From the NCBI GenBank assembly GCA_018268315.1, contig JAFDWU010000002.1, positions 597,153 to 661,152 on the forward strand: a stretch of 64,000 nt of DNA. Reading direction: 5' to 3'. The notes under the pieces were generated by a model. That model was not told the DNA's origin. It made no database searches and saw nothing but the letters and a program-made list of their open reading frames with translations. Position numbers and translations under genes: made by a program. The stretch is from Armatimonadota bacterium (GTDB lineage Bacteria > Armatimonadota > Fimbriimonadia > Fimbriimonadales > Fimbriimonadaceae). Positions 1 through 64,000 of the stretch are shown in pieces (the stretch's first letter is position 1; every line of letters begins with the position of its first letter).

Positions 1-596
1 AGAGCCAGGAGCAGAAATGCTCCCAATCCGAGGAGATAAGGGGCCGCGCCTTGCTCCCGCCGGCGAATTGTCACATCTGGAACCGAAAGGAGAGCCGCCA
101 TGGTCAGGCAGGCGAGCAGGATAAAGGTGTTCGTGAGGTGAGAGCACATCGCGACGGCGCGATAGACGCTATCGTTATGGGCAACTAGCTTAAAGAGCAC
201 CAGGCCCGCGCCCAGAAGCGCTTCCGTGACAGTAAAGAACAGTGCGCCAATTGCCGCCTTTCGCGCCTGGTGGAACTTGGGAAGCTTTGTGATCGCAAAG
301 AGCGCAAGCGCGACTACCAAGATGAGGGCAACGCCCGAAGATGCACGGTGGCTAAATTCGATGATGCGGGTCAGCGTCGCATTTGTGGGAATTACCTGAC
401 CACCGCAGTCAGGCCAGTGGTCGCCGCAGCCGTCACCGGAAAATGTGGCTCGCACATAAGCGCCCCATGCTACAACGCCGACGTTGTAGAGCAGAACGAT
501 CCAAGCGAAGAGGTGGAATTTGCGAAGATTGGAGACAAGATCGCCAGACAAATGCGAACCTGCACCCACTCCTTCTCCACGGACCTTCAGAAACAT
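1..596 (-). CDS. ctaA: Heme A synthase (COX15/CtaA family), 5' part only, runs off the left edge
   Basis: Reading the minus strand from an ATG at 596 gives an uninterrupted frame of about 198 codons to the window edge. After a short cytosolic tail comes a first membrane segment, then the family signature GAYVRATFSGDGCGDHWPDC and, about 25 residues on, the EFSHR motif that carries a heme-ligand histidine. More hydrophobic segments follow, with a second histidine region (CSHLTN). The family inserts in the membrane and oxidises the heme O methyl group to make heme A for aa3-type oxidases. The C-terminal half is outside the window. It lies downstream of tyrS on the same strand with a 147-base gap. 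No clear Shine-Dalgarno precedes the chosen ATG. Confidence 0.85.
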   Translation of the reverse strand, partial: MFLKVRGEGVGAGSHLSGDLVSNLRKFHLFAWIVLLYNVGVVAWGAYVRATFSGDGCGDHWPDCGGQVIPTNATLTRIIEFSHRASSGVALILVVALALFAITKLPKFHQARKAAIGALFFTVTEALLGAGLVLFKLVAHNDSVYRAVAMCSHLTNTFILLACLTMAALLSVPDVTIRRREQGAAPYLLGLGAFLLLA

Positions 597-663
597 CCCT
601 ATTCCAACCCTAAACGACTATACCAAGGTGACGTTGAGCTTTGCTGAAGGGGCGCAAAGCAAC

Positions 664-681
664 TTTCACGAAAAAGTGAAA
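664..681 (-). terminator. Small hairpin between tyrS and ctaA
   Basis: Perfect 6-bp stem (TTTCAC / GTGAAA) with a 6-base loop, 63 bases past the tyrS stop codon. The stem is AT-rich and no strong T-tract follows, so this may be a weak terminator or only a processing site. Confidence 0.3.
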
Positions 682-743
682 CCTCAGTACTGGTGAACTT
701 CATCACCCAGGGTGAATGTCATGGTTTCTAACCACAACAGCGG

Positions 744-1955
744 CTACAGGACCAACTTGCGGAAGTTGTGTTTGCCAACTTTCAGCACTTTGCCAACCAG
801 TTCTTGCACGTGTACCGCTTTGACGGGATCAGAAATCTTTTCGCCGTCAAGAGACACCGCTCCCGCCTCCATCAGCTTGCGCGCTTCGCTGTTGCTCTTG
901 GCTAAACCAAGCGCGGAGATCAGGCTCGGCATCTTCAGGTAGCCATCGATCAATTCCGAAGCGGGGATCGTTGCTTCCGGTGCGTCAACCGGCTGCTTTC
1001 GCTGGCTGAACGTCTCTAGAAAATACTTGTCAGCTTCTTCGGCAGCTTCCGCACTGTGATAGAGGGTGACGAGTTCGCGCGCAATGCGACGCTTGACGTC
1101 CCGCGGATTCAAAGAGCCATCTGCGGCCTGCTTTAGAAGCGCTTTGTATTCGTCTACCGGCACATCTGTGCAGAGTTCGAAGTAGTTCTCCATCACGTGG
1201 TCGGGAATCGACATCGCTTTGCCGTACATGTCGTTCGGCTCTTCTGTGATCGCAATGAAGTTGCCGAGCGATTGCGACATCTTTTCCTTGCCGTCGGTGC
1301 CGAGAAGCAGCGGGCAGAGCATCGCAATCTGCGGCTCCATGTCGTATTGGCCCATCAGGTTCCGGCCAACGAGGATGTTGAACTTCTGATCGTTGCCGCC
1401 CAACTCAATGTCGCAATTTATTGCGATAGAGTCGTATCCCTGGCACAGAGGGTACAGGATTTCATGCATCGCCACCGGCTTATTCTCGTTAAGCCGATTT
1501 GTGAAATCGTCGCGCTCCAGGATGCGCGCAACCGTGTAGCGCGAGGTCAGCCGGATTACGTCCGCGAAATCCATCTTCCCAAGCCAATCGCCGTTGTAAG
1601 TAATTTCAGTCCTGTCGGGGTCGAGAATCTTGTAAACCTGCGTGCTAACCGCCTCAACGTTCCGTTGGACTTCCTCGCGGGTGAGTTGGGGGCGAGTTTT
1701 GCTTTTGCCGCTCGGATCGCCAATTTGGGCAGTAAAGTCTCCGATGATAAGGCAGGCTACGTGGCCGAGCCGCTGGAAATCTCTTAGCTTGCGAAGAACC
1801 ACCGCCCAGCCGAGAGTCACGTGGGCTACGGTAGGATCAACACCCAGCTTGACTCGCAACTGCTTGCCGGACTTGAGGCGCGCCACGAGGTCTTCTTCGC
1901 TGATAATCTCAGTGGTGCCCCGGCGCAGGAAATTAAGCTGATCTTCAATGGTCAT
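744..1955 (-). CDS. tyrS: Tyrosyl-tRNA synthetase
   Basis: 403 residues, the normal bacterial length. It charges tRNA-Tyr in the cytoplasm. The class I nucleotide-binding signature is at residues 45-50 as HVTLGW, where the family usually has HxGH, so the last position is Trp. The second signature is KMSQS at 225-229. The motif GGNDQKFN near 187-193 is the usual tyrosine-binding helix. The last 70 or so residues form an S4 RNA-binding domain (SNSEARKLMEAGAVSLDG). The start is an ATG without an obvious Shine-Dalgarno. The ctaA gene lies downstream on the same strand. Confidence 0.95.
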   Translation of the reverse strand: MTIEDQLNFLRRGTTEIISEEDLVARLKSGKQLRVKLGVDPTVAHVTLGWAVVLRKLRDFQRLGHVACLIIGDFTAQIGDPSGKSKTRPQLTREEVQRNVEAVSTQVYKILDPDRTEITYNGDWLGKMDFADVIRLTSRYTVARILERDDFTNRLNENKPVAMHEILYPLCQGYDSIAINCDIELGGNDQKFNILVGRNLMGQYDMEPQIAMLCPLLLGTDGKEKMSQSLGNFIAITEEPNDMYGKAMSIPDHVMENYFELCTDVPVDEYKALLKQAADGSLNPRDVKRRIARELVTLYHSAEAAEEADKYFLETFSQRKQPVDAPEATIPASELIDGYLKMPSLISALGLAKSNSEARKLMEAGAVSLDGEKISDPVKAVHVQELVGKVLKVGKHNFRKLVL

Positions 1956-2042
1956 GCGGAAGCAAGTAGTTTACTGCCAACGGAATTTTTCAAATCTTTC
2001 AAATGTAACGTTGCGTTTTGAAATCACGTCTTACTTCACGAG

Positions 2043-2732
2043 ATGATTGCAACTATTCCTTTGATGATCGCCCTACTGAGTCCTGCACAAAATACTCAAT
2101 CAGTCCTTTTGCGCCTGAATCCAGGTGATGGCGCTCGGTTTCAGTACCGGCTGCGGGTGGAGCGCCTGAGCGAACATCGATCAGGGGATCTCTACTTTGA
2201 CTGCTCTGTTCGCCAAGAGTCTCCAGACGACATCATGGTAACCGCCACGATTTCGAAACTCGTCGTTAACGGCAAGGATCGCACAGCGGAACTGAGGGCC
2301 AACTCGCGCAATCTTACGGGCAGCCTTGGCTGGAACAGCCTCTCAGCTCGTTCTGGTGGCGAAACCGGCATGAGCATCGACCCAGCAATGGGGCCGCAAC
2401 TCATGGATATCGTCCGGGAAGCAGGGCTGTACTTCGGATTCTTCTTACCAGGCAAGGTTCATGTGGGTTCTGAGTGGCAGGGTATGACCACCGCTTCGGG
2501 AGGTTGCACCTCGGGCAGGTACAAGCTGGCGGGATTCTCTGCGGACGGTCGAAGAGTCCGGCTACAGGTCAATAACATCCGAATGTACAACGGAACCCAA
2601 GTTGGTCCGATGGAGATGGTTGTCGATTTGGCCCACGGCGTTCCGACATCCGTTTCATACCAATTCCGGGAGCACGGCAGTAACAAGCTCAGCCGAATCA
2701 CTCAAACCATGACCTCGTCCAAATGGCGCTAA
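2043..2732 (+). CDS. Secreted protein of unknown function, copy 1 of a tandem pair
   Basis: 229 residues. A short hydrophobic N-terminus (MIATIPLMIALLSPAQ) suggests export. The body aligns along its whole length with the next gene: shared blocks include LRLNPG/LRLQPG, EHR-GDLY, VNGKD-TA, SGGCT/TGGCT, GPM-M--D--HG-PT-VSYQ and NKLSR. The mature part looks all-beta. I do not recognise the family. It is transcribed away from tyrS. The conserved GGC motif in mid-protein (about residues 156-158) may be a structural or disulfide feature. Confidence 0.75.
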   Translation: MIATIPLMIALLSPAQNTQSVLLRLNPGDGARFQYRLRVERLSEHRSGDLYFDCSVRQESPDDIMVTATISKLVVNGKDRTAELRANSRNLTGSLGWNSLSARSGGETGMSIDPAMGPQLMDIVREAGLYFGFFLPGKVHVGSEWQGMTTASGGCTSGRYKLAGFSADGRRVRLQVNNIRMYNGTQVGPMEMVVDLAHGVPTSVSYQFREHGSNKLSRITQTMTSSKWR

Positions 2733-2793
2733 AAACGGGAAATCAGCCACATTCCTGACACCTTTTTGGAGGAGAATGTTATCAAAATAAGAT

Positions 2794-3486
2794 ATGTGTT
2801 TTGAAAAGATTCTCCTCTTCGCCATTTTGGCTGCCCCGCCGCGCCAGCCATCCACATTCCTCCGCTTACAGCCGGGCCCGGGCAGCTCGTTTGTCTATAA
2901 GCTCCACATCGATCGCGTCGATGAGCACCGGACCGGTGATCTCTATGTCTCCTGCAAGGTCCGCCGTAACACCGGAAAGCAGATCGTCATCGATGGCACT
3001 TTGACGAAGTTTGTGATGAATGGGAAGGACCTGACGGCAAAGCTGAAGGGTCATGGCAAGCTAACCGGAACGCTGCCTTATAACGAGCGCTCGGAGCGGA
3101 TTGGAAATCTCGATCCCATGGGGTTCGATCGCACAATCACACCGCAAATGTTTGACCTACTCAAAGAAGTTGGCATCTACTTAGGCAACTATCCCGCCGA
3201 AAAGGTGACGCCTGGCTACGACTGGTCCGGTGAAACAACCGCTACCGGCGGTTGCACCTACTGCGATTACAAGCTGAAGGGCTTCAGCAAGTCACTCGAC
3301 AAGGCTTACCTGGAGGTGACCAACATTCGGCTACGATTTACCGGAGTTCAGGATGGACCGATGACCATGGAGATCGACATGAAGCACGGGATTCCGACTA
3401 CCGTCAGCTACCAAGTGCGATCGCGCCCGGGCAACAAGTTGAGTCGTTTCAAGCAGACCCTAGTCTCCTTCAAACCAGGAAGCTAG
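2794..3486 (+). CDS. Secreted protein of unknown function, copy 2 of a tandem pair
   Basis: 230 residues, paralog of the gene 61 bases upstream, with the same block order. A GGAGGAG sequence lies at 2769-2775, 18 bases before the ATG at 2794; the ATG at 2776 directly after it is closed by a stop four codons later. The signal region (MCFEKILLFAILAAPP) is short. The copy has CTYC in place of the CTSG of copy 1, so a cysteine pair may be specific to it. The 3' end overlaps the convergent DUF1800 gene by four bases. Function unknown. Confidence 0.75.
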   Translation: MCFEKILLFAILAAPPRQPSTFLRLQPGPGSSFVYKLHIDRVDEHRTGDLYVSCKVRRNTGKQIVIDGTLTKFVMNGKDLTAKLKGHGKLTGTLPYNERSERIGNLDPMGFDRTITPQMFDLLKEVGIYLGNYPAEKVTPGYDWSGETTATGGCTYCDYKLKGFSKSLDKAYLEVTNIRLRFTGVQDGPMTMEIDMKHGIPTTVSYQVRSRPGNKLSRFKQTLVSFKPGS

Positions 3487-4847
3487 CAAAGCTGGAATTC
3501 AGGCGATGCAAAGATCAACCGGGCGACCGCCTGCGAGGTTGCGTTTGCATTGTCCACGCCGAGCCGCCCGCCAGAGGCGTGCTCGGCGGCCTGTCTTAGC
3601 TGTTGAATCTTCGAATCAGGAAGCGGGGCATCGAAAATCGAAACCAGCTTGCGCGCAACCCCAGAGGGAGTCGGATCCTCGCGATACAGATCGTATGCTT
3701 GAATTTCGAGCAAGGGGCGCTGGTCTCGGCCGCCAAACAAGCGATCTGCCCACGCGATGCGTTCCACCATCGTTGCCGTAGTAACCCAAGCCTGGCCGTG
3801 TTCCCAGCCGGAGACATCCGGCGGATACATGAGTTGCATGCCCATGCCCTTGAGAGCCTGATTCATCGGCTGAATCCTTCGGATGTTGCCGGCCTCAAGG
3901 AGGTAGCCCCCAAGACCAAGCTGGCGAGCCGAAGCCACGACGAAATCAACGGGAGACTTGTAGATGGCTCGCTCTGCCTTTTCAGAATAGAACTCGTCAG
4001 ACGTCATGATCGCGCGAAGCAGCGCCTTGAGCTCGAGGCCGCTGTCGCGAAATACGCCCGCGAAGTGGTTAACCACTTCAGGCGAGGGGTCGGGGTAGAC
4101 CATCATCTTCCAAAGCTTTTGGGTAATGAACTGGCTTGTCCGCGGATTGTCGCAGAGCATGTTTATGATGTCTTCGCCACCGAAATTGCCGGTTCGGCCA
4201 AAGAACGTCTTCTCGCCATAATCGTGAGCGCGCTCGTTGTATCGAAACGCGGGATAGCCCGGATTTGCCTGGTTCCGCTTGAGGGTCCAGCCGGTGAAGG
4301 CCCTCGCTGACTGCTGGATGTCCTGCTCCGAGTAATTCCCGATCCCGAGCGTGAACAGCTCCATCACTTCTCGAGCAAAGTTCTCGTTCGCCTTGCCCTT
4401 GACGTTGTATTCGTTATCCAGCCAGAAGATCATCGCCGGATCCTGGCTAACTTGCATCAGCAGGGCGCGGAAGTTGCCCGTGGCATTGGTGCGCAGGGTT
4501 TCATTCTGCGTGACCATCATTCCCGGCGCTTTGACCTTTTCTGCGCTGGTTGCGAAGTGGTTGTGCCAGAACAGGGTCATGCGCTCTTGCAGCGGCCGCT
4601 GAGTGCGCACCAGCCTTGCGATCCACCAGCCGATGGCAATCGGCATATTCAGTTTCTTATCGACAGGGGCAATGCCGTTAATGTCGAGGTTAAACCCCTC
4701 GTCTTGCTTGTCGTAGGCAAGGAGCCGCTCTACGGCGCTATTGATCCCACCGCCACCAAGATAGAACTGAACCTCTGCCTCACTAGCCCCCAAACCAAAG
4801 CGCCGAAGTAGGTGAGCGCACTTTTCTTGATCACTTCGCAAAGCCAT
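3483..4847 (-). CDS. DUF1800 family protein
   Basis: 454 residues, complete. Family hallmarks seen: HLLRRFGLGA at the N-terminus, FWHNHFATS near residue 90, REVMELFTLGIGNYSEQDI followed by ARAFTGW, and PDVSGWEHGQAWV in the C-terminal third. DUF1800 proteins are common in Planctomycetota, Armatimonadota and related groups, usually beside a DUF1501 sulfatase-like gene. No DUF1501 partner is present here and no Tat or Sec signal is obvious, so its location is unclear. Biochemical role not established. Confidence 0.9.
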   Translation of the reverse strand: MALRSDQEKCAHLLRRFGLGASEAEVQFYLGGGGINSAVERLLAYDKQDEGFNLDINGIAPVDKKLNMPIAIGWWIARLVRTQRPLQERMTLFWHNHFATSAEKVKAPGMMVTQNETLRTNATGNFRALLMQVSQDPAMIFWLDNEYNVKGKANENFAREVMELFTLGIGNYSEQDIQQSARAFTGWTLKRNQANPGYPAFRYNERAHDYGEKTFFGRTGNFGGEDIINMLCDNPRTSQFITQKLWKMMVYPDPSPEVVNHFAGVFRDSGLELKALLRAIMTSDEFYSEKAERAIYKSPVDFVVASARQLGLGGYLLEAGNIRRIQPMNQALKGMGMQLMYPPDVSGWEHGQAWVTTATMVERIAWADRLFGGRDQRPLLEIQAYDLYREDPTPSGVARKLVSIFDAPLPDSKIQQLRQAAEHASGGRLGVDNANATSQAVARLIFASPEFQLC

Positions 4848-4889
4848 GCAGATACGGACGCAACATCGTTGACAGAGTTCACCGCGCAG

Positions 4890-4926
4890 AAAAAACTGAA
4901 GGCCCCTCCATTACTGGAGCGGCCCT
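4890..4926 (-). terminator. Rho-independent terminator of the DUF5679-like gene
   Basis: On the minus strand a GGCC-G-CTCCA stem closes a GTAA loop with TGGAG-G-GGCC, followed by TTCAG and a run of six T. It lies 30 bases past the stop of the small gene at 4956-5150 and before the DUF1800 gene, separating the two units. Confidence 0.75.
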
Positions 4927-4955
4927 CAAACCCTTTCTCAATGTAAAGTTGGAAT

Positions 4956-5150
4956 TCAGACTTCTTTAGCGGAAGAAGCCTTGTAAACAGCTTCGCTCAC
5001 AAACTTAAAGAGCTGGGTTCCATTGTGGCTTGCAGTGAAGGCGTAGCGAGTTTGCTCGCCGGACTTCGTCTTGCGGACCATTTTCTTCTTCATTACTGAA
5101 GAGTCCGGAACTTCAACGTGTGAACGAGTCTTCAAATTGTAGAACTTCAT
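4956..5150 (-). CDS. 64-residue DUF5679-like miniprotein lacking its cysteines
   Basis: Short basic protein beginning MKFYNLKTRSHVEVPD and ending in an NGTQLFKF block. The pattern matches the DUF5679 zinc-ribbon fold as I know it (YCxKCR..VE at the start, CPxCGTKxFRI at the end), but all four metal-binding cysteines are replaced: NxxT in the first pair and A-S-H-N in the second. A well-formed terminator follows and the start ATG is preceded by an AGGAGGGACGA Shine-Dalgarno, so it is probably a strongly expressed real gene. Role unknown; the basic composition would allow nucleic-acid or ribosome binding. The family link is inference. Confidence 0.7.
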   Translation of the reverse strand: MKFYNLKTRSHVEVPDSSVMKKKMVRKTKSGEQTRYAFTASHNGTQLFKFVSEAVYKASSAKEV

Positions 5151-5309
5151 TCGTCCCTCCTATGATTCAGATTCTAGTTCATCTGAACCTAAGACCTATT
5201 CTTCCGCTTAACCTACCGGGTTGTCAAGGAATTTGGAGAAAAAACTAACTTAGGTTGAAATTTAATCGAAGAAGTTTTGGTGTTTCCCTTGCATGTTCTT
5301 TGCGTTTAT

Positions 5310-5327
5310 GTCGCAATTTTGTGCGAC
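5310..5327. promoter_or_regulatory. Perfect dyad in the divergent promoter region of the Fur-family gene
   Basis: GTCGCA and TGCGAC are separated by six bases (ATTTTG). The dyad lies 90 bases upstream of the Fur-family start, in a 266-base divergent intergenic region that otherwise holds AT-rich, promoter-like sequence. It does not look like a classical Fur, Zur or PerR box. A binding site for an unidentified regulator is possible. Confidence 0.4.
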
Positions 5328-5416
5328 TCTGAACCTATGCGTTAAAAAGATGCTATGGTTTTTGATCAAAATAGAGAACAAAGAGCATAGTCAAGAGACT
5401 CTAAACAGCAATAACG

Positions 5417-5914
5417 ATGAAAGAGAGAACACCCAGCGATCCTCGCCTCACCGGTCACAACGGGGTTGAGGAAGCAATTGCCTACGAAGAACGCTCATTA
5501 GCCGAGCTTAGAAAGGCCCGATATCGCATCACGATGCCTAAGGTGCAAGTGATTCGAGCACTCGCCGATACTGAGACTGCCCTGAGCGCTTATGCCATCC
5601 ACGACAAAGTCATCCGCGCCGGCGGCAAGATTGACGTTGTCAGCGTCTATCGAATCCTAACAACGCTCGAAGAGCTTGGCCTCATCTGCCGAATTGGCGT
5701 GGTGAACGGCTACTTCCCTTCGCGCTTGTCTGGCTCGACCCGTCACCGATCAGAAATGGTTGTTTGCGAGCGCTGCGGCCACGTCACCCAACTGGAAGCT
5801 CCCGAAATGGTCATCTCTGCCCTTGAAAAGCAAGCGGCCGAAGCTGGCCTAACGCCGAACACCATCCGGATTGAGATGGTTTCGACTACCTGCCCGCAAT
5901 GCAAAGGTAAGTAG
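5417..5914 (+). CDS. Fur/Zur/PerR family transcriptional regulator
   Basis: 165 residues. An N-terminal winged helix (residues about 40-90, with VYRILTTLEELGLI as recognition helix and wing) is followed by a dimerisation domain. Two structural-zinc pairs are present: CERCG in mid-domain and CPQC at the very C-terminus. The usual HHxHxxC regulatory-metal motif is reduced to RHRSEMVVC, so the sensing site differs from typical Fur. Metal or peroxide specificity cannot be read from the sequence. It is divergent from the small DUF5679-like gene and followed by a strong bidirectional terminator. Confidence 0.88.
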   Translation: MKERTPSDPRLTGHNGVEEAIAYEERSLAELRKARYRITMPKVQVIRALADTETALSAYAIHDKVIRAGGKIDVVSVYRILTTLEELGLICRIGVVNGYFPSRLSGSTRHRSEMVVCERCGHVTQLEAPEMVISALEKQAAEAGLTPNTIRIEMVSTTCPQCKGK

Positions 5915-5940
5915 AAGCAAACAGCACATCCTAGATTAAA

Positions 5941-5963
5941 TAGGCTCCCGGAATCCGGGAGCC
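5941..5963. terminator. Bidirectional terminator between the Fur-family gene and htrA
   Basis: TAGGCTCCCGG and CCGGGAGCCTA pair perfectly across a loop of one to three bases. TATTCTTTT follows on the plus strand and TATTTAAT on the minus strand, so it can serve both convergent genes. Confidence 0.85.
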
Positions 5964-5995
5964 TATTCTTTTGTATCGTCGCTTGCGGTTTCGCT

Positions 5996-7594
5996 TTAGC
6001 GAAGCACGGAACCGATCGTTGTTGAACTGATCTTCGTGCCGGAGCCGTCTGGGCTGAAGCGCGAGAACTTCATCTGCACCTTGTCTCCCCACTTCATTGC
6101 TTGGACGCGAGACGAGACGTCAGAGCTCTTCCTCACGGATTGCCCATTGAACTCCTCAATCAAGTCGCCGGTGCGGATACCGTAGTTCCACGCTGGGGAT
6201 CCCGGCTCAACTTTAACCACGAGGGCGCCGTTCGCTCCCGGAGGAATCGAATAGTGCGAGCGCACATCACTGGTAACGTCGAGGAGGGTCACCCCAAGCC
6301 TAGCCGGCCCGCTTCGCTGAACCCTCGGTGCGTTCGGCGTATCCTGGAAGCCCTTAAGCCCAGGAACATCGAGGTCATCCGGCAGCTGATCCTTGAACTG
6401 CTTTCGCATCTTATCAAGGTCGCCGTCCGATTCCGGGTCCTGCGGCACTTGCGGAGTTGGCGCCAACTTCGCTGCAATCGCGTCAGCATCGCCGAGCTTG
6501 ACCGTCACCACGTTGCGGTTACCGCCGCGCAGCGTTTCCAATTTGACTTGATCGCCAGGGCTGAACTTCAAGAGTTCGTCGCGGAGACCGGTTTGATCCT
6601 TGATCGTAGTATCGTTGATGCGAAGGAGGACGTCCCCTTCCTTAATCCCAGCCTTCGCTGAAGGACCGTCGTTGATGATCGTGCGGACCACTACGCCGCC
6701 ATCGATATTCAATTCCTTCTGCCGATATTCCTTCACGTCCTCGGGAACGAGGCCGAGGGCAGGTCGATCAAGCTTGCCCTTGGTGATGAGCTTGTCGGCG
6801 ATCAGGTGAGCCTGGTTGCCGGGGATCGCAAAACCGATTCCGTTGCTGCCAAGCCCGTTCTGCGAGTAGATCGACGTGTTAATGCCGATGACCTTGCCGT
6901 CCGAGTTGATGAGCGGACCGCCGGAATTACCCATATTGATCGGCGTATCGGTCTGAATCAGAGTCGGATACACGCGATTTCCAATCTGATTTGCGCGCTC
7001 AAGCGCACTTACGTGGCCGATCGTCACAGAATTCTCGAATCCGAACGGAGAACCGATCGCCATCGAGAACTGGCCGGGCTTAACCTGGGAGGAATCCGCA
7101 AATTCAAGGCTCGGGAGATTCTTGGCGTCGATCTTTACGATCGCGATATCATTATTCTCTGCTCGGATGACCTTGCCAGGAAATTCTCGGCCGTCGTGGA
7201 GGATCACCGTGACTTTGTCAAAGCCGCCAACAACGTGATCGTTGGTGACGATGTAACCATCGCTGCGGTAGATAAAGCCTGACCCCTGTCCACCAACCTG
7301 TACTTGGTGCTGGAAGAGGTCTGACCGCTTACCTTCAGACATGATGTGCACAACCGCCTCAGTTGCGTACTGTGCTAGAGAAGAAACGGAGGCATCCAGA
7401 TTCTTCAGCGTCGCCAATCCTTCATTGACCGACGGATTCGCCGTGGTTGCCGCAGTTTGACGGAACGAAGCAACCGGCGATTGCGCTACAGCTTGCGATG
7501 GCCTAAAGCCATTCGACATCGAGACCATCGTCCCAGCGCCAAGCACAACGCCGGCAAGGAGAGTGCCGATTGCAAACGTGTTGGGTGATTTCAT
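5996..7594 (-). CDS. degP: HtrA/DegP-type serine protease with two PDZ domains
   Basis: 532 residues. An N-terminal hydrophobic segment (about 7-26) acts as signal peptide or anchor, so the protein is periplasmic. The trypsin-like triad is visible: His in TNDHVVGG, Asp in NNDIAIVKID and Ser in MGNSGGPL. Two PDZ domains follow, one around VVVRTIINDGPSAKAGI and one around LVVKVEPGSPAWNYGI. The family degrades or refolds misfolded envelope proteins. It is the last gene of the sigma/anti-sigma/protease module on the minus strand and has its own candidate ECF promoter at 7622-7651, matching the one before the sigma gene. An AAAGGAAT ribosome-binding site precedes the ATG. Confidence 0.93.
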   Translation of the reverse strand: MKSPNTFAIGTLLAGVVLGAGTMVSMSNGFRPSQAVAQSPVASFRQTAATTANPSVNEGLATLKNLDASVSSLAQYATEAVVHIMSEGKRSDLFQHQVQVGGQGSGFIYRSDGYIVTNDHVVGGFDKVTVILHDGREFPGKVIRAENNDIAIVKIDAKNLPSLEFADSSQVKPGQFSMAIGSPFGFENSVTIGHVSALERANQIGNRVYPTLIQTDTPINMGNSGGPLINSDGKVIGINTSIYSQNGLGSNGIGFAIPGNQAHLIADKLITKGKLDRPALGLVPEDVKEYRQKELNIDGGVVVRTIINDGPSAKAGIKEGDVLLRINDTTIKDQTGLRDELLKFSPGDQVKLETLRGGNRNVVTVKLGDADAIAAKLAPTPQVPQDPESDGDLDKMRKQFKDQLPDDLDVPGLKGFQDTPNAPRVQRSGPARLGVTLLDVTSDVRSHYSIPPGANGALVVKVEPGSPAWNYGIRTGDLIEEFNGQSVRKSSDVSSRVQAMKWGDKVQMKFSRFSPDGSGTKISSTTIGSVLR

Positions 7595-7621
7595 ATTTCG
7601 TAATTCCTTTCGCTAATTTTG

Positions 7622-7651
7622 GTTAACTTTGACCCTGATTGAATAGTTCCC
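7622..7651 (-). promoter_or_regulatory. Candidate ECF-sigma promoter of degP
   Basis: On the minus strand GGGAAC is followed after exactly 18 bases by GTTAAC, and the degP ATG is 28 bases further on. The GGAAC-type -35 with a TAAC-containing -10 is typical of ECF sigma promoters. The same arrangement lies upstream of the adjacent sigma gene. Confidence 0.55.
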
Positions 7652-7701
7652 GAATTGGGCCGCCTTTAGTCCAACAATCCCGAGCCTCGATGCAACGAGT
7701 G

Positions 7702-8118
7702 CTAGTGGTCTTGGTCAGATGGTGAAGACTTGCCAGGCGTCGCCAATTCCAGCGAATTGGTTTGCTGGACGTCCATCTGGTCGCCTGGTTTTGCAGGCGC
7801 AGGATTTCGCCAGAAGAAGAATCCCCCCGCAGAGGCCGCTGCTGCTATGGCTACCAAACCTAGCGAGCGAAAGCGGGACCTATCGGCCCTCACACGCTTC
7901 TCAGCGTGCAGCGCAACAAGCAAGTTACGCTCGAAGGTCGGGGAAGGTTCAGGGGACGACAAATTCATGGATAACAGCTTAACGGTTCGCAGTTCTTCAA
8001 ATTCCTGCGCGCACCGCGGACACCTTGAGATGTGCTTTCGAATGAGGATCATGTGCATGCCTGGAAGCTCCTGATCCAGGTAGGCGCTCATGTAGCTGCT
8101 GGCGAGACTACAGTTCAT
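7702..8118 (-). CDS. Membrane anti-sigma factor with zinc-finger (ZAS) domain
   Basis: 138 residues. The N-terminus holds the anti-sigma zinc motif HisX3CysX2Cys (KHISRCPRC, about residues 28-36). A single membrane helix (about 88-104, LGLVAIAAAASAGGFFFW) separates it from a short extracytoplasmic tail rich in Pro, Asp and Gln. The family binds and silences its ECF sigma factor until proteolysis releases it. Its start overlaps the end of the upstream sigma gene by 11 bases, so translation is probably coupled. The degP gene follows 107 bases downstream. Confidence 0.88.
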   Translation of the reverse strand: MNCSLASSYMSAYLDQELPGMHMILIRKHISRCPRCAQEFEELRTVKLLSMNLSSPEPSPTFERNLLVALHAEKRVRADRSRFRSLGLVAIAAAASAGGFFFWRNPAPAKPGDQMDVQQTNSLELATPGKSSPSDQDH

Positions 8119-8698
8119 CGATAACCCCCTCGTCGAATACGCCTGGAGCGAACTGTTTAAGATAATCCTTCAATTGTTTTCGAGCGCGGTGGATCCGTGA
8201 GCGAATGGTTCCAACCGATACCGACATCGAGTCGGCGATCTCCTCATATCCCATTCCTTCCACATCTGCCATCAAAAGCACCAGTCGGAAGTCTGGATTC
8301 ATTGCTCGAAGACCAGTCTGAATCCGAGTATCGAAAGTCTGATTAAGCAAGGCTTGCTCTGGACAGCCGCTGATATCGGCGATTTCCTTCGTTTCCTCAG
8401 TCAGATCGTAGGGCGGGAAAATCGCCTTTGTTTTCCGTTGCTTGCGGCACCGATCGGCATGAATTCGGCCCATGATCCTGTAAAGCCATCCCATGAACGA
8501 GTGGGCGGGATCGTAGCGATCAAAGAAGCGGTATGCGCGGATGTACGTTTCCTGCGTCAAGTCCTCAGCTTCCGCGCGATCTCCCGTGAGGCGATAGGCC
8601 AACTTGAACGCCTGGCTTTGGGTGCGCAGCATGATCTCTTCGAATTGCGCGCGATCCGCTTCGACTTTGGCGTTAGTTTTAGTGAGGGAAATTGCCAT
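8108..8698 (-). CDS. ECF-type RNA polymerase sigma factor (RpoE-like), partner of the ZAS protein
   Basis: About 196 residues from the ATG at 8698, which has an AGAGG Shine-Dalgarno seven bases upstream; a GTG at 8713 in the same frame is less likely. Sigma region 2 is seen at LAYRLTGDRAEAEDLTQETY, with the -10-binding helix RAYRFFDRYD and FMGWLYRIM. Region 4 is at GMGYEEIADSMSVSVGTIRSRIHRAR. It overlaps the anti-sigma gene and sits upstream of degP, the layout of an envelope-stress response. A candidate autoregulatory promoter lies at 8719-8748. Confidence 0.93.
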   Translation of the reverse strand: MAISLTKTNAKVEADRAQFEEIMLRTQSQAFKLAYRLTGDRAEAEDLTQETYIRAYRFFDRYDPAHSFMGWLYRIMGRIHADRCRKQRKTKAIFPPYDLTEETKEIADISGCPEQALLNQTFDTRIQTGLRAMNPDFRLVLLMADVEGMGYEEIADSMSVSVGTIRSRIHRARKQLKDYLKQFAPGVFDEGVIDEL

Positions 8699-8718
8699 TT
8701 GCTTGCCTCTCACAATCA

Positions 8719-8748
8719 GTTACGAAACTATAGCGTAATTTTGTTCCC
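8719..8748 (-). promoter_or_regulatory. Candidate autoregulatory ECF promoter of the sigma operon
   Basis: On the minus strand GGGAAC, an 18-base spacer and CGTAAC. The ATG of the sigma gene lies 20 bases past the -10. The motif and spacing match the candidate promoter at 7622-7651 before degP, which suggests one sigma factor reads both. Confidence 0.55.
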
Positions 8749-8749
8749 G

Positions 8750-9277
8750 TTATGCCAACAACATTTGTCGAAGCGATGGATCGCGGCGCATTTTTTCCAA
8801 CGCGCGCGCCAATCGCTGCCTAACCAGGTCGTGGTTAATTGTAAGTTGAGCGGCGATCTCCTTGGTAGGAAGATCTTCGTGGAATCGGAGATAGAGGATT
8901 GACCGGTCCGGCTCGGAAAAACCTTCGATCGCTCCCTTGAATACCACTTGTAGGTCCTGCTCGGGGTTGGGAGTGACCGCCAAATCGTCATTCAGCGGTA
9001 CGAAGCGGTCTCGGTGGGCGAGATTCTGGCGGCGGTATGCAAGAGCTACTTTGCGCGCAATGCCGGTAAGCCAGGCCTCCACGTCGCCCTTATTCTCATC
9101 GAAGCGATCAATTCGAGCGATCGCAAGGAATATAACTTCCGACGAAAGATCGTGAGCCTCGCTGCTAGGCAGGCCCATAAGAAGGAGCTTTCGCTCAATT
9201 TGCGGCAAAAAACGCCTAAGCGTAGCCTCAGTTAAACCCGAACCTGTGTCGCCAATCCCTCGGTTGGCTTCGCTCAT
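8750..9277 (-). CDS. Second ECF-type sigma factor
   Basis: 175 residues from the ATG at 9277, preceded by GGAGGAG five bases upstream (a GTG four codons earlier is out-competed). Region 2 is seen at LSSEVIFLAIARIDRFDENKG and WLTGIARKVALAYRR; region 4 at LRFHEDLPTKEIAAQLTINHDLVRQRLARALE. It ends two bases before the -35 of the first sigma operon and is transcribed in the same direction, but the clear promoter between them argues for separate control. The divergent gene at 9449 encodes a small zinc-finger protein that may be its anti-sigma factor. Confidence 0.88.
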   Translation of the reverse strand: MSEANRGIGDTGSGLTEATLRRFLPQIERKLLLMGLPSSEAHDLSSEVIFLAIARIDRFDENKGDVEAWLTGIARKVALAYRRQNLAHRDRFVPLNDDLAVTPNPEQDLQVVFKGAIEGFSEPDRSILYLRFHEDLPTKEIAAQLTINHDLVRQRLARALEKMRRDPSLRQMLLA

Positions 9278-9448
9278 CCACTCCTCCACTCAAAAGCAAT
9301 GCCTACCGGAAGGTAGGGCTTGGTTATTGTAATACGTTCTCGCCAAACCCTTCCCTAGCATTAATAACAGTTGTTGAAAATACGGGATAGATTCACAAAA
9401 CCATTATCGTACGTCACAATAAGTGGGTCTTGAGCCGAAACAAATTGT

Positions 9449-9655
9449 ATGGAGAATCCTCGTCTGACTGAAGACGACCGGCTAAGTTGCGAACAAGTCC
9501 GAGACTTGATGTTCTTGGTCGTAACCAATGACTTGGATGAGAAGTCGGCTGAGCAGGCGTTTGTTCACCTAGCCGGCTGTCCGGCATGTAGGCAAGTAAT
9601 GGCGGAACACGTCAAGCTTGCGGCCGCTCTATTTGGGACTCTGCGAAAAGAGTAG
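9449..9655 (+). CDS. 68-residue soluble zinc-finger protein, putative mini anti-sigma factor
   Basis: The protein has the ZAS-type motif HisX3CysX2Cys as HLAGCPACRQ near residues 47-55, after a helical N-terminus (CEQVRDLMFLVVTNDLDEKSAEQAF). It has no membrane segment. Membrane-less ZAS proteins can act as redox-sensitive anti-sigma factors. It is transcribed divergently from the second ECF sigma gene across 171 bases. No Shine-Dalgarno is evident before the ATG. Pairing with that sigma factor is inferred from position and motif. Confidence 0.65.
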   Translation: MENPRLTEDDRLSCEQVRDLMFLVVTNDLDEKSAEQAFVHLAGCPACRQVMAEHVKLAAALFGTLRKE

Positions 9656-9850
9656 TTACGCTGCTTCCAAAGCAACGGTGAATTCCTTATCAAGGCGATT
9701 GTTCGCGATCTCGATAAGGTGAATCTTGTGAATCTCCGGCCGATTGACCAGCCTATCCAGGTAATCCCGCAGTTCGACTGCCTCTTCGTGGGTTAGGTTA
9801 AGCGCCACATCGTGGAGTGTCTTGTTTGTGGCGTAATCGAAGATCTTCAT
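9656..9850 (-). CDS. 64-residue conserved-looking hypothetical protein
   Basis: Short acidic-to-neutral protein (MKIFDYATNKTLHDVALNLT...) with predicted beta and helix segments and no cysteines. Its stop directly abuts the stop of the convergent mini zinc-finger gene. I do not recognise a family. A strong terminator of the next gene (9916-9943) lies upstream, so it has its own promoter within 9851-9915. Confidence 0.55.
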   Translation of the reverse strand: MKIFDYATNKTLHDVALNLTHEEAVELRDYLDRLVNRPEIHKIHLIEIANNRLDKEFTVALEAA

Positions 9851-9915
9851 AAACTGTTGCCCGCTTTCCTGATTATCGGCAACAAGCCCGAGATTCTTAC
9901 GGGGCTAACAAACAG

Positions 9916-9943
9916 AAATGCCCTCGCCGAAGCGAGGGCATTT
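9916..9943 (-). terminator. Terminator of the SLH-porin gene
   Basis: AAATGCCCTCGC and GCGAGGGCATTT form a perfect 12-bp stem with a four-base loop, 20 bases past the stop codon of the porin gene on the minus strand. The flanking A/T runs allow termination. Confidence 0.85.
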
Positions 9944-9963
9944 CGTTGTGCGATTAAGTTGGT

Positions 9964-11967
9964 TTAGAACTTAACGCTGAGCTGGGTGGTGATGAGACCG
10001 CCCTTAGCCGTGGTGTAGAAGGCACTGCCTGCGAACGGATTGAAAGCAGCTACACCCTTAGAGTCGTAGTCGCTGATCTGCCACAGGAAGCTGAGCTTAG
10101 CGCTGTCGCTGAGGTCGAAGCCCAGACCGATGTTGTACCATCGCTCCTTCGGCTTGCCGCCAGTGAAGTCGCTGGAAGCGCGATCCTTCAGATCCCAATC
10201 CACTTCTTCGTAACCCAGAGACAGGGTGTTGGTCGGAGCGAACTTGTAGTCCACGCCGATGTTGAAGTGGTCGAGCTTGTCGCTGGTGCTAAGGCCGCTA
10301 GCGTCCTTGCCGGTACCGGTGTAGATACCGCCGCTGACATTGAACTTCATAGTGGAGTTCATGTCATACGTGAAGGAGCCGTAGCCGCCCTTGATGTCGG
10401 TCGGGTTGTACCAGATACCGATTCGGCCCCAGTCTCCCGGAGCTGCGAAGAACGGGTTGATCTGGCGATAGCCAACCTTCAGGTTCCACTTTTCCTTACC
10501 GTAGCCAACCTGGCCCCAGTACGCATCATTGTTCTTGTTGAGAACATTGGTGTTGTTGTACTTAAGGTCAGACTTGCTGTAACCAGCCCACAGGTTGAAC
10601 ATGCCAACATCAAACTTGGCATCGCCACCGTAGACCTGAACGCTGTTAGCGCCACCGATGATTGCATCGGAGTTCAGCCAGAGGTAATCAAGGTTCAACA
10701 TGCCCTTGTCGCTCAACGGAACGCCCACGGTGGTACCGAGGACGGTGTTGATCGGGAGAGCGCCAGCAATACCAGCGTCGCTGTTAAGGCCACGCGGGCG
10801 ACCGCCAGAACCATCGAAGGTCGGCTCGAAAGCAGCCATGCTTCGACCGGCAACCATCGGCTGAACGCCGATTTCCTGGCCTACCGAGGTTCCAACATTT
10901 CGACCAAGCACCACGTTCAGGGTTGCCTTGCCAAAGTTGAAGCCCAGCATGCCGCCGTCAAGGGTCCACTTTCCATTGTCCCATCGCTCGTTCGAGAAGT
11001 ACGGGGTGGTATCCGGTCGCTGGAATGCGTAAGGGGAAACCTTAACGCCCATTCGACCAACCGTAGCGTCGAAAGCAAGCTTAGCAACGCTGGTATCGAA
11101 CTTCACCCAGAAGTCCTGAACGTAGAAGTCCTGAGGAGCTTCAACGAATGGCATTCCTTCGTTGGTGGTCGACTGAGAACCGAACGCACCGAAACCGAGC
11201 ATGTTGCCCGTTACGAGCGTGCCGCCCCACTTCGGACCAGTCTCGTTCGTACCCGAAAGCGAAATTGCGCCTTCATGAAGAACGGTCAGGTCTCGGAGAG
11301 CGCCGACGCGAGCTGCGCCGTCAATCGATCCGCCATAGTCGCCGCGGCCTACGCCGGTCGGTCGACCATCAACGGTGATACCGAAGCTGCTGCTCTGCGA
11401 GTAGCCGCCTGCTGCCCAGAAGTTCACGTCGCCGCTGATGTTCACCGGCATCTTTCGCTTCTCAAGAGCAGATACGCGAGAATCGATGTCCTTAAGACCC
11501 TTCTTCATCGCTTCGACGTCTACGCCCATGCCGCTGAGTTCCTTCTCGAACGAAGAGGTCATCTTCTTGAGCGCGGAGATGTCATCTCCCCAGCCCTTCA
11601 TCGAAGCAACATCAGACTTCAGCGCGTCGATAGCGGACTTCATGCTGTCCATATCTGCGCTGCCGCCAGGGGTACTAGACTTAGCTTCCATCGCCTTGAG
11701 GGATGCATCCATACCATCGACCACGTTCTTCAGAGCAACGTAGACTGCATGGCAGGCAACAGCCAATTCATAGCGAGTAGCCGGGCGCGGGCCGCGGAAC
11801 AATCCATCCGGATAGCCGATGAGAAGGCCTTCCTTCTTCATTCGCGCGAGAGCTTCATAAGCCCAGTGGTGATCCGGAACATCCGGGAAGTTTTCCTGCG
11901 CGATAGCCGGCAGAACCATAGCCGTCGCGAGGACTGTGCTGAGAGCGTACTTTAAGGTTCGCTTCAT
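9964..11967 (-). CDS. SLH-domain outer-membrane porin (OmpM/SlpA-like)
   Basis: 667 residues from the ATG at 11967, where a signal peptide starts (MKRTLKYALSTVLATAMVLPAIA). An in-frame extension to 12117 is unlikely. After the signal comes one SLH domain (FPDVPDHHWAYEALARMKKEGLLIGYPDG), then a helical coiled-coil spacer (about 75-155, KSAIDALKSDVASMK), then about 500 residues of alternating beta strands ending in a terminal Phe, the outer-membrane insertion signal. In Deinococcus, cyanobacteria and Negativicutes such proteins span the outer membrane and tether it to the cell wall. A putative AAGGAG ribosome-binding site lies 15 bases before the start. The gene is flanked by a strong terminator. 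Confidence 0.88.
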   Translation of the reverse strand: MKRTLKYALSTVLATAMVLPAIAQENFPDVPDHHWAYEALARMKKEGLLIGYPDGLFRGPRPATRYELAVACHAVYVALKNVVDGMDASLKAMEAKSSTPGGSADMDSMKSAIDALKSDVASMKGWGDDISALKKMTSSFEKELSGMGVDVEAMKKGLKDIDSRVSALEKRKMPVNISGDVNFWAAGGYSQSSSFGITVDGRPTGVGRGDYGGSIDGAARVGALRDLTVLHEGAISLSGTNETGPKWGGTLVTGNMLGFGAFGSQSTTNEGMPFVEAPQDFYVQDFWVKFDTSVAKLAFDATVGRMGVKVSPYAFQRPDTTPYFSNERWDNGKWTLDGGMLGFNFGKATLNVVLGRNVGTSVGQEIGVQPMVAGRSMAAFEPTFDGSGGRPRGLNSDAGIAGALPINTVLGTTVGVPLSDKGMLNLDYLWLNSDAIIGGANSVQVYGGDAKFDVGMFNLWAGYSKSDLKYNNTNVLNKNNDAYWGQVGYGKEKWNLKVGYRQINPFFAAPGDWGRIGIWYNPTDIKGGYGSFTYDMNSTMKFNVSGGIYTGTGKDASGLSTSDKLDHFNIGVDYKFAPTNTLSLGYEEVDWDLKDRASSDFTGGKPKERWYNIGLGFDLSDSAKLSFLWQISDYDSKGVAAFNPFAGSAFYTTAKGGLITTQLSVKF

Positions 11968-12279
11968 ATGTGTTTTCACTATCTCCTTGTGTTTTTGTCC
12001 ACAGGAGCCCCGGTGAAGCGATGCCTCTTCCCTGGATCGGATACTCACAACTTTCCTTGAGTTTCCTATGAGAACCAATCCTTCAAATTGACGGCGCTCT
12101 TTCGGTGCTTCCTGCAACTTCCAACCCAGTGACGTACACTGAGTCGATGTGAGTTTACGCCCTAGCGAATATCAATGCAACCCTTTTACAGGCTTTTTTG
12201 CGATTTGATTTTCACGTAAGAACGGGCGCAGGACTTCACACACTGGCATTTTCGGTTGCTAGCAGCACTTTTCACAGGT
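11968..12279. other. 312-base intergenic region upstream of the SLH porin gene
   Basis: No convincing gene. A longer reading frame extends the porin upstream to 12117 but lacks a signal-like start. The stretch most likely holds the long 5' leader and promoter of the porin (candidate at 12152-12180) and the 3' end of the copper-amine-oxidase-like gene's transcript. Confidence 0.5.
12152..12180 (-). promoter_or_regulatory. Candidate sigma-70 promoter of the porin gene
   Basis: On the minus strand TTGCAT, a 17-base spacer and TAAACT. This would give a leader of about 180 bases. It is a match by eye only. Confidence 0.3.
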
Positions 12280-13296
12280 TCAACGGCGACGACGGAACCG
12301 TTCGCCGTCAATCAGCCACTCGCCTCGACGGATTTCACAGAGCGCCTCAAGGGGGACGTAAACCACTCCTCGATTGACAACGACTTCCGTTCCAAGTTCA
12401 AACCTACGGCCGTTGGCATTTGCCTTTCTGGAACCGACTTCAACCCTGAGCAAGTTGTCCTCGTCGGAAATGAGCACCGCCCCACTTTCGCGGGAGTTCT
12501 CAATGCTCAATCCAAGCTGCCGACCCGCTTCCTGAATCGGCACAAGAATTTCGCCGTTCTGTCGGTAGGGCGCAGCGCCTCTTCGGAAGCGCAGATCGGC
12601 GCCTTCGAATGTTAAGCGCACATCATCATCGTTGCGCCGGTAATCATCCCGATCCCTATCTCGATCCCGGTCCCTATCCCTATCTCGATCGGGCCTGCGA
12701 ACCTCAAAGCGAAAATCTTCTTGAAAATAGGCGCCGATCGTGTCGCCACGCCGAACGAGGACCGAACTGTCCGATCGATTTCCTTCGGCAATCACGATTC
12801 CCGCGACCGCCCCGATGAACGCACCCTCAAAAGGCTTGTTGAAGATTGTGCCGACCAGGAGCCCCGCTCCAAGTGAACCAAGCACTTGCTCGGTACGGCG
12901 ATCGCGTTGCATCATATGGAACCGGCCGTCGTGATCTCGATAAATCCGCGACGAGTCCATCGACACCGGAATTGCTCTCACCGGCTGCGAGTCTCCGTCA
13001 GGCAAAGTCACCGAGTTAAAGCGAAGGTCCATGTAAGCCGGGTGACGTCCTTCTGCTTCATGAACTCTTGCAACGTAACCGTTCACCACGGTCCCGCCGG
13101 GCAGGTCAGGACAATTCCGAACCACCGCGCGGAAAGTGTCTCCCTCGCGGGTATCCGAGAACCTCAACGTATCCTGGATCTCTACGGGGATGATCGTGCC
13201 GCGCCGAACTTGTTCGGAGCGCGGACTGGCCCAGGCCAACGTCATCGATAGCCCAGCGAGCAAAACGGCGGATGCAATAGGTCTTCCACTTTTCAT
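12280..13296 (-). CDS. Secreted protein with C-terminal copper-amine-oxidase-like (stalk) domain
   Basis: 338 residues from the ATG at 13296. A signal peptide (residues 1-24) is followed by a beta domain (GTIIPVEIQDTLRFSD--GDTF), a glycine-rich hydrophobic segment (LGSLGAGLLVGTIF...FIGAVAGIVIAEG) that may insert into a membrane, an Arg-Asp repeat linker at about 205-222, and a C-terminal copper-amine-oxidase N-terminal-like domain (GEILVPIQEAGRQLGLSIE, NRGVVYVPLEALCE). Such domains in this phylum usually serve as envelope or wall-binding modules. No enzyme active site is visible. No Shine-Dalgarno is obvious. Confidence 0.7.
   Translation of the reverse strand: MKSGRPIASAVLLAGLSMTLAWASPRSEQVRRGTIIPVEIQDTLRFSDTREGDTFRAVVRNCPDLPGGTVVNGYVARVHEAEGRHPAYMDLRFNSVTLPDGDSQPVRAIPVSMDSSRIYRDHDGRFHMMQRDRRTEQVLGSLGAGLLVGTIFNKPFEGAFIGAVAGIVIAEGNRSDSSVLVRRGDTIGAYFQEDFRFEVRRPDRDRDRDRDRDRDRDDYRRNDDDVRLTFEGADLRFRRGAAPYRQNGEILVPIQEAGRQLGLSIENSRESGAVLISDEDNLLRVEVGSRKANANGRRFELGTEVVVNRGVVYVPLEALCEIRRGEWLIDGERFRRRR
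12648..12693 (-). repeat. Short tandem repeat encoding an Arg-Asp linker
   Basis: Six-base units of the type CGATCC/CTATCC/CGGTCC (minus-strand CGxGAT) encode eight or so Arg-Asp dipeptides in the linker of the gene at 12280-13296. Synonymous variation between units shows selection on the protein rather than a fresh expansion. Confidence 0.7.
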
Positions 13297-13352
13297 GGTC
13301 AAAGATCAAACGGTCCGCATCGAAAACCGTTTCGCCCGCTAAAGCATTGGAA

Positions 13353-13838
13353 CTATTTCTTGCGCGTGTAATGCAGGTGCCAAGCAGTAAGCCAAGTCTT
13401 GCCGTCCTTGGACAGCTGCTGCCAATTCCAATCGAAAGCATCCTTACCGATATTCTCAAACACCATCCGGTTCTTCCGCTTCGGGACAAGGTAAAGAATC
13501 ATCTTCTTACCTTCCATGCCGCCCTGGAATGGCAGATAAGCCCCTTGGTCATCCACCCAGGTTTGATGCCACATCTTCGTCTGGGCGGTGTAGACCGAAA
13601 CGCTGTTTCCGTTTAGCCCGTTTGAGTGAAAGTCCTCGTGCACCACTTGCCCGCCAAGGATTCTCGTAATTGAATTGGTCGCAGTGGTCTTTGTGAATTC
13701 CGGCTTTCCGGGCACGTTGTAGCTCTCGCCCACGGCATCCCATTCGCCAACCCAAAAGTCGAACTGCTTTGATTCAGCCGGTGGCGCCGCTTGTATGACA
13801 GATGCGGCGATTGCCGCCGTGAATATGGTTAGAAACAT
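13353..13838 (-). CDS. Secreted DUF1579-like protein
   Basis: 161 residues with a signal peptide (MFLTIFTAAIAASVIQA) and then FDFWVGEWDAVG, the start of a lipocalin-like beta-barrel typical of DUF1579 and related families. A GGQVVHEDF block and WVDDQGAYL further support that fold. The start is fixed by a strong AGGAGGAA Shine-Dalgarno. A 15-base palindrome directly upstream overlaps the Shine-Dalgarno. The ligand is not predictable. Confidence 0.75.
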   Translation of the reverse strand: MFLTIFTAAIAASVIQAAPPAESKQFDFWVGEWDAVGESYNVPGKPEFTKTTATNSITRILGGQVVHEDFHSNGLNGNSVSVYTAQTKMWHQTWVDDQGAYLPFQGGMEGKKMILYLVPKRKNRMVFENIGKDAFDWNWQQLSKDGKTWLTAWHLHYTRKK

Positions 13839-13847
13839 GATTCCTCC

Positions 13848-13862
13848 TGAACAACTTGTTCA
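13848..13862 (-). promoter_or_regulatory. 15-base palindrome overlapping the ribosome-binding site
   Basis: TGAACAA-C-TTGTTCA, seven-base arms around a single base, lies 10 bases upstream of the DUF1579-like gene. The position suggests an operator or a translational hairpin. Confidence 0.4.
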
Positions 13863-13930
13863 AGAGCTAAGAGGCACGAGCCGCCGTCTTCGTCACCCGC
13901 CATGGGCATACAGTTTAAGGCTTACAGGTC

Positions 13931-14647
13931 TTACGGCGCCTGCACGTCGACTCTAGGTCGCTCGAATTTTCGTTTGGCGAGAATCATTAGCGGCAAGATA
14001 AAGAGGCCCGGAAGGTAGTTGGCGGTCGGCAGCGACTTGATTTCCAAGAGTCCAAGCGCCGTCCCCATAAGGATGAGGCCCCCGATTGCCGCGCTTTCGT
14101 CCAGCAGTTCCCGATCCTCGGCAAACCTTCGCATGGGCCTGGCCAGAAGTGTGAGAGAGCCCTGAACCACTAAGACCACGGCAGAAGTCACAACGACTCC
14201 CGCCCCAAGAGCGGCCGCGAAGAAGAAGGCGCCGACTCCGTCCATCGTGCCCTTCAGCATCAGTAATTCGCTCTTTCCCTCGATGCCGTCCTCGAGGCAA
14301 CCGATCAGCGTCATAGGGCCAACGCAGAACAAGACGCTAGTCGTGATGAGCCCTTCGTTGAACTTGCCGGATTCGCCACCAAGATGGATGCGCGCCCACT
14401 CTGAGAACGTCCCGATCGCGTGCTGTATTCCAAGAAGCTCTCCAATCACACCGCCAAGCGCAATCGCTGCCGCCATGAGGACAATTTGTTTCGCGGGCAG
14501 GAACATGCGAATAGCCATGCCCGCGGTTAGCAGCCCAAGGCCGTGCAGGGCCATCTGCTGATACTGAACAGGAACCGAATTGCCGAGCCGCCACCCGATA
14601 ACGCTGCCAACGAGAACCGTGGCAGTGTTATAGAGGGTGCCCTTCAT
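13931..14647 (-). CDS. DUF554 family integral membrane protein
   Basis: 238 residues with about six membrane helices. The N-terminus (NTATVLVGSVIGWRLG) and the LITTSVLFCVGPMTLIGCLEDG block near the centre are typical of DUF554, a membrane family of unknown, possibly transport-related, function. Its ATG overlaps the serC stop codon (ATGA), so the two are translationally coupled. A metabolic link to serine is possible but not shown. Confidence 0.85.
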   Translation of the reverse strand: MKGTLYNTATVLVGSVIGWRLGNSVPVQYQQMALHGLGLLTAGMAIRMFLPAKQIVLMAAAIALGGVIGELLGIQHAIGTFSEWARIHLGGESGKFNEGLITTSVLFCVGPMTLIGCLEDGIEGKSELLMLKGTMDGVGAFFFAAALGAGVVVTSAVVLVVQGSLTLLARPMRRFAEDRELLDESAAIGGLILMGTALGLLEIKSLPTANYLPGLFILPLMILAKRKFERPRVDVQAP

Positions 14648-15732
14648 CCTTGCTTAGCGAAATCCGCCATGTACTGCGCAAGCACTTGGCATCCTTCCAG
14701 CGGGAAGTAGTTATAAACGCTCGCCCTCATGCCGCCAACGGACCGGTGCCCCTTAAGCCCATCGAGCTTCAGAGCCTTCGCGCCCTTAAGGAAGGCTTCG
14801 CTCTTTTCTTCATCCGGCAACGTGAACGTGATGTTCATCGGGCTGCGGCAATCCTTCTCGGCGTGGCCCTTGTAGAAGCCACCGGAATTATCGATTGCGT
14901 CGTAAATCAGCTTCGATTTCTGTCCGCCAACACTCTGAATCCATGGGATGCCGCCGTTCTTGAGCAGATACTTGTACACCAAGCCACACATATAGATTGA
15001 CCAGCACGGCGGGGTGTTGTACATGCTGCCGTTTTCGGCAAACAGCTTGTAATCGAAGCTGGGATGGAGGTTCGGCTTCTGCTTCTCCAGCATGTCCTCT
15101 CTTATTATCACTACCGTGACCCCTGCGGGACCCATGTTCTTCTGCGCGCCGGCGTATATGACGGCGAAGTCAGAGACGTTCACTGGCCGGGAGAGGATAT
15201 CGGACGACATATCGCATATCAGCGGCGCTTTCGTCTTCGGAAATTCTTGGAACTGCACGCCCTGGATCGTCTCATTGCTGGTGAAGTGGACGTAGTTTGC
15301 GTCATCGCTTAGCACGAGCGAATTCCACTTCGGCACTCGATTGTAATTGGTGTCCTTGGCGTCAAATACCTTGTTGGCGCAGCCTTCAAGGGCGGCAGCT
15401 TCAAGCGCCTTCTTGCCCCAAGCGCCGGTAACCACGTAATCGGCAGTCCCGCCAGCGAGCCACACGATAGGTATTTGCGAAAATTGGAAAGTCGCGCCGC
15501 CCTGAAGGAAAAGCACCTTGTAGTTTGCAGGGATGTTGAACAGTGTGCGCAGATCAGCTTCGGCTTCCTCGATGATTCGCTCGTACGCCTTGGAGCGATG
15601 GCTCATCTCCATCACGCTCATACCTGCGCCGTAGGAGTTCATGATTTGATCACGCGCCTCCTCTAACACCTCGACGGGAAGAGCGCATGGGCCAGCGGAG
15701 AAATTGTAGATGCGTTCGTAAGGAAGCGCCAT
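14644..15732 (-). CDS. serC: Phosphoserine aminotransferase
   Basis: 362 residues, full length. It converts 3-phosphohydroxypyruvate and glutamate to phosphoserine in serine synthesis, and a related reaction in pyridoxal phosphate synthesis. Seen: NFSAGPCALP at the start, MSVMEMSHRSK, the PLP-lysine region YAGAQKNMGPAGVTVVII (Lys in AQKN), NTPPCWSIYMCGLV, and GHRSVGGMRASVYN at the C-terminus. It is the first gene of a two-gene unit with the DUF554 gene. Confidence 0.96.
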   Translation of the reverse strand: MALPYERIYNFSAGPCALPVEVLEEARDQIMNSYGAGMSVMEMSHRSKAYERIIEEAEADLRTLFNIPANYKVLFLQGGATFQFSQIPIVWLAGGTADYVVTGAWGKKALEAAALEGCANKVFDAKDTNYNRVPKWNSLVLSDDANYVHFTSNETIQGVQFQEFPKTKAPLICDMSSDILSRPVNVSDFAVIYAGAQKNMGPAGVTVVIIREDMLEKQKPNLHPSFDYKLFAENGSMYNTPPCWSIYMCGLVYKYLLKNGGIPWIQSVGGQKSKLIYDAIDNSGGFYKGHAEKDCRSPMNITFTLPDEEKSEAFLKGAKALKLDGLKGHRSVGGMRASVYNYFPLEGCQVLAQYMADFAKQG

Positions 15733-15826
15733 GCTCTCGTTTTACCCGCTTGCCTGCCTCCATCCCATCACAATTGCGTCCCAAATCAACTGACAAACGA
15801 GCGGCAATGAGGCTATAACTACTGGC

Positions 15827-16615
15827 ATGAATAAGTCTTTGTTGTTAGCCCTGTTGATCAGCGGTGTTTTGGGCGCCTGTAACGGAAGTTCCAGTGATAC
15901 ATCTGCCCCGGCCGCAAGCAACGCTACCCCTGCGCCGGCAGCTACGCCAGCGCCAGCTCCAACACCCGCCGTGCAGGAAGATAAGCCGATCGCAGGCAAG
16001 TATTCATTCCCGGCAGTAAAGCAAAATGTTTCGGTGGATACTCTGATCAACAAAGACGGCAAACCGGACAAGGGCCTGCCCGATACCGCGGGCTTCGGCG
16101 CGAAGATGCCGAAAGACGGCGACCCCATCGCCATTATCACAACCGATTTAGGGCGGATTGTTGTCCGCTTCTTCCCGGAAAAAGCGCCGAATCACGTTGC
16201 AAACTTTCTGAACCTTGCGGACTCGGGCTTCTACAACGGGACCAAGTTCCACCGAGTAATTAAGGGCTTTATGATCCAAGGCGGCGACCCCAACAGCAAG
16301 TCGGATGATAAGGACACTTGGGGAATGGGCGGCTCCGGCCACAACGTGAAAGCGGAATTTACCGACATGCCTCATGTTCGCGGCGTCCTCAGCATGGCCC
16401 GGTCCCAGAATCCCGACAGCGCAAGTTCTCAGTTCTTCATCATGCACCAGGCAACGCCACAGCTTAATGGCCAGTACTCGGTATTTGGCCAAGTCATCGA
16501 AGGCATCGATGTGGTGGACAAGATCGTGAGCGTTCCGACCGGCGATCGAGACCGACCCAATCAGGATGTCGACATGAAGATCGAAGTTAAGAAGTGGCCG
16601 GTTAAGCTGAAGTAA
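15827..16615 (+). CDS. Cyclophilin-type peptidyl-prolyl isomerase lipoprotein
   Basis: 262 residues. A lipoprotein signal ends in GVLGAC (lipobox, Cys 18), followed by an Ala-Pro linker. The cyclophilin domain runs from about residue 95: ITTDLGRIVVRFFPEKAPNHVANF, FHRVIKGFMIQGGDP, and the active-site block MARSQNPDSASSQFFIM. It would isomerise prolyl bonds of envelope proteins while anchored in the membrane. The gene is divergent from serC. Confidence 0.92.
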   Translation: MNKSLLLALLISGVLGACNGSSSDTSAPAASNATPAPAATPAPAPTPAVQEDKPIAGKYSFPAVKQNVSVDTLINKDGKPDKGLPDTAGFGAKMPKDGDPIAIITTDLGRIVVRFFPEKAPNHVANFLNLADSGFYNGTKFHRVIKGFMIQGGDPNSKSDDKDTWGMGGSGHNVKAEFTDMPHVRGVLSMARSQNPDSASSQFFIMHQATPQLNGQYSVFGQVIEGIDVVDKIVSVPTGDRDRPNQDVDMKIEVKKWPVKLK

Positions 16616-16633
16616 ATCGCGGCGGCGGAAAAA

Positions 16634-16710
16634 TGGGGCGGATAATGGGAATTGAACCCACGACCTCCTCGGCCACAGCGAGGCGCTCTAACCACTGAGC
16701 TATATCCGCC
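16634..16710 (-). tRNA. tRNA-His (anticodon GTG)
   Basis: All four arms fold. The anticodon loop reads CTGTGGC between CCTCG and CGAGG, giving GTG. The extra 5' G (position -1) opposite C73, the histidine identity element, is encoded, and the 3' CCA is encoded, followed by five T. It is a lone tRNA between the cyclophilin and a PEP-CTERM gene. Confidence 0.95.
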
Positions 16711-16749
16711 GCGAGGGATTCATTTTGAAGCAATCGGGGGATGAATGTC

Positions 16750-16776
16750 AAAGGCTAGGCTAAACGCCTAGCCTTT
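16750..16776. terminator. Strong hairpin between the cyclophilin/tRNA-His region and the PEP-CTERM gene
   Basis: AAAGGCTAGGC and GCCTAGCCTTT form a perfect 11-bp stem with a five-base loop. A/T runs on both sides allow termination in either direction; on the plus strand it would end read-through from the cyclophilin gene. Confidence 0.7.
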
Positions 16777-16873
16777 GCTTTACGTTGGCCGACGTGCCGC
16801 GCCCAATCCGGCATTATTACGGGCAATGATCTCGTGGCCAGGCTAGTAAAAGTCACGTATAATGGTTGCAATT

Positions 16874-16888
16874 GCCGCATTTTGCGGC
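16874..16888 (+). promoter_or_regulatory. GC-rich hairpin in the leader of a PEP-CTERM gene
   Basis: GCCGCA-TTT-TGCGGC, six-base-pair stem, 23 bases upstream of the start codon. Similar hairpins with five-base-pair GCGGC/GCCGC stems precede two of the PEP-CTERM genes at 55.9-58.3 kb. Confidence 0.45.
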
Positions 16889-16911
16889 TGATTGCTCTGT
16901 TTGGAGAGGTT

Positions 16912-17571
16912 ATGAAAACTATTGCTCTGGCACTTGTCCTTGCCGTTTCCGCCGTTTCTTCGGCTACGGTACTGACCTTCGACGATTTGAGTCTCACCAA
17001 CTACGGCGCCATCCCCCAGTATTACGGAGATAACGTCACCAGCACCAACAGCGGCCCTTCGGGCAGCTATTTGGAAGGCAACGGCTGGACGCCGGACGTT
17101 ACGACTTCGTACGACACGGTCGATGGCGCAAACTCGACGGGTCAAATGGATTTCTGGGATTCAGGCTATGGGGACTTGACAAACGTGGTCTTCCCTTCCG
17201 TAAGCACCTGGAACGGAATGATCACTCTTTCTCCGACCAACGGCAAGTACGTCGTTTTGGACAGCTTCGACATGGCGGGTTGGCCCTTTGTTGACCGCTA
17301 TTGCCCAGTTCTACGGATCCTCGACGGTGCGACCCACAGCGTCATCGTAAATCTTGACGGCACTCTCATTGCCGGTGCAAACGGTCATACACACTTTAGC
17401 TTCGGTGGCTTCTCGTCTACCACCGGCTATACCCTGGAATGGGGCGGAGACTGGAACATCGGCATGGACAACATCAGCTTCCATGAGAGCGATACCGCAG
17501 TTCCAGAACCGGCAACGATGGCCGCTCTCGGCATGGGCCTCCTCGCGATTCGACGGCGCGCGAAAAAGTAG
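16912..17571 (+). CDS. PEP-CTERM sorting-domain protein
   Basis: 219 residues from the ATG at 16912, which has a GGAGAGG ribosome-binding site; an upstream in-frame start lacks signals. A signal peptide (MKTIALALVLAVSAVSSA) leads to a beta-rich body beginning LTFDDL and rich in Gly, Ser, Thr and Asn. The C-terminus has VPEPATMAALGMGLLAIRRR: the PEP motif, one hydrophobic helix and a basic tail. This targets the protein to an exosortase for cleavage and surface or matrix delivery. No exosortase gene is in the window. A terminator follows. Confidence 0.9.
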   Translation: MKTIALALVLAVSAVSSATVLTFDDLSLTNYGAIPQYYGDNVTSTNSGPSGSYLEGNGWTPDVTTSYDTVDGANSTGQMDFWDSGYGDLTNVVFPSVSTWNGMITLSPTNGKYVVLDSFDMAGWPFVDRYCPVLRILDGATHSVIVNLDGTLIAGANGHTHFSFGGFSSTTGYTLEWGGDWNIGMDNISFHESDTAVPEPATMAALGMGLLAIRRRAKK

Positions 17572-17593
17572 ATCCTCTCCTTAAAATCAAATT

Positions 17594-17630
17594 CGACCTG
17601 AGCGCTTCCGCGTTCAGGTCGTTTTGTTTT
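17594..17630 (+). terminator. Terminator of the PEP-CTERM gene
   Basis: CGACCTGA-GCG and CGC-TTCAGGTCG form a long stem followed by TTTTGTTTT, 23 bases past the stop codon. Confidence 0.88.
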
Positions 17631-17642
17631 ATGCGGGTTTCG

Positions 17643-18317
17643 TCATCCCTTGTATCCGGCTCTCTCTAACCGTGAGACGTACTCCTGAGCATCCTTTTCC
17701 GCGTGTAAGCGCGCCACGGCTCGGTCGGCATACTCCAGCCATTCTTTATAGGTCGGTTGCCTGCTCGCATCAAGTGCAAGATACTTCATGCCCATATTCA
17801 GCATTTCTTTGCACTCGAAGCGCACCGCGGCATAGCGCGATACTGCCAGTTGCTCGTCTTTTGGCATCGCTTTTAGGCTGGCGCGATGGTGGAAGCAAGC
17901 GGCTTGGAACGGGATCGTTGCCAGCACGTCCGTCTTCGGGGTTGTATCGGTGCTGTAAACGAACGCGATGACGGAAGGAGTGGGGTCGTCCTGGAGCGGG
18001 AATAACAGGGAGACGTGGCCCGCGCCGTCCTCTTCGATCTTCCCGCTCTTGAACGTCTCAGCGGGATACGATGACCACACGTAGCGATCATAGATTCGTT
18101 GGGCAAGCGCAGGATCGTTATTGAACGCCTCGCGCGATTCATCCGAACTCAGGGCGAATATCTTAGCTACGTTGTGCGCTTCAAATGCTTGCTTAAGCTC
18201 TTGCGCGATTTGAGTTGGGGTTGGTTTAGGAGCAAAGATCGTCCATATGCGCCAGCCTGTGATGGCCAGCACCGCGAGGAACACAACCATCACAACACTC
18301 GACCTCGGCTGCCTCAT
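17643..18317 (-). CDS. Single-pass membrane protein of unknown function
   Basis: 224 residues. One N-terminal membrane helix (about 8-28, VVMVVFLAVLAITGWRIW) anchors a soluble, probably extracytoplasmic domain. That domain starts with a helix (TQIAQELKQAFEAHNVAKIFALSS), contains a beta section and ends with a charged helical stretch. I do not recognise the family. It starts one base after the stop of the pseudopilin-like gene, so the two are probably co-transcribed. Residues HH at mid-protein and three cysteines are present but form no known motif. Confidence 0.65.
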   Translation of the reverse strand: MRQPRSSVVMVVFLAVLAITGWRIWTIFAPKPTPTQIAQELKQAFEAHNVAKIFALSSDESREAFNNDPALAQRIYDRYVWSSYPAETFKSGKIEEDGAGHVSLLFPLQDDPTPSVIAFVYSTDTTPKTDVLATIPFQAACFHHRASLKAMPKDEQLAVSRYAAVRFECKEMLNMGMKYLALDASRQPTYKEWLEYADRAVARLHAEKDAQEYVSRLERAGYKG

Positions 18318-18318
18318 C

Positions 18319-18870
18319 CTACTTGTTGAACCACTCCGCGACCGCCATTTCTAAGTCGCCCTTCTTACGCCTGCTGATGATGTTGCCGTCCAAGGTGACA
18401 CATATCGCGCGCTTCGTGACCTCCGGCGAGTTGAAGTCAACGTCACCCTCATTGCAGTCCATGTCCACGAACAGCGGAGTCTGGCCGAGGAATCGCTGAA
18501 CCCATTTCCCTTGCTCTTCCTGATCGGTTTCGTCGCCAAAGAAGGCGTAATAGTAGCCGTCCGACTCCTGGAATTTGCCGTGGTCATAGCACGGGCTCTT
18601 GAAAATGCTCGGGTCTGGCGCATGAACGTAGTAGGGGTCCTTCGGGTAGCCCATCTCAAACGGGGTGCCGTAGATCACGGTCTCCCACTCGTTCCGATAG
18701 ACCTGCATCGCCATGTAGGCTTGCCGCAAATTCATTTCTGAAGCGGCAATCCTTCCCTGAAGCTTAGACTCCGAGAAGGCAGGCTGGAGGAACGTCGCCA
18801 GCAGCAGCAAGATGGCCACCACGGTAAGCACTTCCAGAAGCGTATAGCCGCGACGCGCCATCGCAACCAT
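18319..18870 (-). CDS. Type IV pilin / type II secretion pseudopilin-like protein
   Basis: 183 residues. The N-terminus carries a prepilin leader and cleavage motif RRG-YTLLEV followed by a hydrophobic helix (LTVVAILLLLATFLQPAF), with Glu at +5. The usual Phe at +1 is Tyr. The C-terminal domain has four cysteines and acidic, aromatic loops. Two ATG codons (18870, 18861) are both possible starts. Prepilin-type proteins are numerous in Armatimonadota and may act in secretion or cell-surface roles rather than in pili. Membrane protein gene follows in the same operon. Confidence 0.85.
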   Translation of the reverse strand: MVAMARRGYTLLEVLTVVAILLLLATFLQPAFSESKLQGRIAASEMNLRQAYMAMQVYRNEWETVIYGTPFEMGYPKDPYYVHAPDPSIFKSPCYDHGKFQESDGYYYAFFGDETDQEEQGKWVQRFLGQTPLFVDMDCNEGDVDFNSPEVTKRAICVTLDGNIISRRKKGDLEMAVAEWFNK

Positions 18871-18896
18871 AGTAACACATCTTTTCGATACTTAAC

Positions 18897-20156
18897 CTAT
18901 GCCGGGAGGATTTCTGTCGTCAGCTCACCAAATCCCACACGGAAGCCTTCGCCCTGCGCCCAGCCACGGAACGTCACCACATCGCCGTCCTGAAGAAACG
19001 TGCGGGTTTCGCCGGTTTCCGTCAGCTTGATCGGCTCAGTTCCCCGCCAACTTAGCTCAAGAAGCGAGCCAAACGTTCCCTTCTCAGAGCCGCTGATGGT
19101 GCCGCTGGCGTACAGATCGCCAACCTCAAGCGGAGTGCCATTGCTGGACTGGTGGGTTAGCTGTTGGTAGGCGGTCCAGTAGAGCTCCTTCGTGTTCGTG
19201 CGCGAGATAACTTGCGGCTTCGTCATCCGCGGAGTCTGTATTGACACCTCAAGTTGAATATCGTAGTGCCCCGGCTTCGGTGAGCGCAAGTGCGGCAGCA
19301 CCGGCGGATCTTGCGTTAAGCCAGCGATGCGGAACGGCTCCAGGGCGTCAAGCGTGATCAGCCACGGGCTGATGGAGGTGGCAAAGCTTTTGGCAAGGAA
19401 CGGACCGAGCGGCTGATACTCCCAACGCTGCACGTCCCGGGCCGACCAGTCGTTCACCATCACAAAACCAAGGATGTAATCCTCAATCTCATCGATGGGA
19501 ATCGCTTCTCCCATCTCGCTTTGTGCGCCGACGAAGAAGCCCATTTCAAGCTCGAAATCAAGCTCTTTGGTAGGGCCAAAGGTCGGCATATCGGCATCGG
19601 CGGCCTTCGTTTGCCCGCAGGGCCGCTTGACAGGAACACCGCTTGGAATAACGCTTGAAGCCCGGCCGTTGTAACCCACCGGTAAGTGGCGGTAGTTCGG
19701 CAGCAAGGGCGCCATATCGGGGCGGAACATCTTGCCTACGTTAGAGGCGTGATTGATGCCCGAGTAGAAGTCGACGTAGGCGTCGATCATCAGCGGGAGA
19801 TTGAGGGGGGCGTCCTGGGCCGGGTGGAAGCACTTTGCCTTCGCCGCGCTGTTGTCCCGCAGGTTCGGGTTGTCGGTCCTCAGGAGGTCGTAAAGCATCT
19901 TGCGAAGACGCGAGAGCCCATCTCCGCCTTCCTCGCCGATGATCGTTTCGATATCGAGGTAATCCACCGGATCGCCGGGCAAGAATCCTTCTTCGGCAAG
20001 CGCGGCGAGCTCAAGGATTTGGTCACCGATGCGGGTAACCACACGCTGCTCGTCCTCATGCACTACCACGCCAAATGGCAAGTTTTGAATCGGAAAATCG
20101 GAATTTGCCGGAACCGGCGCCCAGGTCGTTGCCTTGGCTGGAATCAAGAATTTCAA
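18897..20156 (-). CDS. fahA: Fumarylacetoacetase
   Basis: 419 residues, about the usual length. It hydrolyses fumarylacetoacetate to fumarate and acetoacetate, the last step of tyrosine catabolism. Motifs seen: DFYSGINHASNVGKMFRP, GYNGRASSVIPSGVPVKRP, DFELEMGFFVG (metal-binding Glu residues), NDWSARDVQRWEYQPLGPFLAKSFATSISPW and GDLYASGTISGSEKGTFGS. The start is a TTG that overlaps the upstream stop codon (TTGA) and has a GGGGG Shine-Dalgarno-like run, so it is coupled to the gene at 20153-21058. The rest of the tyrosine pathway is not in the window. Confidence 0.95.
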   Translation of the reverse strand: MKFLIPAKATTWAPVPANSDFPIQNLPFGVVVHEDEQRVVTRIGDQILELAALAEEGFLPGDPVDYLDIETIIGEEGGDGLSRLRKMLYDLLRTDNPNLRDNSAAKAKCFHPAQDAPLNLPLMIDAYVDFYSGINHASNVGKMFRPDMAPLLPNYRHLPVGYNGRASSVIPSGVPVKRPCGQTKAADADMPTFGPTKELDFELEMGFFVGAQSEMGEAIPIDEIEDYILGFVMVNDWSARDVQRWEYQPLGPFLAKSFATSISPWLITLDALEPFRIAGLTQDPPVLPHLRSPKPGHYDIQLEVSIQTPRMTKPQVISRTNTKELYWTAYQQLTHQSSNGTPLEVGDLYASGTISGSEKGTFGSLLELSWRGTEPIKLTETGETRTFLQDGDVVTFRGWAQGEGFRVGFGELTTEILPA

Positions 20157-21058
20157 GCGTTTACCCCCATCAAACCAAACTTCTGCATGTCCTCAATCGG
20201 CTCTAGGATGCTGCACGAGCCCCAGCCGATGAACAAATCTCGCGCTTCTTCAATCGTGTCATGGCTGATGCGGAGATCCTTCCAATAAATATCCTTCGAC
20301 ACGAACCTGAATTCGGCGGCATCTCGATCCTGCAGGACCTCCATCAGCTCATTGCGGCTGAAATCGTGTTCCAACGCCAGGCAAATGGCAGTGAGCACGT
20401 TGATGAAACCGTGCATTTTGCCCCCGGTCGCCGGGTCATCAATCGGAAAAGGATGATGCAGCCCAGCGGTCAGCTTGAACGGTAAGCCAAGCTGCACGAC
20501 GTTCGCGATGAATTCGGCAACGAGGTCCGGCGATGGGAAGGCGGCAGCATCCGCGCCACCCAGCCGCGCCTTGGCGGCAAAGTCGTCATGCCCGGCAATT
20601 TCGGCGAGGGCGTCGCCTTGATCTCCATCCCAAGGAAGCTCAACCACCAGGTCGGTTTCCGCGAAGCCATTCAGCGCATTGAGGCAGGCCTCGACATTGC
20701 GGCAATGGGGAATCCTTGATTCGTAGGCAAGGACCGCCGCCTTCGGGCCCACGCTTCGCTCGAACTTCTCAAGGGCAGCCCGGTCTGCCTCTAGATTCTT
20801 TTGCCACTCATCGATGGTGTTCCCGCCAGAGCCGATCGCGGTTATCTCAATCGGCGCCGCGCTTGATGAGGCGATCTCGCTGGACAACAGGCTCAAGCGA
20901 GCGACGTTGCAGGCAAAGCGGTCCATGATCCAAGCATGTTCACCCTCGCGAAGGGTGACGTACTCGGAAAATGCCGCGGGCATTTCCAATTTGGCAGGTG
21001 GAAACAGTCCTGCGTAGTCGATGGCTTTGGTAAGGAGCCGGGTTAGCGAAGCCTCCAT
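20153..21058 (-). CDS. Conserved-looking protein coupled to fumarylacetoacetase
   Basis: 301 residues, soluble, without signal or membrane segment. It begins MEASLTRLLTKAIDYAGLFPPAKLEM and has blocks VELPWDGDQGDALAEI, AKLRLGGADAAAFPSPDLVAEFI-like text and FKLTAGLHHPF, which hints at a TIM-barrel-like fold. The last codons overlap the fahA start, so co-translation is likely and a role in aromatic amino-acid breakdown is plausible. I recall similar genes next to fahA in other bacteria but cannot name a function. Confidence 0.65.
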   Translation of the reverse strand: MEASLTRLLTKAIDYAGLFPPAKLEMPAAFSEYVTLREGEHAWIMDRFACNVARLSLLSSEIASSSAAPIEITAIGSGGNTIDEWQKNLEADRAALEKFERSVGPKAAVLAYESRIPHCRNVEACLNALNGFAETDLVVELPWDGDQGDALAEIAGHDDFAAKARLGGADAAAFPSPDLVAEFIANVVQLGLPFKLTAGLHHPFPIDDPATGGKMHGFINVLTAICLALEHDFSRNELMEVLQDRDAAEFRFVSKDIYWKDLRISHDTIEEARDLFIGWGSCSILEPIEDMQKFGLMGVNA

Positions 21059-21099
21059 TCCAGCAAGTTTATCTGCTTTCGACTTATCATGCTATCAAG

Positions 21100-21315
21100 A
21101 TGCAATTGAACAAGCTCGTTCTGCGAATTCCGGCCATGGTTAACCAGGCTTCCGCCGCCGATGTGGAGACGGTGCTTGGGAACACGCCTGCGGTGGATGA
21201 TTTTGAGGTGGACCACCTTCACCACCGAGTCACCTTGTGGACCGGTGATCCATATGGTGAGAGCATCATCCGAAATGCGCTCACCGATGCCGGATATCCA
21301 GCCGAAGAGGACTGA
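21100..21315 (+). CDS. 71-residue HMA-fold-like protein without metal-binding cysteines
   Basis: The sequence follows the heavy-metal-associated domain pattern beta-alpha-beta-beta-alpha-beta: LVLRIPAM, then helix ADVETVLGNTP, then VDDFEVDHLHHRVTLW, then helix ESIIRNALTDAGY. Where copper chaperones have MxCxxC it has MVNQAS, so the classical site is gone. A His pair (HLHH) lies in the loop between strands two and three. Divergent from the 301-residue gene and followed by an htrA gene. Metal binding is doubtful; a protein-interaction role is possible. Confidence 0.6.
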   Translation: MQLNKLVLRIPAMVNQASAADVETVLGNTPAVDDFEVDHLHHRVTLWTGDPYGESIIRNALTDAGYPAEED

Positions 21316-21353
21316 GGACCTACCAAAGGGCCTAAGGAAACCTTCGGGATTCG

Positions 21354-22541
21354 ATGCACGTTGAAGCCATAAAGATGAGAAGATTTCGATTTATTGCCCT
21401 TTTGGCGGCGAGCTTCATTGGCGTGCTTGCTGCGCTGCAGGTAGATCATCGCCTGCATCCGTCTTCCTCCAATTCGATTCCGACCGGCTCATTGAGCCAG
21501 TTGGAACCGGTGCCGGTCGACTACACGATCCCAGCTTCCCCCTCCGGCGTTGATTTCCGAGTTGCCGCGCGCAAAGTCCTTCCGTCCGTCGTCAGCGTTG
21601 ATCGTTTTGAAAGGCAGATCGTGATGGGCTACTACGAGGATCGCCAGATTGAGCGCGAGACAGGAACCGGCTCGGGCGTCATCATGAGCGACGACGGCCT
21701 TATCGTCACCAATAACCACGTTGTGAACGGCGCGGATCGCGTACGCGTTCGCACCAACGATAAGCGAAGCTTTGAAGCCACCGTGGTCGGCGCAGACCCG
21801 ACCTACGACATTGCCGTTCTGCGCATTAACGCCACCAACATCAAGCCGATTGAAACCGGCGACAGCGACAAGGTTGAAGTTGGGCAGTGGGCGGTTGCGG
21901 TTGGCAATCCTCTCGGGTACTCCGGCACCGTAAGCGTGGGCGTGGTCAGCAGCCTTGGCCGTAGCCTTCGGGCCAACGATGAAATGGAGGGCTCGGAGTC
22001 CTACTTAGTCGGAGCTATCCAGACTGACGCAGCAATCAACCCGGGCAACTCCGGAGGCGCGCTCACCGATACGGATGGCCGCCTTATTGGAATTAACAGC
22101 GCGATCGCCTCGACTTCCGGTGGAAGCATCGGCATCGGCTTTGCGATTCCGGTGAACAGGGTACGACGAATCGTCAGCGACATCGTGAAGTACAGCCACC
22201 CGCGTGATGCCGTCCTTGGCGTCCACATCGACCCGCGCGACGACGGCCGACTCCAGCTTGCAAATTTCCGCGAATACTTGAAGCGGTACACGAACAACGC
22301 CGAGCCGCCTACAACCGGATTGCTCGTGCGCGCCGTGAACGATGTCGGTCCTGCGCAGAAGGTGGGACTCCAGCCGGCGGACGTGCTTCTTGAGATCGAT
22401 GGCAATGCCTTGGCTGAGTCGATCGACCTACGCAAGGCGCTTGCCGATAAGAGACCCGGCGATTCGGTGAAATTGAAGGTGTGGAGCAAGGGCGCCACGA
22501 AAGAAATTTCATTAACACTTGGTGAAGCCGCCTCACACTGA
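21354..22541 (+). CDS. HtrA-type serine protease with one PDZ domain
   Basis: 395 residues (or 388 from the ATG at 21375, which begins at the signal anchor MRRFRFIALLAASFIGVLAAL). The catalytic triad is complete: His in VTNNHVVNG, Asp in TYDIAVLRI, Ser in NPGNSGGALTD. A single PDZ domain follows (GLLVRAVNDVGPAQKVGLQPADVLLEIDG). Periplasmic or membrane-anchored protein quality control is expected. Unlike the htrA at 6-7.6 kb, this one has one PDZ and no ECF-type promoter motif upstream. Confidence 0.92.
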   Translation: MHVEAIKMRRFRFIALLAASFIGVLAALQVDHRLHPSSSNSIPTGSLSQLEPVPVDYTIPASPSGVDFRVAARKVLPSVVSVDRFERQIVMGYYEDRQIERETGTGSGVIMSDDGLIVTNNHVVNGADRVRVRTNDKRSFEATVVGADPTYDIAVLRINATNIKPIETGDSDKVEVGQWAVAVGNPLGYSGTVSVGVVSSLGRSLRANDEMEGSESYLVGAIQTDAAINPGNSGGALTDTDGRLIGINSAIASTSGGSIGIGFAIPVNRVRRIVSDIVKYSHPRDAVLGVHIDPRDDGRLQLANFREYLKRYTNNAEPPTTGLLVRAVNDVGPAQKVGLQPADVLLEIDGNALAESIDLRKALADKRPGDSVKLKVWSKGATKEISLTLGEAASH

Positions 22542-22578
22542 AATCTCTATCAGGCCACAGACCGTCTAAAATGTCGTA

Positions 22579-22598
22579 TAAGAACATAAGTGTTCTTA
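22579..22598 (+). promoter_or_regulatory. Perfect 8-bp dyad upstream of the Ycf45-like gene
   Basis: TAAGAACA and TGTTCTTA flank a four-base centre, 14 bases before the ATG at 22612. The arms contain GAAC and GTTC six bases apart. It overlaps the expected promoter or leader and is a candidate operator. Confidence 0.45.
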
Positions 22599-22611
22599 AC
22601 ACTAATTGGAA

Positions 22612-24210
22612 ATGTCTCCATTTGATGACGGTCTGTCCCAATTTCTTGACGTTCTCCCTGCTTTAATCCGCGAAAGACTAGAAAGATCAGAGTTAATCCA
22701 TTCTCTGGTCGAGGTCGTTCTGGATTACGGTCGCCCTGCGGAGGTTCGATACCGCGACAAGGTTGAGCGCATGCCTGACGTGCTGGTTAGCCAGCACGAT
22801 CTGGACTTTGTCAGCCGCTCTATCGGCGATTTTGGCTCCGATAACCGCGCGGGCATTGAGCGAACGCTTCATCGCATCTCGGCGATCAGGAATCGTCACG
22901 GCAAGATCATTGGGCTGACCTGCCGCGTTGGTCGCGCGCTTGAGGGCACCATCGATATCATCGATGGCATCGTGCGCTCGGGGCAGTCCATCCTGTTCCT
23001 TGGCCGCCCCGGCATTGGCAAAACCACCAAGCTGCGGGAAGTCGCGCGAGTGCTTGCCGATGAAGTTGGTCGGCGCGTGGTGATCGTGGATACCTCGAAC
23101 GAAATCGCCGGAGATGGCGACGTTCCCCACCCAGCCATCGGCTCCGCCCGCAGAATGCAGGTCCGGCACGCGAGCGAGCAGCACCAGGTGATGGTGGAAG
23201 CGGTTGAGAACCACATGCCCGAAGTCATCATCATCGATGAGATCGGAACGGAGATGGAAGCTGCCGCCGCGCGCACCATCGCCGAGCGAGGCGTTCAACT
23301 TGTGGGCACCGCTCACGGCCAGACGCTAGAGAATTTGATGCTAAACCCAACGCTGTGCGATCTTATCGGCGGGATTCAGGCGGTTACGCTTTCCGATGCC
23401 GAGGCAGCAAGACGAGGCACCCAGAAGACGGTGCTTGAGCGCAAGGCGCCCCCAACCTTCGACGTTGTGATCGAGCTGCTGGATTACGACCGGTTGGCCA
23501 TCCATCACGACGTCCAGAAGACGGTCGATCTTATCCTTAAGGGCGTGCCGCCGCGACCCGAGATCAGGGTGCGGACCGGCGCAGGCTCGGTTGAGATCGT
23601 GCAGGCCGAACAGACGGTTGATCTTGACGACCCCGGATTCAATACCCGCTTCCCAGCCCTAGCGCGCCAGCCGCGCGCAGAGAGCCCTGCAAAGGCGGTC
23701 ATCCCGGCGTTCCCCTCGGCGCCAGACACTCGCCTTCCGGCTACCGCTCCGATGCGGGTATTCCTTGATGGGATTGCCCCGACCAGGGTTGAACGAGCGA
23801 TCAGGGAAAAGCGCATTAATGCGGTGGTGGTCAAAGACCCTTCATTAGCGGAGGCAGTGCTGGCTATTCGGGCGAACCATCAGGGCAAGTCTCGCAAAGC
23901 TCGTGAACTGATGACCAAGCCGACCGTGATCGTGAAATCGAACACGTTCGTGCAGGTTTCCGAAGCGCTTGAGCAGTTGGTGAAAGGTGGTGGATCAAAG
24001 CCCACCGAGAAGCCGACGGCGATCGTAGAGGAGACGCTGGCCGCCATCGACGCGGTCCTGCAATCAGGCAAGCCCTTGGAGCTGCCCCCGCAACCCACAT
24101 CGGTGCGCAAAATTCAGCATCAAGTCACCGAAGCAAAGAAGGTGATGAGCGAGAGCGTGGGCGAGCATCCGAACCGCAGGGTAAGAATCCTTCCAAGTCG
24201 CCTTATGTAG
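22612..24210 (+). CDS. Ycf45/SpoIIIAA-like AAA ATPase with C-terminal R3H-type domain
   Basis: About 532 residues from the ATG at 22612 (a TTG two codons earlier is also in frame). N-terminal region, then a RecA/AAA core with Walker A (FLGRPGIGKTTKL, near 130) and Walker B (PEVIIIDEIGTEMEA). The sequence TAHGQTLENLMLNP is typical of the SpoIIIAA-like family. The C-terminal part (AREL-TKPTVIVKSNTF, then IQHQVTEAKKVMSESVGEHPNRRVRILP) matches the R3H end of cyanobacterial and plastid Ycf45 proteins. R3H domains bind single-stranded nucleic acid. Function unproven. The fliS gene follows. Confidence 0.85.
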   Translation: MSPFDDGLSQFLDVLPALIRERLERSELIHSLVEVVLDYGRPAEVRYRDKVERMPDVLVSQHDLDFVSRSIGDFGSDNRAGIERTLHRISAIRNRHGKIIGLTCRVGRALEGTIDIIDGIVRSGQSILFLGRPGIGKTTKLREVARVLADEVGRRVVIVDTSNEIAGDGDVPHPAIGSARRMQVRHASEQHQVMVEAVENHMPEVIIIDEIGTEMEAAAARTIAERGVQLVGTAHGQTLENLMLNPTLCDLIGGIQAVTLSDAEAARRGTQKTVLERKAPPTFDVVIELLDYDRLAIHHDVQKTVDLILKGVPPRPEIRVRTGAGSVEIVQAEQTVDLDDPGFNTRFPALARQPRAESPAKAVIPAFPSAPDTRLPATAPMRVFLDGIAPTRVERAIREKRINAVVVKDPSLAEAVLAIRANHQGKSRKARELMTKPTVIVKSNTFVQVSEALEQLVKGGGSKPTEKPTAIVEETLAAIDAVLQSGKPLELPPQPTSVRKIQHQVTEAKKVMSESVGEHPNRRVRILPSRLM

Positions 24211-24265
24211 TGGCTCGCGATTGCCAATAATGTTCTGTGGGCATGGCCTGCCCCGGAGCCTGTGG

Positions 24266-24682
24266 TTGTCGCATAACAAGTACCTCTACGAATACCAAAA
24301 GCAAGCCGTTGGAACGGCCTCGCCGCTTCAACTCGTGATCATGCTCTATGATGGGGCCACGAAGTGCATGATCGAAGGCCGTCAGGCGATGCTCGAGAAG
24401 CGGATCCAGGACCAGAACGACTCTCTGCAAAAGGCTCAAAAGATCATTGTTGAGCTGCTGACTTCTCTTGATATGGATCAGGGCGGTGAGATCGCCAAGA
24501 ACCTGGCGAGTCTCTACAAATACGTGTTCAACCAGCTGGTTGAGGCGAACATCGAAGACAAGGTCGAAAAGATCGACGTGGCTATGAAAGTGATGACGGA
24601 GCTTCGCTCAAGCTGGGCAGAGATCGAAAAAACGACGAAACCCGCCGCACAAGCCGGCGGGGACGTCAACGCGGCAGCTTAG
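24266..24682 (+). CDS. fliS: Flagellin export chaperone FliS
   Basis: 138 residues from a TTG at 24266 with GGAG seven bases upstream; the longer ATG frame from 24221 adds an unrelated N-terminus. The family signature is clear: NKYLYEYQKQAVGTASPLQLVIMLYDGA, with four more amphipathic helices and Tyr-rich first helix that binds the flagellin C-terminus. It holds flagellin unfolded before export. It stands apart from any other flagellar gene in the window. The C-terminus has an Ala-Gly-rich tail. The gene ends two bases before the convergent subtilase gene. Confidence 0.88.
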   Translation: MSHNKYLYEYQKQAVGTASPLQLVIMLYDGATKCMIEGRQAMLEKRIQDQNDSLQKAQKIIVELLTSLDMDQGGEIAKNLASLYKYVFNQLVEANIEDKVEKIDVAMKVMTELRSSWAEIEKTTKPAAQAGGDVNAAA

Positions 24683-24684
24683 GC

Positions 24685-26475
24685 CTACGGGCCGCAGACT
24701 GAATTAGGACACACGGTGTAATGGTCGCGAACGCCCATCACGTCGATGCGGAAAGCAAGTGGCGGATATCCTTTTCTTACCGCCGAATTAGCGCGAACCA
24801 GCAGTTGCAGGCGGCCCTGATTATCCATGTAGTTTGCCGGATTCGGGAGCGGGATCAACGTGTCAAGCCAAGCCCCGCCACTGTGTGTTAGAACCGACGT
24901 AATGTTGTCGTACTGCTGCGTACCGAAATTCCACGCCCTCAAGTTCACGGTCACCGGGTAATTGGCCGTGATGACCATATGAAGGTCCATTTCTCCAACC
25001 GGCGTATTCAAATTACCTGCTGGCACATTCATCTGCGTAAGCGTTGTTGAGCCCAACGGAGTATCTGTGCCATAGATCGCATAGAACGACCCATCTTTCG
25101 TAATTAGGTCCGACTGCTTGCTCGTTGGGTCCACCGTGCCCAATAGATTCGTTGCAATACAAGGAATATCGATATCGGAAATCGCGTACAGGAAGGTCTT
25201 CCACGCATCAAACGCTCCAAAGTGCGTCCAGCCCTCAGGGGTTGCGGACCGCTCAGCATATTGAATCCATCGCTTTGCTGGGATGCTGGGGAAAGCAGCT
25301 CTCAAATTAACAAGGGCGCCTGCGACCAACGGTGTTGCCATCGATGTTCCGCTGAGGTTATTGTAGCCTGGGATAGGCGCTTGGAACTGCAAGGGCCACG
25401 TCGACCAAATCTCTTCGCCAGGGGCAGAGACCGAAACCATGTCTCCCCAGTTGGAGAAAAATGACAACTGGTGACCATAGTTTGAAGAAGCCACTGAAAG
25501 AACGCCTGGATATCCCGCAGGATATACAGGCAAGTCGAATTGGCCATCGTTCCCAGCTGCCGCACAGACCAAGCAGTCGTGATCTATCGCATATTGAACC
25601 GCACTTGCCTCAATTGCATCGTAATAGTAACCGCCCAGGCTTAAGCTGATGACCTGGGCTCCCATGTTCGCGGCGAAAGTAATACCATTTGAAACCCAGC
25701 TTCCAAGGCCAGCTCCAGTTGAATCGAGTACCTTTGCAGCAACGATTCGAGCATTCCAAGAGTCGCCAACCGTGCCGCTACCACCGATGCTAGACTCAGC
25801 CGCGGCAATTCCTGAGCAGTGAGTGCCATGGCCGTGGTCATCCTGTGCCGAAAGCGCAGGTGTGAAATTCGCTACGGCAGCAATCCTTCCTAGGAACTTG
25901 GGATGCGTTAAATCGATACCTGTATCAACGACAGCGATCAGATTGTGCCCAGTATTGTTCGCCCCACGGTAATAATTCCAAATTAGGTCCTGGTGGATAT
26001 AGCTGTAAGCGTATTGAAGAGGATAAAGGTCATCGAGTGGCTTGACAGGTGATGGGTCATTAAAGATCCTCACAACGTAGTTCGGCTCAGCAAATTCAAC
26101 ATCAGGGCGTGCTTTGAATTTCTGCACCATGTCCACCACTGAACCACCAGACGGCAGTTTCACGGTGTGCCAACCAATTGAAGCATTTGAGCCAACAATT
26201 TTGCAGCCTAGATCTCGGACAGCTTGCGGCTCCGGGCTTGTCAGTTTGCCCCCGCTTACCGAAAAGTTATAACCACGAAACTTGACATTGATTTCGTCAG
26301 CAATGGCCTCTCTGCCGTTGATCACAATGCGGTTAGGAATCATAGAACGTGCAATGTCTTGCACTCTAGAAACGCCCTTTCCACTAACCAGCATCGAAGC
26401 ATTAGAATGCCCCGCAAAACTGGATGCGACAAGCGCAAGACCCGAAACGACTCCCAACAACTTCCTAAGCTTCAT
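24685..26475 (-). CDS. Secreted subtilisin-family (S8) serine protease
   Basis: 596 residues: signal peptide (KLLGVVSGLALVASSFA), a propeptide with ADEINVKFRGYNF and DVEFAEPNYVVRI, a peptidase S8 domain, and a C-terminal beta domain of about 170 residues. The triad is complete: Asp in IAVVDTGIDLTHP, His in HGHGTHCSGIAA, Ser in LSGTSMATPLVAGAL; the oxyanion Asn is in AAAGNDG. The C-terminal domain has several Cys and may bind substrate or the cell surface. Codon choice looks less GC-biased than in neighbours. Confidence 0.95.
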   Translation of the reverse strand: MKLRKLLGVVSGLALVASSFAGHSNASMLVSGKGVSRVQDIARSMIPNRIVINGREAIADEINVKFRGYNFSVSGGKLTSPEPQAVRDLGCKIVGSNASIGWHTVKLPSGGSVVDMVQKFKARPDVEFAEPNYVVRIFNDPSPVKPLDDLYPLQYAYSYIHQDLIWNYYRGANNTGHNLIAVVDTGIDLTHPKFLGRIAAVANFTPALSAQDDHGHGTHCSGIAAAESSIGGSGTVGDSWNARIVAAKVLDSTGAGLGSWVSNGITFAANMGAQVISLSLGGYYYDAIEASAVQYAIDHDCLVCAAAGNDGQFDLPVYPAGYPGVLSVASSNYGHQLSFFSNWGDMVSVSAPGEEIWSTWPLQFQAPIPGYNNLSGTSMATPLVAGALVNLRAAFPSIPAKRWIQYAERSATPEGWTHFGAFDAWKTFLYAISDIDIPCIATNLLGTVDPTSKQSDLITKDGSFYAIYGTDTPLGSTTLTQMNVPAGNLNTPVGEMDLHMVITANYPVTVNLRAWNFGTQQYDNITSVLTHSGGAWLDTLIPLPNPANYMDNQGRLQLLVRANSAVRKGYPPLAFRIDVMGVRDHYTVCPNSVCGP

Positions 26476-26601
26476 GGCTAACCCTAGCGGACAGGACGAA
26501 TGAACACCCCGCCGAAGTTCATTTTAAACCGTGGTAACCAGAGAATGCACGTATATCACACTGAAAATCAGAATTTTTTGAGTCTACGGTACAATTGGAA
26601 A

Positions 26602-27718
26602 ATGCTTTCACTTGAACAGCATGAAGCGCTGTCCGGCGCGCGAGAGCGGCTGGACGCTATCGGAGGTCATCTTTGACCTACCTTCACTCCGATCTCAAAT
26701 CTCTCAATTAGAGGAAGAATCCTCTTCACCTGAATTCTGGAACGATCCCAGCGCGGCTAACAAGGCCCTTCAGCGCCTGTCACGCTTGCGCGGAATCCTG
26801 CAGCCGTTTGCGGCGCTCTCCAAAACGGAAAGGGATATCTCTGAGCTTTACGAAATGCTCAAGGAAGACCCGAACCCCGAATACGAAAAGGAGGCGGAGC
26901 AGATGGCGGTTCAGTTCATCAAAGACCTGGATGCCTATGAGATCCGCACCCTCCTAAGCGGCGAGCACGACTCGCGCAACGCTTTGGTGGAAATCAACGC
27001 CGGCGCAGGCGGCACTGAAGCGTGCGACTGGGCGATGATGCTTCAGCGAATGTACGCCCGCTGGGCGCAGCTTCGCGGTTTCAAGCTAGAAATCCTCAAC
27101 GAAACCCCTGGCGAAGTCGTCGGCTACCGCTCCATCAATATGCTCATCAGCGGCGATAATGCGTACGGATACTTGCGCTCCGAGCACGGAGTCCATCGCC
27201 TAGTGCGGATCTCGCCCTACGATGCCGCTGCGCGCAGGCACACCTCGTTTGTTCGCGTAGAGGTGCTGCCGGAGATCGAGGAAACAGAAATCGACATCAA
27301 TCCAGACGACCTTAAGGTGGAAACGCTAAGGGCGGGCGGCGCAGGAGGTCAGCACGTTAACAAGACGGAGTCGGCGGTGCGCATCACCCACATCCCCTCG
27401 GGAATCGTGGTGGCTTGCCAGAACGAGCGCAGCCAACACAAGAACCGCGCCAGCGCCATGATGGTCCTTGCAGCTAGGCTTAGCGAACTTGAGCGCAAGC
27501 AAAGCGAGCAGAAGATGAAGTCGATCAAGGGCGATATGGGACCCGCAGAGTGGGGACGACAAATTCGCAGCTACGTAATGCAGCCGTATACGATGGTGAA
27601 GGATCACCGAACGGGATACGAGACAGGGAACGTCACCGGTGTCATGGATGGCGATATCGATGGTTTCATCGAAGCCTATCTTCGCCAGAAACCCGCCGAA
27701 GACGCCTACGTCGAATAG
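26602..27718 (+). CDS. prfB: Peptide chain release factor 2, read by programmed +1 frameshift
   Basis: Translation starts at ATG 26602 in a 24-codon frame that stops at TGA 26674-26676, and continues after a +1 shift for 347 more residues (371 in all, normal for RF2). The shift site CTTTGAC is intact. The joined N-terminus reads ...AIGGHL-DLPSLRSQI, as in RF2. The GGQ motif is at residues 248-250 (GGAGGQHVNKT). The stop-recognition tripeptide is SPY at about 204-206, where SPF is usual. RF2 releases peptides at UGA and UAA. Treating the downstream frame as a gene starting at TTG 26612 would be wrong. Confidence 0.95.
26662..26677 (+). promoter_or_regulatory. prfB programmed +1 frameshift site
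   Basis: An internal Shine-Dalgarno GGAGG lies four bases before CTT-TGA-C. This is the classic autoregulatory site: low RF2 lets the ribosome slip from CTT to TTT and skip the UGA stop. Confidence 0.95.
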
Positions 27719-27724
27719 AAGATC

Positions 27725-29299
27725 ATGCTAACCCTTATTCCCGCCCTTATCCTGCTTCACCAAGCCTCAATGGGCGAGGCGCCAATGGTCGCGCCAGGCG
27801 CAAACCGAGCTTTCCAAGAGATCGTTCTGCAAATCGAAGAACTGTTGGAGAAGAAGGACTTTGAGGGCGCAGAGAAGCTGACGAAATGGCTGCCAAACCA
27901 AGAAATTAAGTTCAAAATCGACGAGACGAACCTTCCGCCATCGCTAAAACTCAGCATCAAGGAGCAAGTCCCAAAGCTGACCCGCGAGTGGCTGATCAAC
28001 GGACTCGAGTTGACCGCTAAGGAAGATGCCGCCAACCCGGACATCATTATTCGATTCCAAGACACGCTTCCGCCGGACCCGGATACCAAACAGAAGGTTG
28101 GCATGGCCTACTTCTTTAATGAATCCACGCCACGGCTAGAGGCAATTATCGCTACCAAGCGCAGCAACGGTCCATTGAACAAACTGACGCTTGAGAATGA
28201 AGTGCAGCGGGCAATCGGCCTCTACCTGGGTGTCGAGAACGAGGCGAACGCCCGCGATCTTTCGGGCATGCGGGTCCAAGAGCCGAATTCGCCGGGGCAA
28301 TACAAGCCCTCGAACCAAGAGAGATTCACGGCGATGTCCAACTACGCTGTTGGGCAAAAGCTAATTGAGCTCATCAAGAACCGGGTGTCGGTAACCCCGG
28401 CACGGCCGGAAATCTATATCGATCCGCCTTCCCTCGACTTTGAAGGTGTCGCCCAGGGAGATCGTATCCAGTTCAGCTATCTGGTTACGAATCGCGGAAA
28501 TGCACCGCTCAGCTTTACCGTGAAACCCGATTGCGGGTGCGTAATTACTTCCACCGGTGAAGTTGTGAAACCCGGCGGAAGCACACTCGTAAAAGCTAGC
28601 TTTGATTCCAGCCTATATAGCGGCAGAGTCCGGAAACAGATCGCGATCTTTTCAAACGATCCCGTTCAAAACCTAAAGACAGTGACCGTCAGCTTCATGA
28701 TAGAGCCCGTCTACACCTTGCTCAATGAACGCAAGGTGCGCTTAATGACGGAGAGCGGGGCCGATGGCGAAGTCACCGTTGTGGTTAACCCCAAGAAGAA
28801 GTTTAAGATTGACTCGGCTTTCCTAACCTCGCTAGACGGCTTTGTCGGATTCGCAGAGTGGAAGGAAAATGGCCAAATTGGCTACAAGCTGCGCGTACAT
28901 GTGAATCCAGGCGCCTTACCGCCCTTCGTTTACGCGAACGTCGTCATTCACACCGACAACGTGAAGCTGCCGGAAATATCTTTGGCCATTCCGATCCAGA
29001 CTGGAATCCTTGCCCAACCGGCGGTTGCGACTTTTGGTGAGGTTTCGAACCAAGAAAGCGCGCAGGCCAGAGTGGTCCTCAGCCGCCCAGGAAAGCCTTT
29101 CAAGATTCTTAGTTGCGATACCGACGTCGCTGGTTTGCACCTCCAGAGCTCCGACAAGAAAGTCAGCGAATCTCACACGGTAACCCTTGAGATTCCGAAG
29201 GGCTTTGCGAAAGGCGCCATCATCGGTAGCCTGCTCGTGAAAACGAACGATCCCAAGCAGCCAACCATTGTCGTTCCCATTTCAGGCGAAGTGCGGTGA
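27725..29299 (+). CDS. Secreted DUF1573 protein with a matrixin-like N-terminal region
   Basis: 524 residues. Signal peptide, then a region of about 180 residues that has ANPDIIIRFQDT and later NEVQRAIGLYLGVENE, a layout that recalls a matrixin-type metalloprotease in which the HExxHxxGxxH zinc ligands have been lost. A DUF1573 immunoglobulin-like domain follows (LDFEGVAQGDRIQFSYLVTN, CGCV, GRVRKQIAIFSNDP), then a second, more divergent beta repeat up to the end (FAKGAIIGSLLVKTNDPKQPT). DUF1573 domains occur in surface proteins. Its stop overlaps the start of the cytochrome gene, so the two are co-translated. Confidence 0.75.
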   Translation: MLTLIPALILLHQASMGEAPMVAPGANRAFQEIVLQIEELLEKKDFEGAEKLTKWLPNQEIKFKIDETNLPPSLKLSIKEQVPKLTREWLINGLELTAKEDAANPDIIIRFQDTLPPDPDTKQKVGMAYFFNESTPRLEAIIATKRSNGPLNKLTLENEVQRAIGLYLGVENEANARDLSGMRVQEPNSPGQYKPSNQERFTAMSNYAVGQKLIELIKNRVSVTPARPEIYIDPPSLDFEGVAQGDRIQFSYLVTNRGNAPLSFTVKPDCGCVITSTGEVVKPGGSTLVKASFDSSLYSGRVRKQIAIFSNDPVQNLKTVTVSFMIEPVYTLLNERKVRLMTESGADGEVTVVVNPKKKFKIDSAFLTSLDGFVGFAEWKENGQIGYKLRVHVNPGALPPFVYANVVIHTDNVKLPEISLAIPIQTGILAQPAVATFGEVSNQESAQARVVLSRPGKPFKILSCDTDVAGLHLQSSDKKVSESHTVTLEIPKGFAKGAIIGSLLVKTNDPKQPTIVVPISGEVR

Positions 29300-30486
29300 A
29301 GCTGTTTGGCATTCTTGGCTTTGGGGGGATTGTTTTGGCTCTCGCCACTCCTCAAAGCAAGCAAACAACCGTAATCTTCTCCGGCGATGCAAGCGGAAAG
29401 CTGGCCCCGTGCGGATGCACCAGCCCAATGATCGGCGGAATCAAGCGCAAGGCAACCGTTCTTAACCAGCTGGACAAGCAAACCGTTTGGCTAGAAAACA
29501 CTGCGCTGGTTGCGAATAACTCGCCGCAATCGGCGCTGAAAGCCCATGCGATTGCGGAAACTATGCGCGACTGGCCGAATGCGGTGGCCTATCTGGGCGA
29601 TAACGAGCAACAGCTCGGAATTGGCGAGATATTCGCGCTCAACGACCTTTCGCGAGGCAAGTTTGTTCGGCTGTCAGCGCCGCCTAACACGGTTCCCGAC
29701 TTTCGCGAGGCTGGCCCCTTCTTGGTGACCGGCGCTCATGGAGGTGATCGCAATCTCGCAAGCTTTATCGATCAAGCCTTAGAGAAGGGCCTTGCGCCGG
29801 TCGTGATGCTTGATGGCGATGAAGAAGCAGCGATTTCCATGGCGCGCGCTTTTCCGGCGCTAGCGGCAGTTGAGTATCGCTCTCAGGATGCACCGCCCAC
29901 AACGGCGAAGTTCGAAGGGACGACCCTCATCGCAACCGCGGGCAATCAAACCCGATGGCTTGTGCAAGCTAACTGGATCGATGGCAAATGGAGCGGCTAT
30001 CAAGTGATTGCGCTGGGGCCAGAGTTAGCCGACGATCCCGCAGCAGGACGGATTTATGCGCGCTACCTCGCGGCCGTTGATAAAGGCGGATTCTTGGCGC
30101 AACTGCCCCGCTCGCCAACCGCGCCATACGGAGGCGCAAAAGCTTGCCTACCCTGCCACCAGAAGGCAGTTGCTGTCTGGAACGGCTCCAAGCACGCCCT
30201 CAGCTACACGACCATTAGCCACGAAGGGCACGCTCATGATCCCGATTGCGTGAGTTGCCACGTAACCGGCCTTGCCTCTACCAAAGGGTTTCGATCGCCG
30301 ACCGCAACGCCCCAACTGGCGGCTGTTAGCTGCGAGCAGTGCCACGGGCCAAGCCTTAACCACGCACGAAACCCACTGAAATTCAAGGCCCGCAGGTCGT
30401 CGAAAGAGGCCTGCCTAAAGTGTCATAACCCCGAGAACTCTCCCCGTTTTGATTTCAGTTACTATTGGCACAAAATTGCCCATTGA
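29296..30486 (+). CDS. Tetraheme cytochrome c with N-terminal phosphoesterase-like domain
   Basis: 396 residues from a GTG that overlaps the upstream stop (GTGA). A signal peptide leads to a domain that starts VIFSGDASGKLAPCGCTSPMIGGIKRK, like the 5'-nucleotidase-type proteins often fused to cytochromes, but I see few metal ligands and it may be catalytically inactive. The last 110 residues carry four heme c motifs: CLPCH, CVSCH, CEQCH and CLKCH, in a cytochrome c554-like order. It should act in periplasmic electron transfer. No partner oxidoreductase gene is adjacent. Confidence 0.85.
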   Translation: MKLFGILGFGGIVLALATPQSKQTTVIFSGDASGKLAPCGCTSPMIGGIKRKATVLNQLDKQTVWLENTALVANNSPQSALKAHAIAETMRDWPNAVAYLGDNEQQLGIGEIFALNDLSRGKFVRLSAPPNTVPDFREAGPFLVTGAHGGDRNLASFIDQALEKGLAPVVMLDGDEEAAISMARAFPALAAVEYRSQDAPPTTAKFEGTTLIATAGNQTRWLVQANWIDGKWSGYQVIALGPELADDPAAGRIYARYLAAVDKGGFLAQLPRSPTAPYGGAKACLPCHQKAVAVWNGSKHALSYTTISHEGHAHDPDCVSCHVTGLASTKGFRSPTATPQLAAVSCEQCHGPSLNHARNPLKFKARRSSKEACLKCHNPENSPRFDFSYYWHKIAH

Positions 30487-30508
30487 ACTGCGGCGTTTGG
30501 GGATGACC

Positions 30509-30528
30509 TGTGGATAACTTGTGGATAA
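30509..30528 (-). promoter_or_regulatory. Two tandem perfect DnaA boxes
   Basis: TGTGGATAA occurs at 30509-30517 and 30520-30528, eleven bases apart, the complement of the consensus DnaA box TTATCCACA. They lie between the cytochrome gene and a DnaA-like gene. Confidence 0.8.
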
Positions 30529-30600
30529 TGAAAAGTTAAGGAAAATCGTGAAAACGCGAAAAACCGAGAGATTTCGAGATATTTCGAGCCCCTATATCTT
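30529..30600. other. A-rich stretch next to the DnaA boxes, possible DNA-unwinding element
   Basis: Purine-rich, AT-rich sequence directly after the boxes, with a repeated ATTTCGAG motif (GAGATTTCGAGATATTTCGAG-like, split here as two ATTTCGAG copies). It is compatible with a duplex-unwinding region but this is inference. Confidence 0.4.
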
Positions 30601-30698
30601 GTCACTCCCCCTAACCGGCCTTAACACGCCCTTGATGTCTGGGAGGCGTTATTCTACAATGACCTTTGTTACAGTTGCACTTGGGGAAGCGTAACAGA

Positions 30699-31676
30699 AT
30701 GAGCATTGTAGAGACACCTAACCGTCCGACCATTTCCGACGTCTTGTTTGAGTCTCGCTTGCGGGATTTCAGCACTTTAGCCCACCTGCCATCGAACATC
30801 GATAGCATCGAGCTCGCCTTGCTCTTTGCTACCGGCAGACAGCGCCGAGCGGCGCTGATCGGCCCGAGCGGCTGGGGCAAGAGCCACATCTTGGAAGCCG
30901 TGCTTTCGCGCCTTGAGAAGGATGGCGTCCGCGCCGACATCACGCGGGCGATCGACTGGCTCTCGCCGCAAAGCCGAAGCGAGCTCTCTGAAGTCTTGAT
31001 CGTTGACGATTTGCAGGATGTCCTTGAAGGGCAGAAGATGCGCCAGCAGCTCCGCTTTGCCCTGGAGCGCCGTGTGCGCGCCGGCAAGCCGACCCTTCTC
31101 AGCCTAACATCCACTCGCTCCGTGAGGCACCTTCGCAATTTCTTGCCGTATCCCAAAGATTGGGCGATCGGCTACGTACCAGAGGCCACCGAAAACGAGA
31201 GGATCGTCGTGCTGGAGCATATGGCTCGCACTGAGGGGCTTACGGTCGATCCCACCCTTATCCGCCTTTTGGCAGCCAGACTGCACCGAAATGGGCGCAC
31301 GCTAATCGGCGCGCTGCTAAGGCTCAAGCTTTCCGGCAACTTCTGGGTTGGCGAAGAAGCGATCCTGCGCGGACTTGCAACGCTGGAGATGTTCTTCCCG
31401 GAAGGTGAAGACGCCGAGCTTCGCAACGCCATCGTTTGGGCGGCACAGTCCCAGGATTTCCGCAAATCCGGCCTTGACGCCACTGAGCTGGCCATCTACG
31501 GCATGCTTCGATGCGCAAGCATCCCGGAGAATGCGGTGGCCCGGTACTTCGACCTTGAGCCTGCAAGTTGCTTCTATATCGCCAATAAGATTGAGAAGGT
31601 GGTTAGCCAACCTGCGGGAGCCACTTTGCGCTCCATGTTTATCTCAAAGGTCGTAGCACGCCTGTCATACGACTAG
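30699..31676 (+). CDS. DnaA-like AAA+ ATPase with a degenerate C-terminal DNA-binding domain
   Basis: 325 residues. Walker A is GPSGWGKSHI (55-64), Walker B is VLIVDDLQDVL (99-109), and the DnaA-type sensor-2 region reads RNGRTLIGALLRL (197-209), close to the DnaA pattern SNVRELEGALNRL. The C-terminal helices (ATELAIYGML, ENAVARYFDLEPASCFYIANKIEK) follow the DnaA domain IV layout, but the hallmark DHTTVxHA is replaced by EPASCFYIA. The N-terminal domains I and II of DnaA are missing. It could be a divergent initiator, a DnaA regulator like Hda, or a paralog with another role. The start has a GGGGAAG ribosome-binding site. Confidence 0.75.
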   Translation: MSIVETPNRPTISDVLFESRLRDFSTLAHLPSNIDSIELALLFATGRQRRAALIGPSGWGKSHILEAVLSRLEKDGVRADITRAIDWLSPQSRSELSEVLIVDDLQDVLEGQKMRQQLRFALERRVRAGKPTLLSLTSTRSVRHLRNFLPYPKDWAIGYVPEATENERIVVLEHMARTEGLTVDPTLIRLLAARLHRNGRTLIGALLRLKLSGNFWVGEEAILRGLATLEMFFPEGEDAELRNAIVWAAQSQDFRKSGLDATELAIYGMLRCASIPENAVARYFDLEPASCFYIANKIEKVVSQPAGATLRSMFISKVVARLSYD

Positions 31677-31711
31677 GTTTCAAGAAGCCAGGTAATTGTG
31701 CGGTGTCGGTT

Positions 31712-31729
31712 TACGTTCCGTTGAACGTA
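31712..31729 (+). promoter_or_regulatory. Perfect 7-bp dyad between the DnaA-like and CBS-GGDEF genes
   Basis: TACGTTC and GAACGTA flank CGTT, 33 bases before the CBS-GGDEF start codon. It could be an operator or a short RNA hairpin in the operon. Confidence 0.45.
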
Positions 31730-31762
31730 CACTCTTGGAGGCTGTGTTGACGGCCCAGAAAT

Positions 31763-33205
31763 ATGAAGGTACGGAATCTGCCGCTGAGCCCAATTTGGGT
31801 GGAATCTGAACAGCTCGTTTCGAGCGCGCGCTTTATCGCTAAGGGCCATAAGGTTCACTACCTCGGCGTTCTAAAGTCCAGCATTGTCGAAGGCACGGTA
31901 ACCGACACCGCTCTTGAAGCCGCCGACGATATGGCGATGGTCCGAACGGTGATGAAGCCGCTTGGAGCGGTCATCGGCGCGGACGATTCCATCCACGAAG
32001 TTGCCAAGCGATTCTATCGCGAGGGTTTGGATTACGCGGTAGCAACCGATCAAGGCAAGTACCTTGGCGTCGTCACCTCCCAGATGCTCCTGAACGAGCT
32101 ATCCCGCTCGTACGATCCGCTTACGGAGCTTTCGTGGAGCGATCAGCTTCGAAACTGGGGCATCGAGCAGCTTCAGGCAGGACGCGAGATTTCAATTCTG
32201 TTCCTTGACCTGGACGACTTTGGCGCTTACAACAAGGCTCACGGCCACGTGGTGGGTGATAACGTTCTTCGCAAGACGGCAGCAATGCTCTCCGCCCAAA
32301 TCGACCCCGCCACCGAGGTGCTTGTGCGCTACGGCGGCGACGAGTTCGCCATCGGTTCGCTCCGCTTAAGGGCGGACGCCGAAGAGCTTCTCGACAAGAT
32401 TCGGCTCGCCGGCCAAGATCTGCGGATCGATGAGCGAGCAGAGCCGGTGAGTTTCTCGCTCGGCATCTACGGCGGCAAGCGCTCTAAGGAGCGCGAGAAT
32501 GTCCACATGATGGCGACGCTGGACAACCTGATCAACCTTGCCAGCAAAGATTGCCTAGCCAATAAGCTTGCAAAGAAGTCGCCTGCCCACCCGGTTCTGC
32601 AGCAGGAACAGGGCAACGACAGCCTCTCAAGGGCTGAGAGAGAGGCGCTCGATTTTCCAATCCCGTCGTCCGCTGAAATCGCAAAGAAGGAGGCAGCACC
32701 CCCCGCCCCTGCTTCCCCATCTCCCGCGCCCGCCAAGGTTGCCGTTGAGGAAGTTGCCGTCGTTGAAAAGCCGACGGAAGTCGAGCAGCCAAAACCGACG
32801 GTGGTTAAGAAGCTGAACGGCGCCACGTCCGCCCCCGTCAAATCGCCTTCGCTGCTATCGGGCAAGATTTCCGTTGAGAAGGTTTACGGCAAGGAGCACG
32901 GCGCTTCGATGACGCAGGTTATCCTGCGCGTCGATCAGCAGAGCTATAGCGGCGTTCACGCCTCCACCGGCGGAGCGCTTACCGAGTCGGTGGCTCTTGC
33001 CACTTGCCGCGCGCTTGAGCGCGCATATCCAGGGCGGTCGTTCCAGGTTGAAGGCATCGACCAGGGACCGGAAATGGTTTCGGTGGTGGTCAGGCTTGGC
33101 GAAGGAAACTCCGCGCGAGTTGAAGGCGGCGTAGCCGACTACGATACCGATGAGTATCAAACAGTGGCTCAGGCAATTATCAATGCCGTGACCGGCGTTC
33201 ATTAA
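31763..33205 (+). CDS. CBS-GGDEF protein with a C-terminal internally repeated domain
   Basis: 480 residues, cytoplasmic. A CBS pair (about 1-118), then a diguanylate cyclase domain with an intact active-site motif RYGGDEF (189-195). The product-inhibition RxxD motif five residues upstream is absent (PATE). A Pro-Ala-Glu linker (about 300-355) joins a C-terminal domain of about 110 residues in which two similar halves can be seen (QVILRVDQQSYSGVHAS... and SVVVRLGEGNSARVEGG...). I do not recognise that domain. CBS domains may sense adenine nucleotides. A GGAGG lies 22 bases before the ATG, possibly serving a short GTG-started frame at 31744 that overlaps the start. Confidence 0.85.
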   Translation: MKVRNLPLSPIWVESEQLVSSARFIAKGHKVHYLGVLKSSIVEGTVTDTALEAADDMAMVRTVMKPLGAVIGADDSIHEVAKRFYREGLDYAVATDQGKYLGVVTSQMLLNELSRSYDPLTELSWSDQLRNWGIEQLQAGREISILFLDLDDFGAYNKAHGHVVGDNVLRKTAAMLSAQIDPATEVLVRYGGDEFAIGSLRLRADAEELLDKIRLAGQDLRIDERAEPVSFSLGIYGGKRSKERENVHMMATLDNLINLASKDCLANKLAKKSPAHPVLQQEQGNDSLSRAEREALDFPIPSSAEIAKKEAAPPAPASPSPAPAKVAVEEVAVVEKPTEVEQPKPTVVKKLNGATSAPVKSPSLLSGKISVEKVYGKEHGASMTQVILRVDQQSYSGVHASTGGALTESVALATCRALERAYPGRSFQVEGIDQGPEMVSVVVRLGEGNSARVEGGVADYDTDEYQTVAQAIINAVTGVH

Positions 33206-33240
33206 GAACGAATCGGGCATCCTGAAACGTAGAACTTGGT

Positions 33241-34908
33241 ATGGCGGAAGCCCACCAGAATCCCTGCGACGAACTTCTCGACAAACTCTCTACCCAAATC
33301 CCCAGTGATCCGAGGGCGCAAAACACCCTTTCGGCGCTGAAGGACGCCGTCGAGCAAGAACGCCGCAAGCAAGCGGAGCAAGATGAACTCCTCGCCTCCT
33401 ACCAAGAGGCTTACGAGAAGCTCAGCTCTCCTGCCTTTCGCATCGGTGTCTTCCTGCGGTGGGAGCCGCGAGACAAGGGTGACGACCTCGCCCTCATCGC
33501 GGTTGGCGAGCAGGAATTCCTTGCCGAAGTCGATCCGCTCTTGGAGCGTGGCCAGCTTAGCGCGGGCTCACAGATACGAGTAAACGAGGCTTACGTCGTC
33601 GTAGGCATCGTTCAGGCATCGGATCGGGGCTCAATTGTGAAGGTTTCGGAAGTTCTGCCTGATGGCCGGTTGCGGCTTGGCGGAGATACGCCCGGCTCGG
33701 ATGGCCGCGTGATTACGCGAAGCGATTCACTGAAAGACGCCACGATTCAGGCAGGCGATGAAGTTCGGATCGACCCCAGCGGGCACTTCGTGGTCGAAGT
33801 ATTCGAGAAGAGCGACGCACGCGATTATTTCATGGAAGAGATTCCCGTGCTGCCGTGGGAGAAGATCGGCGGGCAGGACGAGGTGATCCAGATGATCCGG
33901 GAGACGATCGAGCAGCCTCTGCTCCACCCGGAACTGTTCAAGAAGTTTGAGAAGAAGTCGGTGAAGGGCATTCTGCTTTACGGCCCCCCGGGCTGTGGCA
34001 AAACCCTTATCGGCAAGGCCACCGCTTACAACCTGACCCAGGAGTACTCAAAATTGGTCGGGCGAGATGTGAAGGAGTACTTCATGGCGATCTCCGGCCC
34101 TAAGATTTTGAACATGTGGCTGGGTGAGACGGAGCGTATTGTGCGGGAAATCTTTGCCACCGCCCGGGAGAAAGCCAAGGAAGGGCGCCTGGTCTTCATC
34201 TTCATGGATGAAGCGGAATCGGTCCTGCGAACCCGCTCCAGCGGACGCTGGCTGAACATCAGCAACACGGTGGTACCTCAGTTCTGCGCCGAGCTTGACG
34301 GCCTGGTCTCGCTGGATAACGTGGTGCTGATGCTCACGTCAAACCGGCCGGACTACATTGACCCCGCGATTTTGCGTCCGGAGCGAATCGACCGCAAGGT
34401 GAAGATCGGACGGCCCGATAAGGAAGCCACCCACAAGATTCTCGGCATCTACATGCACGAGCAGCTCCCTTACGACCCGGCGTTGCTGGCACGTTACGAC
34501 GGGGAGCCGGAATGCGCGCGGAAGGAGTTACTTGACGCGCTGACGGATCGGCTTTGGAAGCGGAATAAGGAGACTGAGTTCCTGCGGGTGTTCCTGCGCA
34601 ACGGCTCTAGCGAGACGCTGTATCAGAAGGACCTCATTTCAGGCGCGTTGCTTAAGTCGATCATCGATCGCGCGAAGGACTTTGCCATCAAGCGCGCCAT
34701 CGCCGAGCCAAGCGTGGAGCACGGCTTGCGGTTGGAGGACCTGCTTCAGGCGGCGGATCGCGAGTTCAAGGAGAACGAAATCTTCCCGAAGGGCGATACC
34801 CAAGAGGATTGGCTGCAGCTTCTAGATTACGCCCCGGAGAATGTGGCGAGCGTGAAGCCGATTGGACGTAATCGCGGCGCGGAGATCACACAGAAGAGCG
34901 TTATCTGA
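33241..34908 (+). CDS. arc: ARC/Mpa-type AAA ring ATPase
   Basis: 555 residues. N-terminal coiled coil (about 28-62), tandem OB-type beta domains (about 65-195) and an AAA module: Walker A GPPGCGKT (248-255), Walker B FIFMDEAESV (DE at 323-324), second region SNRPDYIDPAILRPERID, as in proteasome-forming ATPases. The C-terminal proteasome-docking tail (GQYL in Mpa) is absent; the protein ends in QKSVI. Pore region reads MWLGETE. No pup, dop, pafA or prcBA gene is in the window. It is 35 bases downstream of the CBS-GGDEF gene and probably co-transcribed with it. Confidence 0.9.
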   Translation: MAEAHQNPCDELLDKLSTQIPSDPRAQNTLSALKDAVEQERRKQAEQDELLASYQEAYEKLSSPAFRIGVFLRWEPRDKGDDLALIAVGEQEFLAEVDPLLERGQLSAGSQIRVNEAYVVVGIVQASDRGSIVKVSEVLPDGRLRLGGDTPGSDGRVITRSDSLKDATIQAGDEVRIDPSGHFVVEVFEKSDARDYFMEEIPVLPWEKIGGQDEVIQMIRETIEQPLLHPELFKKFEKKSVKGILLYGPPGCGKTLIGKATAYNLTQEYSKLVGRDVKEYFMAISGPKILNMWLGETERIVREIFATAREKAKEGRLVFIFMDEAESVLRTRSSGRWLNISNTVVPQFCAELDGLVSLDNVVLMLTSNRPDYIDPAILRPERIDRKVKIGRPDKEATHKILGIYMHEQLPYDPALLARYDGEPECARKELLDALTDRLWKRNKETEFLRVFLRNGSSETLYQKDLISGALLKSIIDRAKDFAIKRAIAEPSVEHGLRLEDLLQAADREFKENEIFPKGDTQEDWLQLLDYAPENVASVKPIGRNRGAEITQKSVI

Positions 34909-35667
34909 TCAGCGATTCTTTCGTGCCTTAGATTTTTTGTTGCTCCCTTCTGATGGCGGGCGACCCGTTGCCGCAATGGTGTCGTACGCAACAAGCAACC
35001 TGTCCCACGAATCCATGTTGCCCTTCATGTCCACGAGGCCGTTTACTCCCAAGCGTTCCAGATAGGCGCGGTCATGCCTCAAGCCCTGCGCTTGCGCCGC
35101 GTACCAAGATCGAGTAGTTCCAGGTATGCCCTTCGCGACCTGGTATTCAAGAATCCAAGCTTCTGATAGTCCCTGCATAGGATCGTCGTAGCCACCGCCC
35201 GGCGCATAGAACGGATTGCAATCCATGTCGATGGTATGCCCTTGGGCATCCATGTACTTCTGGGAAGCGAAGGCCTGATCGTGCGACGAATTGATCGAAA
35301 CATCCGGCTCGCCAACTTTCTTGAACATGGCGAACCTAGGTAGCACGAGATCGCGGTAAATCTGGCTGATCTTCGCGGGAGTCAGGTCAAGTCTTTGCTT
35401 CTCTTGCGGGAAGCATAAGTCGTAAAGCACCTTGCCGTCTCCAGTCTCCTTGGCCATTAAGCCCCGAGTTGCCGCTTTCTCAAGTGGGGTTGGAGGGTTG
35501 AGTAGCTTTGCCAAGGGTCCCTTCGGGCCCGGCGTGGAAGGGGCATGGAGTTGCTGGTAAGCCGAATACCCCACGAACGCAAGCATGGTAACCGTAGCAA
35601 CAATTAGCCCACCAAGCCACCTGTCCATCGTTGTGCGATGCCCCGATTCGTGTGCTGACACAAACAT
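34909..35667 (-). CDS. Single-pass membrane protein of unknown function
   Basis: 252 residues. One membrane helix near residues 18-38 (LGGLIVATVTMLAFVGYSAYQQL) anchors a soluble domain with a helical first part (KISQIYRDLVLPRFAMF), a middle section MDCNPFYAPGGGYDDP and a basic tail (KKSKARKNR). The gene abuts the arc gene end-to-end on the opposite strand. The architecture resembles that of the 224-residue protein at 17643-18317, but sequence similarity is weak. No known family recognised. Confidence 0.6.
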   Translation of the reverse strand: MFVSAHESGHRTTMDRWLGGLIVATVTMLAFVGYSAYQQLHAPSTPGPKGPLAKLLNPPTPLEKAATRGLMAKETGDGKVLYDLCFPQEKQRLDLTPAKISQIYRDLVLPRFAMFKKVGEPDVSINSSHDQAFASQKYMDAQGHTIDMDCNPFYAPGGGYDDPMQGLSEAWILEYQVAKGIPGTTRSWYAAQAQGLRHDRAYLERLGVNGLVDMKGNMDSWDRLLVAYDTIAATGRPPSEGSNKKSKARKNR

Positions 35668-35709
35668 TAATACCGAGGTTCCGCCGCGAAAAGTTACGAA
35701 CAGAACGAA

Positions 35710-35739
35710 AATGGCCCCTGCGATACCGCAGAGGCCATT
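35710..35739 (-). terminator. Terminator of rplA
   Basis: AATGGCC-T-CTGCG and CGCAG-G-GGCCATT form a 12-bp-class stem with GTAT loop, followed by TTTTCGTT on the minus strand, 23 bases past the rplA stop codon. Confidence 0.85.
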
Positions 35740-35761
35740 CTTCTTTTGAATCCGAAAGCGA

Positions 35762-36478
35762 TTAGCTTGCGAACTTGGAGGCGATCGTCGGGTCGACTTT
35801 GATGCCGGGGCCCATCGTTGCGCTGAGGGTCACCGTTTCAACATAGCGGCCCTTCGCGCTGGAAGGCTTCGCGCGCAGAAGCGCGCCCATCGCGGCCTTG
35901 AAGTTCTCTTGAAGCTGCTCGTCGGTGAAGCTCACTCGCCCAATGAGCAGGTGGACAACGCCTTCCTTCTCCGCGCGGTACTCCACGCGGGTAGCGGCCT
36001 TGATTTCCTTGACCGCGGTAGCGATCTGGTTTGTCACCGTGCCGTTCTTCTTGTTCGGGGTTCGTGGGCCAAGCAGCTTTCCGACCTTACCGATCTGCGG
36101 GGCCATCTCTTCCGTAGCCAGCAGCACGTCGAAATCGCGGAAGCCGTTCTGAATCTTGGCGATCAGGTCTTCAGCGCCGACCGTGTCCGCGCCCGCCTTC
36201 TCTGCCTCATTGGCCATATCGCCTTTTGCGAGAACGGCGATGCGGCGCACCTTACCCGTTCCGTGCGGAAGGTTGGTGATGCCGCGAACGTTCTGATCGC
36301 CCTTCTTGGGGTCGATGCCGAGCTTGACGGCAAGGTCAACGCCTTCAACGAACTTGGCGGAAGCGGTCTGCTTAACGAGGGTAATGGCTTCTTCCACACC
36401 CAGCGGCTCTGTATTAGCCTTTTCCAGCAGCGCGGTAAAGCGAGGCGAATGCGCCTTCTTGCGAATGTTCTTTCTCAA
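35762..36478 (-). CDS. rplA: 50S ribosomal protein L1
   Basis: 238 residues, usual length. L1 forms the L1 stalk on 23S rRNA and often represses its own mRNA. Seen: GIDPKKGDQNVRG, NLPHGTGK, AKGDMANEAEKAGADTVGAEDLI, GKVGKLLGPR-PNKKNGTV and KPSSAKGRYVETVTLSATMGPGI. The start is a TTG with GGAGGAAAA directly upstream. The gene stands alone: no rplK, rplJ or rpoB is beside it, and its leader carries a candidate L1-binding hairpin. Confidence 0.96.
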   Translation of the reverse strand: MRKNIRKKAHSPRFTALLEKANTEPLGVEEAITLVKQTASAKFVEGVDLAVKLGIDPKKGDQNVRGITNLPHGTGKVRRIAVLAKGDMANEAEKAGADTVGAEDLIAKIQNGFRDFDVLLATEEMAPQIGKVGKLLGPRTPNKKNGTVTNQIATAVKEIKAATRVEYRAEKEGVVHLLIGRVSFTDEQLQENFKAAMGALLRAKPSSAKGRYVETVTLSATMGPGIKVDPTIASKFAS

Positions 36479-36490
36479 TTTTCCTCCAGT

Positions 36491-36523
36491 GGTGCGGACG
36501 CTTGCCTAAAGGCAGCTCCCACC
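36491..36523 (-). promoter_or_regulatory. Candidate L1-binding leader hairpin
   Basis: On the minus strand GGTGGGAGC ... TCCGCACC folds as one long bulged stem with a TTTA loop: GGTG/CACC, GGA/TCC, GCT/AGC, GCC/GGC pair in order. The GGTGGGAG string is the conserved L1-binding sequence of 23S rRNA helices 76-77. The hairpin ends next to the ribosome-binding site of rplA, so autorepression is likely. Confidence 0.6.
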
Positions 36524-36547
36524 GAAAATCAGTCCATTATGGCAGAT

Positions 36548-38545
36548 TCAAAGATGCGACTTCCACCAGTTCAGGATTTCATGCAGCCGGTGCAACCGAA
36601 GATCAGGGGGCCCGCTTCGGCTCAGTCCGTGATAGGAGTTCAACGGGTACCGCACAAATCGCGCCTCAACATTCTGCGCTTTTAGGGCATAGAACACCTG
36701 CTCGCTTTGCTCAATATTGCATCGCAGGTCGCCTTCGCTGTGGATGATGAGCATGGGGGTATCGACCTTGTCGAAATAGGCAATTGGCGACTGCTTCCAA
36801 AGCTTTTCGATCTTCGAAAGATCGCCAAAGGGATAGGCGCCCCAAAAACTCTCTTTGACCAAAGGCATGTCGCACGTGCCTCCCAGGCTGACGAGGTTTG
36901 ACACGCAACGGTCGGCGATCGCCGCCTTGAAGTCTTTGCAGTGACTTACAATCCAGTTCGTCATATATCCTCCGTAGCTTCCACCCATCACGCCCATCTG
37001 CGCTTTGTTGATATACGGTTGGCTCTGCATCCACTTGATCACCGCCTGCATATCGGCCCAGTCGCGATCTCCCCAACTTGCGTGAATCGCCTTGCAATGC
37101 GCCTCTCCGTAGCCCTTTGAACCGCGAGGATTGCTGAATACCACGACATAGCCAGCGGCCGCCAGCACTTGGAATTCATGGAAGAAGGTCCAGCCATATT
37201 GGGCCTGTGGGCCACCGTGTATCTCGAGCACGGCTGGGTATTTCTTCGATGCATCGAACTCGGCGGGCTTCATCACCCATGCTTGAACCTTCCAGCCATC
37301 CTCAGCTTCCAGCCACATTTCTTCCGGCTCGCTAACCTTCACGCTGTCATGGAATTCCTTGTTAAAAGCGGTCAGCTTCTGGTCCTTGCCGCTGGCGAGA
37401 TCAAAGCAGGCCACTTCGCCCAGGGTTGTTCCATCGGCGGTAACCAGCGCGAGTTTGCCCTGAGCCATGTTGCCAAGAATGTAGTTGCGCGCGCCACTGG
37501 TGAGCTGCTTATGGCCACCCTTGATGTCGAACTGCCATACATGGGTTGCGCCGTGCCACCCAATCGACGTGTAAATGCTTTGGCTATCAGGAGCCCAAAT
37601 GACGATTGGGCTCGACGAGGCCTCCTGCGTATCGGCGGTGGTACCGCCGGCCAGGCAGAAGTCGGTTTTCGCCGATAAGCTCTCAGCGATACCGCCATCC
37701 GCGGGCACGATGAACAACTGGTAATTCCCATCCGGCCAAGTATCGGCATTAGGATCGCAAGCGAACGCGATCCATTTACCATCTGGCGACCATCGTGGCG
37801 AAGACTTAACGCCCTTGGGTACGCCGTTGACCTTGGTAACGTTCCCCTTAAGGTCGACCCGGAAAAGCTGATCATTCGCAGGTTGGAACAGCGGCCGTTT
37901 TTCCGCCGGATGCCGAATCACGAGTTCTGTCGAACTAGGCGCCCAACTGAAGTCATAGAAATCCACTTCGCTGCACCCGGCATAGAGCTGACGATGCTCG
38001 CCAGTGGCCACGTCCAGTAGGTGAACTGAGAAGCGCTCGGCCAAGAAGTAGCCATCGCCATCGAAGCGATACCAGACAGACTCGGTGACCCTTGGCGGGA
38101 CGCTGCTGCCCTTCGTCTCCCGCTCCTTCCTTGCCGCCTCGGTGTTTGATTCGGCAGCCGGCCGGAACATGAAGGCAATCCATTTGCCATCGGGACTCCA
38201 TTGATACTCGCCGATGCGGCCTTCGGGCAGCTTGGAAAGCTGTGCAGCTTCACCGCCACTGGCGTCGATCGTGTAAAACTGAGCGCCCGGCTTCTTCCTA
38301 TCGGAGACGAAGAGAATCTTCTTTCCATCGGGCGACCACCGCCCTCCACCCGCACTTGATTCTCCTTGGGTCCATTGCTTGAGCCCGCCTTTGAGGTCCA
38401 CGCTCCAAAGATGGTTGAGGTAGGTGTTCTTTTCCGTAATCTGCTTACGGGAAAAGAGGATCTGCTCGCCGTCCGGCGAAATCTGTGGATCGCCAACGAA
38501 AACGAATTTGAGCAAGTCTTCGGGCGTGATAAGACGCTTTGCCAT
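36548..38545 (-). CDS. S9 family peptidase (acylaminoacyl-peptidase-like), copy A
   Basis: 665 residues. An N-terminal WD40-like beta-propeller (PDGEQILFSRKQIT, SPDGKKILFVSDR, SPDGKWIAFMFRP repeats) is followed by an alpha/beta-hydrolase with the nucleophile motif GGSYGGYM and a His in NSYHGLSRSGPPDLR. It should cleave short peptides after an aminoacyl or proline-type site in the cytoplasm; no signal peptide. Its closest relative is the next gene upstream, to which it is very similar throughout. The start is the ATG at 38545. Confidence 0.93.
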   Translation of the reverse strand: MAKRLITPEDLLKFVFVGDPQISPDGEQILFSRKQITEKNTYLNHLWSVDLKGGLKQWTQGESSAGGGRWSPDGKKILFVSDRKKPGAQFYTIDASGGEAAQLSKLPEGRIGEYQWSPDGKWIAFMFRPAAESNTEAARKERETKGSSVPPRVTESVWYRFDGDGYFLAERFSVHLLDVATGEHRQLYAGCSEVDFYDFSWAPSSTELVIRHPAEKRPLFQPANDQLFRVDLKGNVTKVNGVPKGVKSSPRWSPDGKWIAFACDPNADTWPDGNYQLFIVPADGGIAESLSAKTDFCLAGGTTADTQEASSSPIVIWAPDSQSIYTSIGWHGATHVWQFDIKGGHKQLTSGARNYILGNMAQGKLALVTADGTTLGEVACFDLASGKDQKLTAFNKEFHDSVKVSEPEEMWLEAEDGWKVQAWVMKPAEFDASKKYPAVLEIHGGPQAQYGWTFFHEFQVLAAAGYVVVFSNPRGSKGYGEAHCKAIHASWGDRDWADMQAVIKWMQSQPYINKAQMGVMGGSYGGYMTNWIVSHCKDFKAAIADRCVSNLVSLGGTCDMPLVKESFWGAYPFGDLSKIEKLWKQSPIAYFDKVDTPMLIIHSEGDLRCNIEQSEQVFYALKAQNVEARFVRYPLNSYHGLSRSGPPDLRLHRLHEILNWWKSHL

Positions 38546-38603
38546 ATGGCAGCAGTCGTACCTACCGGTGCAAGACTTGGCTGGGCCTGAAAATCACCAG
38601 CCC

Positions 38604-38647
38604 GGCAGGTTCAAACACTCAATCTATTTCGTATTTTTGAACCTGCC
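38604..38647. repeat. 12-bp inverted repeat between the two S9 peptidase genes
   Basis: GGCAGGTTCAAA and TTTGAACCTGCC are perfect complements around a 20-base AT-rich loop. A third partial copy (TGAACCTGA) follows at 38651. It could be a processing or regulatory structure. Confidence 0.65.
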
Positions 38648-38688
38648 AAGTGAACCTGACATAACGTGCTGATTTCTGAGAATCGCAC

Positions 38689-40686
38689 TTAAAGGTGCTT
38701 CTTCCACCAGTTCAGGATTTCGTGCAATCGGTGCAGGCGTAGATCCGGCGGTCCCATGCGGCTCATGCCATGCGAGGTCGTTTGCGGATACCGAACGAAG
38801 CGCGCCTCAACGTTCTGCGCCTTCAGCGCCATGAACACCTGCTCGCTCTGCTCAATATTGCATCGTAGGTCGCCCTCGCTGTGGATGATGAGCATCGGGG
38901 TATCGACTTTGTCGAAGTAAGCAATCGGCGACTGCTTCCAAAGCTCCTGAATCTTGGCGATGTCGCCAAAGAAGTAGCCGGGCCAATAGCGATCGCTCAC
39001 CAACGGGAAGTCGGAAGAGCCCGCCATGCTGACAAGGTTCGAGACGCAGCGGTCGGTGATTGCCGCCTTGAAGTCCTTGCAGTGGCCCACGACCCAGTTC
39101 GTCATGTAACCGCCGTAGCTGCCGCCCATCACACCCATTTGGCCCGGATGGATGTAGGGCTGGTTCTGCATCCACTTTGTGGCTGCCTGGATATCGGCCC
39201 AGTCGCGATCTCCCCAGTTGCCGTGGATTGCCTTGCAGTGCGCCTCGCCATAACCCTTCGAGCCGCGCGGATTCGTGTAGACAACGACGTAACCTGCCGC
39301 TGCCAGTACCTGAAATTCGTGGAAGAAGGTCCAACCGTATTGGGCGTGAGGGCCCCCGTGTATCTCAAGAATTGCGGGATAGCGCTTTGGCTCCAGATAG
39401 TCAGTCGGCTTGATGACCCAGGCGTGAACCTTCCAACCGTCTTCCGCCTCAAGCCAGACTTCTTGCGGCTCGCTGACCTTGACCTCTTCATGAAACGCCT
39501 TGTTGAGGTGGGTGAGGGTGGTCTCCTTGCCCGACTTCACGTCGAAATATCCAACCTCGCCCAGATGCGTGGCGTCACTGACAACGTAAGGGATTTTGCC
39601 CTTCGCAACACTGCCAAAGCCAAAGGTCTTCTGATCGCTTGTGAGCTGCTTGTGGCCTCCTTTCAGGTCGAATTGCACGATGTGGGTGGAACCGTGCCAG
39701 CCGATGGCGCAAAAGAGGCTTTTGCTATCTTCGGCCCACTCAATCGTTGCCCCGAATGCCGCATCTTTGGAATCGCCCAGTGTGCTGGCAGTCATGCAGT
39801 AGTCACTTTCCGCGGAGAGGCTCTTTGCTTCGCCACCCTCCGACGGGACAATCCACAGCTGGCTGTTGCCGTCGCCCCAATTAACCGCATGGGGATCACC
39901 AGCATACGCGATCCACTTGCCGTCCGGCGACCATCGCGGGGAGCCCTTCGAGCCCTTCGGCAACCCTTTTAGCTGCCACGCCTTGCCGGCAAGATCGACG
40001 CGGTAGATCTGGTCGTTCTCATCATCAAAGAGCGGGTGCTTGTTGGCCGAATGCACCACCACCACTTCTTTAGAATCTGGCGACCAGTTGAAGTCATAGG
40101 CATCAGTGTCGCTCGCGCCGGCATAAAGCTCCTTGTGCTCGCCGGTAGCGACATCCAGAACGTACAGCGCGTAGCGCTCCATCATGAAGTAGCCGTCGCC
40201 ATCCAGTCGGTACCAGGCCGACTCGGTGACGCGAGGCGGAGTGCTAAGCCCCTTAGCCTCTCGATCCTTTTTCGCCACCTCAGTGTTATGCGCGGCTGCC
40301 GGCCTGAAAGTAAAAGCGATGCGCTTACCATCCGGACTCCATTGATATGCCCCGATTCGGCCCTCAGGAAGCTTGGAAAGCTGCACGGCTTCGCCTCCGC
40401 CCGTGCCCATTAAATAGAATTGCCCGCCCGGCTTAATGCGATCCGATACAAACAGAATCTGCTTGCCATCGGGAGACCATCGCCCACCGCCTGCGCTCGA
40501 TTCGCCGGACGTCCACTGCCTCAGATGCCCCTTCAAGTCAACCGACCACAAATGAGTTAGGTAGCTGTTCTTCTCCGTAATCTGCTTGCGGGCAAACAGG
40601 ATCTGCTCGCCATCGGGCGAGATTTGGGGATCGCCGACGAACGTGATCTTGAGCAAGTCTTCCGGGGTAATGAGGCGCTTGGGCAT
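38689..40686 (-). CDS. S9 family peptidase (acylaminoacyl-peptidase-like), copy B
   Basis: 665 residues from the ATG at 40686 (MPKRLITPEDLLKI), which aligns with copy A; another ATG four codons upstream is less consistent. Same propeller plus hydrolase layout, with GGSYGGYM and TTSHGMSRMGPPDLR. The two copies are nearly colinear, with most differences in the propeller, so one duplication event and later specificity change are likely. Confidence 0.93.
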   Translation of the reverse strand: MPKRLITPEDLLKITFVGDPQISPDGEQILFARKQITEKNSYLTHLWSVDLKGHLRQWTSGESSAGGGRWSPDGKQILFVSDRIKPGGQFYLMGTGGGEAVQLSKLPEGRIGAYQWSPDGKRIAFTFRPAAAHNTEVAKKDREAKGLSTPPRVTESAWYRLDGDGYFMMERYALYVLDVATGEHKELYAGASDTDAYDFNWSPDSKEVVVVHSANKHPLFDDENDQIYRVDLAGKAWQLKGLPKGSKGSPRWSPDGKWIAYAGDPHAVNWGDGNSQLWIVPSEGGEAKSLSAESDYCMTASTLGDSKDAAFGATIEWAEDSKSLFCAIGWHGSTHIVQFDLKGGHKQLTSDQKTFGFGSVAKGKIPYVVSDATHLGEVGYFDVKSGKETTLTHLNKAFHEEVKVSEPQEVWLEAEDGWKVHAWVIKPTDYLEPKRYPAILEIHGGPHAQYGWTFFHEFQVLAAAGYVVVYTNPRGSKGYGEAHCKAIHGNWGDRDWADIQAATKWMQNQPYIHPGQMGVMGGSYGGYMTNWVVGHCKDFKAAITDRCVSNLVSMAGSSDFPLVSDRYWPGYFFGDIAKIQELWKQSPIAYFDKVDTPMLIIHSEGDLRCNIEQSEQVFMALKAQNVEARFVRYPQTTSHGMSRMGPPDLRLHRLHEILNWWKKHL

Positions 40687-40741
40687 TCTGCAAGTCATAC
40701 CCCAGTTAGCGGGCGATTACCGGACTGGTAACCTGAAATCG

Positions 40742-41659
40742 TTGGCACGGACTCTCTTGCTCGCAGATACTGAATCGAGTTGGCGCGACTGGCTCAAGGA
40801 ATATCGAGGCAGCGACGACCTTCTGTGCCTGGACCCTGCGCATCCTGTCCAACGATATCCTGGACGCATCGCGCTGTGGCGCGGCGAACATCTAGCGGAC
40901 TGGAGGTTTGTCGGAACCCCGGATTACCGGAAAGCCCCTCACATGGTGTTGGCGGCTCTTTCGATGTTGCTGCCGAAAGCCTCGCCGGACTGCACGATCC
41001 TTGCGCCGCCTTTGGCGGCTTCTCCGCTTGCGCGGCAGATATTGCTTCTAATTGACCGCTTAGCAGCGCCCGCCAAAATCCTTGCGCCATCCCACTTTCC
41101 TTTCTCGCTGGAGGGCTGGAGCGTCGGTCCCGAACCCGTCAACCTTCCGAAAGAATTCCCGTCGGTGGTCATGAACGCCCAGCGCAAAGCCGCCTGGTTA
41201 GCAATGTTGGAGGGCTGCACGGATCATGAATTGCCATTGGCGAAGCTTAGTTTTGAAGGCTCTCGGATCGGCTCCGGGCACCGAGTTACGGCCCACGATT
41301 TTGAACGGCTGGGCATTCGCGAATGCCTGTACGGTGAGGTTCTTGGCGATTTCCTCTTCCTTATCACGAAGGGAGCGCTCTCGGAAGAGGTCATCGCTCG
41401 GGCGCTGGACGCTTACCACTGCCATAACGTGAAAATCGCGCATGAAGACGAATATGCGGGGCTGCTGATTGGCCTTGCAAGGGCGAACGGACAGGATGCT
41501 GCCATTGGCATCATTGAAAATCTGGACTTCGAGCAGGGCGTTCTGAGGGTGAAGGTCACGATTTCGGATGTTGCGAACGTGCAGACGGTGAAGCTTGGGC
41601 TTCAGCGAATCGACGCGAAAGGGAACGAACTGCCGGACGTGAAGCCTTGGACTCTGTGA
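40742..41659 (+). CDS. Clp1/NOL9-like protein without a P-loop
   Basis: About 305 residues from a TTG at 40742; the true start is uncertain because no ATG suits. The C-terminal half (LFEGSRIGSGHRVTAHDFE-like region, GLLIGLARANGQDAAIGIIENLDFEQGVLRVKV) resembles the end of polynucleotide 5'-hydroxyl-kinases of the Clp1/NOL9 group. The N-terminal half, where the Walker A motif should be, has none. So it may be a dead relative or a different family. Divergent from copy B of the S9 peptidases, upstream of a phosphatase and lnt. Confidence 0.4.
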   Translation: MARTLLLADTESSWRDWLKEYRGSDDLLCLDPAHPVQRYPGRIALWRGEHLADWRFVGTPDYRKAPHMVLAALSMLLPKASPDCTILAPPLAASPLARQILLLIDRLAAPAKILAPSHFPFSLEGWSVGPEPVNLPKEFPSVVMNAQRKAAWLAMLEGCTDHELPLAKLSFEGSRIGSGHRVTAHDFERLGIRECLYGEVLGDFLFLITKGALSEEVIARALDAYHCHNVKIAHEDEYAGLLIGLARANGQDAAIGIIENLDFEQGVLRVKVTISDVANVQTVKLGLQRIDAKGNELPDVKPWTL

Positions 41660-41681
41660 GGGGTAGGTATAACAACACTCA

Positions 41682-42320
41682 ATGCGGCTGTTCCTGATTC
41701 GTCACGGGCAAACGAAGTGGAACGTCGAACTGCGGGCTCAGGGCCACACCGATATTCCGCTGGACGAAACCGGCTGCCAGCAAGCCGAGCAGCTCGCTAG
41801 CTCGCTTACCAAGTCTTACATCCGCCACATTTGGACAAGCGATATGCAGAGGGCGCTTGGAACCGCCCAACCCATTGCCTCGATTACCGGCGCACCTTTA
41901 CGCAAGATGACGGTTCTGAGGGAAAGGAAGCTAGGAGTATTGGAAGGAAAGCCCTTCTACGAGCTAGGCGCAACCATTACGAATTACTCGCGCCAGCACG
42001 GCGTGCCTTATTACAAAGTTCCAATAGAGGGTGGCGAATCGATCGAGGATGTTTGGAATCGGCTGGATGAAGTGATCGCCGAACTGGACGATGTTGTGGA
42101 CAACTGCGCAATCGTGTCCCATGGAGGGACCACCTCGCTGTTGCTTGCCAAGCTGGTGAAGGGCAACATTGAAACCGCCAGAAGCTTCAGGCTGGGCAAT
42201 GCTTCCGTTACCGTGCTTGAGCGATACGAAGATCGCTGGCTCGTGCACCGGGTGAACGACACCAGCCACCTTTCAAAGCAAACGAATCTTGCAGGGAGTG
42301 TAGATGGGGCGACTCGCTAG
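41682..42320 (+). CDS. Histidine phosphatase family protein
   Basis: 212 residues, cytoplasmic. The phosphate-pocket motif RHGQTKWN is at 6-13, then IWTSDMQRALGTAQPIA, EGKPFYELG and the second catalytic region NCAIVSHGGTTSLL. The family (phosphoglycerate mutase-like, CobC-like) acts on small phosphoesters; substrate is not readable here. The 3' end overlaps the lnt start by 17 bases. Confidence 0.88.
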   Translation: MRLFLIRHGQTKWNVELRAQGHTDIPLDETGCQQAEQLASSLTKSYIRHIWTSDMQRALGTAQPIASITGAPLRKMTVLRERKLGVLEGKPFYELGATITNYSRQHGVPYYKVPIEGGESIEDVWNRLDEVIAELDDVVDNCAIVSHGGTTSLLLAKLVKGNIETARSFRLGNASVTVLERYEDRWLVHRVNDTSHLSKQTNLAGSVDGATR

Positions 42321-43779
42321 ATACTGGCCCTGCTTCCTCAGCGCGATCCTCGTGCAGCTTGCCTTCACCGGCGACGTCCTGAACGGACTCGGCCTTTCGC
42401 TTGCAGGATTTGATCTTTGGCCGTTGCTTCTGTTTGCCCTCGTGCCGTTCTTAATGGTCTTACGCGGCAAGGACGCGAAGGAAGCTTTCCGCTACGGCCA
42501 AGCCTTCGGGTTTCTGTTCTGCTTCTTCCAATTGCACTGGCTCGAAGTTCTTCTGAACCGGATGGCTGACAATCCGATCATTGCCTATCTGCCTTTCCTG
42601 CTCGCCGTCTACATGTTCTCGCTGGTCTACGGCGTGGGTGGAAAGATGATCGCGTTTTGCTGGCGCATTGATAAGCCATGGCTTATCCCGGGGGCGTGGC
42701 TGTTGATCGAGTTATTCCGAGCCTACTGCCCAGTCCTTGCTTTTCCCTGGTCCGTGCTGGCTACACCAACGGTGAATTGCATACCGATTGCCTCAATGAG
42801 CTTCGTGGGCACCATCTTCCTCGTCAGCTATTTCCTTGTGACGTGCAATGTGATCCTCGCGATGATCTTCCAGGGTCACGCGGTTGCTCGCACGCTCCCG
42901 GGCATCCTTGGGGTTGCTTTGGGCCTAGCACTCGGCAACTTCATCGCAAGTATTCCGCTGCAATTGGAGCGGGATGGGATTCAAACTCTGATCTTCCAGC
43001 CCGGAGTTAATTTCAGCCAAGCTGACTCCAACACAGCCTCTGACAGCTTCCACCTGTGGCTTGAGCAAGCCTATAAAGCCGCCCGCCAGACAAGTGCTGA
43101 GCTGATCATCTTGCCGGAAGGGGTTGCGGTTTCAAAAACGGACGATGCTCCCGACCTAGGAGTGGATTTGCGAACATCGCCAGCCTTGATTTTCGGGGGC
43201 CAACGTGGCAACGGTTTGCGCTATCAAACGGCCTTTGCCTACGACGGCAACTGGCAATTCGCCGACAAAACCCGCTTGGTGCCGTTTGGTGAATACGTGC
43301 CGATGCGCATCTTATTCGGGGGAATTGTGAGCGCGTTCTCCGGGCCGACCGGGGATTTGACAGCAAGCGACAAATTGAGCTTCTTCCAGTTCAAGAAGTT
43401 CAAAGTCGGGCCCATGATCTGCTTTGAGTCGCTCTTCCCGGAAATCGCCTATCGCCATGCAAACGCGGACGTTGACATGATGGTCGTGCTGTCCATTGAC
43501 GACTGGTTCATGGATTCTTCGGCGCCGGAGCAGTTGCGAGCGGCCACCATCTGGCGAGCGATCGAGACTCGCAAACCCATCGCCCGATGTGCATCTACGG
43601 GATACTCCATGATGATCACCCCGCACGGAGATGTGATGGGGGAGGCTCCCCTTCAGCAAGAGCAGCTTCTTACAGCGGAAGGCGTATTGCGCGAAGGCGG
43701 CCCTTTCAAAGGGTCAATCTTCGTTCCATTTGGCATCGCCTTGGTTTCCGGCGCGATCATGCTGAGATTCCGCAAGTAA
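42304..43779 (+). CDS. lnt: Apolipoprotein N-acyltransferase
   Basis: 491 residues. An N-terminal membrane region of about six to eight helices is followed by a nitrilase-fold domain with catalytic Glu (LPEG), Lys (ADKTRLVPFGEYVPM) and Cys (MICFESLFPEIAYR). A final hydrophobic segment closes the protein. It adds the third acyl chain to lipoproteins in the inner membrane, which fits a diderm cell and the lipoproteins seen at 15.8 kb and 60 kb. Confidence 0.93.
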   Translation: MGRLARYWPCFLSAILVQLAFTGDVLNGLGLSLAGFDLWPLLLFALVPFLMVLRGKDAKEAFRYGQAFGFLFCFFQLHWLEVLLNRMADNPIIAYLPFLLAVYMFSLVYGVGGKMIAFCWRIDKPWLIPGAWLLIELFRAYCPVLAFPWSVLATPTVNCIPIASMSFVGTIFLVSYFLVTCNVILAMIFQGHAVARTLPGILGVALGLALGNFIASIPLQLERDGIQTLIFQPGVNFSQADSNTASDSFHLWLEQAYKAARQTSAELIILPEGVAVSKTDDAPDLGVDLRTSPALIFGGQRGNGLRYQTAFAYDGNWQFADKTRLVPFGEYVPMRILFGGIVSAFSGPTGDLTASDKLSFFQFKKFKVGPMICFESLFPEIAYRHANADVDMMVVLSIDDWFMDSSAPEQLRAATIWRAIETRKPIARCASTGYSMMITPHGDVMGEAPLQQEQLLTAEGVLREGGPFKGSIFVPFGIALVSGAIMLRFRK

Positions 43780-43788
43780 AATCACGCA

Positions 43789-44232
43789 ATGCTCCGAATC
43801 GCCACCCTATCCATCGCCTTGCTTCCGATCTTTGCGGGTGCGGACATCGTTGGCAAGTGGTCGGGCCACCCGACCTACACTGCCAAGATGGTGGAGAAGA
43901 TGATTGCGCGGACTCACCGAAAGGTGGATGGCACCGAAAAGCAGGAGTGGATTGACGCAGTAAAGAAGAAGCAACTGGTGGTCGTCACCTGCGAATTCCA
44001 CGCCGATCACACCTTCCTTGCCCGCTTTGCTGACACCGACAAGCCTTACCCAATCTTCTCCGAAGGCAGCTGGGCTCAGAACGGAGCCACCGTAACGCTC
44101 ACGGTCCTCAAACAGAATGGCCGTCAGTTGAAGCACAAGACAACCCAGGTTTTTCAGTTGAAAGCTGACCAAAAGTCGATGACGACTCAGCTAAAAGACG
44201 GTGTGGGGTCCATTACCCTGGCTCGGAACTAA
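43789..44232 (+). CDS. Small secreted beta-protein, tandem family member 1
   Basis: 147 residues with a signal peptide (LSIALLPIFAGA) and then ADIVGKWSGHP, which recurs in the two next genes. A lipocalin-like fold is likely. It starts nine bases after the lnt stop and may be read from the same transcript. A GSWAQNG motif occurs near the centre. Confidence 0.75.
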   Translation: MLRIATLSIALLPIFAGADIVGKWSGHPTYTAKMVEKMIARTHRKVDGTEKQEWIDAVKKKQLVVVTCEFHADHTFLARFADTDKPYPIFSEGSWAQNGATVTLTVLKQNGRQLKHKTTQVFQLKADQKSMTTQLKDGVGSITLARN

Positions 44233-44279
44233 ACCCCCCACGGAACGGTTGAAGCGTTCGAACATCTATAATGGAACCT

Positions 44280-44738
44280 ATGAAATTGACATCTCGCTTT
44301 TTTGCCCTGGCATTGCCGATCGCCTTGGCAGCTACCGCTTGTGCGGATATCGTCGGCAACTGGACAGGGACTGTAAAAGTGGATCGTGCAATGATCATGA
44401 GCATGCCGCCTCCTCCAGGCGCAAAAGCGGCCAGTAAGGAGGACAAGGAGCGTGCGGTTCAAATGGCAGAGATGATGGCGAAGTCCACCAAGTTCACCCT
44501 CACCATCAAGAAGGATCACACGTATATTTCGACCATCATGACGCCGAAGATGAACGGCAGCCTGGGCGGTAAATGGTCGATCTCGGGCAATACCGTCACT
44601 CTCGAAACCACGTCGGCAGGCGGTAAGCCCGTCGATGGGACCCGAAAGATGACGCAGAAATTGACCCTTAGTGGTGGCGGCAAGACGATGACCATGAGGC
44701 CGTCGAAGTTTGCGGTAGTGACCTACATTAAGAAATAG
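44280..44738 (+). CDS. Small secreted beta-protein, tandem family member 2
   Basis: 152 residues from the ATG at 44280 (an ATG three codons earlier is in frame). Signal peptide (FFALALPIALAATACA), then ADIVGNWTGTV; the shared blocks FTLTIKKDHTYISTI, GGKWSISGNTVTLE and SGGGKTMTM match the neighbouring copies. A TATAAT lies just upstream at 44268-44273. The ribosome-binding site is weak. Confidence 0.75.
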   Translation: MKLTSRFFALALPIALAATACADIVGNWTGTVKVDRAMIMSMPPPPGAKAASKEDKERAVQMAEMMAKSTKFTLTIKKDHTYISTIMTPKMNGSLGGKWSISGNTVTLETTSAGGKPVDGTRKMTQKLTLSGGGKTMTMRPSKFAVVTYIKK

Positions 44739-44761
44739 CTCTAACCAAGCTTGTTTTGACC

Positions 44762-44792
44762 AACCGCCAAGCAACGCAAATGCTTGGCGGTT
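44762..44792 (+). terminator. Terminator between tandem family members 2 and 3
   Basis: AACCGCCAAGCA and TGCTTGGCGGTT form a perfect 12-bp stem with a seven-base loop. The T-run after it is short (CCAATTT). Confidence 0.7.
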
Positions 44793-44807
44793 CCAATTTA
44801 AAATGAT

Positions 44808-45245
44808 ATGAAAAGGACTTTGCTTCTACTCACCGCACTATTCGGGCTCGCATCACTCGGTTCATGCGCTGACATCTCAGGCAATTGGGTGGGATCAATG
44901 GTGCAAGAAAGAGCGAAGATGGATAAGGCCTTCGCAACGGTTCCAGCGCCTGAGAGAAAGTCGATTTACCAGCAGATTGCACTTGCTGAAAAGAGCCGCA
45001 GGATCAGCCTCTCAATTCGCAACGATCACACCTTCACCATCTCAGCAACCGATGCCGGCCATCCGCACGGCAAACCCCAAGATGGAACTTGGAGTCAGAC
45101 TGGCAACGAAATATCGCTGATGTTGAAGGTTAGCCCGCGCGGCAAGAAGCCGTTCACAGATACCCAGAAGTGCACAATCGTTGACGGCGGCAAGCGGCTG
45201 AAAATGCCGATCCAGTTCGGCTATGTCAACTTCGTGCGCAAGTAG
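44808..45245 (+). CDS. Small secreted beta-protein, tandem family member 3
   Basis: 145 residues. Signal peptide (LLLLTALFGLASLGSCA), then ADISGNWVGSM. The blocks ISLSIRNDHTFTI, DGTWSQTGNEISLML and DGGKRLKMP follow the family pattern. The signal region has a Cys (GSCA) that might be a weak lipobox. It ends two bases before the convergent M48 protease gene. Confidence 0.75.
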   Translation: MKRTLLLLTALFGLASLGSCADISGNWVGSMVQERAKMDKAFATVPAPERKSIYQQIALAEKSRRISLSIRNDHTFTISATDAGHPHGKPQDGTWSQTGNEISLMLKVSPRGKKPFTDTQKCTIVDGGKRLKMPIQFGYVNFVRK

Positions 45246-45247
45246 CC

Positions 45248-46366
45248 CTAGTGGAGCTGCCGAATCCGGAATGAAATTCCGAAAAGCGCCGCGCGCAGCG
45301 ATTTCAACGTTTTCGCCTTTAGATCGCTTAAAGCCATATTCTCACCCTTCGCATCCTCGTCGGTGATTTCAAACAGGGTGGTTGAACCCCACACAAAGGA
45401 GTTGCCAACGGAACTAATCTCGAATAGCTCCGGCACTTGATCAAAGCACTTATTCAGCGCGGGGACCGCTTTTGCGGCGCGGGCGGCCGCATCCTCGCCG
45501 TGTAGCTTAATGATGGGCGTCTTGCCCAGCAATAGCTGAACCCCGTCGGCAACCGGAACCGCGGTCGTCCGGAACGTGGTGGTGACCTTCGAGCGCTCCA
45601 GCGGTAGCTGTGCCTTCTTCATATCTCCCATCAAGGAGTCAAGCCGCAAGGTACTAGGCGGGTGGGTGCGGAAGATGCCCCAGTTGATCTTGGGGTTGTC
45701 CCTCTCTTCGCCAGCGAGGCGCTCCATAAAGGTAACCATGCCCGCCGGGTTGTAGGCGCTCTTGGAAATGATCTGGAATCCGGCATCGTCGGCGGCGGCT
45801 TCCGCCTTCTGGCTCCAGCCATTGCCGATTGCCGTTCCGAGCAGACTGCTTAGCTGGAAGGCTGGCCCAGCGTTCACCCCGCCTTGCGTAAAGATGGCGA
45901 TGAGAATGAGTGGTAGGGTGATCGCCTCGATCTTCCCTTCATCCCGCTGCAGCGTGGCCACGTGCCGCTCAGCGGCGTGGCCGATTTCGTGAGACAGGAC
46001 TCCGGCAAGCTCGTCGTCGGACTCGACGAACTTTAGGAGCCCTTCGTAAACATAGATCTTGCCGCCCGGAAGGGAGAACGCATTGACGTCATCGCCTTTG
46101 ATCACCTTGAATTCGTATGGGAAGGAACTGTGGCGGGAATCGCCCCATTTCACGGTCAGGTTCGTATTGTTTGCGACCTCCGCGAGGCTCTTCCCAATGG
46201 TGGTTACGCGCCGGATGTATTCGGCGTTTTCGGTGAACTTGCTTTCCTTCTCAACCTGCTTGGCATACTGGTTGCCAAGGTCGATGTCGTGCTGGATGTC
46301 CTTCTGATGGGGGTCGTCCTTTTGCGCAAGGGTTAGGGTGGTTGCTAAAAGGATCGGAAGGACCAT
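45248..46366 (-). CDS. M48 family zinc metalloprotease, secreted
   Basis: 372 residues. A short signal peptide leads to a peptidase M48 domain: NAFSLPGGKIYVYEGLL, zinc motif SHEIGHAAERH (HExxH at about 137), and EAAADDAGFQI with the third ligand. The C-terminal 100 residues have an unassigned domain. Such proteins (BepA/LoiP/YcaL-like) degrade misfolded outer-membrane proteins in the periplasm. Convergent with the third small secreted gene. Confidence 0.92.
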   Translation of the reverse strand: MVLPILLATTLTLAQKDDPHQKDIQHDIDLGNQYAKQVEKESKFTENAEYIRRVTTIGKSLAEVANNTNLTVKWGDSRHSSFPYEFKVIKGDDVNAFSLPGGKIYVYEGLLKFVESDDELAGVLSHEIGHAAERHVATLQRDEGKIEAITLPLILIAIFTQGGVNAGPAFQLSSLLGTAIGNGWSQKAEAAADDAGFQIISKSAYNPAGMVTFMERLAGEERDNPKINWGIFRTHPPSTLRLDSLMGDMKKAQLPLERSKVTTTFRTTAVPVADGVQLLLGKTPIIKLHGEDAAARAAKAVPALNKCFDQVPELFEISSVGNSFVWGSTTLFEITDEDAKGENMALSDLKAKTLKSLRAALFGISFRIRQLH

Positions 46367-46418
46367 AAGGGATTCGTTCTCAAATTACTTAAACGCCTAA
46401 GAATGGTGAAGCGTTTTG

Positions 46419-47222
46419 TTACCTTAGCGCACTTTCAAGCGCGGTGGAGGCATCGGTCTTGGAATCGCGGTACTTGATGATGACCGGTGTCGAGACCGTC
46501 AGCCCCTTGCTTCTGGCGTACTCTGAGTCCACCGAGCGCGATCCAGGCACTACCACCGCGCCATCCGGCACGAGCCCGCGCCATTCGGCTTCCTTTACCA
46601 AATCGTAGATCACCGTGCTGCGCGTGAGAACCACGCCGCTTGCCAAGACTGCCCGCGCGCCGACGCGTACGCCTTCGAACACCCCGCAAAGGCCGCCGAC
46701 GAACGCTTCGTCCTCCACCACCACCGGAACCGCGCCCGCGGGCTCCAGAACGCCGCCGATTTGCGCAGCGGCGCTGAGATGAACTCGCTTGCCGATTTGC
46801 GCGCAGCTTCCCACCAGCGCGTGGCTATCCACCATCGTGCCTTCATCCACGTACGCGCCGACGTTGATGTACGCAGGAGGCATGATGACCACGCTCTTCG
46901 CAACATATGCGCCGCGGCGCACCGCGCTGCCGCCAGGGACGACGCGGATGCCTTCCTGCAAGCCGAAAGTGCGCGGCGGATAAGCGGTCTTATCGACGAA
47001 GCCGCCCACATACGGCATCATCTCGGTTCCGCGAAACCCAAGGAGAATCGCTTCCTTAACCCAAGTCTGGGCTTCCCAGCCTTCCTTACCCGGCAGGGCC
47101 GACCTTACTTCGCCAGCCTCAAGCAGGTGAAGAAAACGCTCGTGCACGTCCGCCCGGTGGGGGTCGGCAAGTACCTCGTCCGCAGGGCGGGCGTAAAATG
47201 CCTTAACTTCTTCGACCGTCAT
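46419..47222 (-). CDS. dapD: 2,3,4,5-tetrahydropyridine-2,6-dicarboxylate N-succinyltransferase
   Basis: 267 residues from the ATG at 47222, which overlaps the dapA stop codon. A left-handed beta-helix of hexapeptide repeats (RRGAYVAKSVVIMPPAYINVGAYVDEGTMVDSHA, split over residues 105-140) with GSCAQIGKRVHLSAAAQIGGVLEP. It succinylates tetrahydrodipicolinate in the lysine/diaminopimelate route. The CoA-loop motif usually read as NCG-Y-EG appears here as GLCGVFEG. Operon with dapA. Confidence 0.93.
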   Translation of the reverse strand: MTVEEVKAFYARPADEVLADPHRADVHERFLHLLEAGEVRSALPGKEGWEAQTWVKEAILLGFRGTEMMPYVGGFVDKTAYPPRTFGLQEGIRVVPGGSAVRRGAYVAKSVVIMPPAYINVGAYVDEGTMVDSHALVGSCAQIGKRVHLSAAAQIGGVLEPAGAVPVVVEDEAFVGGLCGVFEGVRVGARAVLASGVVLTRSTVIYDLVKEAEWRGLVPDGAVVVPGSRSVDSEYARSKGLTVSTPVIIKYRDSKTDASTALESALR

Positions 47223-48127
47223 CAAGCGTGAGCCGGAGCCTTGAACTGGGCTGCTTTCAGGGTCGCTTCCAGCTTCGCGCGAGTCTCCGCAGAGGCAGGC
47301 GCAAGCGGCAGACGGACGAAATCGCCGCCGATGCCCATTGAGTGCAGCACCGCTTTCAGCGGAATCGGATTGCTTTCAACGAACAGCGCATCGATGAACG
47401 GCAGCAGTTGCTGATGAATCTTAATCGCGTCATCCCGGCGACCAGCGCGGGCGGCCTCCACAAGCGCCTTCGTCTCGGCGGGCAGGGCGTTTCCAAGCAC
47501 GCTGACAAGGCCGGAAGCGCCAACCGCGATGGCGGGCAGCGCGAGGTTATCGTCTCCGCACAGAAGCGTCTTTCCCGCGGGCAAGGTTCGCGCGATCTCG
47601 GCGATCTGCGCCACGTTGCCGCTGGATTCCTTCACCGCCACGATCTGGGGGTTTTTCCATAGCTCGTTCAGCATCGCGGGGGTGATGTTCTGGCCGGTTC
47701 GCGAAGGAACGTTGTAAAGGATGATGGGAAAACCGGGGACGGCATCGGTGATTGCCTTGAAGTGGGCAACCAAGCCCGTGAGGGTCGGCTTGCTGTACGG
47801 CGGGGTTACTACGAGCGCGCCCTGAGCGCCAAGCTCCTTGGCCCGCTTCACCCAGGCGATAGCCTGGACCGTGTTATTGGAGCCGCAGCCCACAACCACC
47901 GGCTTGCCGCTTGCTTCTTCCAAAGCGGCTTTGATCAACTCATCTCGCTCCGAATCGGCGATGGTGGCCGCTTCGCCGGTTGAGCCGAGCGGAATCAATA
48001 CGTCCACTCCGCCGCTCACCACATGTTGGACCAGCTTTCGGAAATTGGGCAGGTCAATCTTGCCATCCGGCAGGAATGGCGTGGCAAGGGCGACATTAAG
48101 GCCTTCAAACGTGTGGGAACCGCTCAT
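47222..48127 (-). CDS. dapA: 4-Hydroxy-tetrahydrodipicolinate synthase
   Basis: 301 residues from the ATG at 48127, which gives the normal family N-terminus; upstream in-frame codons add 13 unsupported residues. It condenses pyruvate with aspartate semialdehyde. Seen: PLGSTGEAATI, GCGSNNTVQAI, the Tyr of FPIILYNVPSRTG, and the Schiff-base Lys of QIVAVKESSGN. The stop overlaps dapD (ATGA), so the two genes are coupled; dapB is 7 kb away. Confidence 0.95.
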   Translation of the reverse strand: MSGSHTFEGLNVALATPFLPDGKIDLPNFRKLVQHVVSGGVDVLIPLGSTGEAATIADSERDELIKAALEEASGKPVVVGCGSNNTVQAIAWVKRAKELGAQGALVVTPPYSKPTLTGLVAHFKAITDAVPGFPIILYNVPSRTGQNITPAMLNELWKNPQIVAVKESSGNVAQIAEIARTLPAGKTLLCGDDNLALPAIAVGASGLVSVLGNALPAETKALVEAARAGRRDDAIKIHQQLLPFIDALFVESNPIPLKAVLHSMGIGGDFVRLPLAPASAETRAKLEATLKAAQFKAPAHA

Positions 48128-48192
48128 ACCCGTGTTATACGCTAAAGTCACCGGCAAGCGCACCATCTAGCCGGGAAGTACAATTCCGAACC

Positions 48193-50097
48193 GTGCTGCT
48201 GAACGTCGCAGGAATCGAGAAATGGTATGGGCCCGACCTAATTCTGTCTGGGCTTAGCTTTCGTCTTGATGCTCGCGAGAAAGTGGCCCTGGTTGGCCGC
48301 AACGGCACCGGCAAAACCACTCTGCTTAAGATCATCACTGGCCAAGAGCGGGCGGATAAGGGCTCGGTAAACCTCGCCCGCGGCGCGAAGATTGGCTACC
48401 TAAGACAAAAGGCGCCGGTTTCGCTGGGGCGGACGGTGATCGAAGAAGCCCAGTCAGGTCGCGAATCTCAGCTGGCGCTGAAAGCAAGGCTGGAAGAGCT
48501 TGAGAAGGTGCTGGAAGGAACGCCCACCGCCGACGACCTTGAAGAGTACGCCCTGCTTCATGAGCATTTCCTAGATAGCGAGGGATATTCCGCCGAGCAC
48601 GACGTGCGCGTGGTGCTGAAGCGCATGGGCTTTACCGAAGACGAGTTTGATAAGCCAACCGACAAGCTAAGTGGCGGCGAGACCACCCGCCTCGCGCTTG
48701 CCCGTTTGCTTTTGGAAGAGCCGGACCTGCTGATTCTCGACGAGCCCACCAACCATCTTGACCTGCAAGCCACCGAGTGGCTGGAAAGCTGGATCAACGG
48801 CTACCACGGCGCGGTTCTGCTGGTCTCCCACGACCGCACGTTCCTCGAGGGCACGGCGCAGCGAGTGCTAGAGCTTCGCGATGGCGCAGTGAAGGCGTAT
48901 CCGGGGCCGTTCAGCAAGTATCGCCAGCTTAAGCTTGAAGAAGAGGCGAGGCAGGCGGAGGTCGCCAAGCGGCAGGATCAAGAAATTGCCAAGCTGGATG
49001 AATACGTTCGCAGGTTCATGAACAGTCAGCGCACCGCCCAGGCACGCGGCCGCCTGAAGCAGATGAATCGGCTAATTGAGAGCAAGGTCCACGCCCCCAA
49101 GACCGAAAAGCAGATGAAGGGCGCGTTCGCCGAGCAGAAGCGAAGCGGCGACGTCTCATTCGAGACTCAGAAGCTGGCGGTCGGCTTCCCTGATTTGGAG
49201 CTCATCAAGAGCCTGAACTGGACGGTGCGATACGGCGATCATTGGGGCATCATCGGCGAGAACGGCGCGGGCAAATCGACGCTGATCAAGACCATCCTCG
49301 GCATGCAGCCCCCGCTCGGCGGCAAGGCAAGGCTGGGTAGCAACGTGGTTTGCGGCTACTTCGCGCAGGATTCCCAAGACCTCGACCCCGAAGAATCGCC
49401 CATCGACCTGCTGGTGTACGAGTGCGACATGCTTCCCGCCGATGCGAGGAACCTGCTGGCGCGGTTCCTGCTGGTGGGGGACGACGTTTACCGCCCGATC
49501 AAGACCCTAAGCGGCGGCGAGCAAAACAAGGTGGCGCTGGCACGGCTAACCCACTTGCGCCCAAACCTGCTGATCCTTGACGAGCCCACCAACCACCTGG
49601 ACATGGACAGCCGCGAGGCGCTGGCGCAGATTCTGAAGGAGTATCAAGGCACGCTGGTGCTGATCTCGCACGACCGCTGGCTGCTGACCGAAATAACGTC
49701 GCAGACCCTCGACGTGCGGCGCGGCGAAGTCATCCAGTACCCCGGCAGCTACGCCGATTACCGCCTGCGGAAGGCCATTCCCGCTTCTAAGCAGACTGCG
49801 CAAGCCAGCAAAGCGGCAGTCGAAGTGAAGGAGCCGGAGCTATCGCCGCGCGAGCTGAGCAAGGAGATTCACAAGGCGGAGAAGCAGTTTGAGGAATCCG
49901 AGGAACTGGTGACTCAGCTTGAGGAAGAGCTTCACGAGATCGAGTTCCTGCTTTCAAGTTTGCCGCGCTCCGCGGACGTTCTTGAACTCACCCAACAGCA
50001 TGCTTCGGTTCAGGAGTCGCTGGCGGGAGCAATGTCCGCGTGGGAAGAAACCGGCAAGCGGCTTGAAGACTTGCGCGCCAAGCAGGGCAAAGCCTAG
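48193..50097 (+). CDS. ABC-F family ATPase (ribosome-associated)
   Basis: 634 residues from GTG 48193. Two ABC domains in one chain: Walker A VGRNGTGKTTLL and GENGAGKSTLI; signatures LSGGETTRLALA and LSGGEQNKVALA; Walker B LILDEPTNHLDL and LILDEPTNHLDM. A linker with basic helices (YVRRFMNSQRTAQARGRLKQ) joins them, and a C-terminal coiled coil (about 550-634) follows, as in Uup-like members. ABC-F proteins act on stalled ribosomes. Divergent from dapA. Confidence 0.94.
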   Translation: MLLNVAGIEKWYGPDLILSGLSFRLDAREKVALVGRNGTGKTTLLKIITGQERADKGSVNLARGAKIGYLRQKAPVSLGRTVIEEAQSGRESQLALKARLEELEKVLEGTPTADDLEEYALLHEHFLDSEGYSAEHDVRVVLKRMGFTEDEFDKPTDKLSGGETTRLALARLLLEEPDLLILDEPTNHLDLQATEWLESWINGYHGAVLLVSHDRTFLEGTAQRVLELRDGAVKAYPGPFSKYRQLKLEEEARQAEVAKRQDQEIAKLDEYVRRFMNSQRTAQARGRLKQMNRLIESKVHAPKTEKQMKGAFAEQKRSGDVSFETQKLAVGFPDLELIKSLNWTVRYGDHWGIIGENGAGKSTLIKTILGMQPPLGGKARLGSNVVCGYFAQDSQDLDPEESPIDLLVYECDMLPADARNLLARFLLVGDDVYRPIKTLSGGEQNKVALARLTHLRPNLLILDEPTNHLDMDSREALAQILKEYQGTLVLISHDRWLLTEITSQTLDVRRGEVIQYPGSYADYRLRKAIPASKQTAQASKAAVEVKEPELSPRELSKEIHKAEKQFEESEELVTQLEEELHEIEFLLSSLPRSADVLELTQQHASVQESLAGAMSAWEETGKRLEDLRAKQGKA

Positions 50098-50155
50098 GTC
50101 TAGGAGATGCATTGGGCCGTGCGAACGTTACTATCTTAGGTAGCCACCAACATTC

Positions 50156-51136
50156 ATGAGTTTTGACCCCAACCGATACAACGCCCCGCCTCGACTTGAC
50201 GCGGCTTACGCCCCGCCGCAGTTCGAGTACACCCAAACCCAGAAACCGCCTCCTTCTTGGCAAAAGAAGCTGGGGCCAATTGGCACGTTGCTGGTCTTCC
50301 TTGGCGCGAAGCTGAAGTCGATTCTGCTTTTACTGAAGGCAGTGCCGTTCCTTGCTAAGTTCATCGTTACCGGCGGCACGATGTTTGCCAGCATGTGGTT
50401 CTACTCAACCATCTTCGGCTGGAAGTTTGCCGCCGGCTTCGTCATCGGCATATTGGTACACGAGCTTGGCCACGTGGTAGCGGCGAAGGTGCAGGGTGTA
50501 AAGGTAACCGCGCCGATCTTCATCCCCGGCATGGGCGCGCTGATTGGCCTGAAGGAAAACGCCAACTCGGCTCATGGCGATGCGATCATCGGCATCGGCG
50601 GACCCATTGGCGGCACCCTTGCCGGCCTTGGGTTCCTTGCGCTGTATATGGTGTTCCCTTCGCCGCTCTGGCTGGGGCTGGCGATGTTCACGTTCTGGAT
50701 TAACTTGTTTAACCTTACGCCGATGTATCCGCTGGATGGCGGGCGCATCGTGGGCGCGATCTCGCCGTATTTGTGGGCGCTTGGCCTCGTGATCATGCTG
50801 GGAATGCTGCTGACCGGCTTTCTCACCAACCCAATCATCTTTCTGCTCATTCTGATGGGATTGCCGCGGCTTTGGCACGGCTTCAAAACCGGCCAAACGA
50901 ACCTGCCCGGCCAGATGCCCTCCACCCCCGCTCAGCGGATTGGGATGGGCGCGGCGTTTGTGGGCCTGGTTTGCTTCCTGCTGCTGGCGCAGTTCGCCAC
51001 CGAACAGAGTTTGTATCGCGCCGATCCGCGCTTGCAGCGGCATGCACAGGTGCAGTATGACGACCGCCAGCTAACGCGCCAGCCGGCGTTTAGCCAGCCC
51101 GGCGATAATGGCGGCTCGGATCAAGGGGACTTTTAG
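50156..51136 (+). CDS. M50 family site-2-type membrane metalloprotease
   Basis: 326 residues with about six membrane helices. Zinc motif HELGHVVAAKVQGV (HExxH, about residue 103), then metal-ligand region NLTPMYPLDGGRI (N-P-DG), the hallmark of site-2 proteases. A Pro-rich, cytosolic N-terminal tail (NRYNAPPRLDAAYAPPQ) and a polar C-terminal tail flank the core. It could process membrane-bound anti-sigma factors or other transmembrane segments. Confidence 0.9.
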   Translation: MSFDPNRYNAPPRLDAAYAPPQFEYTQTQKPPPSWQKKLGPIGTLLVFLGAKLKSILLLLKAVPFLAKFIVTGGTMFASMWFYSTIFGWKFAAGFVIGILVHELGHVVAAKVQGVKVTAPIFIPGMGALIGLKENANSAHGDAIIGIGGPIGGTLAGLGFLALYMVFPSPLWLGLAMFTFWINLFNLTPMYPLDGGRIVGAISPYLWALGLVIMLGMLLTGFLTNPIIFLLILMGLPRLWHGFKTGQTNLPGQMPSTPAQRIGMGAAFVGLVCFLLLAQFATEQSLYRADPRLQRHAQVQYDDRQLTRQPAFSQPGDNGGSDQGDF

Positions 51137-51178
51137 GGCTTGCGCGGCGGAGTTTTGGGTATATTCTTGGCTCCCGGC

Positions 51179-51263
51179 GCGCGGGTGGTGAAATTGGTAG
51201 ACACGCTACCTTGAGGTGGTAGTGCTGCAAGGCGTGAAGGTTCGAGTCCTTTCCCGCGCACCA
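51179..51263 (+). tRNA. tRNA-Leu (anticodon GAG)
   Basis: Class II tRNA. Acceptor stem GCGCGGG / CCCGCGC, anticodon loop TTGAGGT between CTACC and GGTAG (anticodon GAG), long variable arm, T arm with TTCGAGT, discriminator A and encoded CCA. Confidence 0.95.
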
Positions 51264-51434
51264 CAGATTCAAAGTCTGTGAGGGTTCTTCTTAAGCTGAA
51301 ATCTCCTTTCGGCGTGCCTATGCTTCAACTTCCGCGCCCCCAGAGGGCAGGGCAGACTGTCTATTAATGCACTGTCAATGCAAATCGGGACGGGTGGTTC
51401 CCGGGCATTGGAGTAGTAAGGGGTGAGGCGCAAC

Positions 51435-52079
51435 ATGACCCAAACAACCCACCCAACTCGCCACACGATTGACAAAATCAACCGCCACCCGACTTGCCAC
51501 GACCTGGAATGGCGCGACATCCGCAAGATGTTTGAGGAAATCGGCGACGCCACAATTGAGCATAACGGGAACCTGAAAGTGACGCTTGGCGGCAAGACCA
51601 TGGTGTTCCGTTCGAATCAGGATTCCAAGATTGCGTCCGAAGAGGACATCCACGAGATTCGAAGCTTCATGCAAGGGACGGGCCATGCATCGACGAAGCC
51701 GACGCCGCTTGTGTTGGTGATGGACCACCAAAGCGCCAAGCTTTACCGAACCGATGCAAAGGAAACCACGCCCGAGAAGGTTGTCCCCCACGATCCTGAG
51801 GGCCATAAAGGCCACGTTCGGTCAAAGCACTCTCTAGCGGACCAAACCGGAGACATCGACCATACGGAGTATTTCAAATCCATCGCCCACCTTCTTGACG
51901 GCGACGAACCGTTGCAGATATTCAGCGCCGGACACGGCTCCAGCAACTTGATGGACGGCTTCGTGGATTGGCTGAAGACGGCTCATCCCGCGATCGCGAA
52001 GCGGGTCGTGCGATGCGCAAGCATCGACCTTGCTCATATGAGCGACGGGGAGATTCTAGAAATGGCGCGTGGCCGCTGA
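51435..52079 (+). CDS. Possible eRF1-fold (baeRF-like) protein with HicA-like N-terminus
   Basis: 214 residues from the ATG at 51435 (a GTG at 51423 is in frame but not preferred). The N-terminal part (RHPTCHDLEWRDIRKMFEEI, IEHNGNLKVTLGGKTMVF) looks like a small RNA-binding or HicA-like fold. The C-terminal 110 residues (LVLVMDHQSAKLYRTD, EYFKSIAHLL, LQIFSAGHGSSNLMDGFVDWL, EILEMARG) match the general pattern of bacterial eRF1-fold proteins, which bind ribosomes or tRNA. The gene follows tRNA-Leu. Function inferred only. Confidence 0.5.
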   Translation: MTQTTHPTRHTIDKINRHPTCHDLEWRDIRKMFEEIGDATIEHNGNLKVTLGGKTMVFRSNQDSKIASEEDIHEIRSFMQGTGHASTKPTPLVLVMDHQSAKLYRTDAKETTPEKVVPHDPEGHKGHVRSKHSLADQTGDIDHTEYFKSIAHLLDGDEPLQIFSAGHGSSNLMDGFVDWLKTAHPAIAKRVVRCASIDLAHMSDGEILEMARGR

Positions 52080-52125
52080 GGGACAGACCTCAATGTGACC
52101 AGGCTCTGGGTGCCTAACTGTTAGC

Positions 52126-53160
52126 CTAGCGAATGCCGGTTTCCTTTTCCCGTTCGAGACATGCTGGCTCGAATGGGCAGGCGCCGCAATCTGCCGCGAT
52201 AAGACCGTAGGAGATGTACTTGCCAAATCCGTCGGCGAATACGGTCGCGACCGTTTCAAACCGCTCCCGCAGTCGTCGTGCGGCGACGAAGTTCGCGCCG
52301 GACGAGATGCCGACGCACTTGCCGTATACACCGCGAAGCTCACGAGCGGCCACGATTGCCTCCTCGGAGGAGACCACCGCCACTTCGTCGATCATGGGAT
52401 GCAAGCCGCCCTTACCGTCAGAAGCGATGGCTGGGATGAAGCCATCCCCTATTCCAAATATCGAGTGAGGCCCAGGTTCCCCGCCAGTCATCACCGCTGA
52501 TTCCGCAGGCTCTACGGCAACGATGCGAACATTCGGCAACACCTCGCGCAAGCCCGCGCCTACGCCAATGAGAGTCCCGCCCGTGCCGACGCCGGCGACG
52601 AATGCGTCGATCTTGCGATCGCCGATTTGATCAAGCAGTTCGCGAGCGGTGGTTTTCGCGTGGCATTCCACATTAAGCGGGTTGGAAAACTGATCGGGGT
52701 TAAACCAACCATGCGAACTCGCCAAATCGTCGCGAATCGCAGCCGCTTCGGCGAAGCTTCCTTCCTTCGAGCATTCAATCAGGGTCGCGCCTAGCCGCCG
52801 GATATGCCCCTTCCGCTCCTCGGTCATATTCTCCGGCATCACAATCGTAACCTGGTGGCCCAGCTTCGTGCCGTAGTAGGTCATCGAGATGCCGGTGTTC
52901 CCGCTCGTCGCCTCGACGATCGGCTGGCCCTCTTCCAGAAGGCCTAGCTCGCGGCTGCGCCCCAGGATGTAGTCGGCGATCCGGTCCTTCACGCTGCCGC
53001 AAGGGTTAACGCACTCCAGCTTGGCGAAAACGCCGTCAATCTCAATGAGGGGCGTGTTCCCGACCTCGCGGTGCGGCGCGCCTTCAGGTGTCCCGCCAGG
53101 GTGCACTACCCTTACCGAGCCTTGCATAGCCTGGTTACAGTCGCCGCGCGCGTCACTCAT
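52126..53160 (-). CDS. Cysteine synthase family PLP enzyme with Cys-rich tail
   Basis: 344 residues from the ATG at 53160, with an AAGGAA Shine-Dalgarno nine bases upstream. PLP-binding Lys in CGSVKDRIA, substrate loop EATSGNTGISM, phosphate loop GVGTGGTLIG, and GISSGANFVAARRL. It should make cysteine from O-acetylserine (CysK/CysM type) or a related product. The last 25 residues contain DCGACPFEPAC, a CxxCx5C pattern not usual in CysK. This tail may bind metal. Confidence 0.9.
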   Translation of the reverse strand: MSDARGDCNQAMQGSVRVVHPGGTPEGAPHREVGNTPLIEIDGVFAKLECVNPCGSVKDRIADYILGRSRELGLLEEGQPIVEATSGNTGISMTYYGTKLGHQVTIVMPENMTEERKGHIRRLGATLIECSKEGSFAEAAAIRDDLASSHGWFNPDQFSNPLNVECHAKTTARELLDQIGDRKIDAFVAGVGTGGTLIGVGAGLREVLPNVRIVAVEPAESAVMTGGEPGPHSIFGIGDGFIPAIASDGKGGLHPMIDEVAVVSSEEAIVAARELRGVYGKCVGISSGANFVAARRLRERFETVATVFADGFGKYISYGLIAADCGACPFEPACLEREKETGIR

Positions 53161-53261
53161 GTCCAGAATTCCTTCCAACGACCCTCAGGGTCGTCAAGGT
53201 CAAGTTACCATTCTTAGAAATTAGCAATATATGCAACCATTTCTTTGCATTTTGTGTTATC

Positions 53262-54140
53262 ATGCAACCCATGAGTTGCGTAATTGAACGAACAACCGAT
53301 TCCATCAACTTCGAATACATGCTTCAGGCGAACCTGGAAACCGTGTGGAAAACCCTTATCGACCCCGACAAGATCAAGCAGTGGTTCTGCTCAAACGGCT
53401 ACGAGGGCGTGATCGAACCCGGTAAGGATGCCGTCCTGAGATTTCATGACGACAACCAGAGCCGAATCCAGACTGTAAGCCTCATCCCGCTCAAGGAGTG
53501 GTCGTTCCGATGGGTGCCCGCCGAGTGCAGCATCGACCCCATCACCGTGGAAAGCGCAACCACCCTTGTCACCATCCAGCTAACTCCGGAAGGCGATCGC
53601 ACCAAGCTCACGCTTACCGAAAGCGGCTTCAGCAAGTTCGCACCGAACAACATGCGCTGGAACCTGGACGGCTGGGATATGTGCCTCGCCGACCTGCAGA
53701 AGTCGTTCGAGGACGGCATCCACGACGCCATGCACTTCCAGCGCTTCCTGAAAGCGCCGATCGAGAAGGTGTACCGCGCGCTCACTGATCCCGAGCAGAT
53801 GGTGAAGGCGTTCGGCATGGACAAATTCGAAGGCAAGGTCGAGGTCGGCCAGATTGGAGTTTGGACCTTCCAGGGCAAGCAAACCCACCTTGAATGGGTG
53901 GCCTTGGAAGCGCCGAACAAGGTGGTCTACCGCTGGGTTCCGGGCGAGTTCTGGACCAAGCCGATTCCCGATAACGCCACGCTGGTGACCATTCAGCTCT
54001 TCCCCTTCAACGATGGAACTCTACTGCTGCTGCGTGAAGAGGGTTTCAGGGCATTTGGCGAGGCGGCGTTCCAGATGAACTACGAAGGTTGGGGAGTCGA
54101 AGTTCTGCCGCTGCTTCAGAAGTTCGTCGAAGGCGAATGA
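53262..54140 (+). CDS. Tandem AHSA1/SRPBCC domain protein
   Basis: 292 residues (289 from the ATG at 53271) made of two similar START-like domains. Domain 1 (about 10-145) has MLQANLETVWKTLIDPDKIKQWF; domain 2 (about 160-292) has FLKAPIEKVYRALTDPEQMVKAF. Both end in the helix with NLDGWDMCLADL or NYEGWGVEVLPLL. The family binds hydrophobic ligands. It overlaps the start of an ArsR-type regulator (ATGA), a common pairing. Confidence 0.85.
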   Translation: MQPMSCVIERTTDSINFEYMLQANLETVWKTLIDPDKIKQWFCSNGYEGVIEPGKDAVLRFHDDNQSRIQTVSLIPLKEWSFRWVPAECSIDPITVESATTLVTIQLTPEGDRTKLTLTESGFSKFAPNNMRWNLDGWDMCLADLQKSFEDGIHDAMHFQRFLKAPIEKVYRALTDPEQMVKAFGMDKFEGKVEVGQIGVWTFQGKQTHLEWVALEAPNKVVYRWVPGEFWTKPIPDNATLVTIQLFPFNDGTLLLLREEGFRAFGEAAFQMNYEGWGVEVLPLLQKFVEGE

Positions 54141-54454
54141 AAGAAAGCGCCGCCCTTACGTTTGCCGCACTGGGAGAACCGGTGCGGCTTGAATTGGTGG
54201 AGCGGCTGGTCCGCGATGGCCCCCAAACCATCTCAGACCTAACCGACGGCCTGCCGATGACCCGCCAAGGCGCGCGAAAGCACCTCGAGGTGCTGGAGGG
54301 CGCGGCCATCGTCCAGCTTGAGAAGAGCGGGCGCACGCAGGTCGTTTCCCTTCATCCGGAAGCAATGCGCGCGGCCCAGGATTGGATGGCGGCATCGGCA
54401 CGGGCATGGATTAGGCGGCTCGACGCCCTGCAAACCTTGGTGGAAGGCGATTAG
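54137..54454 (+). CDS. ArsR/SmtB-family transcriptional regulator
   Basis: 105 residues from the ATG at 54137, which overlaps the AHSA1 stop codon. Winged-helix: LTFAALGEPVRLELVERL, then TISDLTDGLPMTRQGARKHLEVLEGAAIV. The metal-binding Cys of ArsR/SmtB is absent, so it is likely a metal-independent member, perhaps controlling the AHSA1 gene. The 3' end overlaps the convergent LysE-type gene by four bases. Confidence 0.9.
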   Translation: MKESAALTFAALGEPVRLELVERLVRDGPQTISDLTDGLPMTRQGARKHLEVLEGAAIVQLEKSGRTQVVSLHPEAMRAAQDWMAASARAWIRRLDALQTLVEGD

Positions 54455-55077
54455 CGACGGTCCAGCATCAGCCGCGCGCCTAGCCCGACAAAGATAAGGC
54501 CCGAAACGCGCTCCATCCACTGCTTAACGGATGGGGCGCGGAGGGCCTCCGCGGTCTTGCTTACGGTCAGCGCCACTGTCATCAGCCACACAATGCCCAT
54601 GGTGTAGTGAATGCCAACCAGCAGGAACGTCTTGGCGACCACCGGATCGCCTTTCGCGATGAACTGGGGCAGGAACGAAACGTAAAACAGGGCGACTTTG
54701 GGGTTCATCACGTTGGTGACGAAGCCTTGGAGGAACGCCGGTCGGCTATCGGCTTGAATCGCCTCTTCAAACTGCTCAACAGGCTTGAATCCAGATCGCA
54801 AGCTCTGGACCCCTAGGTAGATGAGGTACAGCGCGCCCGCCATTTTGACGGCATCGTACAGTTGCGCGGAGCGCAGAAGGATTGCGGACAGGCCAAACGC
54901 GGCAAGCGAGGCGTGTACTAGGCCGCCGCTGACCATTCCCGCCAGCGTCCTTGCGCCACCCTGCCATCCCCTGGCGATGGAGCTGCGCACCACGAGCATC
55001 GTGTCCGCGCCTGGAGTCAGGGTGAGCACTAAGGCAACGACGGTGAATGCGGCAACGGAGGAGTCGATCAGGGCCAT
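54451..55077 (-). CDS. LysE/RhtB family amino-acid exporter
   Basis: 208 residues, six membrane helices. Typical motifs: VALVLTLTPGADTMLVVRSSIARGWQGG, SGGLVHASLAAFGLSAIL, and QGFVTNVMNPKVALFYVSFLPQF. Inner-membrane efflux of amino acids or related metabolites is expected; the substrate is not predictable. Divergent from dapB. Confidence 0.92.
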   Translation of the reverse strand: MALIDSSVAAFTVVALVLTLTPGADTMLVVRSSIARGWQGGARTLAGMVSGGLVHASLAAFGLSAILLRSAQLYDAVKMAGALYLIYLGVQSLRSGFKPVEQFEEAIQADSRPAFLQGFVTNVMNPKVALFYVSFLPQFIAKGDPVVAKTFLLVGIHYTMGIVWLMTVALTVSKTAEALRAPSVKQWMERVSGLIFVGLGARLMLDRR

Positions 55078-55181
55078 GCTCCATTGTTACGCGTTTTGTG
55101 GCTTGAAATTTCAGTACAGCAAGATGGTTTTGAAACGACGGTTGTATCCCCGCATACTTGGCGGTGGGCCACAATGGAAGG

Positions 55182-55904
55182 GTGATCCAACTCGGCATCT
55201 TTGGAAAGGGCAGGCTCGCGGGCGCAATCGTTGACCAACTGCCCGCGCACCCGTCGCTCGCGCTTGCCTGGCAGATCGACGAAACCGGCAGCCCGCAGAA
55301 AGCGGATGTTGTTGTTGATGCCAGCCTTGCCAACGCGGTTCCAGGGCACCTTCAATGGGCAATGGAAACCGGTACGAACATTGTCATAGGCGCCACTGGG
55401 TGGGATCCCTCGATATTAGACAAGGTTGGCAAGGAGATTGGCGTGCTGGTAGCCCCTAACTTCAGCCTCACCGTGGCCTTCGCACAAAGGCTCGCGCTTG
55501 TGCTTGGCCGCTACGCGGCTTTAGATTCGGAGAACGATCCTTACATCGTTGAGCATCATCATCGCAAGAAAGCCGACGCCCCCAGCGGCACTGCAAAGGC
55601 TCTCGCCGAGGCGGTTTTGAAGGGTTGTCCGCGTAAGACCATTGTAAGTACAACCACCCATGAACCACACGAGCTTCATGTTGCCTCGATACGGGCTGGG
55701 CATGAGTTTGGCTTTCACACGGTAGGGCTCGACGCGCCGGGAGAGACCCTTAAGCTGGAGCACCAAGTGCGATCACGCGCGGTGTTCGGCGACGGCGCGC
55801 TACGCGCGGGGGAGTGGATCGTTGGAAAGAAGGGGGTTTACACCTTCTCTGATATGGCAGGCGAAGTGTTGAACCCAATTTTCAAAATTGACAAAGAATT
55901 TTAG
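55182..55904 (+). CDS. dapB: 4-Hydroxy-tetrahydrodipicolinate reductase
   Basis: 240 residues from GTG 55182; an upstream TTG adds eight residues without support. Rossmann start IQLGIFGKGRLAGAIVDQL, substrate-binding motif EHHHRKKADAPSGTAKAL (catalytic His and Lys), and HEFGFHTVGLDAPGETLKLEH. It reduces the DapA product in the diaminopimelate pathway. It is separate from dapA-dapD. Confidence 0.93.
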   Translation: MIQLGIFGKGRLAGAIVDQLPAHPSLALAWQIDETGSPQKADVVVDASLANAVPGHLQWAMETGTNIVIGATGWDPSILDKVGKEIGVLVAPNFSLTVAFAQRLALVLGRYAALDSENDPYIVEHHHRKKADAPSGTAKALAEAVLKGCPRKTIVSTTTHEPHELHVASIRAGHEFGFHTVGLDAPGETLKLEHQVRSRAVFGDGALRAGEWIVGKKGVYTFSDMAGEVLNPIFKIDKEF

Positions 55905-55948
55905 CGACACTGTCACAAATTTGCTCCCTCACGCTAATTACTCTCAAA

Positions 55949-55963
55949 GCGGCCATTTGCCGC
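55949..55963 (+). promoter_or_regulatory. Leader hairpin before PEP-CTERM paralog 1
   Basis: GCGGC-CATTT-GCCGC directly precedes the GAGGAA ribosome-binding site (one base apart). A GTCAC element lies 32 bases upstream. The equivalent pair precedes paralog 3. Confidence 0.5.
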
Positions 55964-55975
55964 AGAGGAAGCAAT

Positions 55976-56686
55976 ATGAAACAATTTCGAACCCTTCACG
56001 CCTTCACGGCGGCTTTGGCGCTCGTCGCGATCGCGCCGGCAACTATCACGTCCTACAGCGAGTACGCCGGCGCTCTTGCCTATCAATATGACAGCGGCGG
56101 TTTGCTCTACAACTTCACCAGCTCGGCGCCGGTAAATTTCTTTGATCCGTACACTGCCAACTACCAATATGGCGACTCGACTTCGACCTACATTGTCGGA
56201 GTGTCATCGGTTACTTCAGCAAGTTCCAGTTATATTCACGCACAAGGCCAATTCGCCGGCCAGTCAACGATGACCTACGGCTACGGCGGTGGCAACTATC
56301 CAACTGCCGAAACCTACATGTATCACGAGATCATTTTCACGGTGGATGCGCCCACGCTCGTCACGATTGCTGCCTTTGGAACGAACGCCGGTTTCGCTGG
56401 TTCGCACTACACTTCCAACTACCTTTATGTCGACTCGACCCTTCAAGATGGCGCGTATGACGGCACTTACTCGGTGACGGTTGGAGCGGGTACGCATTAC
56501 GCCTTCTACGAAGGGGTGACTGAGGCCTACTACAAGGGCTATGGGGACGATTTTGGTTACTCGTATTTGACCGCCAACTACGATCTCCAGATCGGCGATG
56601 CGCGTCCGGTGCCGGAGCCGACATCGATGTGCGCGGTTGGAGTCGGCGTGCTCAGTCTGATCCGCCGAAAGCGCGCTCGATCCTAA
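55976..56686 (+). CDS. PEP-CTERM protein, tandem paralog 1
   Basis: 236 residues. Signal peptide (FRTLHAFTAALALVAIAPA), a body starting ATITSYSEYAGALAYQYD and rich in Tyr, Ser, Thr and Gly, then VPEPTSMCAVGVGVLSLIRRKR: PEP motif, short hydrophobic helix and basic tail. Exosortase-dependent surface or matrix protein. The body shares order with the next two genes: TSS-P-NF-DP-T, YIHAQGQFAG, E-YM--E--F-VD-PTLVTI. Confidence 0.9.
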   Translation: MKQFRTLHAFTAALALVAIAPATITSYSEYAGALAYQYDSGGLLYNFTSSAPVNFFDPYTANYQYGDSTSTYIVGVSSVTSASSSYIHAQGQFAGQSTMTYGYGGGNYPTAETYMYHEIIFTVDAPTLVTIAAFGTNAGFAGSHYTSNYLYVDSTLQDGAYDGTYSVTVGAGTHYAFYEGVTEAYYKGYGDDFGYSYLTANYDLQIGDARPVPEPTSMCAVGVGVLSLIRRKRARS

Positions 56687-56702
56687 GGGGAGCGGTCACC
56701 AC

Positions 56703-56730
56703 GGTCCGCCGTGCCTGCCCTGGGCGGACC
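56703..56730 (+). terminator. Hairpin after PEP-CTERM paralog 1
   Basis: GGTCCGCC and GGCGGACC pair perfectly across a 12-base loop, 16 bases past the stop codon. No T-tract, so it may be a stabilising 3' hairpin. Confidence 0.55.
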
Positions 56731-56811
56731 GATCCATCCCCCGCGTAGCAAGCAAACCAGACGCGTGTGGTGGCTTACCCCCTTGCCGAACTGCCATAGC
56801 AAAGAAACACT

Positions 56812-57522
56812 ATGAATAAACATCAAGAGACATTAGCCTCGATCGCCGTATTTGCGATGGCGTCCGTCGCGCCCGCAACGATCACCTCATATATTGAGTA
56901 CGCGGGGGCCGGCGCCTATCATGGCGACAATTATCAGCAGTACTACAACTACACCTCGAGCCCACCAATCAACTTTGCCGATCCATTCACCACAACGAGT
57001 GTCTATGGGGACACGATGTCAACTGAGGTATCGGCGGTGTCCTCAATCACCGCGGTTAGCTCGAACTATCTCCACGCCCAGGGACAGTTCAGTGGGTATG
57101 CATCGGTGACATACGGCCACAGCGGCGCCTCGGCTCCGGTTGCCGAAACCTACATGTATGATGAGGTCTTCTTCTCAGTTGACACTCCCACGCTGGTGAC
57201 GGTTTCCGCGTTTGGAACAAGCTCTTCAAGCGGAGGACTAACCTGGACTTCCAACGTCCTACTCGTCGATAACACCGTACAAGATGCGGCAGCGGATGGG
57301 ACCTACTCCATTCTCGTCGATGTTGGATACCACCTTGTATATTACGAAGGTATTGCGGAAGCCTACTATCAGACTGACGCCCCCGATCAGAGCTTCTCAA
57401 GTTTGAGCGCATCCTATGATCTACAGATCAGCGATCCCGGCTCGGTTCCCGAACCTACCTCCCTCGCGGCTGTTGGCTTGGGCGTTCTCAGCCTGATCCG
57501 CCGTAAGCGAAATCAATCGTAA
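56812..57522 (+). CDS. PEP-CTERM protein, tandem paralog 2
   Basis: 236 residues. Signal peptide (TLASIAVFAMASVAPA), then ATITSYIEYAGAGAYHGD and the family blocks (TSSPPINFADPFT, YLHAQGQFSGYASV, DEVFFSVDTPTLVTV). C-terminus VPEPTSLAAVGLGVLSLIRRKR. Unlike paralogs 1 and 3 it lacks a strong ribosome-binding site and the GCGGC hairpin, so its expression may differ. Confidence 0.9.
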   Translation: MNKHQETLASIAVFAMASVAPATITSYIEYAGAGAYHGDNYQQYYNYTSSPPINFADPFTTTSVYGDTMSTEVSAVSSITAVSSNYLHAQGQFSGYASVTYGHSGASAPVAETYMYDEVFFSVDTPTLVTVSAFGTSSSSGGLTWTSNVLLVDNTVQDAAADGTYSILVDVGYHLVYYEGIAEAYYQTDAPDQSFSSLSASYDLQISDPGSVPEPTSLAAVGLGVLSLIRRKRNQS

Positions 57523-57569
57523 ACGGCAAATGCCTGTCACATTCCGCCCCTTAGTCGCCAACTACCTAT

Positions 57570-57586
57570 GCGGCGCTTCGTGCCGC
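57570..57586 (+). promoter_or_regulatory. Leader hairpin before PEP-CTERM paralog 3
   Basis: GCGGC-GCTTCGT-GCCGC directly abuts the GGAGGAAG ribosome-binding site. A G-T pair can extend the stem to six pairs with a CTTCG loop. A GTCAC element lies 29 bases upstream. Confidence 0.5.
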
Positions 57587-57595
57587 GGAGGAAGA

Positions 57596-58309
57596 ATGAA
57601 CTACTCTCGAGGACTCCAAGCAGGCGCCATCGCCCTTGCTCTTGCCGCAACTTCCCCGGCAACCATCACGTCCTACAACGACTACCTTGCCACCGCCGAG
57701 GCGTATCAATACGACAACTACCAGCTTTACGACAGCTATACATCGACGACGCCGATTAACTTCAGCGATCCGTATACAGTCAACAACGTCTTTGGCGACT
57801 CGCTTTCGACGATGATCAATGCTTCCACGGCAACCGTCTACGCGAGCTCCAGCTACATCCACATGCAGGGGCACTTCGCGGGCCAGTGCACGATGCAGTT
57901 TGGCCACGCAAACGGCACCACGCCGCTTTCCGAAGCCTACATGTTCCACGAGCTGCTGTTCACGGTGGACGTCCCAACCCTCGTCACCATCTCGGCTTCC
58001 AACACCTACACCTACGGAGGGGGCGCGTTTACGACCACCAACTATCTGTATATCGATGGCGCGGTCCAGAACGCCGCCATCGATGGAATCCATCAGGTGA
58101 CAGTCAGCGCGGGCAGCCATGCCGCCTACTATGAAGGCTTCACGCAGTGCTACTACGCGGGATCAGGCTCGGATTACGGCTACACGTTCCTCAGCGCAGA
58201 CTACGATCTCCAGGTCGGCGATCCGCGTTCCGTGCCGGAACCAGCATCCATGTGTGCGATGGGATTGGGTGTTCTCAGCCTAATCAGGCGCAAGCGAATT
58301 AAATCCTAG
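57596..58309 (+). CDS. PEP-CTERM protein, tandem paralog 3
   Basis: 237 residues from the ATG at 57596, fixed by GGAGGAAG; a longer in-frame start at 57530 would read through the hairpin. Signal peptide (GLQAGAIALALAATSPA), then ATITSYNDYLATAEAYQYD, STTPINFSDPYT and YIHMQGHFAG. C-terminus VPEPASMCAMGLGVLSLIRRKR. Same family as the two upstream genes, and probably made by duplication. Confidence 0.9.
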   Translation: MNYSRGLQAGAIALALAATSPATITSYNDYLATAEAYQYDNYQLYDSYTSTTPINFSDPYTVNNVFGDSLSTMINASTATVYASSSYIHMQGHFAGQCTMQFGHANGTTPLSEAYMFHELLFTVDVPTLVTISASNTYTYGGGAFTTTNYLYIDGAVQNAAIDGIHQVTVSAGSHAAYYEGFTQCYYAGSGSDYGYTFLSADYDLQVGDPRSVPEPASMCAMGLGVLSLIRRKRIKS

Positions 58310-58323
58310 GAGGGTCAAAACCG

Positions 58324-58344
58324 CTGGGCCGTTCATCGGCCCAG
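58324..58344 (-). terminator. Terminator hairpin over the stop of the deacetylase gene
   Basis: CTGGGCC and GGCCCAG pair across a seven-base loop that includes the stop codon of the polysaccharide deacetylase. It may act on both converging transcripts. Confidence 0.5.
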
Positions 58345-59163
58345 TCCGGTTCTTGCCTGCAGCAACTCCTTCGACATAGCATCCACGGTTACGAACGTGT
58401 AGCCTTTCTTCTTCGCGTACTCGATTATTTGCGGCAGCACATCCAAGGTTTGCTGCACCCCGTCGTGCAGCAGGATGATGCCGCCGTTGCTCAGGTTCTT
58501 CAACGTGTCCTGCTCGATCACGTGCGTACCCGGCTGGGCGTAATCGCCGGGGTCGTCGGTCCACAGCACCGTCGTTAGTCCGTTTGCCTCCGCGCCGAGG
58601 ATCACGTCGCGATCGTAATCGCCCCCTGGCGGACGGCAGAACGCCGGGCGCTTGCCAATTAGCTTTTCGATGAGATCGTTGCAGGCCCGGTACTCGGTCT
58701 GCACCTCGCGCGGCGGGAGGTGCGTCAGCATCACATGGCTGAAGGTGTGGTTGCCAATCAGGTGGCCGCCCGCCGCTTCGGCGGCGATGAGCTGCGGATA
58801 CTGCTCCGCCATAAAGCCGACCACGAAGAATGTGGCGGGTATCTTCTCCCGCTTCAGAATGTCGAGCAGCTTCAGCGTGTAGATCGGGTGAGGGCCATCG
58901 TCAAAGGTCAGCGCGAGCCATTTCTTCGAATGATCCCCCCTTATGAGGACTGGAAGGTAGTTGCCGCGTCGAGCGTCTCGCTTCGCTTGCGCTTGGAGTT
59001 CTTCTGGCGACTTGTAGACCTCTTGCTGGGCGCGCTGCCAATACTTATCGAGCCGGTCCTCCACCATCTTGTTGGTCAGCCCCTTGCGATGCACCACGGT
59101 AGGGCCCGGCGGCTTTTGCGGGCTAAAGGCAGTCAAGATGGCAAGGAGCAGTAGCGGTCGCAT
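58333..59163 (-). CDS. Polysaccharide deacetylase (NodB homology)
   Basis: 276 residues. A short signal peptide, then NodB domain: motif 1 LTFDDGPHP (catalytic Asp and metal Asp), motif 2 GNHTFSH (HxxxH), motif 3 RPPGGDYDRDV, motif 4 LWTDDPGDYA, and motif 5 ILLHDGVQQT. It should remove acetyl groups from peptidoglycan or an exopolysaccharide outside the inner membrane. Convergent with the PEP-CTERM gene cluster. Confidence 0.93.
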   Translation of the reverse strand: MRPLLLLAILTAFSPQKPPGPTVVHRKGLTNKMVEDRLDKYWQRAQQEVYKSPEELQAQAKRDARRGNYLPVLIRGDHSKKWLALTFDDGPHPIYTLKLLDILKREKIPATFFVVGFMAEQYPQLIAAEAAGGHLIGNHTFSHVMLTHLPPREVQTEYRACNDLIEKLIGKRPAFCRPPGGDYDRDVILGAEANGLTTVLWTDDPGDYAQPGTHVIEQDTLKNLSNGGIILLHDGVQQTLDVLPQIIEYAKKKGYTFVTVDAMSKELLQARTGLGR

Positions 59164-59197
59164 TGACCGTTAAGACGAACCCGGCGCATCAATGAAA

Positions 59198-59959
59198 CTA
59201 GGGAGAGGTGGTTATGCTTGCACCGCCACGAGTCCGAATGCTCAATGTTGGATTTCCGGCAAACACAGCGGTACTCGCCTTCTTTGCCTCACCGACCACG
59301 TTGCCCGATACTCGCGCCTTTAGGACGGAGGCGTTGTTAAGGTTCAAATCCATGTACGCCGCTGCTAGCCGACTAAGGTCTGCGTTGGAAGCAAAGCTCG
59401 AAGTCACCTGAACTGCGCCCGCTTCACCGACGATCTTCGCCTTTGCGTCGCGGTACAGCGTCAGGTTCAATGAGCCACCGATCACGCGTCCGAAGGTTAC
59501 GTGCGAGGAGTCGTATGCGCCGACCGTCAAATCTCTGGACTTGCCTTCAACTTCTACATTTGAACCCATCATCGCCGCGATCCGGAAACGGCTCGCGTTG
59601 AGCCCCTTCACCTTCCACAAGGATCCTGACGAGGCGGTAATGGCCTCGATGAACGGGGCGTGGATGGTCACCGTCAGGGGTTTAGCCAGCGGCTGCGAAC
59701 CGCTTAACGCCACGTGCAGTCGTGCATTTTCAGTTGAAAGCACAACGCGGCGGGCTTCATCGGCAGGGCCACTGATTTCAACAGGGCCCGACGCCCCTAG
59801 GATTAGGTTCACATGAACTGGCGCTTCAACCGAGATTTGGTTAAAGCCCGGACTCGCTCCGCGCTCGGCCGGTCCGGTTATAGGCTCCTGCCCCGGAATT
59901 TGGCTCGAATGTCCAGTCATGCCGACGCCCGCAAGCACCAGCAACAACGAAACTTTCAT
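59198..59959 (-). CDS. GIN-domain (DUF2807) secreted protein, copy 1
   Basis: 253 residues with signal peptide (VSLLLVLAGVGMTG) and a strong AGGAGGTG ribosome-binding site. The putative auto-transporter adhesin head GIN domain starts FNQISVEAPVHVNLILGASGPVEISG, with repetitive beta turns (NASVLKARVSGNV, NPTLSIRTRGGASI) at the end. Surface or periplasmic role; no catalytic residues known. Confidence 0.82.
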   Translation of the reverse strand: MKVSLLLVLAGVGMTGHSSQIPGQEPITGPAERGASPGFNQISVEAPVHVNLILGASGPVEISGPADEARRVVLSTENARLHVALSGSQPLAKPLTVTIHAPFIEAITASSGSLWKVKGLNASRFRIAAMMGSNVEVEGKSRDLTVGAYDSSHVTFGRVIGGSLNLTLYRDAKAKIVGEAGAVQVTSSFASNADLSRLAAAYMDLNLNNASVLKARVSGNVVGEAKKASTAVFAGNPTLSIRTRGGASITTSP

Positions 59960-60047
59960 CGACGCACCTCCTGTGCATTATTAAGAGGTGGACGGTTTTG
60001 AACCTAATCCGGGGTTCGGATTGTTAACAAAAAGGTCGAGAAAGTGC

Positions 60048-60833
60048 TTAGCCCGTATGCACGCTCGAAACGCCGGTGGATTCAACTTCCACTGTCGGAT
60101 TTCCAGAAATGCGAGCGCTGCTTGCGCCATGAGCCTGGCCGGTTACTTTCTCGCGAACGCCAGCCTCAATGCTGGAAGCGCCGGAAATAACCATGTGCAG
60201 AGTTCTGCCCGAACCATCAAGGTGCAGGTTGGACGCGCCCGACTCTTCGATGTCCATCGAGCCAACCGAACCAGTGAGCTTGGCTGTCGAAGCGCCCGTG
60301 AGCTCTGCGGTCAGATCGCCGCCTTCCATCTTAAGCGTTTTCACCTGAGATGCGCCGTTCAGATGCAGCTTCAGGCTCTTCACCGTACCCTCCACATTGA
60401 ACGTGCTTGCGCCAGAGCCGATGAGGGAGAAATCGCCGGCGTTGATGCCTTTTACGGTCCATGTCGTCGCGCCGCTGCCATTAATTTCGTCGAGCGACTT
60501 GGCGTAGGCAGTCACCACGATCTGCTTCTTCAGCTCGTGATGGCCCTCAAGCGTAATCGAAAGGCGACCGTCCTTCACCTCGGTCTTGATGTCCTTCATG
60601 ATGTCGGAGGGAGCGTCGATCTTCAGCGGGCCGCTTTCGCCCACCGTCAGGTTCACCTTCATTGCGCCGCCAACGCTAATCTTATTGAACTCGCCAGGCG
60701 TGCGAGTGTCGGTGGTAATCGGGCCGGTGGCTAGCTGACCCTCGCCAACTGAGATATCGAGGTGGGAAAGGCCGTCCATGCAGCCGGTGGCTGCGATGCC
60801 GGATAGTGCGATGAGTGAACCTATAAATTTCAT
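60048..60833 (-). CDS. GIN-domain (DUF2807) lipoprotein, copy 2
   Basis: 261 residues from the ATG at 60833, with AAGGAG eight bases upstream. Lipoprotein signal ends SGIAATGC (lipobox). GIN domain FNKISVGGAMKVNLTVGESGPLKI, then a right-handed repetitive beta part (GASTFNVEGTVKSLKLHLNGASQVKTLKMEGGD is one run, split by short turns). It is paralogous to copy 1, 88 bases downstream. Confidence 0.82.
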   Translation of the reverse strand: MKFIGSLIALSGIAATGCMDGLSHLDISVGEGQLATGPITTDTRTPGEFNKISVGGAMKVNLTVGESGPLKIDAPSDIMKDIKTEVKDGRLSITLEGHHELKKQIVVTAYAKSLDEINGSGATTWTVKGINAGDFSLIGSGASTFNVEGTVKSLKLHLNGASQVKTLKMEGGDLTAELTGASTAKLTGSVGSMDIEESGASNLHLDGSGRTLHMVISGASSIEAGVREKVTGQAHGASSARISGNPTVEVESTGVSSVHTG

Positions 60834-60890
60834 TGCGAACTCCTTGCCATATCGTAACACGAAACTTTTCGTACTACTAGGTCTAAGAGA

Positions 60891-61469
60891 CTACGCGCGG
60901 TAGGTGAGGATTTTTTCCGCGTACCGGGCCATCACGTCGTATTCCAGATTTACGGGGTCGCCTGGCTTAAGATCGCCCAGGTTCGTTTCCTGTAGCGTGT
61001 GAGGAATGATCCAGATGCTGAGGGTGTTCTCCAGCGGCTCAACCGCCGTAAGGCTGATGCCGTTGATGGAGATTGAGCCTTTGTCGATGACGTAGCGCGC
61101 GCCCTCTTCGGGGATTTGGAATCGGAATTCGTGAGAGCCTTCGAAAGCGGCGCTGCCAAGGAATTTGCCCACGCCATCCACGTGGCCCTGCACGTAGTGA
61201 CCGCCGAACCGCTCGCCCACCTTCATCGCGCGCTCCAGGTTCATGCGCTGGCCCGCGTGCAACCCGCCGAAGGCGGTGCGGCGCAGGGTCTCCTCGCTGA
61301 GATCAAACTCCAACCCGTTCTTGAAGCCCACTAAGGTTAGGCAGCAGCCGTTGATGGCGATGCTCTCGCCGATTTGCCAGTCGCTAATGCCCTCTGGGGC
61401 TTGGATGATCAGGCGAAAGTTTTCGAAGCTGAGAACGGGGACGACGTGCTGAATGATGCCCGTGAACAC
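60891..61469 (-). CDS. ribE: Riboflavin synthase (alpha subunit)
   Basis: 192 residues, two lumazine-binding repeats. Seen: MFTGIIQHV at the start, SIAINGCCLTLV, DLSEETLRRTAFGG, GGHYVQGHVDG, then repeat 2 with GSISINGISLTAV and IIPHTLQETNLG--KPGDPVNLEYD. It turns two 6,7-dimethyl-8-ribityllumazine into riboflavin. It is downstream (3 bases) of the degenerate receiver gene and likely in its operon; no other rib genes are nearby. Confidence 0.95.
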   Translation of the reverse strand: MFTGIIQHVVPVLSFENFRLIIQAPEGISDWQIGESIAINGCCLTLVGFKNGLEFDLSEETLRRTAFGGLHAGQRMNLERAMKVGERFGGHYVQGHVDGVGKFLGSAAFEGSHEFRFQIPEEGARYVIDKGSISINGISLTAVEPLENTLSIWIIPHTLQETNLGDLKPGDPVNLEYDVMARYAEKILTYRA

Positions 61470-61472
61470 GGC

Positions 61473-61835
61473 CTAAATCCAGGTGCTGGCGCGGCGGAAC
61501 ATCTTGGCGGTAACCGGGCGCTGGATATTGCTTAGCACGAAATCCGGCCAACCGATGACGAAATCCATCTCGTAATCGGCGGGGGTGGAGATAAGGATGA
61601 GGGGGATTTCGCTGGCCTTGGGGTGTTCCATCTTCGCCATCGCGAATTTCTCGTATCCGGCGACTTCGTGGGCCTTTTCCAGGGTGGCAAGCTGGTCTAC
61701 AAAGATGAGGTCATATCCCGCGCAGCACTCCAAAGCCTCTCGCCAATCCGGCATGCAGTGGCATTCGTACGGCGTCAGTCCTTCTTTGGCCGCGACCGCT
61801 ACATCGGGGTCCCGGGTGATGACCAAGAATTTCAT
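61473..61835 (-). CDS. Degenerate response-regulator receiver-like protein
   Basis: 120 residues, one CheY-like domain: FLVITRDPDV for the first strand and acidic pair (only one Asp), YDLIFVDQLATL for the phospho-acceptor strand, and LILISTPADYE for the Thr/Ser strand. The conserved Lys that follows strand five is missing (NIQRPVT). It may not be phosphorylated. No output domain. The gene abuts ribE, which could mean co-expression. Confidence 0.6.
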   Translation of the reverse strand: MKFLVITRDPDVAVAAKEGLTPYECHCMPDWREALECCAGYDLIFVDQLATLEKAHEVAGYEKFAMAKMEHPKASEIPLILISTPADYEMDFVIGWPDFVLSNIQRPVTAKMFRRASTWI

Positions 61836-61956
61836 CGATTCAAAACCTTACCCGGATTCAACGCCAACTTCATCCCCGCGCATTTGCCGGGGTTTTGGTT
61901 AATTGCCACTTGGCGGCGGCGTCATTGCCAGCATGTTGATTTAGTGATCCAGAACC

Positions 61957-61985
61957 TTGACATGTTGGGCGTACCATTGTAAGAT
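61957..61985 (+). promoter_or_regulatory. Sigma-70 promoter for the gene at 62074
   Basis: TTGACA, 17-base spacer, TAAGAT. A near-consensus promoter ending 88 bases before the start codon. Confidence 0.7.
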
Positions 61986-62073
61986 ATTGACGTGGTCAGC
62001 CGAAAGGTCCCTCGGCCCCCGCTGAATCCCTTAGAAGCCCCTCTGTACTATCCGGACAAGTGAAACTGTACTC

Positions 62074-62691
62074 ATGAATGAATCAAGCCTTATCTTCAAG
62101 AAAGGGGCGATTGTGGTCGCGATCGGCTTGTTCCTCTTCTTCGTATATCCAACCCCTTACGAATACACCAGGAAGGCACCCGATGTTTGGAGAGTGAATC
62201 GGTTCACTGGCCAAAGAGACATTTCTACTGCCGACGGTTGGAAATCGGAATCTGAGATCGAAAGGAAGAACGCTGAAGCCGAGACAAAGGCAAAGCAGGC
62301 ACTGCAAGCTGATGATGAAAAGCTGAAAGCCGGTCAGATACTGGGGCCAATCTCAATCGGCGCAAAGGGGCAGTATTCAGTTTTCCTAACAATGGCCTAT
62401 ATTGACTCCAAGTGCATCTGGCGGGCCGAAGTTAAACCATTCAGTGGCGAAATAAGACACTACTTGGAACCAAACCCTTATCAATATCCGACGCATACGG
62501 TCTTAAACTCATTGCAGGTTGACTTGCTGGGTGCTAATAATCTTACAATCCGCAAGCTGATCAATGATGATGGTGCATTGATTAGTGATGGAAAGGAGGG
62601 CTTTGCTGGCTTTAGCGTCTCTGGCTCAAGCTACATGTCCAAGGATGAATACAAATCGGTAAAGGCTTTCACATGCACATGGAGATGGTAG
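62074..62691 (+). CDS. Hypothetical single-pass membrane protein
   Basis: 205 residues. One hydrophobic segment (about 11-26, AIVVAIGLFLFFVYP) anchors a soluble part with a charged helical section (ESEIERKNAEAETKAKQALQADDEK) and a beta-rich C-terminal half with a cysteine pair. No family recognised. Codon use and base composition look more AT-rich than the genes to the left. Confidence 0.6.
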   Translation: MNESSLIFKKGAIVVAIGLFLFFVYPTPYEYTRKAPDVWRVNRFTGQRDISTADGWKSESEIERKNAEAETKAKQALQADDEKLKAGQILGPISIGAKGQYSVFLTMAYIDSKCIWRAEVKPFSGEIRHYLEPNPYQYPTHTVLNSLQVDLLGANNLTIRKLINDDGALISDGKEGFAGFSVSGSSYMSKDEYKSVKAFTCTWRW

Positions 62692-62763
62692 TCTAGGACC
62701 TCAGATATTGAACCTGCGTTCATTTTAAACGTAGCCTTACCACTATCGCGCCCCATTTAGAAA

Positions 62764-63966
62764 TCAGGGCATAAGCGTAATCAAACCTTTAACCACGGGA
62801 AGCTCAAAAGCCCAACGTGTGAAGAACGGGAGGTCGTTAATGCGACCGATCCTTTTAACCGTTACCAAGTCTTCGCTTCGCCTTTGGTTCGCGGTCGGCT
62901 CAGGACTGCTCCTCTTTGCAATTCTTGCGAGATCGTCAACATCCTCAGCTGATGAGTCTGAAGGCCGAATCTGTATAGCCCTTACCGCATGCGCACGGGC
63001 GACTTCAACGTCCCCGACGGCGTCTGCGACCTTTGCGAGTGTGGCGCAAGAGTCATAGGTCAGTCCGCCTAGTGCCTCAGCCTTAAGCAAGCACTCCTCA
63101 GCTGCTCGGTAACTAGGTGTAGGATCGGGCGGATCATTGTCACCCTGATCCGCAGCCAACCTCTCCGCTTCGGATACATATTCCATGCCCAAGTCAATCC
63201 ATGGTTGCTGCTGCCTTGGCGCTGCTACCACGGCTTGTTCTAGCTGGTGCCGGTCTAGCTCCGAAGAATAGACCGAGTGGCTTATAAAGCCAACAATAAC
63301 GACGATACTAAGTGTCCATTTCAGCAAGACAGCCGGTGTCTCTGGTTCATCGACCTTGTTGCCTATGGCCGAACACACTATGCTGCCCCACGCGCACAGC
63401 GCAAATATAGTCGTCCTCACGAGCGTGGCAATCGTTGGAATTCGCTCCCAAAAACTCCGGTCCATATCGTACATAAAGGCAAGGCATACAGCTGAGGCAA
63501 AGCCCACTGAGAGTCCGAATTTATATCTATTGATCCATTTCTCTCTTCGCCTGTGGCCAATATATGTGCACAATCCGAGATAGACAAGATTAAATGGCGC
63601 AAGGATGCAGAAGTATAGGGCCACCGCTCCATAAACAAAGATATTGAGCATTGACCACATAAGCGCAGATACGAAGATTCCCAAGGTGATCAGGACGAGG
63701 AGAACATCGCAGGCCCAAACGGCAACTCCGTGAGGTGTCACTGGCGGAGTTGGAAATACCACGTAATCAAGCGAAAGCAACACGGCGAACGCCCATATGC
63801 AGATTAGCCACAGAATACGAGGTCTTGAGCTTCTATCAATGTGGAAACGCTCTAGGACAGCCATGGCCGCCTTCTTCTGGCTATCAAGCAAGGCTTCCAG
63901 TATCAAGCGCGGACGCTGGAAATCAGGTCCAAAACTTTCTGAGTCAGTTTGTAAAGCGATACTCAT
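62764..63966 (-). CDS. Hypothetical multi-pass membrane protein with TPR-like tail
   Basis: 400 residues. About five to six membrane helices (residues 50-235), preceded by a soluble N-terminus (ILEALLDSQKKAAMAVLERF) and followed by a helical region that could form one to three TPR-like repeats (PWIDLGMEYVSEAERLAADQ, SYRAAEECLLKAEALGG, VEVARAHAVRAIQIRP). No family recognised. Composition is AT-richer than average for the window, as for its neighbour, so the two may share a recent origin. Confidence 0.6.
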   Translation of the reverse strand: MSIALQTDSESFGPDFQRPRLILEALLDSQKKAAMAVLERFHIDRSSRPRILWLICIWAFAVLLSLDYVVFPTPPVTPHGVAVWACDVLLVLITLGIFVSALMWSMLNIFVYGAVALYFCILAPFNLVYLGLCTYIGHRRREKWINRYKFGLSVGFASAVCLAFMYDMDRSFWERIPTIATLVRTTIFALCAWGSIVCSAIGNKVDEPETPAVLLKWTLSIVVIVGFISHSVYSSELDRHQLEQAVVAAPRQQQPWIDLGMEYVSEAERLAADQGDNDPPDPTPSYRAAEECLLKAEALGGLTYDSCATLAKVADAVGDVEVARAHAVRAIQIRPSDSSAEDVDDLARIAKRSSPEPTANQRRSEDLVTVKRIGRINDLPFFTRWAFELPVVKGLITLMP

Positions 63967-64000
63967 CAGCTGAGCCTGTATCTCATCTCCTTCTCAAGGC

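Follow-up and report, generated by a model that had tools for sequence, protein, structure and literature searches.

In an Armatimonadota genome and its family relatives, an ECF sigma operon and the degP protease gene linked to it carry promoter elements that share a GGAAC -35 motif but differ in the -10 core, which is GTA ahead of the sigma gene and GTT ahead of degP. Comparison of these sequences makes it likely, in our judgement, that the sigma factor (ECF-A) autoregulates its own operon while the degP element belongs to a GTT sub-type which, in this genome, matches a second conserved ECF factor, ECF-B, better than ECF-A. On balance we lean towards a wiring of the whole family by these two sub-types, in which degP would either receive input from two ECF factors or mark the point where a single sigma splits autoregulation from output by one base kept constant throughout the family.

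Promoter elements and genes of the locus

The window, that is the whole stretch of DNA analysed here, comprises 64,000 nt of Armatimonadota bacterium GCA_018268315.1 (contig JAFDWU010000002.1, positions 597,153-661,152, forward strand). ECF-A consists of sigma2 and sigma4 domains only, with a short linker between them (Pfam r2 at 30-94 and r4_2 at 130-181 in the 201-aa reading frame). The solved structures nearest to it are ECF SigE (9m9d, 3e-32) and then SigH, with SigW (5wuq) at 2.6e-22, and it scores 152.2 bits against the NCBIfam actinobacterial SigE equivalog (PRK09647), for which the cut-off is 265. The first 11 bases of the anti-sigma gene coincide with the last of the sigma gene, and its zf-HC2 product with a predicted membrane span provides the co-encoded anti-sigma by which ECF (group IV) factors are recognised. 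An ECF sigma, a membrane zf-HC2 anti-sigma and DegP thus stand together, in keeping with the envelope-stress setting proposed in the first-pass annotation.

Table 1. Positions and properties of the promoter elements and genes considered in this work
Feature	Position	Strand	Properties
Sigma-operon promoter element GGGAACAAAATTACGCTATAGTTTCGTAAC	8719..8748	(-)	GGGAAC-N18-CGTAAC; -35 GGGAAC, core GGAAC 8747-8743; conserved -10 core CGTA 8724-8721; core spacing GGAAC-N19-GTA; conserved in 87/87 orthologous loci
degP promoter element GGGAACTATTCAATCAGGGTCAAAGTTAAC	7622..7651	(-)	GGGAAC-N18-GTTAAC; -35 GGGAAC, core GGAAC 7650-7646; -10 core GTT 7627-7625; spacing GGAAC-N18-GTT; GGAAC-N18/19-GTT at 48/57 degP loci
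ECF sigma factor (ECF-A)	8108..8698	(-)	196 aa; Sigma70_r2 1.1e-15, Sigma70_r4_2 1.6e-16
Anti-sigma factor	7702..8118	(-)	zf-HC2 8.1e-8; one predicted membrane span (hydropathy), short outer tail
DegP/HtrA-type serine protease	5996..7594	(-)	two PDZ domains; Trypsin_2 1.8e-34, PDZ_2, TIGR02037 3.3e-110
ECF-B	G000:C2:56607-57131		own promoter GGAAC-N18-GTT

Both elements were found on the minus strand where that annotation had placed them, with the same -35 hexamer and a literal spacing of 18 in each. It had put them 20 and 28 bases before the start codons; the first distance is right for the sigma ATG at 8698, but the degP ATG at 7594 is 27 bases away. The pattern GGGAAC-N15..19-NNTAAC matches the window at these two places only, with 0.29 matches expected and at least two found in 4 of 100 shuffles. 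The in-window evidence for the pair alone is modest, and a match this near to chance becomes solid through the comparison with relatives. Counting by the numbering of Mycobacterium tuberculosis (Mtb) SigH (GTT = -11 to -9; PMC6411747), transcription is predicted to start near 8712 for the sigma operon (leader of about 14 nt to ATG 8698) and near 7616 for degP (leader of about 22 nt to ATG 7594). We prefer ATG 8698 as the start of ECF-A because the other candidate codon, GTG at 8713, would fall where transcription itself is predicted to begin. A sigma-70 promoter was considered as another reading and rejected, as none was found on the minus strand.

A second, divergent ECF sigma gene (window 8750-9289, minus strand) ends just upstream of the ECF-A promoter. 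No counterpart of this gene was found at the loci of relatives, a GGAAC element ahead of it is lacking, and its transcription could enter the sigma operon by read-through. A small zf-HC2 protein is encoded divergently from it (9452-9655, plus strand), and beyond this region lies the gene of a porin-like protein of the outer membrane with an SLH domain (SlpA_C / iron uptake porin; 9964-11967, minus strand).

Conservation of the two elements among relatives

Loci orthologous to that of ECF-A came from two sources, 85 genomes of its family and a scan in which each species was represented by one genome, and 200 bases upstream of each gene were examined. GGAAC-N17/18-NGTA was present at all 87 loci against 0.29 expected from its rate elsewhere in the same loci, and in every locus an in-frame start follows the element, at a median distance of 18 bases. 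AAC and CGT motifs, together with autoregulation, are hallmarks of ECF promoters (reviewed in PMC8103513), and an AAC (-35) and CGT (-10) of the group IV kind precede the sigma's own gene here, as GGAAC...NGTA in 87/87 loci and with CGTA at -10 in 69 of them. Column information reaches 2 bits at GGAAC and GTA and 0.9 at the preceding C and is at most 0.42 elsewhere; in the four columns past GTA it falls to 0.01-0.08 bits, and of the AAC that follows GT in the window only the first A is conserved. The -10 motif NNTAAC first read from the window therefore gives way to a conserved core of (C)GTA or GTT, the trailing AAC not being conserved at the relatives' loci.

The spacer before NGTA is N18 in 69 of the 87 loci, namely 67 of 71 family loci and two from Chthonomonadaceae, and N17 in the other 18, namely 14 from more distant Armatimonadota and the family loci L091, L121, L122 and L141. 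The shorter form runs through most of the deeper loci (L032-L047 and L053). Length of the sigma2-sigma4 linker was tried as the cause of this shift and set aside, the two N18 Chthonomonadaceae orthologues being long-linkered as well.

For degP we compared the 57 loci with a mapped start and room upstream, of which 48 carry GGAAC-N18/19-GTT against 0.61 expected at the rate in the same loci. The spacer is N19 in 37 matches and N18 in 12, one locus holding both. Three relatives in which degP is unlinked from the sigma gene were examined (G065, G069 and G072), and their degP genes have GGAAC-N19-GTT all the same; the element therefore goes with degP itself and does not merely reflect synteny. It is absent from degP in G060 and G061, two reduced genomes in which a close ECF-A orthologue was not found either (best match 1e-24 to 1e-25); as their degP regions are AT-rich and their ECF genes few, this joint absence is weak support for an ECF link.

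No locus swaps class: GTT occurs in none of the 87 sigma promoters and GTA in none of the 48 degP promoters (Fisher 1e-37, a value that ignores the kinship of the loci). Conserved far over background, the GGAAC/GTA and GGAAC/GTT cores identify both elements as ECF-type promoters, as the first-pass annotation had held. Its identical 18-base spacing, in contrast, arises from aligning on TAAC. On the GT core the window reads GGAAC-N19-GTA for sigma and GGAAC-N18-GTT for degP, so that the two promoters share neither the -10 core nor the spacing by which a single regulon would be recognised. The proposed common recognition sequence is thus borne out in part: both elements have GGAAC, but among the 87 sigma and 48 degP loci the GTA and GTT cores never change places.

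Genome-wide motif scans

The scan first suggested for finding further targets, with an NNTAAC-type motif, failed: GGAAC-N17/18-NNTAAC gave 33 matches, mostly inside genes, against 73 for the reversed control, and we rejected it as a regulon definition. The corrected GGAAC-N18-CGTW gave 37 matches, with 9 of 30 inspected promoter-like against 3 of 34 at the wrong spacing N24 (p = 0.03). With this modest enrichment the motif is usable but noisy, and single entries are leads only. In the window's genome it stands, among others, before the gene of an LTXXQ/Spy-family member and that of a secreted thioredoxin-like protein, and in relatives before those for LTXXQ/Spy-like, thioredoxin-like and fasciclin-domain proteins, degP and a protein judged DsbD-like by eye alone.

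Proposed assignment of sigma factors to the elements

Sigma-region-2 matches number 21 in the window's genome, and most sigma genes scanned there and in two relatives have no GGAAC-type element. The conserved ECF-B does, its orthologues (n=38) having GGAAC-N18-GTT in 30 cases and GGAAC-N18/19-GT[T/C] in 35. As this is the type of the window's degP element, a sigma shared by both elements of the window cannot be taken as shown. Log-likelihood ratios of ECF-A minus ECF-B type, which are descriptive since the models were trained on the autoregulatory sites themselves and these are phylogenetically related, put the sigma element of the window at +8.5 and the degP element at -6.7 (-8.3 under an A model without the four shorter-spacer family loci), the N19-GTT majority of degP elements lying between the types with a median of -0.9. 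Neither assignment is clean, for most degP genes of relatives combine an ECF-A-like spacing with an ECF-B-like triplet as GGAAC-N19-GTT.

We infer the sigma binding each element, the anti-sigma release and the inducing signal in the following scheme. Stress would free ECF-A from its membrane anti-sigma, and the freed factor would boost its own operon through the element at 8748-8719; such autoregulation is very likely given the conserved promoter. The element at 7651-7622 would act as a separate ECF promoter of the other sub-type, giving degP an output of its own besides whatever transcription runs on into it from the sigma operon, and would probably be reached by ECF-B or by ECF-A and ECF-B both.

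One sigma common to both elements is possible on these sequences. In this version of the first-pass model, with its motif corrected, ECF-A alone could read GTA and GTT and tolerate the one-base change in spacer, the last -10 base tuning strength, A for autoregulation and T for output. GGAAC is common to both elements, and most degP elements have ECF-A's N18-CG spacing (GGAAC-N18-CGTT). Spacing alone is weak evidence, because the ECF-A promoter itself varies among loci, the shorter spacer occurring at 4 of the 71 loci in the family and at 14 deeper ones. Operon structure and synteny also favour ECF-A control, degP lying a few bases past the anti-sigma gene in most deeper-branching relatives. 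LTXXQ/Spy and fasciclin candidates, moreover, differ between genomes in having CGTA or CGTT, so that one factor may read both. Against this stand the lack of any GTA/GTT swap over 87 and 48 loci, the presence of a second ECF factor with GGAAC-N18-GTT and the difference in both triplet and spacing between the window's two promoters. ECF factors are, besides, described as strict on -10 bases and spacer: Mtb SigH takes a -35 of GGAAYA and a -10 of GTT (-11 to -9) at an optimal, rigid 17-bp spacer with little tolerance (PMC6411747). We regard control by ECF-A alone as a tentative possibility, somewhat doubtful as it stands.

The strict split and the fit of the window's degP element to ECF-B in spacing and triplet would equally suit a degP read only by ECF-B or another GTT-type ECF, with ECF-A contributing through read-through alone. 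We think this unlikely: degP of relatives is mostly N19-GTT whereas 32 of 35 ECF-B promoters have the N18 spacer, a tie of ECF-B to envelope functions would be hypothetical, and no obvious anti-sigma gene adjoins ECF-B in the loci read. That the elements are alike by chance and without promoter function, as the 4 in 100 shuffles and the 33 to 73 count of the literal motif might suggest, is very improbable with both positions conserved over about 85 genomes far above background, also at unlinked degP genes.

Comparison with known systems

The genes for anti-sigma and HtrA adjoin the sigma gene in Mtb SigE (rseA-htrA-tatB; PMC10027907) as they do in the window, and SigE is the nearest solved sigma to ECF-A. 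The degP element has in turn the form that the Mtb SigH consensus takes at a 17-bp spacer, GGAAC-N18-GTT (PMC6411747). Unlike either system, the window's sigma gene has GTA and one more spacer base at its own promoter, and ECF-A stays below the SigE equivalog cut-off.

With gammaproteobacterial RpoE/AlgU systems (rpoE-rseA-rseB; algU-mucA-mucB-mucD) the locus shares the GGAAC -35 and, very probably, autoregulation. The likeness extends to gene order in most family relatives (L037 and most of L089-L147), where a MucB/RseB homologue is encoded by a gene of about 1 kb that separates the anti-sigma gene from degP. The genes for sigma, membrane anti-sigma, this homologue and the DegP-type protease thus follow one another as in algU-mucA-mucB-mucD. 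PF03888 matched 15 of 18 sampled genes of this kind (best 1.7e-10), the homologues often scoring weakly with Pfam one by one but standing out when taken as a family, and a MucB-like gene is present in 67 of 86 loci with an anti-sigma match. In more distant relatives it is absent and degP mostly follows within about 15 bases of the anti-sigma gene. The window locus differs from RpoE/AlgU in the absence of the MucB-like gene, a zf-HC2 anti-sigma, a separate degP promoter and a -10 of GTA/GTT, the E. coli type being TCTGA. Its anti-sigma also lacks a C-terminal tail resembling the DPxxGxP common to many relatives.

The consensus of Bacillus subtilis SigW is TGAAAC/CGTA. SigW is among the solved relatives of ECF-A and resembles the window's sigma element in its CGTA-type -10, but the -35 here is GGAAC and the operon content is different.

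The literature searched held no ECF promoter for Armatimonadota and, in a search on SigW/SigX, nothing on discrimination at -10. The circuit is mostly of a known kind in a little-studied phylum, and the strict GTA/GTT split is its unexpected part, offering a natural test of how ECF targets are partitioned by a single -10 base. The comparative data further provide two concrete recognition sequences conserved family-wide and show genes of the MucB/RseB type as part of a sigma operon in a group far removed from the Proteobacteria. At G000:C6:90162-91823 (L239, L281), in the window's genome, another ECF gene is followed by one for a distant MucB/RseB-like protein (E 1.4e-10 with the family profile).

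Follow-up and report, generated by a model that had tools for sequence, protein, structure and literature searches.

Does a ribosomal protein gene that stands apart from its operon partner keep a control site of its own, and if so, where did that site come from? The question is raised by the stretch of DNA analysed here (the window; 64,000 nucleotides within contig C2 of a 2.8 Mb Armatimonadota genome), in which rplA, encoding ribosomal protein L1 (uL1), is preceded by a hairpin that resembles the L1 target in 23S rRNA. An earlier note on this DNA had described a stand-alone rplA with a private L1-binding leader and had proposed regulatory rewiring after the loss of operon linkage. Comparison across the order indicates that the hairpin is very probably an L1 autoregulatory operator, to which L1 would bind and thereby repress its own synthesis, and that it is a clear new example of a site of known type, not a rewired circuit.

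The rplA locus

The gene lies on the minus strand (35762-36478), starts with TTG and encodes 238 amino acids that score 268.6 bits against TIGR01169 (cut-off 216.3) and match solved L1 chains with a best E-value of 4.5e-65; its closest named relatives come from Fimbriimonas and other Armatimonadota assemblies, with a top identity of 72-73%. rplK is absent from the window and lies on a different contig of the same genome (G000:C1:417472-417678), in agreement with the description of rplA as stand-alone.

Directly 5' of rplA, the minus-strand RNA reads GGUGGGAGCUGCCUUUAGGCAAGCGUCCGCACCAC-U-GGAGG-AAAA-UUG. The hairpin occupies positions 36489-36522 of the minus strand, with GUGG at 36522-36519 and CCAC at 36492-36489, and its interior, read 5' to 3' after GUGG, consists of GA, an upper stem-loop whose first base is G and whose last is C, and G-N5-A, followed by CCAC. 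The earlier note drew the hairpin as GGUG paired with CACC, over the minus-strand letters GGTGGGAGCTGCCTTTAGGCAAGCGTCCGCACC (36523-36491). A hairpin is indeed present there, and the drawn register is that of the minimum-energy fold of the window sequence (-18.5 kcal/mol), whereas the comparative register pairs GUGG with CCAC (-15.9 kcal/mol); across the family, the comparative fold costs on average 1.2 kcal/mol over the minimum. The Shine-Dalgarno sequence GGAGG (36483-36487, minus strand) begins one base past the 3' arm of the hairpin, and 10 nt separate the hairpin from the start codon.

Further upstream, CATAAT (36536-36541, minus strand; 13 nt from the hairpin) may represent the -10 box of a private promoter; a consensus promoter scan at this gene found no promoter. 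An intrinsic-terminator-like stem-loop 3' of rplA (35708-35741, minus strand), which is weak evidence alone, being the only one in the stretch against a shuffle mean of 1.9, suggests a single-gene transcript.

The surroundings of the gene include a peptidase-like gene upstream on the same strand (36548-38545), which forms a tandem with a second, similar S9-type peptidase gene (38689-40698), and, closely downstream, a proteasome-ATPase (Mpa/ARC-like) gene (33241-34908). A conserved rplA neighbourhood was considered and rejected: in none of the 14 family loci tested did the vicinity of rplA contain the Mpa-like ATPase, the S9 peptidase or the gene that follows rplA in the window. That the hairpin is kept across the family while these three neighbours are not was counted in favour of the operator reading.

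Conservation and architecture of the leader hairpin

The motif letters by themselves do not establish a hairpin. The window contains a single instance of the pattern GGTGGGAG-N3-30-CACC (0.16 expected), and 14 of 100 shuffles contain one or more, so that the motif alone was rejected as proof; the fold z-score is -1.9 to -2.1, and GAYGCTTCCNNCTC has one other match in the genome against two for a reversed control pattern, as expected by chance. What decides that the hairpin is real is its conservation before rplA. L1 was sought in 61 genomes (the genome carrying the window, 36 of the same family and 24 of the same order) and found in 56, and in 52 of these 56 the motif GUGG[G/C/A]AG, or a close variant, with a downstream CCAC lies directly 5' of rplA. 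This includes all 34 leaders of the window's family (f1), the very conservation whose failure had been named beforehand as the refuting outcome, and 18 of the 22 other genomes of the order. Motif and 3' arm were located by pattern, the arm being chosen by hand in L017, L021, L023, L024, L026 and L156, the last of which has a diverged 3' arm. The motif is absent before rplA in four of the 22 non-family genomes (L148, L150, L154 and L165), all of which carry rplK directly upstream. The observation of a leader hairpin before rplA is thus confirmed.

Alignment A1 contains 47 of the 52 hairpins and omits five, of which three are near-duplicates and two are odd, while alignment A2 and covariance model R1 (29 sequences, 40 positions, 9 pairs) rest on 29 of the 52, picked among those with a five-base N strand, which biases R1 towards the five-base form. 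In these 29 hairpins, 94.3% of cells in the comparative structure are paired, 26 cells are doubly changed against 8.4 in shuffles (none of 500 as high; slid versions at most 13), and the covariation score reaches 0.284 against 0.069 when shuffled (0 of 500; slid at most 0.130). Covariation is confined to the upper stem; the GUGG/CCAC helix is almost invariant and, since hardly anything varies there, has no covariation support of its own. Counted over the same 29 of 52 hairpins, the architecture of two helices around an asymmetric internal loop is present at the rplA leader. Shine-Dalgarno-like letters occur within 12 nt past CCAC in 51 of 52 cases (33 of 34 in the family, and all 18 hairpin-bearing leaders outside it).

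As a side observation, in 18 of the 34 family leaders four or more of the five bases that precede A-CCAC could pair with GUGGG (all five in 12), as could those of three of the 18 others, in raw counts. Such a competing fold may free CCAC beside the Shine-Dalgarno sequence.

Specificity and reach of the covariance model

Searched against the whole genome carrying the window, R1 returned the rplA leader as its sole significant match (E 9e-5; next 0.79 and 2.1), at positions 36525-36484 with 31.6 bits. Across 80 public rplA loci (822 kb), it gave 52 matches at E<=1, of which 49 precede rplA, three precede rplK and none lie anywhere else, hairpin-gene distances being taken from extrapolated start codons (-20 to 120 nt for rplA, -20 to 200 nt for rplK). 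Matches occur in 50 of the 80 loci, including 40 of the 69 outside the Armatimonadota loci L032-L042, and 39 of the 49 rplA-proximal ones lie outside Armatimonadota; ten public Armatimonadota loci (L032-L041) may repeat training sequences of R1, and 30 of the 80 loci have no match. Sites proximal to rplA are found in Actinobacteria and Firmicutes loci, and two Clostridia loci carry sites at both genes, a placement that agrees with that given for L1 sites in the available part of PMC10931766.

At a stricter threshold (E<=0.5), a match is found in 49 of the 61 genomes, the scan missing motif-bearing family leaders such as G003, G028, G032 and G034. In E. coli tufB-rplL and 23S stretches (7.5 kb), R1 gives 13 matches, the best of which, at the rplK leader, is weak (9.9 bits, E 0.19), and the 23S L1 site is not scored by R1 in E. 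coli or in the relatives. The comparison with known leader models suggested by the earlier note came out negative: at the gathering score, Rfam reports no ribosomal leader in the window, only two tRNAs, and around the hairpin gives a chance match (E 9).

Likeness to known L1 sites

In E. coli 23S rRNA, GGUGGGAG lies at 2120-2127 and CCACC at 2174-2178, within what we take to be helices H77/H78 (2120-2178). The proposed link between GGTGGGAG and the L1 recognition site is borne out by this stretch, in which GGUGG-GA-[GGC..GCC]-G..A-CCACC follows the part order of the rplA leader; by eye, GUGG-GA-[G..C] and A-CCAC are common to the rplA hairpin, E. coli 2120-2178 and the 23S rRNA of the relatives. 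The two differ in that the 3' strand of the internal loop measures 12 nt in the rRNA and mostly 7 nt in the rplA mRNA, and in H78, which is long in E. coli and a tiny hairpin in many genomes of the order. The E. coli rplK (L11 operon) leader match, GGGAGCCUCUCAGAGGCGUUAUUACC, shares part order and loop spacing (GG-GA-[GCCUCU CAGAGGC]-G-UUAUU-A-CC), but precedes rplK of a two-gene operon and ends 19 positions before the start codon. With its parts matching both the 23S site and the E. coli rplK leader, the hairpin has the L1-site architecture that had been claimed for it.

According to the available part of PMC10931766, the L1 binding region of 23S rRNA comprises H76-H78, and L1 sites precede rplK in Proteobacteria, where the E. 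coli site controls both genes by coupling, precede rplA in Actinobacteria and Cyanobacteria, and precede both genes in Firmicutes, T. thermophilus and T. maritima, among others. The statement that rplK usually carries the site is not supported by this placing. Published rplA-proximal operators resemble the present hairpin in being irregular stem-loops with an internal bulge just 5' of rplA; as far as that part of the paper goes, the window's family differs in that its rplA is unlinked from rplK, that a single site was found and none at rplK, and that most relatives have a promoter-like element of their own before rplA (PMC10931766).

Proposed mode of control

Free L1 in excess over its 23S rRNA sites would bind the rplA leader at the asymmetric internal loop, the predicted target, where GA faces G-N5-A and which is flanked by the GUGG/CCAC helix on one side and the variable upper stem on the other. 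Since the 3' arm of this helix reaches the Shine-Dalgarno sequence, the bound hairpin would block 30S entry and L1 synthesis would stop; given the Shine-Dalgarno-like letters close behind CCAC in nearly all leaders, predicted binding would cover the ribosome site. Newly made rRNA would then titrate L1 off the leader and lift the block.

In the family, rplA probably forms a transcription unit of its own, with a leader that would be scarcely more than the operator. Of the 34 family genomes, 29 have a GGTA[TCA] element in the 50 nt that precede the hairpin (3.5 expected from shuffles), 27 of them at 14-24 nt; in non-family genomes it occurs in four of 18 (L158, L159, L162 and L166) against 2.1 expected. 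The window belongs to the five family members without the GGTA form and has CATAAT in that place. From the position of this promoter-like element, the transcript probably starts a few bases 5' of the hairpin.

Break-up of the rplK-rplA operon

None of the 34 family rplA loci has rplK within the fetched flanks. In sister-family genomes, rplK adjoins rplA in 19 of 22, with the hairpin between the two genes in 15 of the 19; of the remaining three loci, one (L147) lies at a contig edge and two (L162, L166) have the genes apart. In a tree of 55 L1 proteins (one of 56 rows, too short owing to a wrong start, was dropped), four changes of the separated label are needed, and the starred branches force at least two. 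Within a single genus of family f2, the genes adjoin in some genomes, adjoin with a TATAAT-type element upstream of the hairpin in L158 and L159, and are separated in L162 and L166, and the hairpin is retained in all three states, which are possibly stages of operon break-up.

As the sister-family hairpin lies mostly between the genes, the site appears to have stayed with rplA and gained a private promoter without having moved from rplK; together with the f2 series, this position indicates that the site belonged to rplA before the two genes came apart. What changed after separation is the promoter and rplK, and the predicted operator near rplA was kept.

Two other readings of the rplA hairpin have to be weighed against this. 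A 5'-end stem-loop of a general kind, stabilising the transcript or adjusting ribosome entry with no binding of L1, would suit a transcript that probably starts just before the hairpin and a hairpin that abuts the Shine-Dalgarno sequence, but it would leave unexplained why conservation of letters falls on the lower helix and the internal loop, the upper stem varying freely, why the arrangement turns up at rplA or rplK of other phyla and at no other place in the 80 loci searched, and why the hairpin resembles the L1 region of 23S rRNA; we regard it as very unlikely. Slightly less likely still is the rewiring proposed earlier, whereby a site carried by rplK moved to rplA, or arose there anew, once the operon had broken. 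E. coli and one Sphingomonas locus do have the site at rplK, but the intergenic hairpin of the adjacent sister-family genomes, the predominance of rplA-proximal public matches, most of them outside Armatimonadota, and its retention through all three states of the f2 genus argue against such a transfer. The earlier interpretation is partly supported.

A different hairpin before rplK

A site before rplK that governs both genes, as in the E. coli L11 operon, was not found in the 34 rplK loci of the window's family. The search for the same hairpin at rplK that the earlier note had suggested came out negative by the model: R1 gives seven matches at E<=5 in these loci, none of them within an rplK leader. 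In 32 of the 34 family rplK leaders, GCUUC(C/U) occurs within 200 nt of the rplK start, usually in a hairpin loop (rplK loci are numbered L133-L194; the motif is absent from L136 and L193). In the genome carrying the window, this hairpin with its GCUUCC-type loop lies at G000:C1:417205-417238 (L168, 7206-7239). Its stem is variable and its 10-nt loop conserved, the loop being mostly C/U/A followed by GCUUCCCUC and closed by A-U, and lies 23-34 nt past a -10-like box in 22 of 32 cases.

In 30 of the 32 hairpins (two duplicates removed), arms from the same genome pair better than swapped arms (mean -8.96 versus -6.60, sd 0.45, 0 of 500), and a hand-drawn stem with a bulge has 23 doubly changed cells versus 10.2 (0 of 500), a version slid by +1 still having 15; RNAalifold found no structure in alignment A3. 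The arms vary and the loop is conserved, unlike a palindromic DNA operator, in which the arms would be expected to be kept. Alignment A3 and model R2 rest on 22 of the 32 hairpins, selected by eye. R2 matches the rplK leader in 27 of 34 family loci at E<=1, 22 of which are training loci; two of its 29 matches are not at an rplK leader, and 23 rplK loci of other families gave no match. In whole genomes, its strongest matches lie at family rplK genes, with weaker scattered ones down to E 2e-4 (G014, off rplK). At the gathering score, Rfam reported only a tRNA in five rplK loci, and the loop as a mimic or antisense of 23S rRNA was dropped, since complementarity near E. coli 1036-1045 occurs in G007 and is absent in G009. 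To our knowledge, no L11-type leader has been described before. A literature search, with subscription papers mostly outside its reach, returned no rplK-leader element of such a kind, and a word search of the available parts of two leader-discovery papers (PMC7247131, PMC11109978) found neither rplK nor L11.

We tentatively propose, as a possibility well short of an even chance, that rplK and rplA have parted into separate RNA switches, the L1 operator at rplA and a new leader at rplK that would be read by L11 or another stalk-base protein. That L1 instead acts in trans on rplK, repressing it by way of a diverged leader site, is considerably less probable: a faint GUGGGC...GGACCAC stretch, unscored by R1, occurs in a single rplK leader (G001, L180), against the lack of any R1 match in the 34 family rplK leaders at E<=5 and the different hairpin motif borne by 32 of them. 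The rplK leader is a more novel lead than the rplA hairpin.

As a separate observation, a likely proteasome beta gene and a Dop/PafA-like gene, both identified by eye, are located some 6-8 kb from rplK in the genome carrying the window (L168, 13268-15672), a distance that the rplK stretches of the relatives, at about 4-5 kb, do not span.

A shortened L1 stalk in 23S rRNA

A search of the 61 genomes with the pattern TAGGTRGGAGN{18,48}CYACC found a stalk of 34-36 bases (e.g., TAGGTGGGAGCTTCGGCACCAATGGAACACCACC), compared with 61 bases in E. coli, in 38 genomes (23 of 37 in family f1 and 15 of 24 others). There was no match in 21 genomes, including that carrying the window, whose 23S gene ends at a contig edge, and only unrelated matches in two. 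In G007 and G009 the deletion corresponds to E. coli 2132-2158, and H78 retains only a few base pairs in L213 (about 3640-3690) and L217 (about 1590-1630). rplA is present in 37 of the 38 short-stalk genomes and was not found in G019. One assembly holds a full-length stalk (G016:C61:2844-2904), the only full form among the 61 genomes, beside a truncated copy, and this is possibly a contaminant contig. In a scan of 205 genomes of the phylum, short and full forms occur in different families among the matches listed, the reduced H78 recurring in several families outside the order.

The available part of PMC12641178 describes gradual H78 loss in the CPR class ABY1, with der and rplA kept. The shortened H78 of some CPR classes shares with the present form a stem of few pairs and the retention of rplA, and differs in that the present case lies in Armatimonadota, the string "armatimonad" being absent from the main text of that paper (PMC12641178). 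A literature search for the L1 stalk in Armatimonadetes found no paper.

Concluding remarks

R1 provides a compact model for detecting L1 sites near rplA and rplK across phyla, where Rfam gave no match to the present hairpin. Within the order, it is rplA, and not the operon, that the predicted L1 operator follows: the hairpin persisted through at least two changes of linkage in the L1 tree. If the proposal for rplK were true, its leader would be the first L11-type leader and one shared control would have been split into two. With a distinct structured leader before rplK, how L11 keeps step with an unlinked L1 becomes directly testable.
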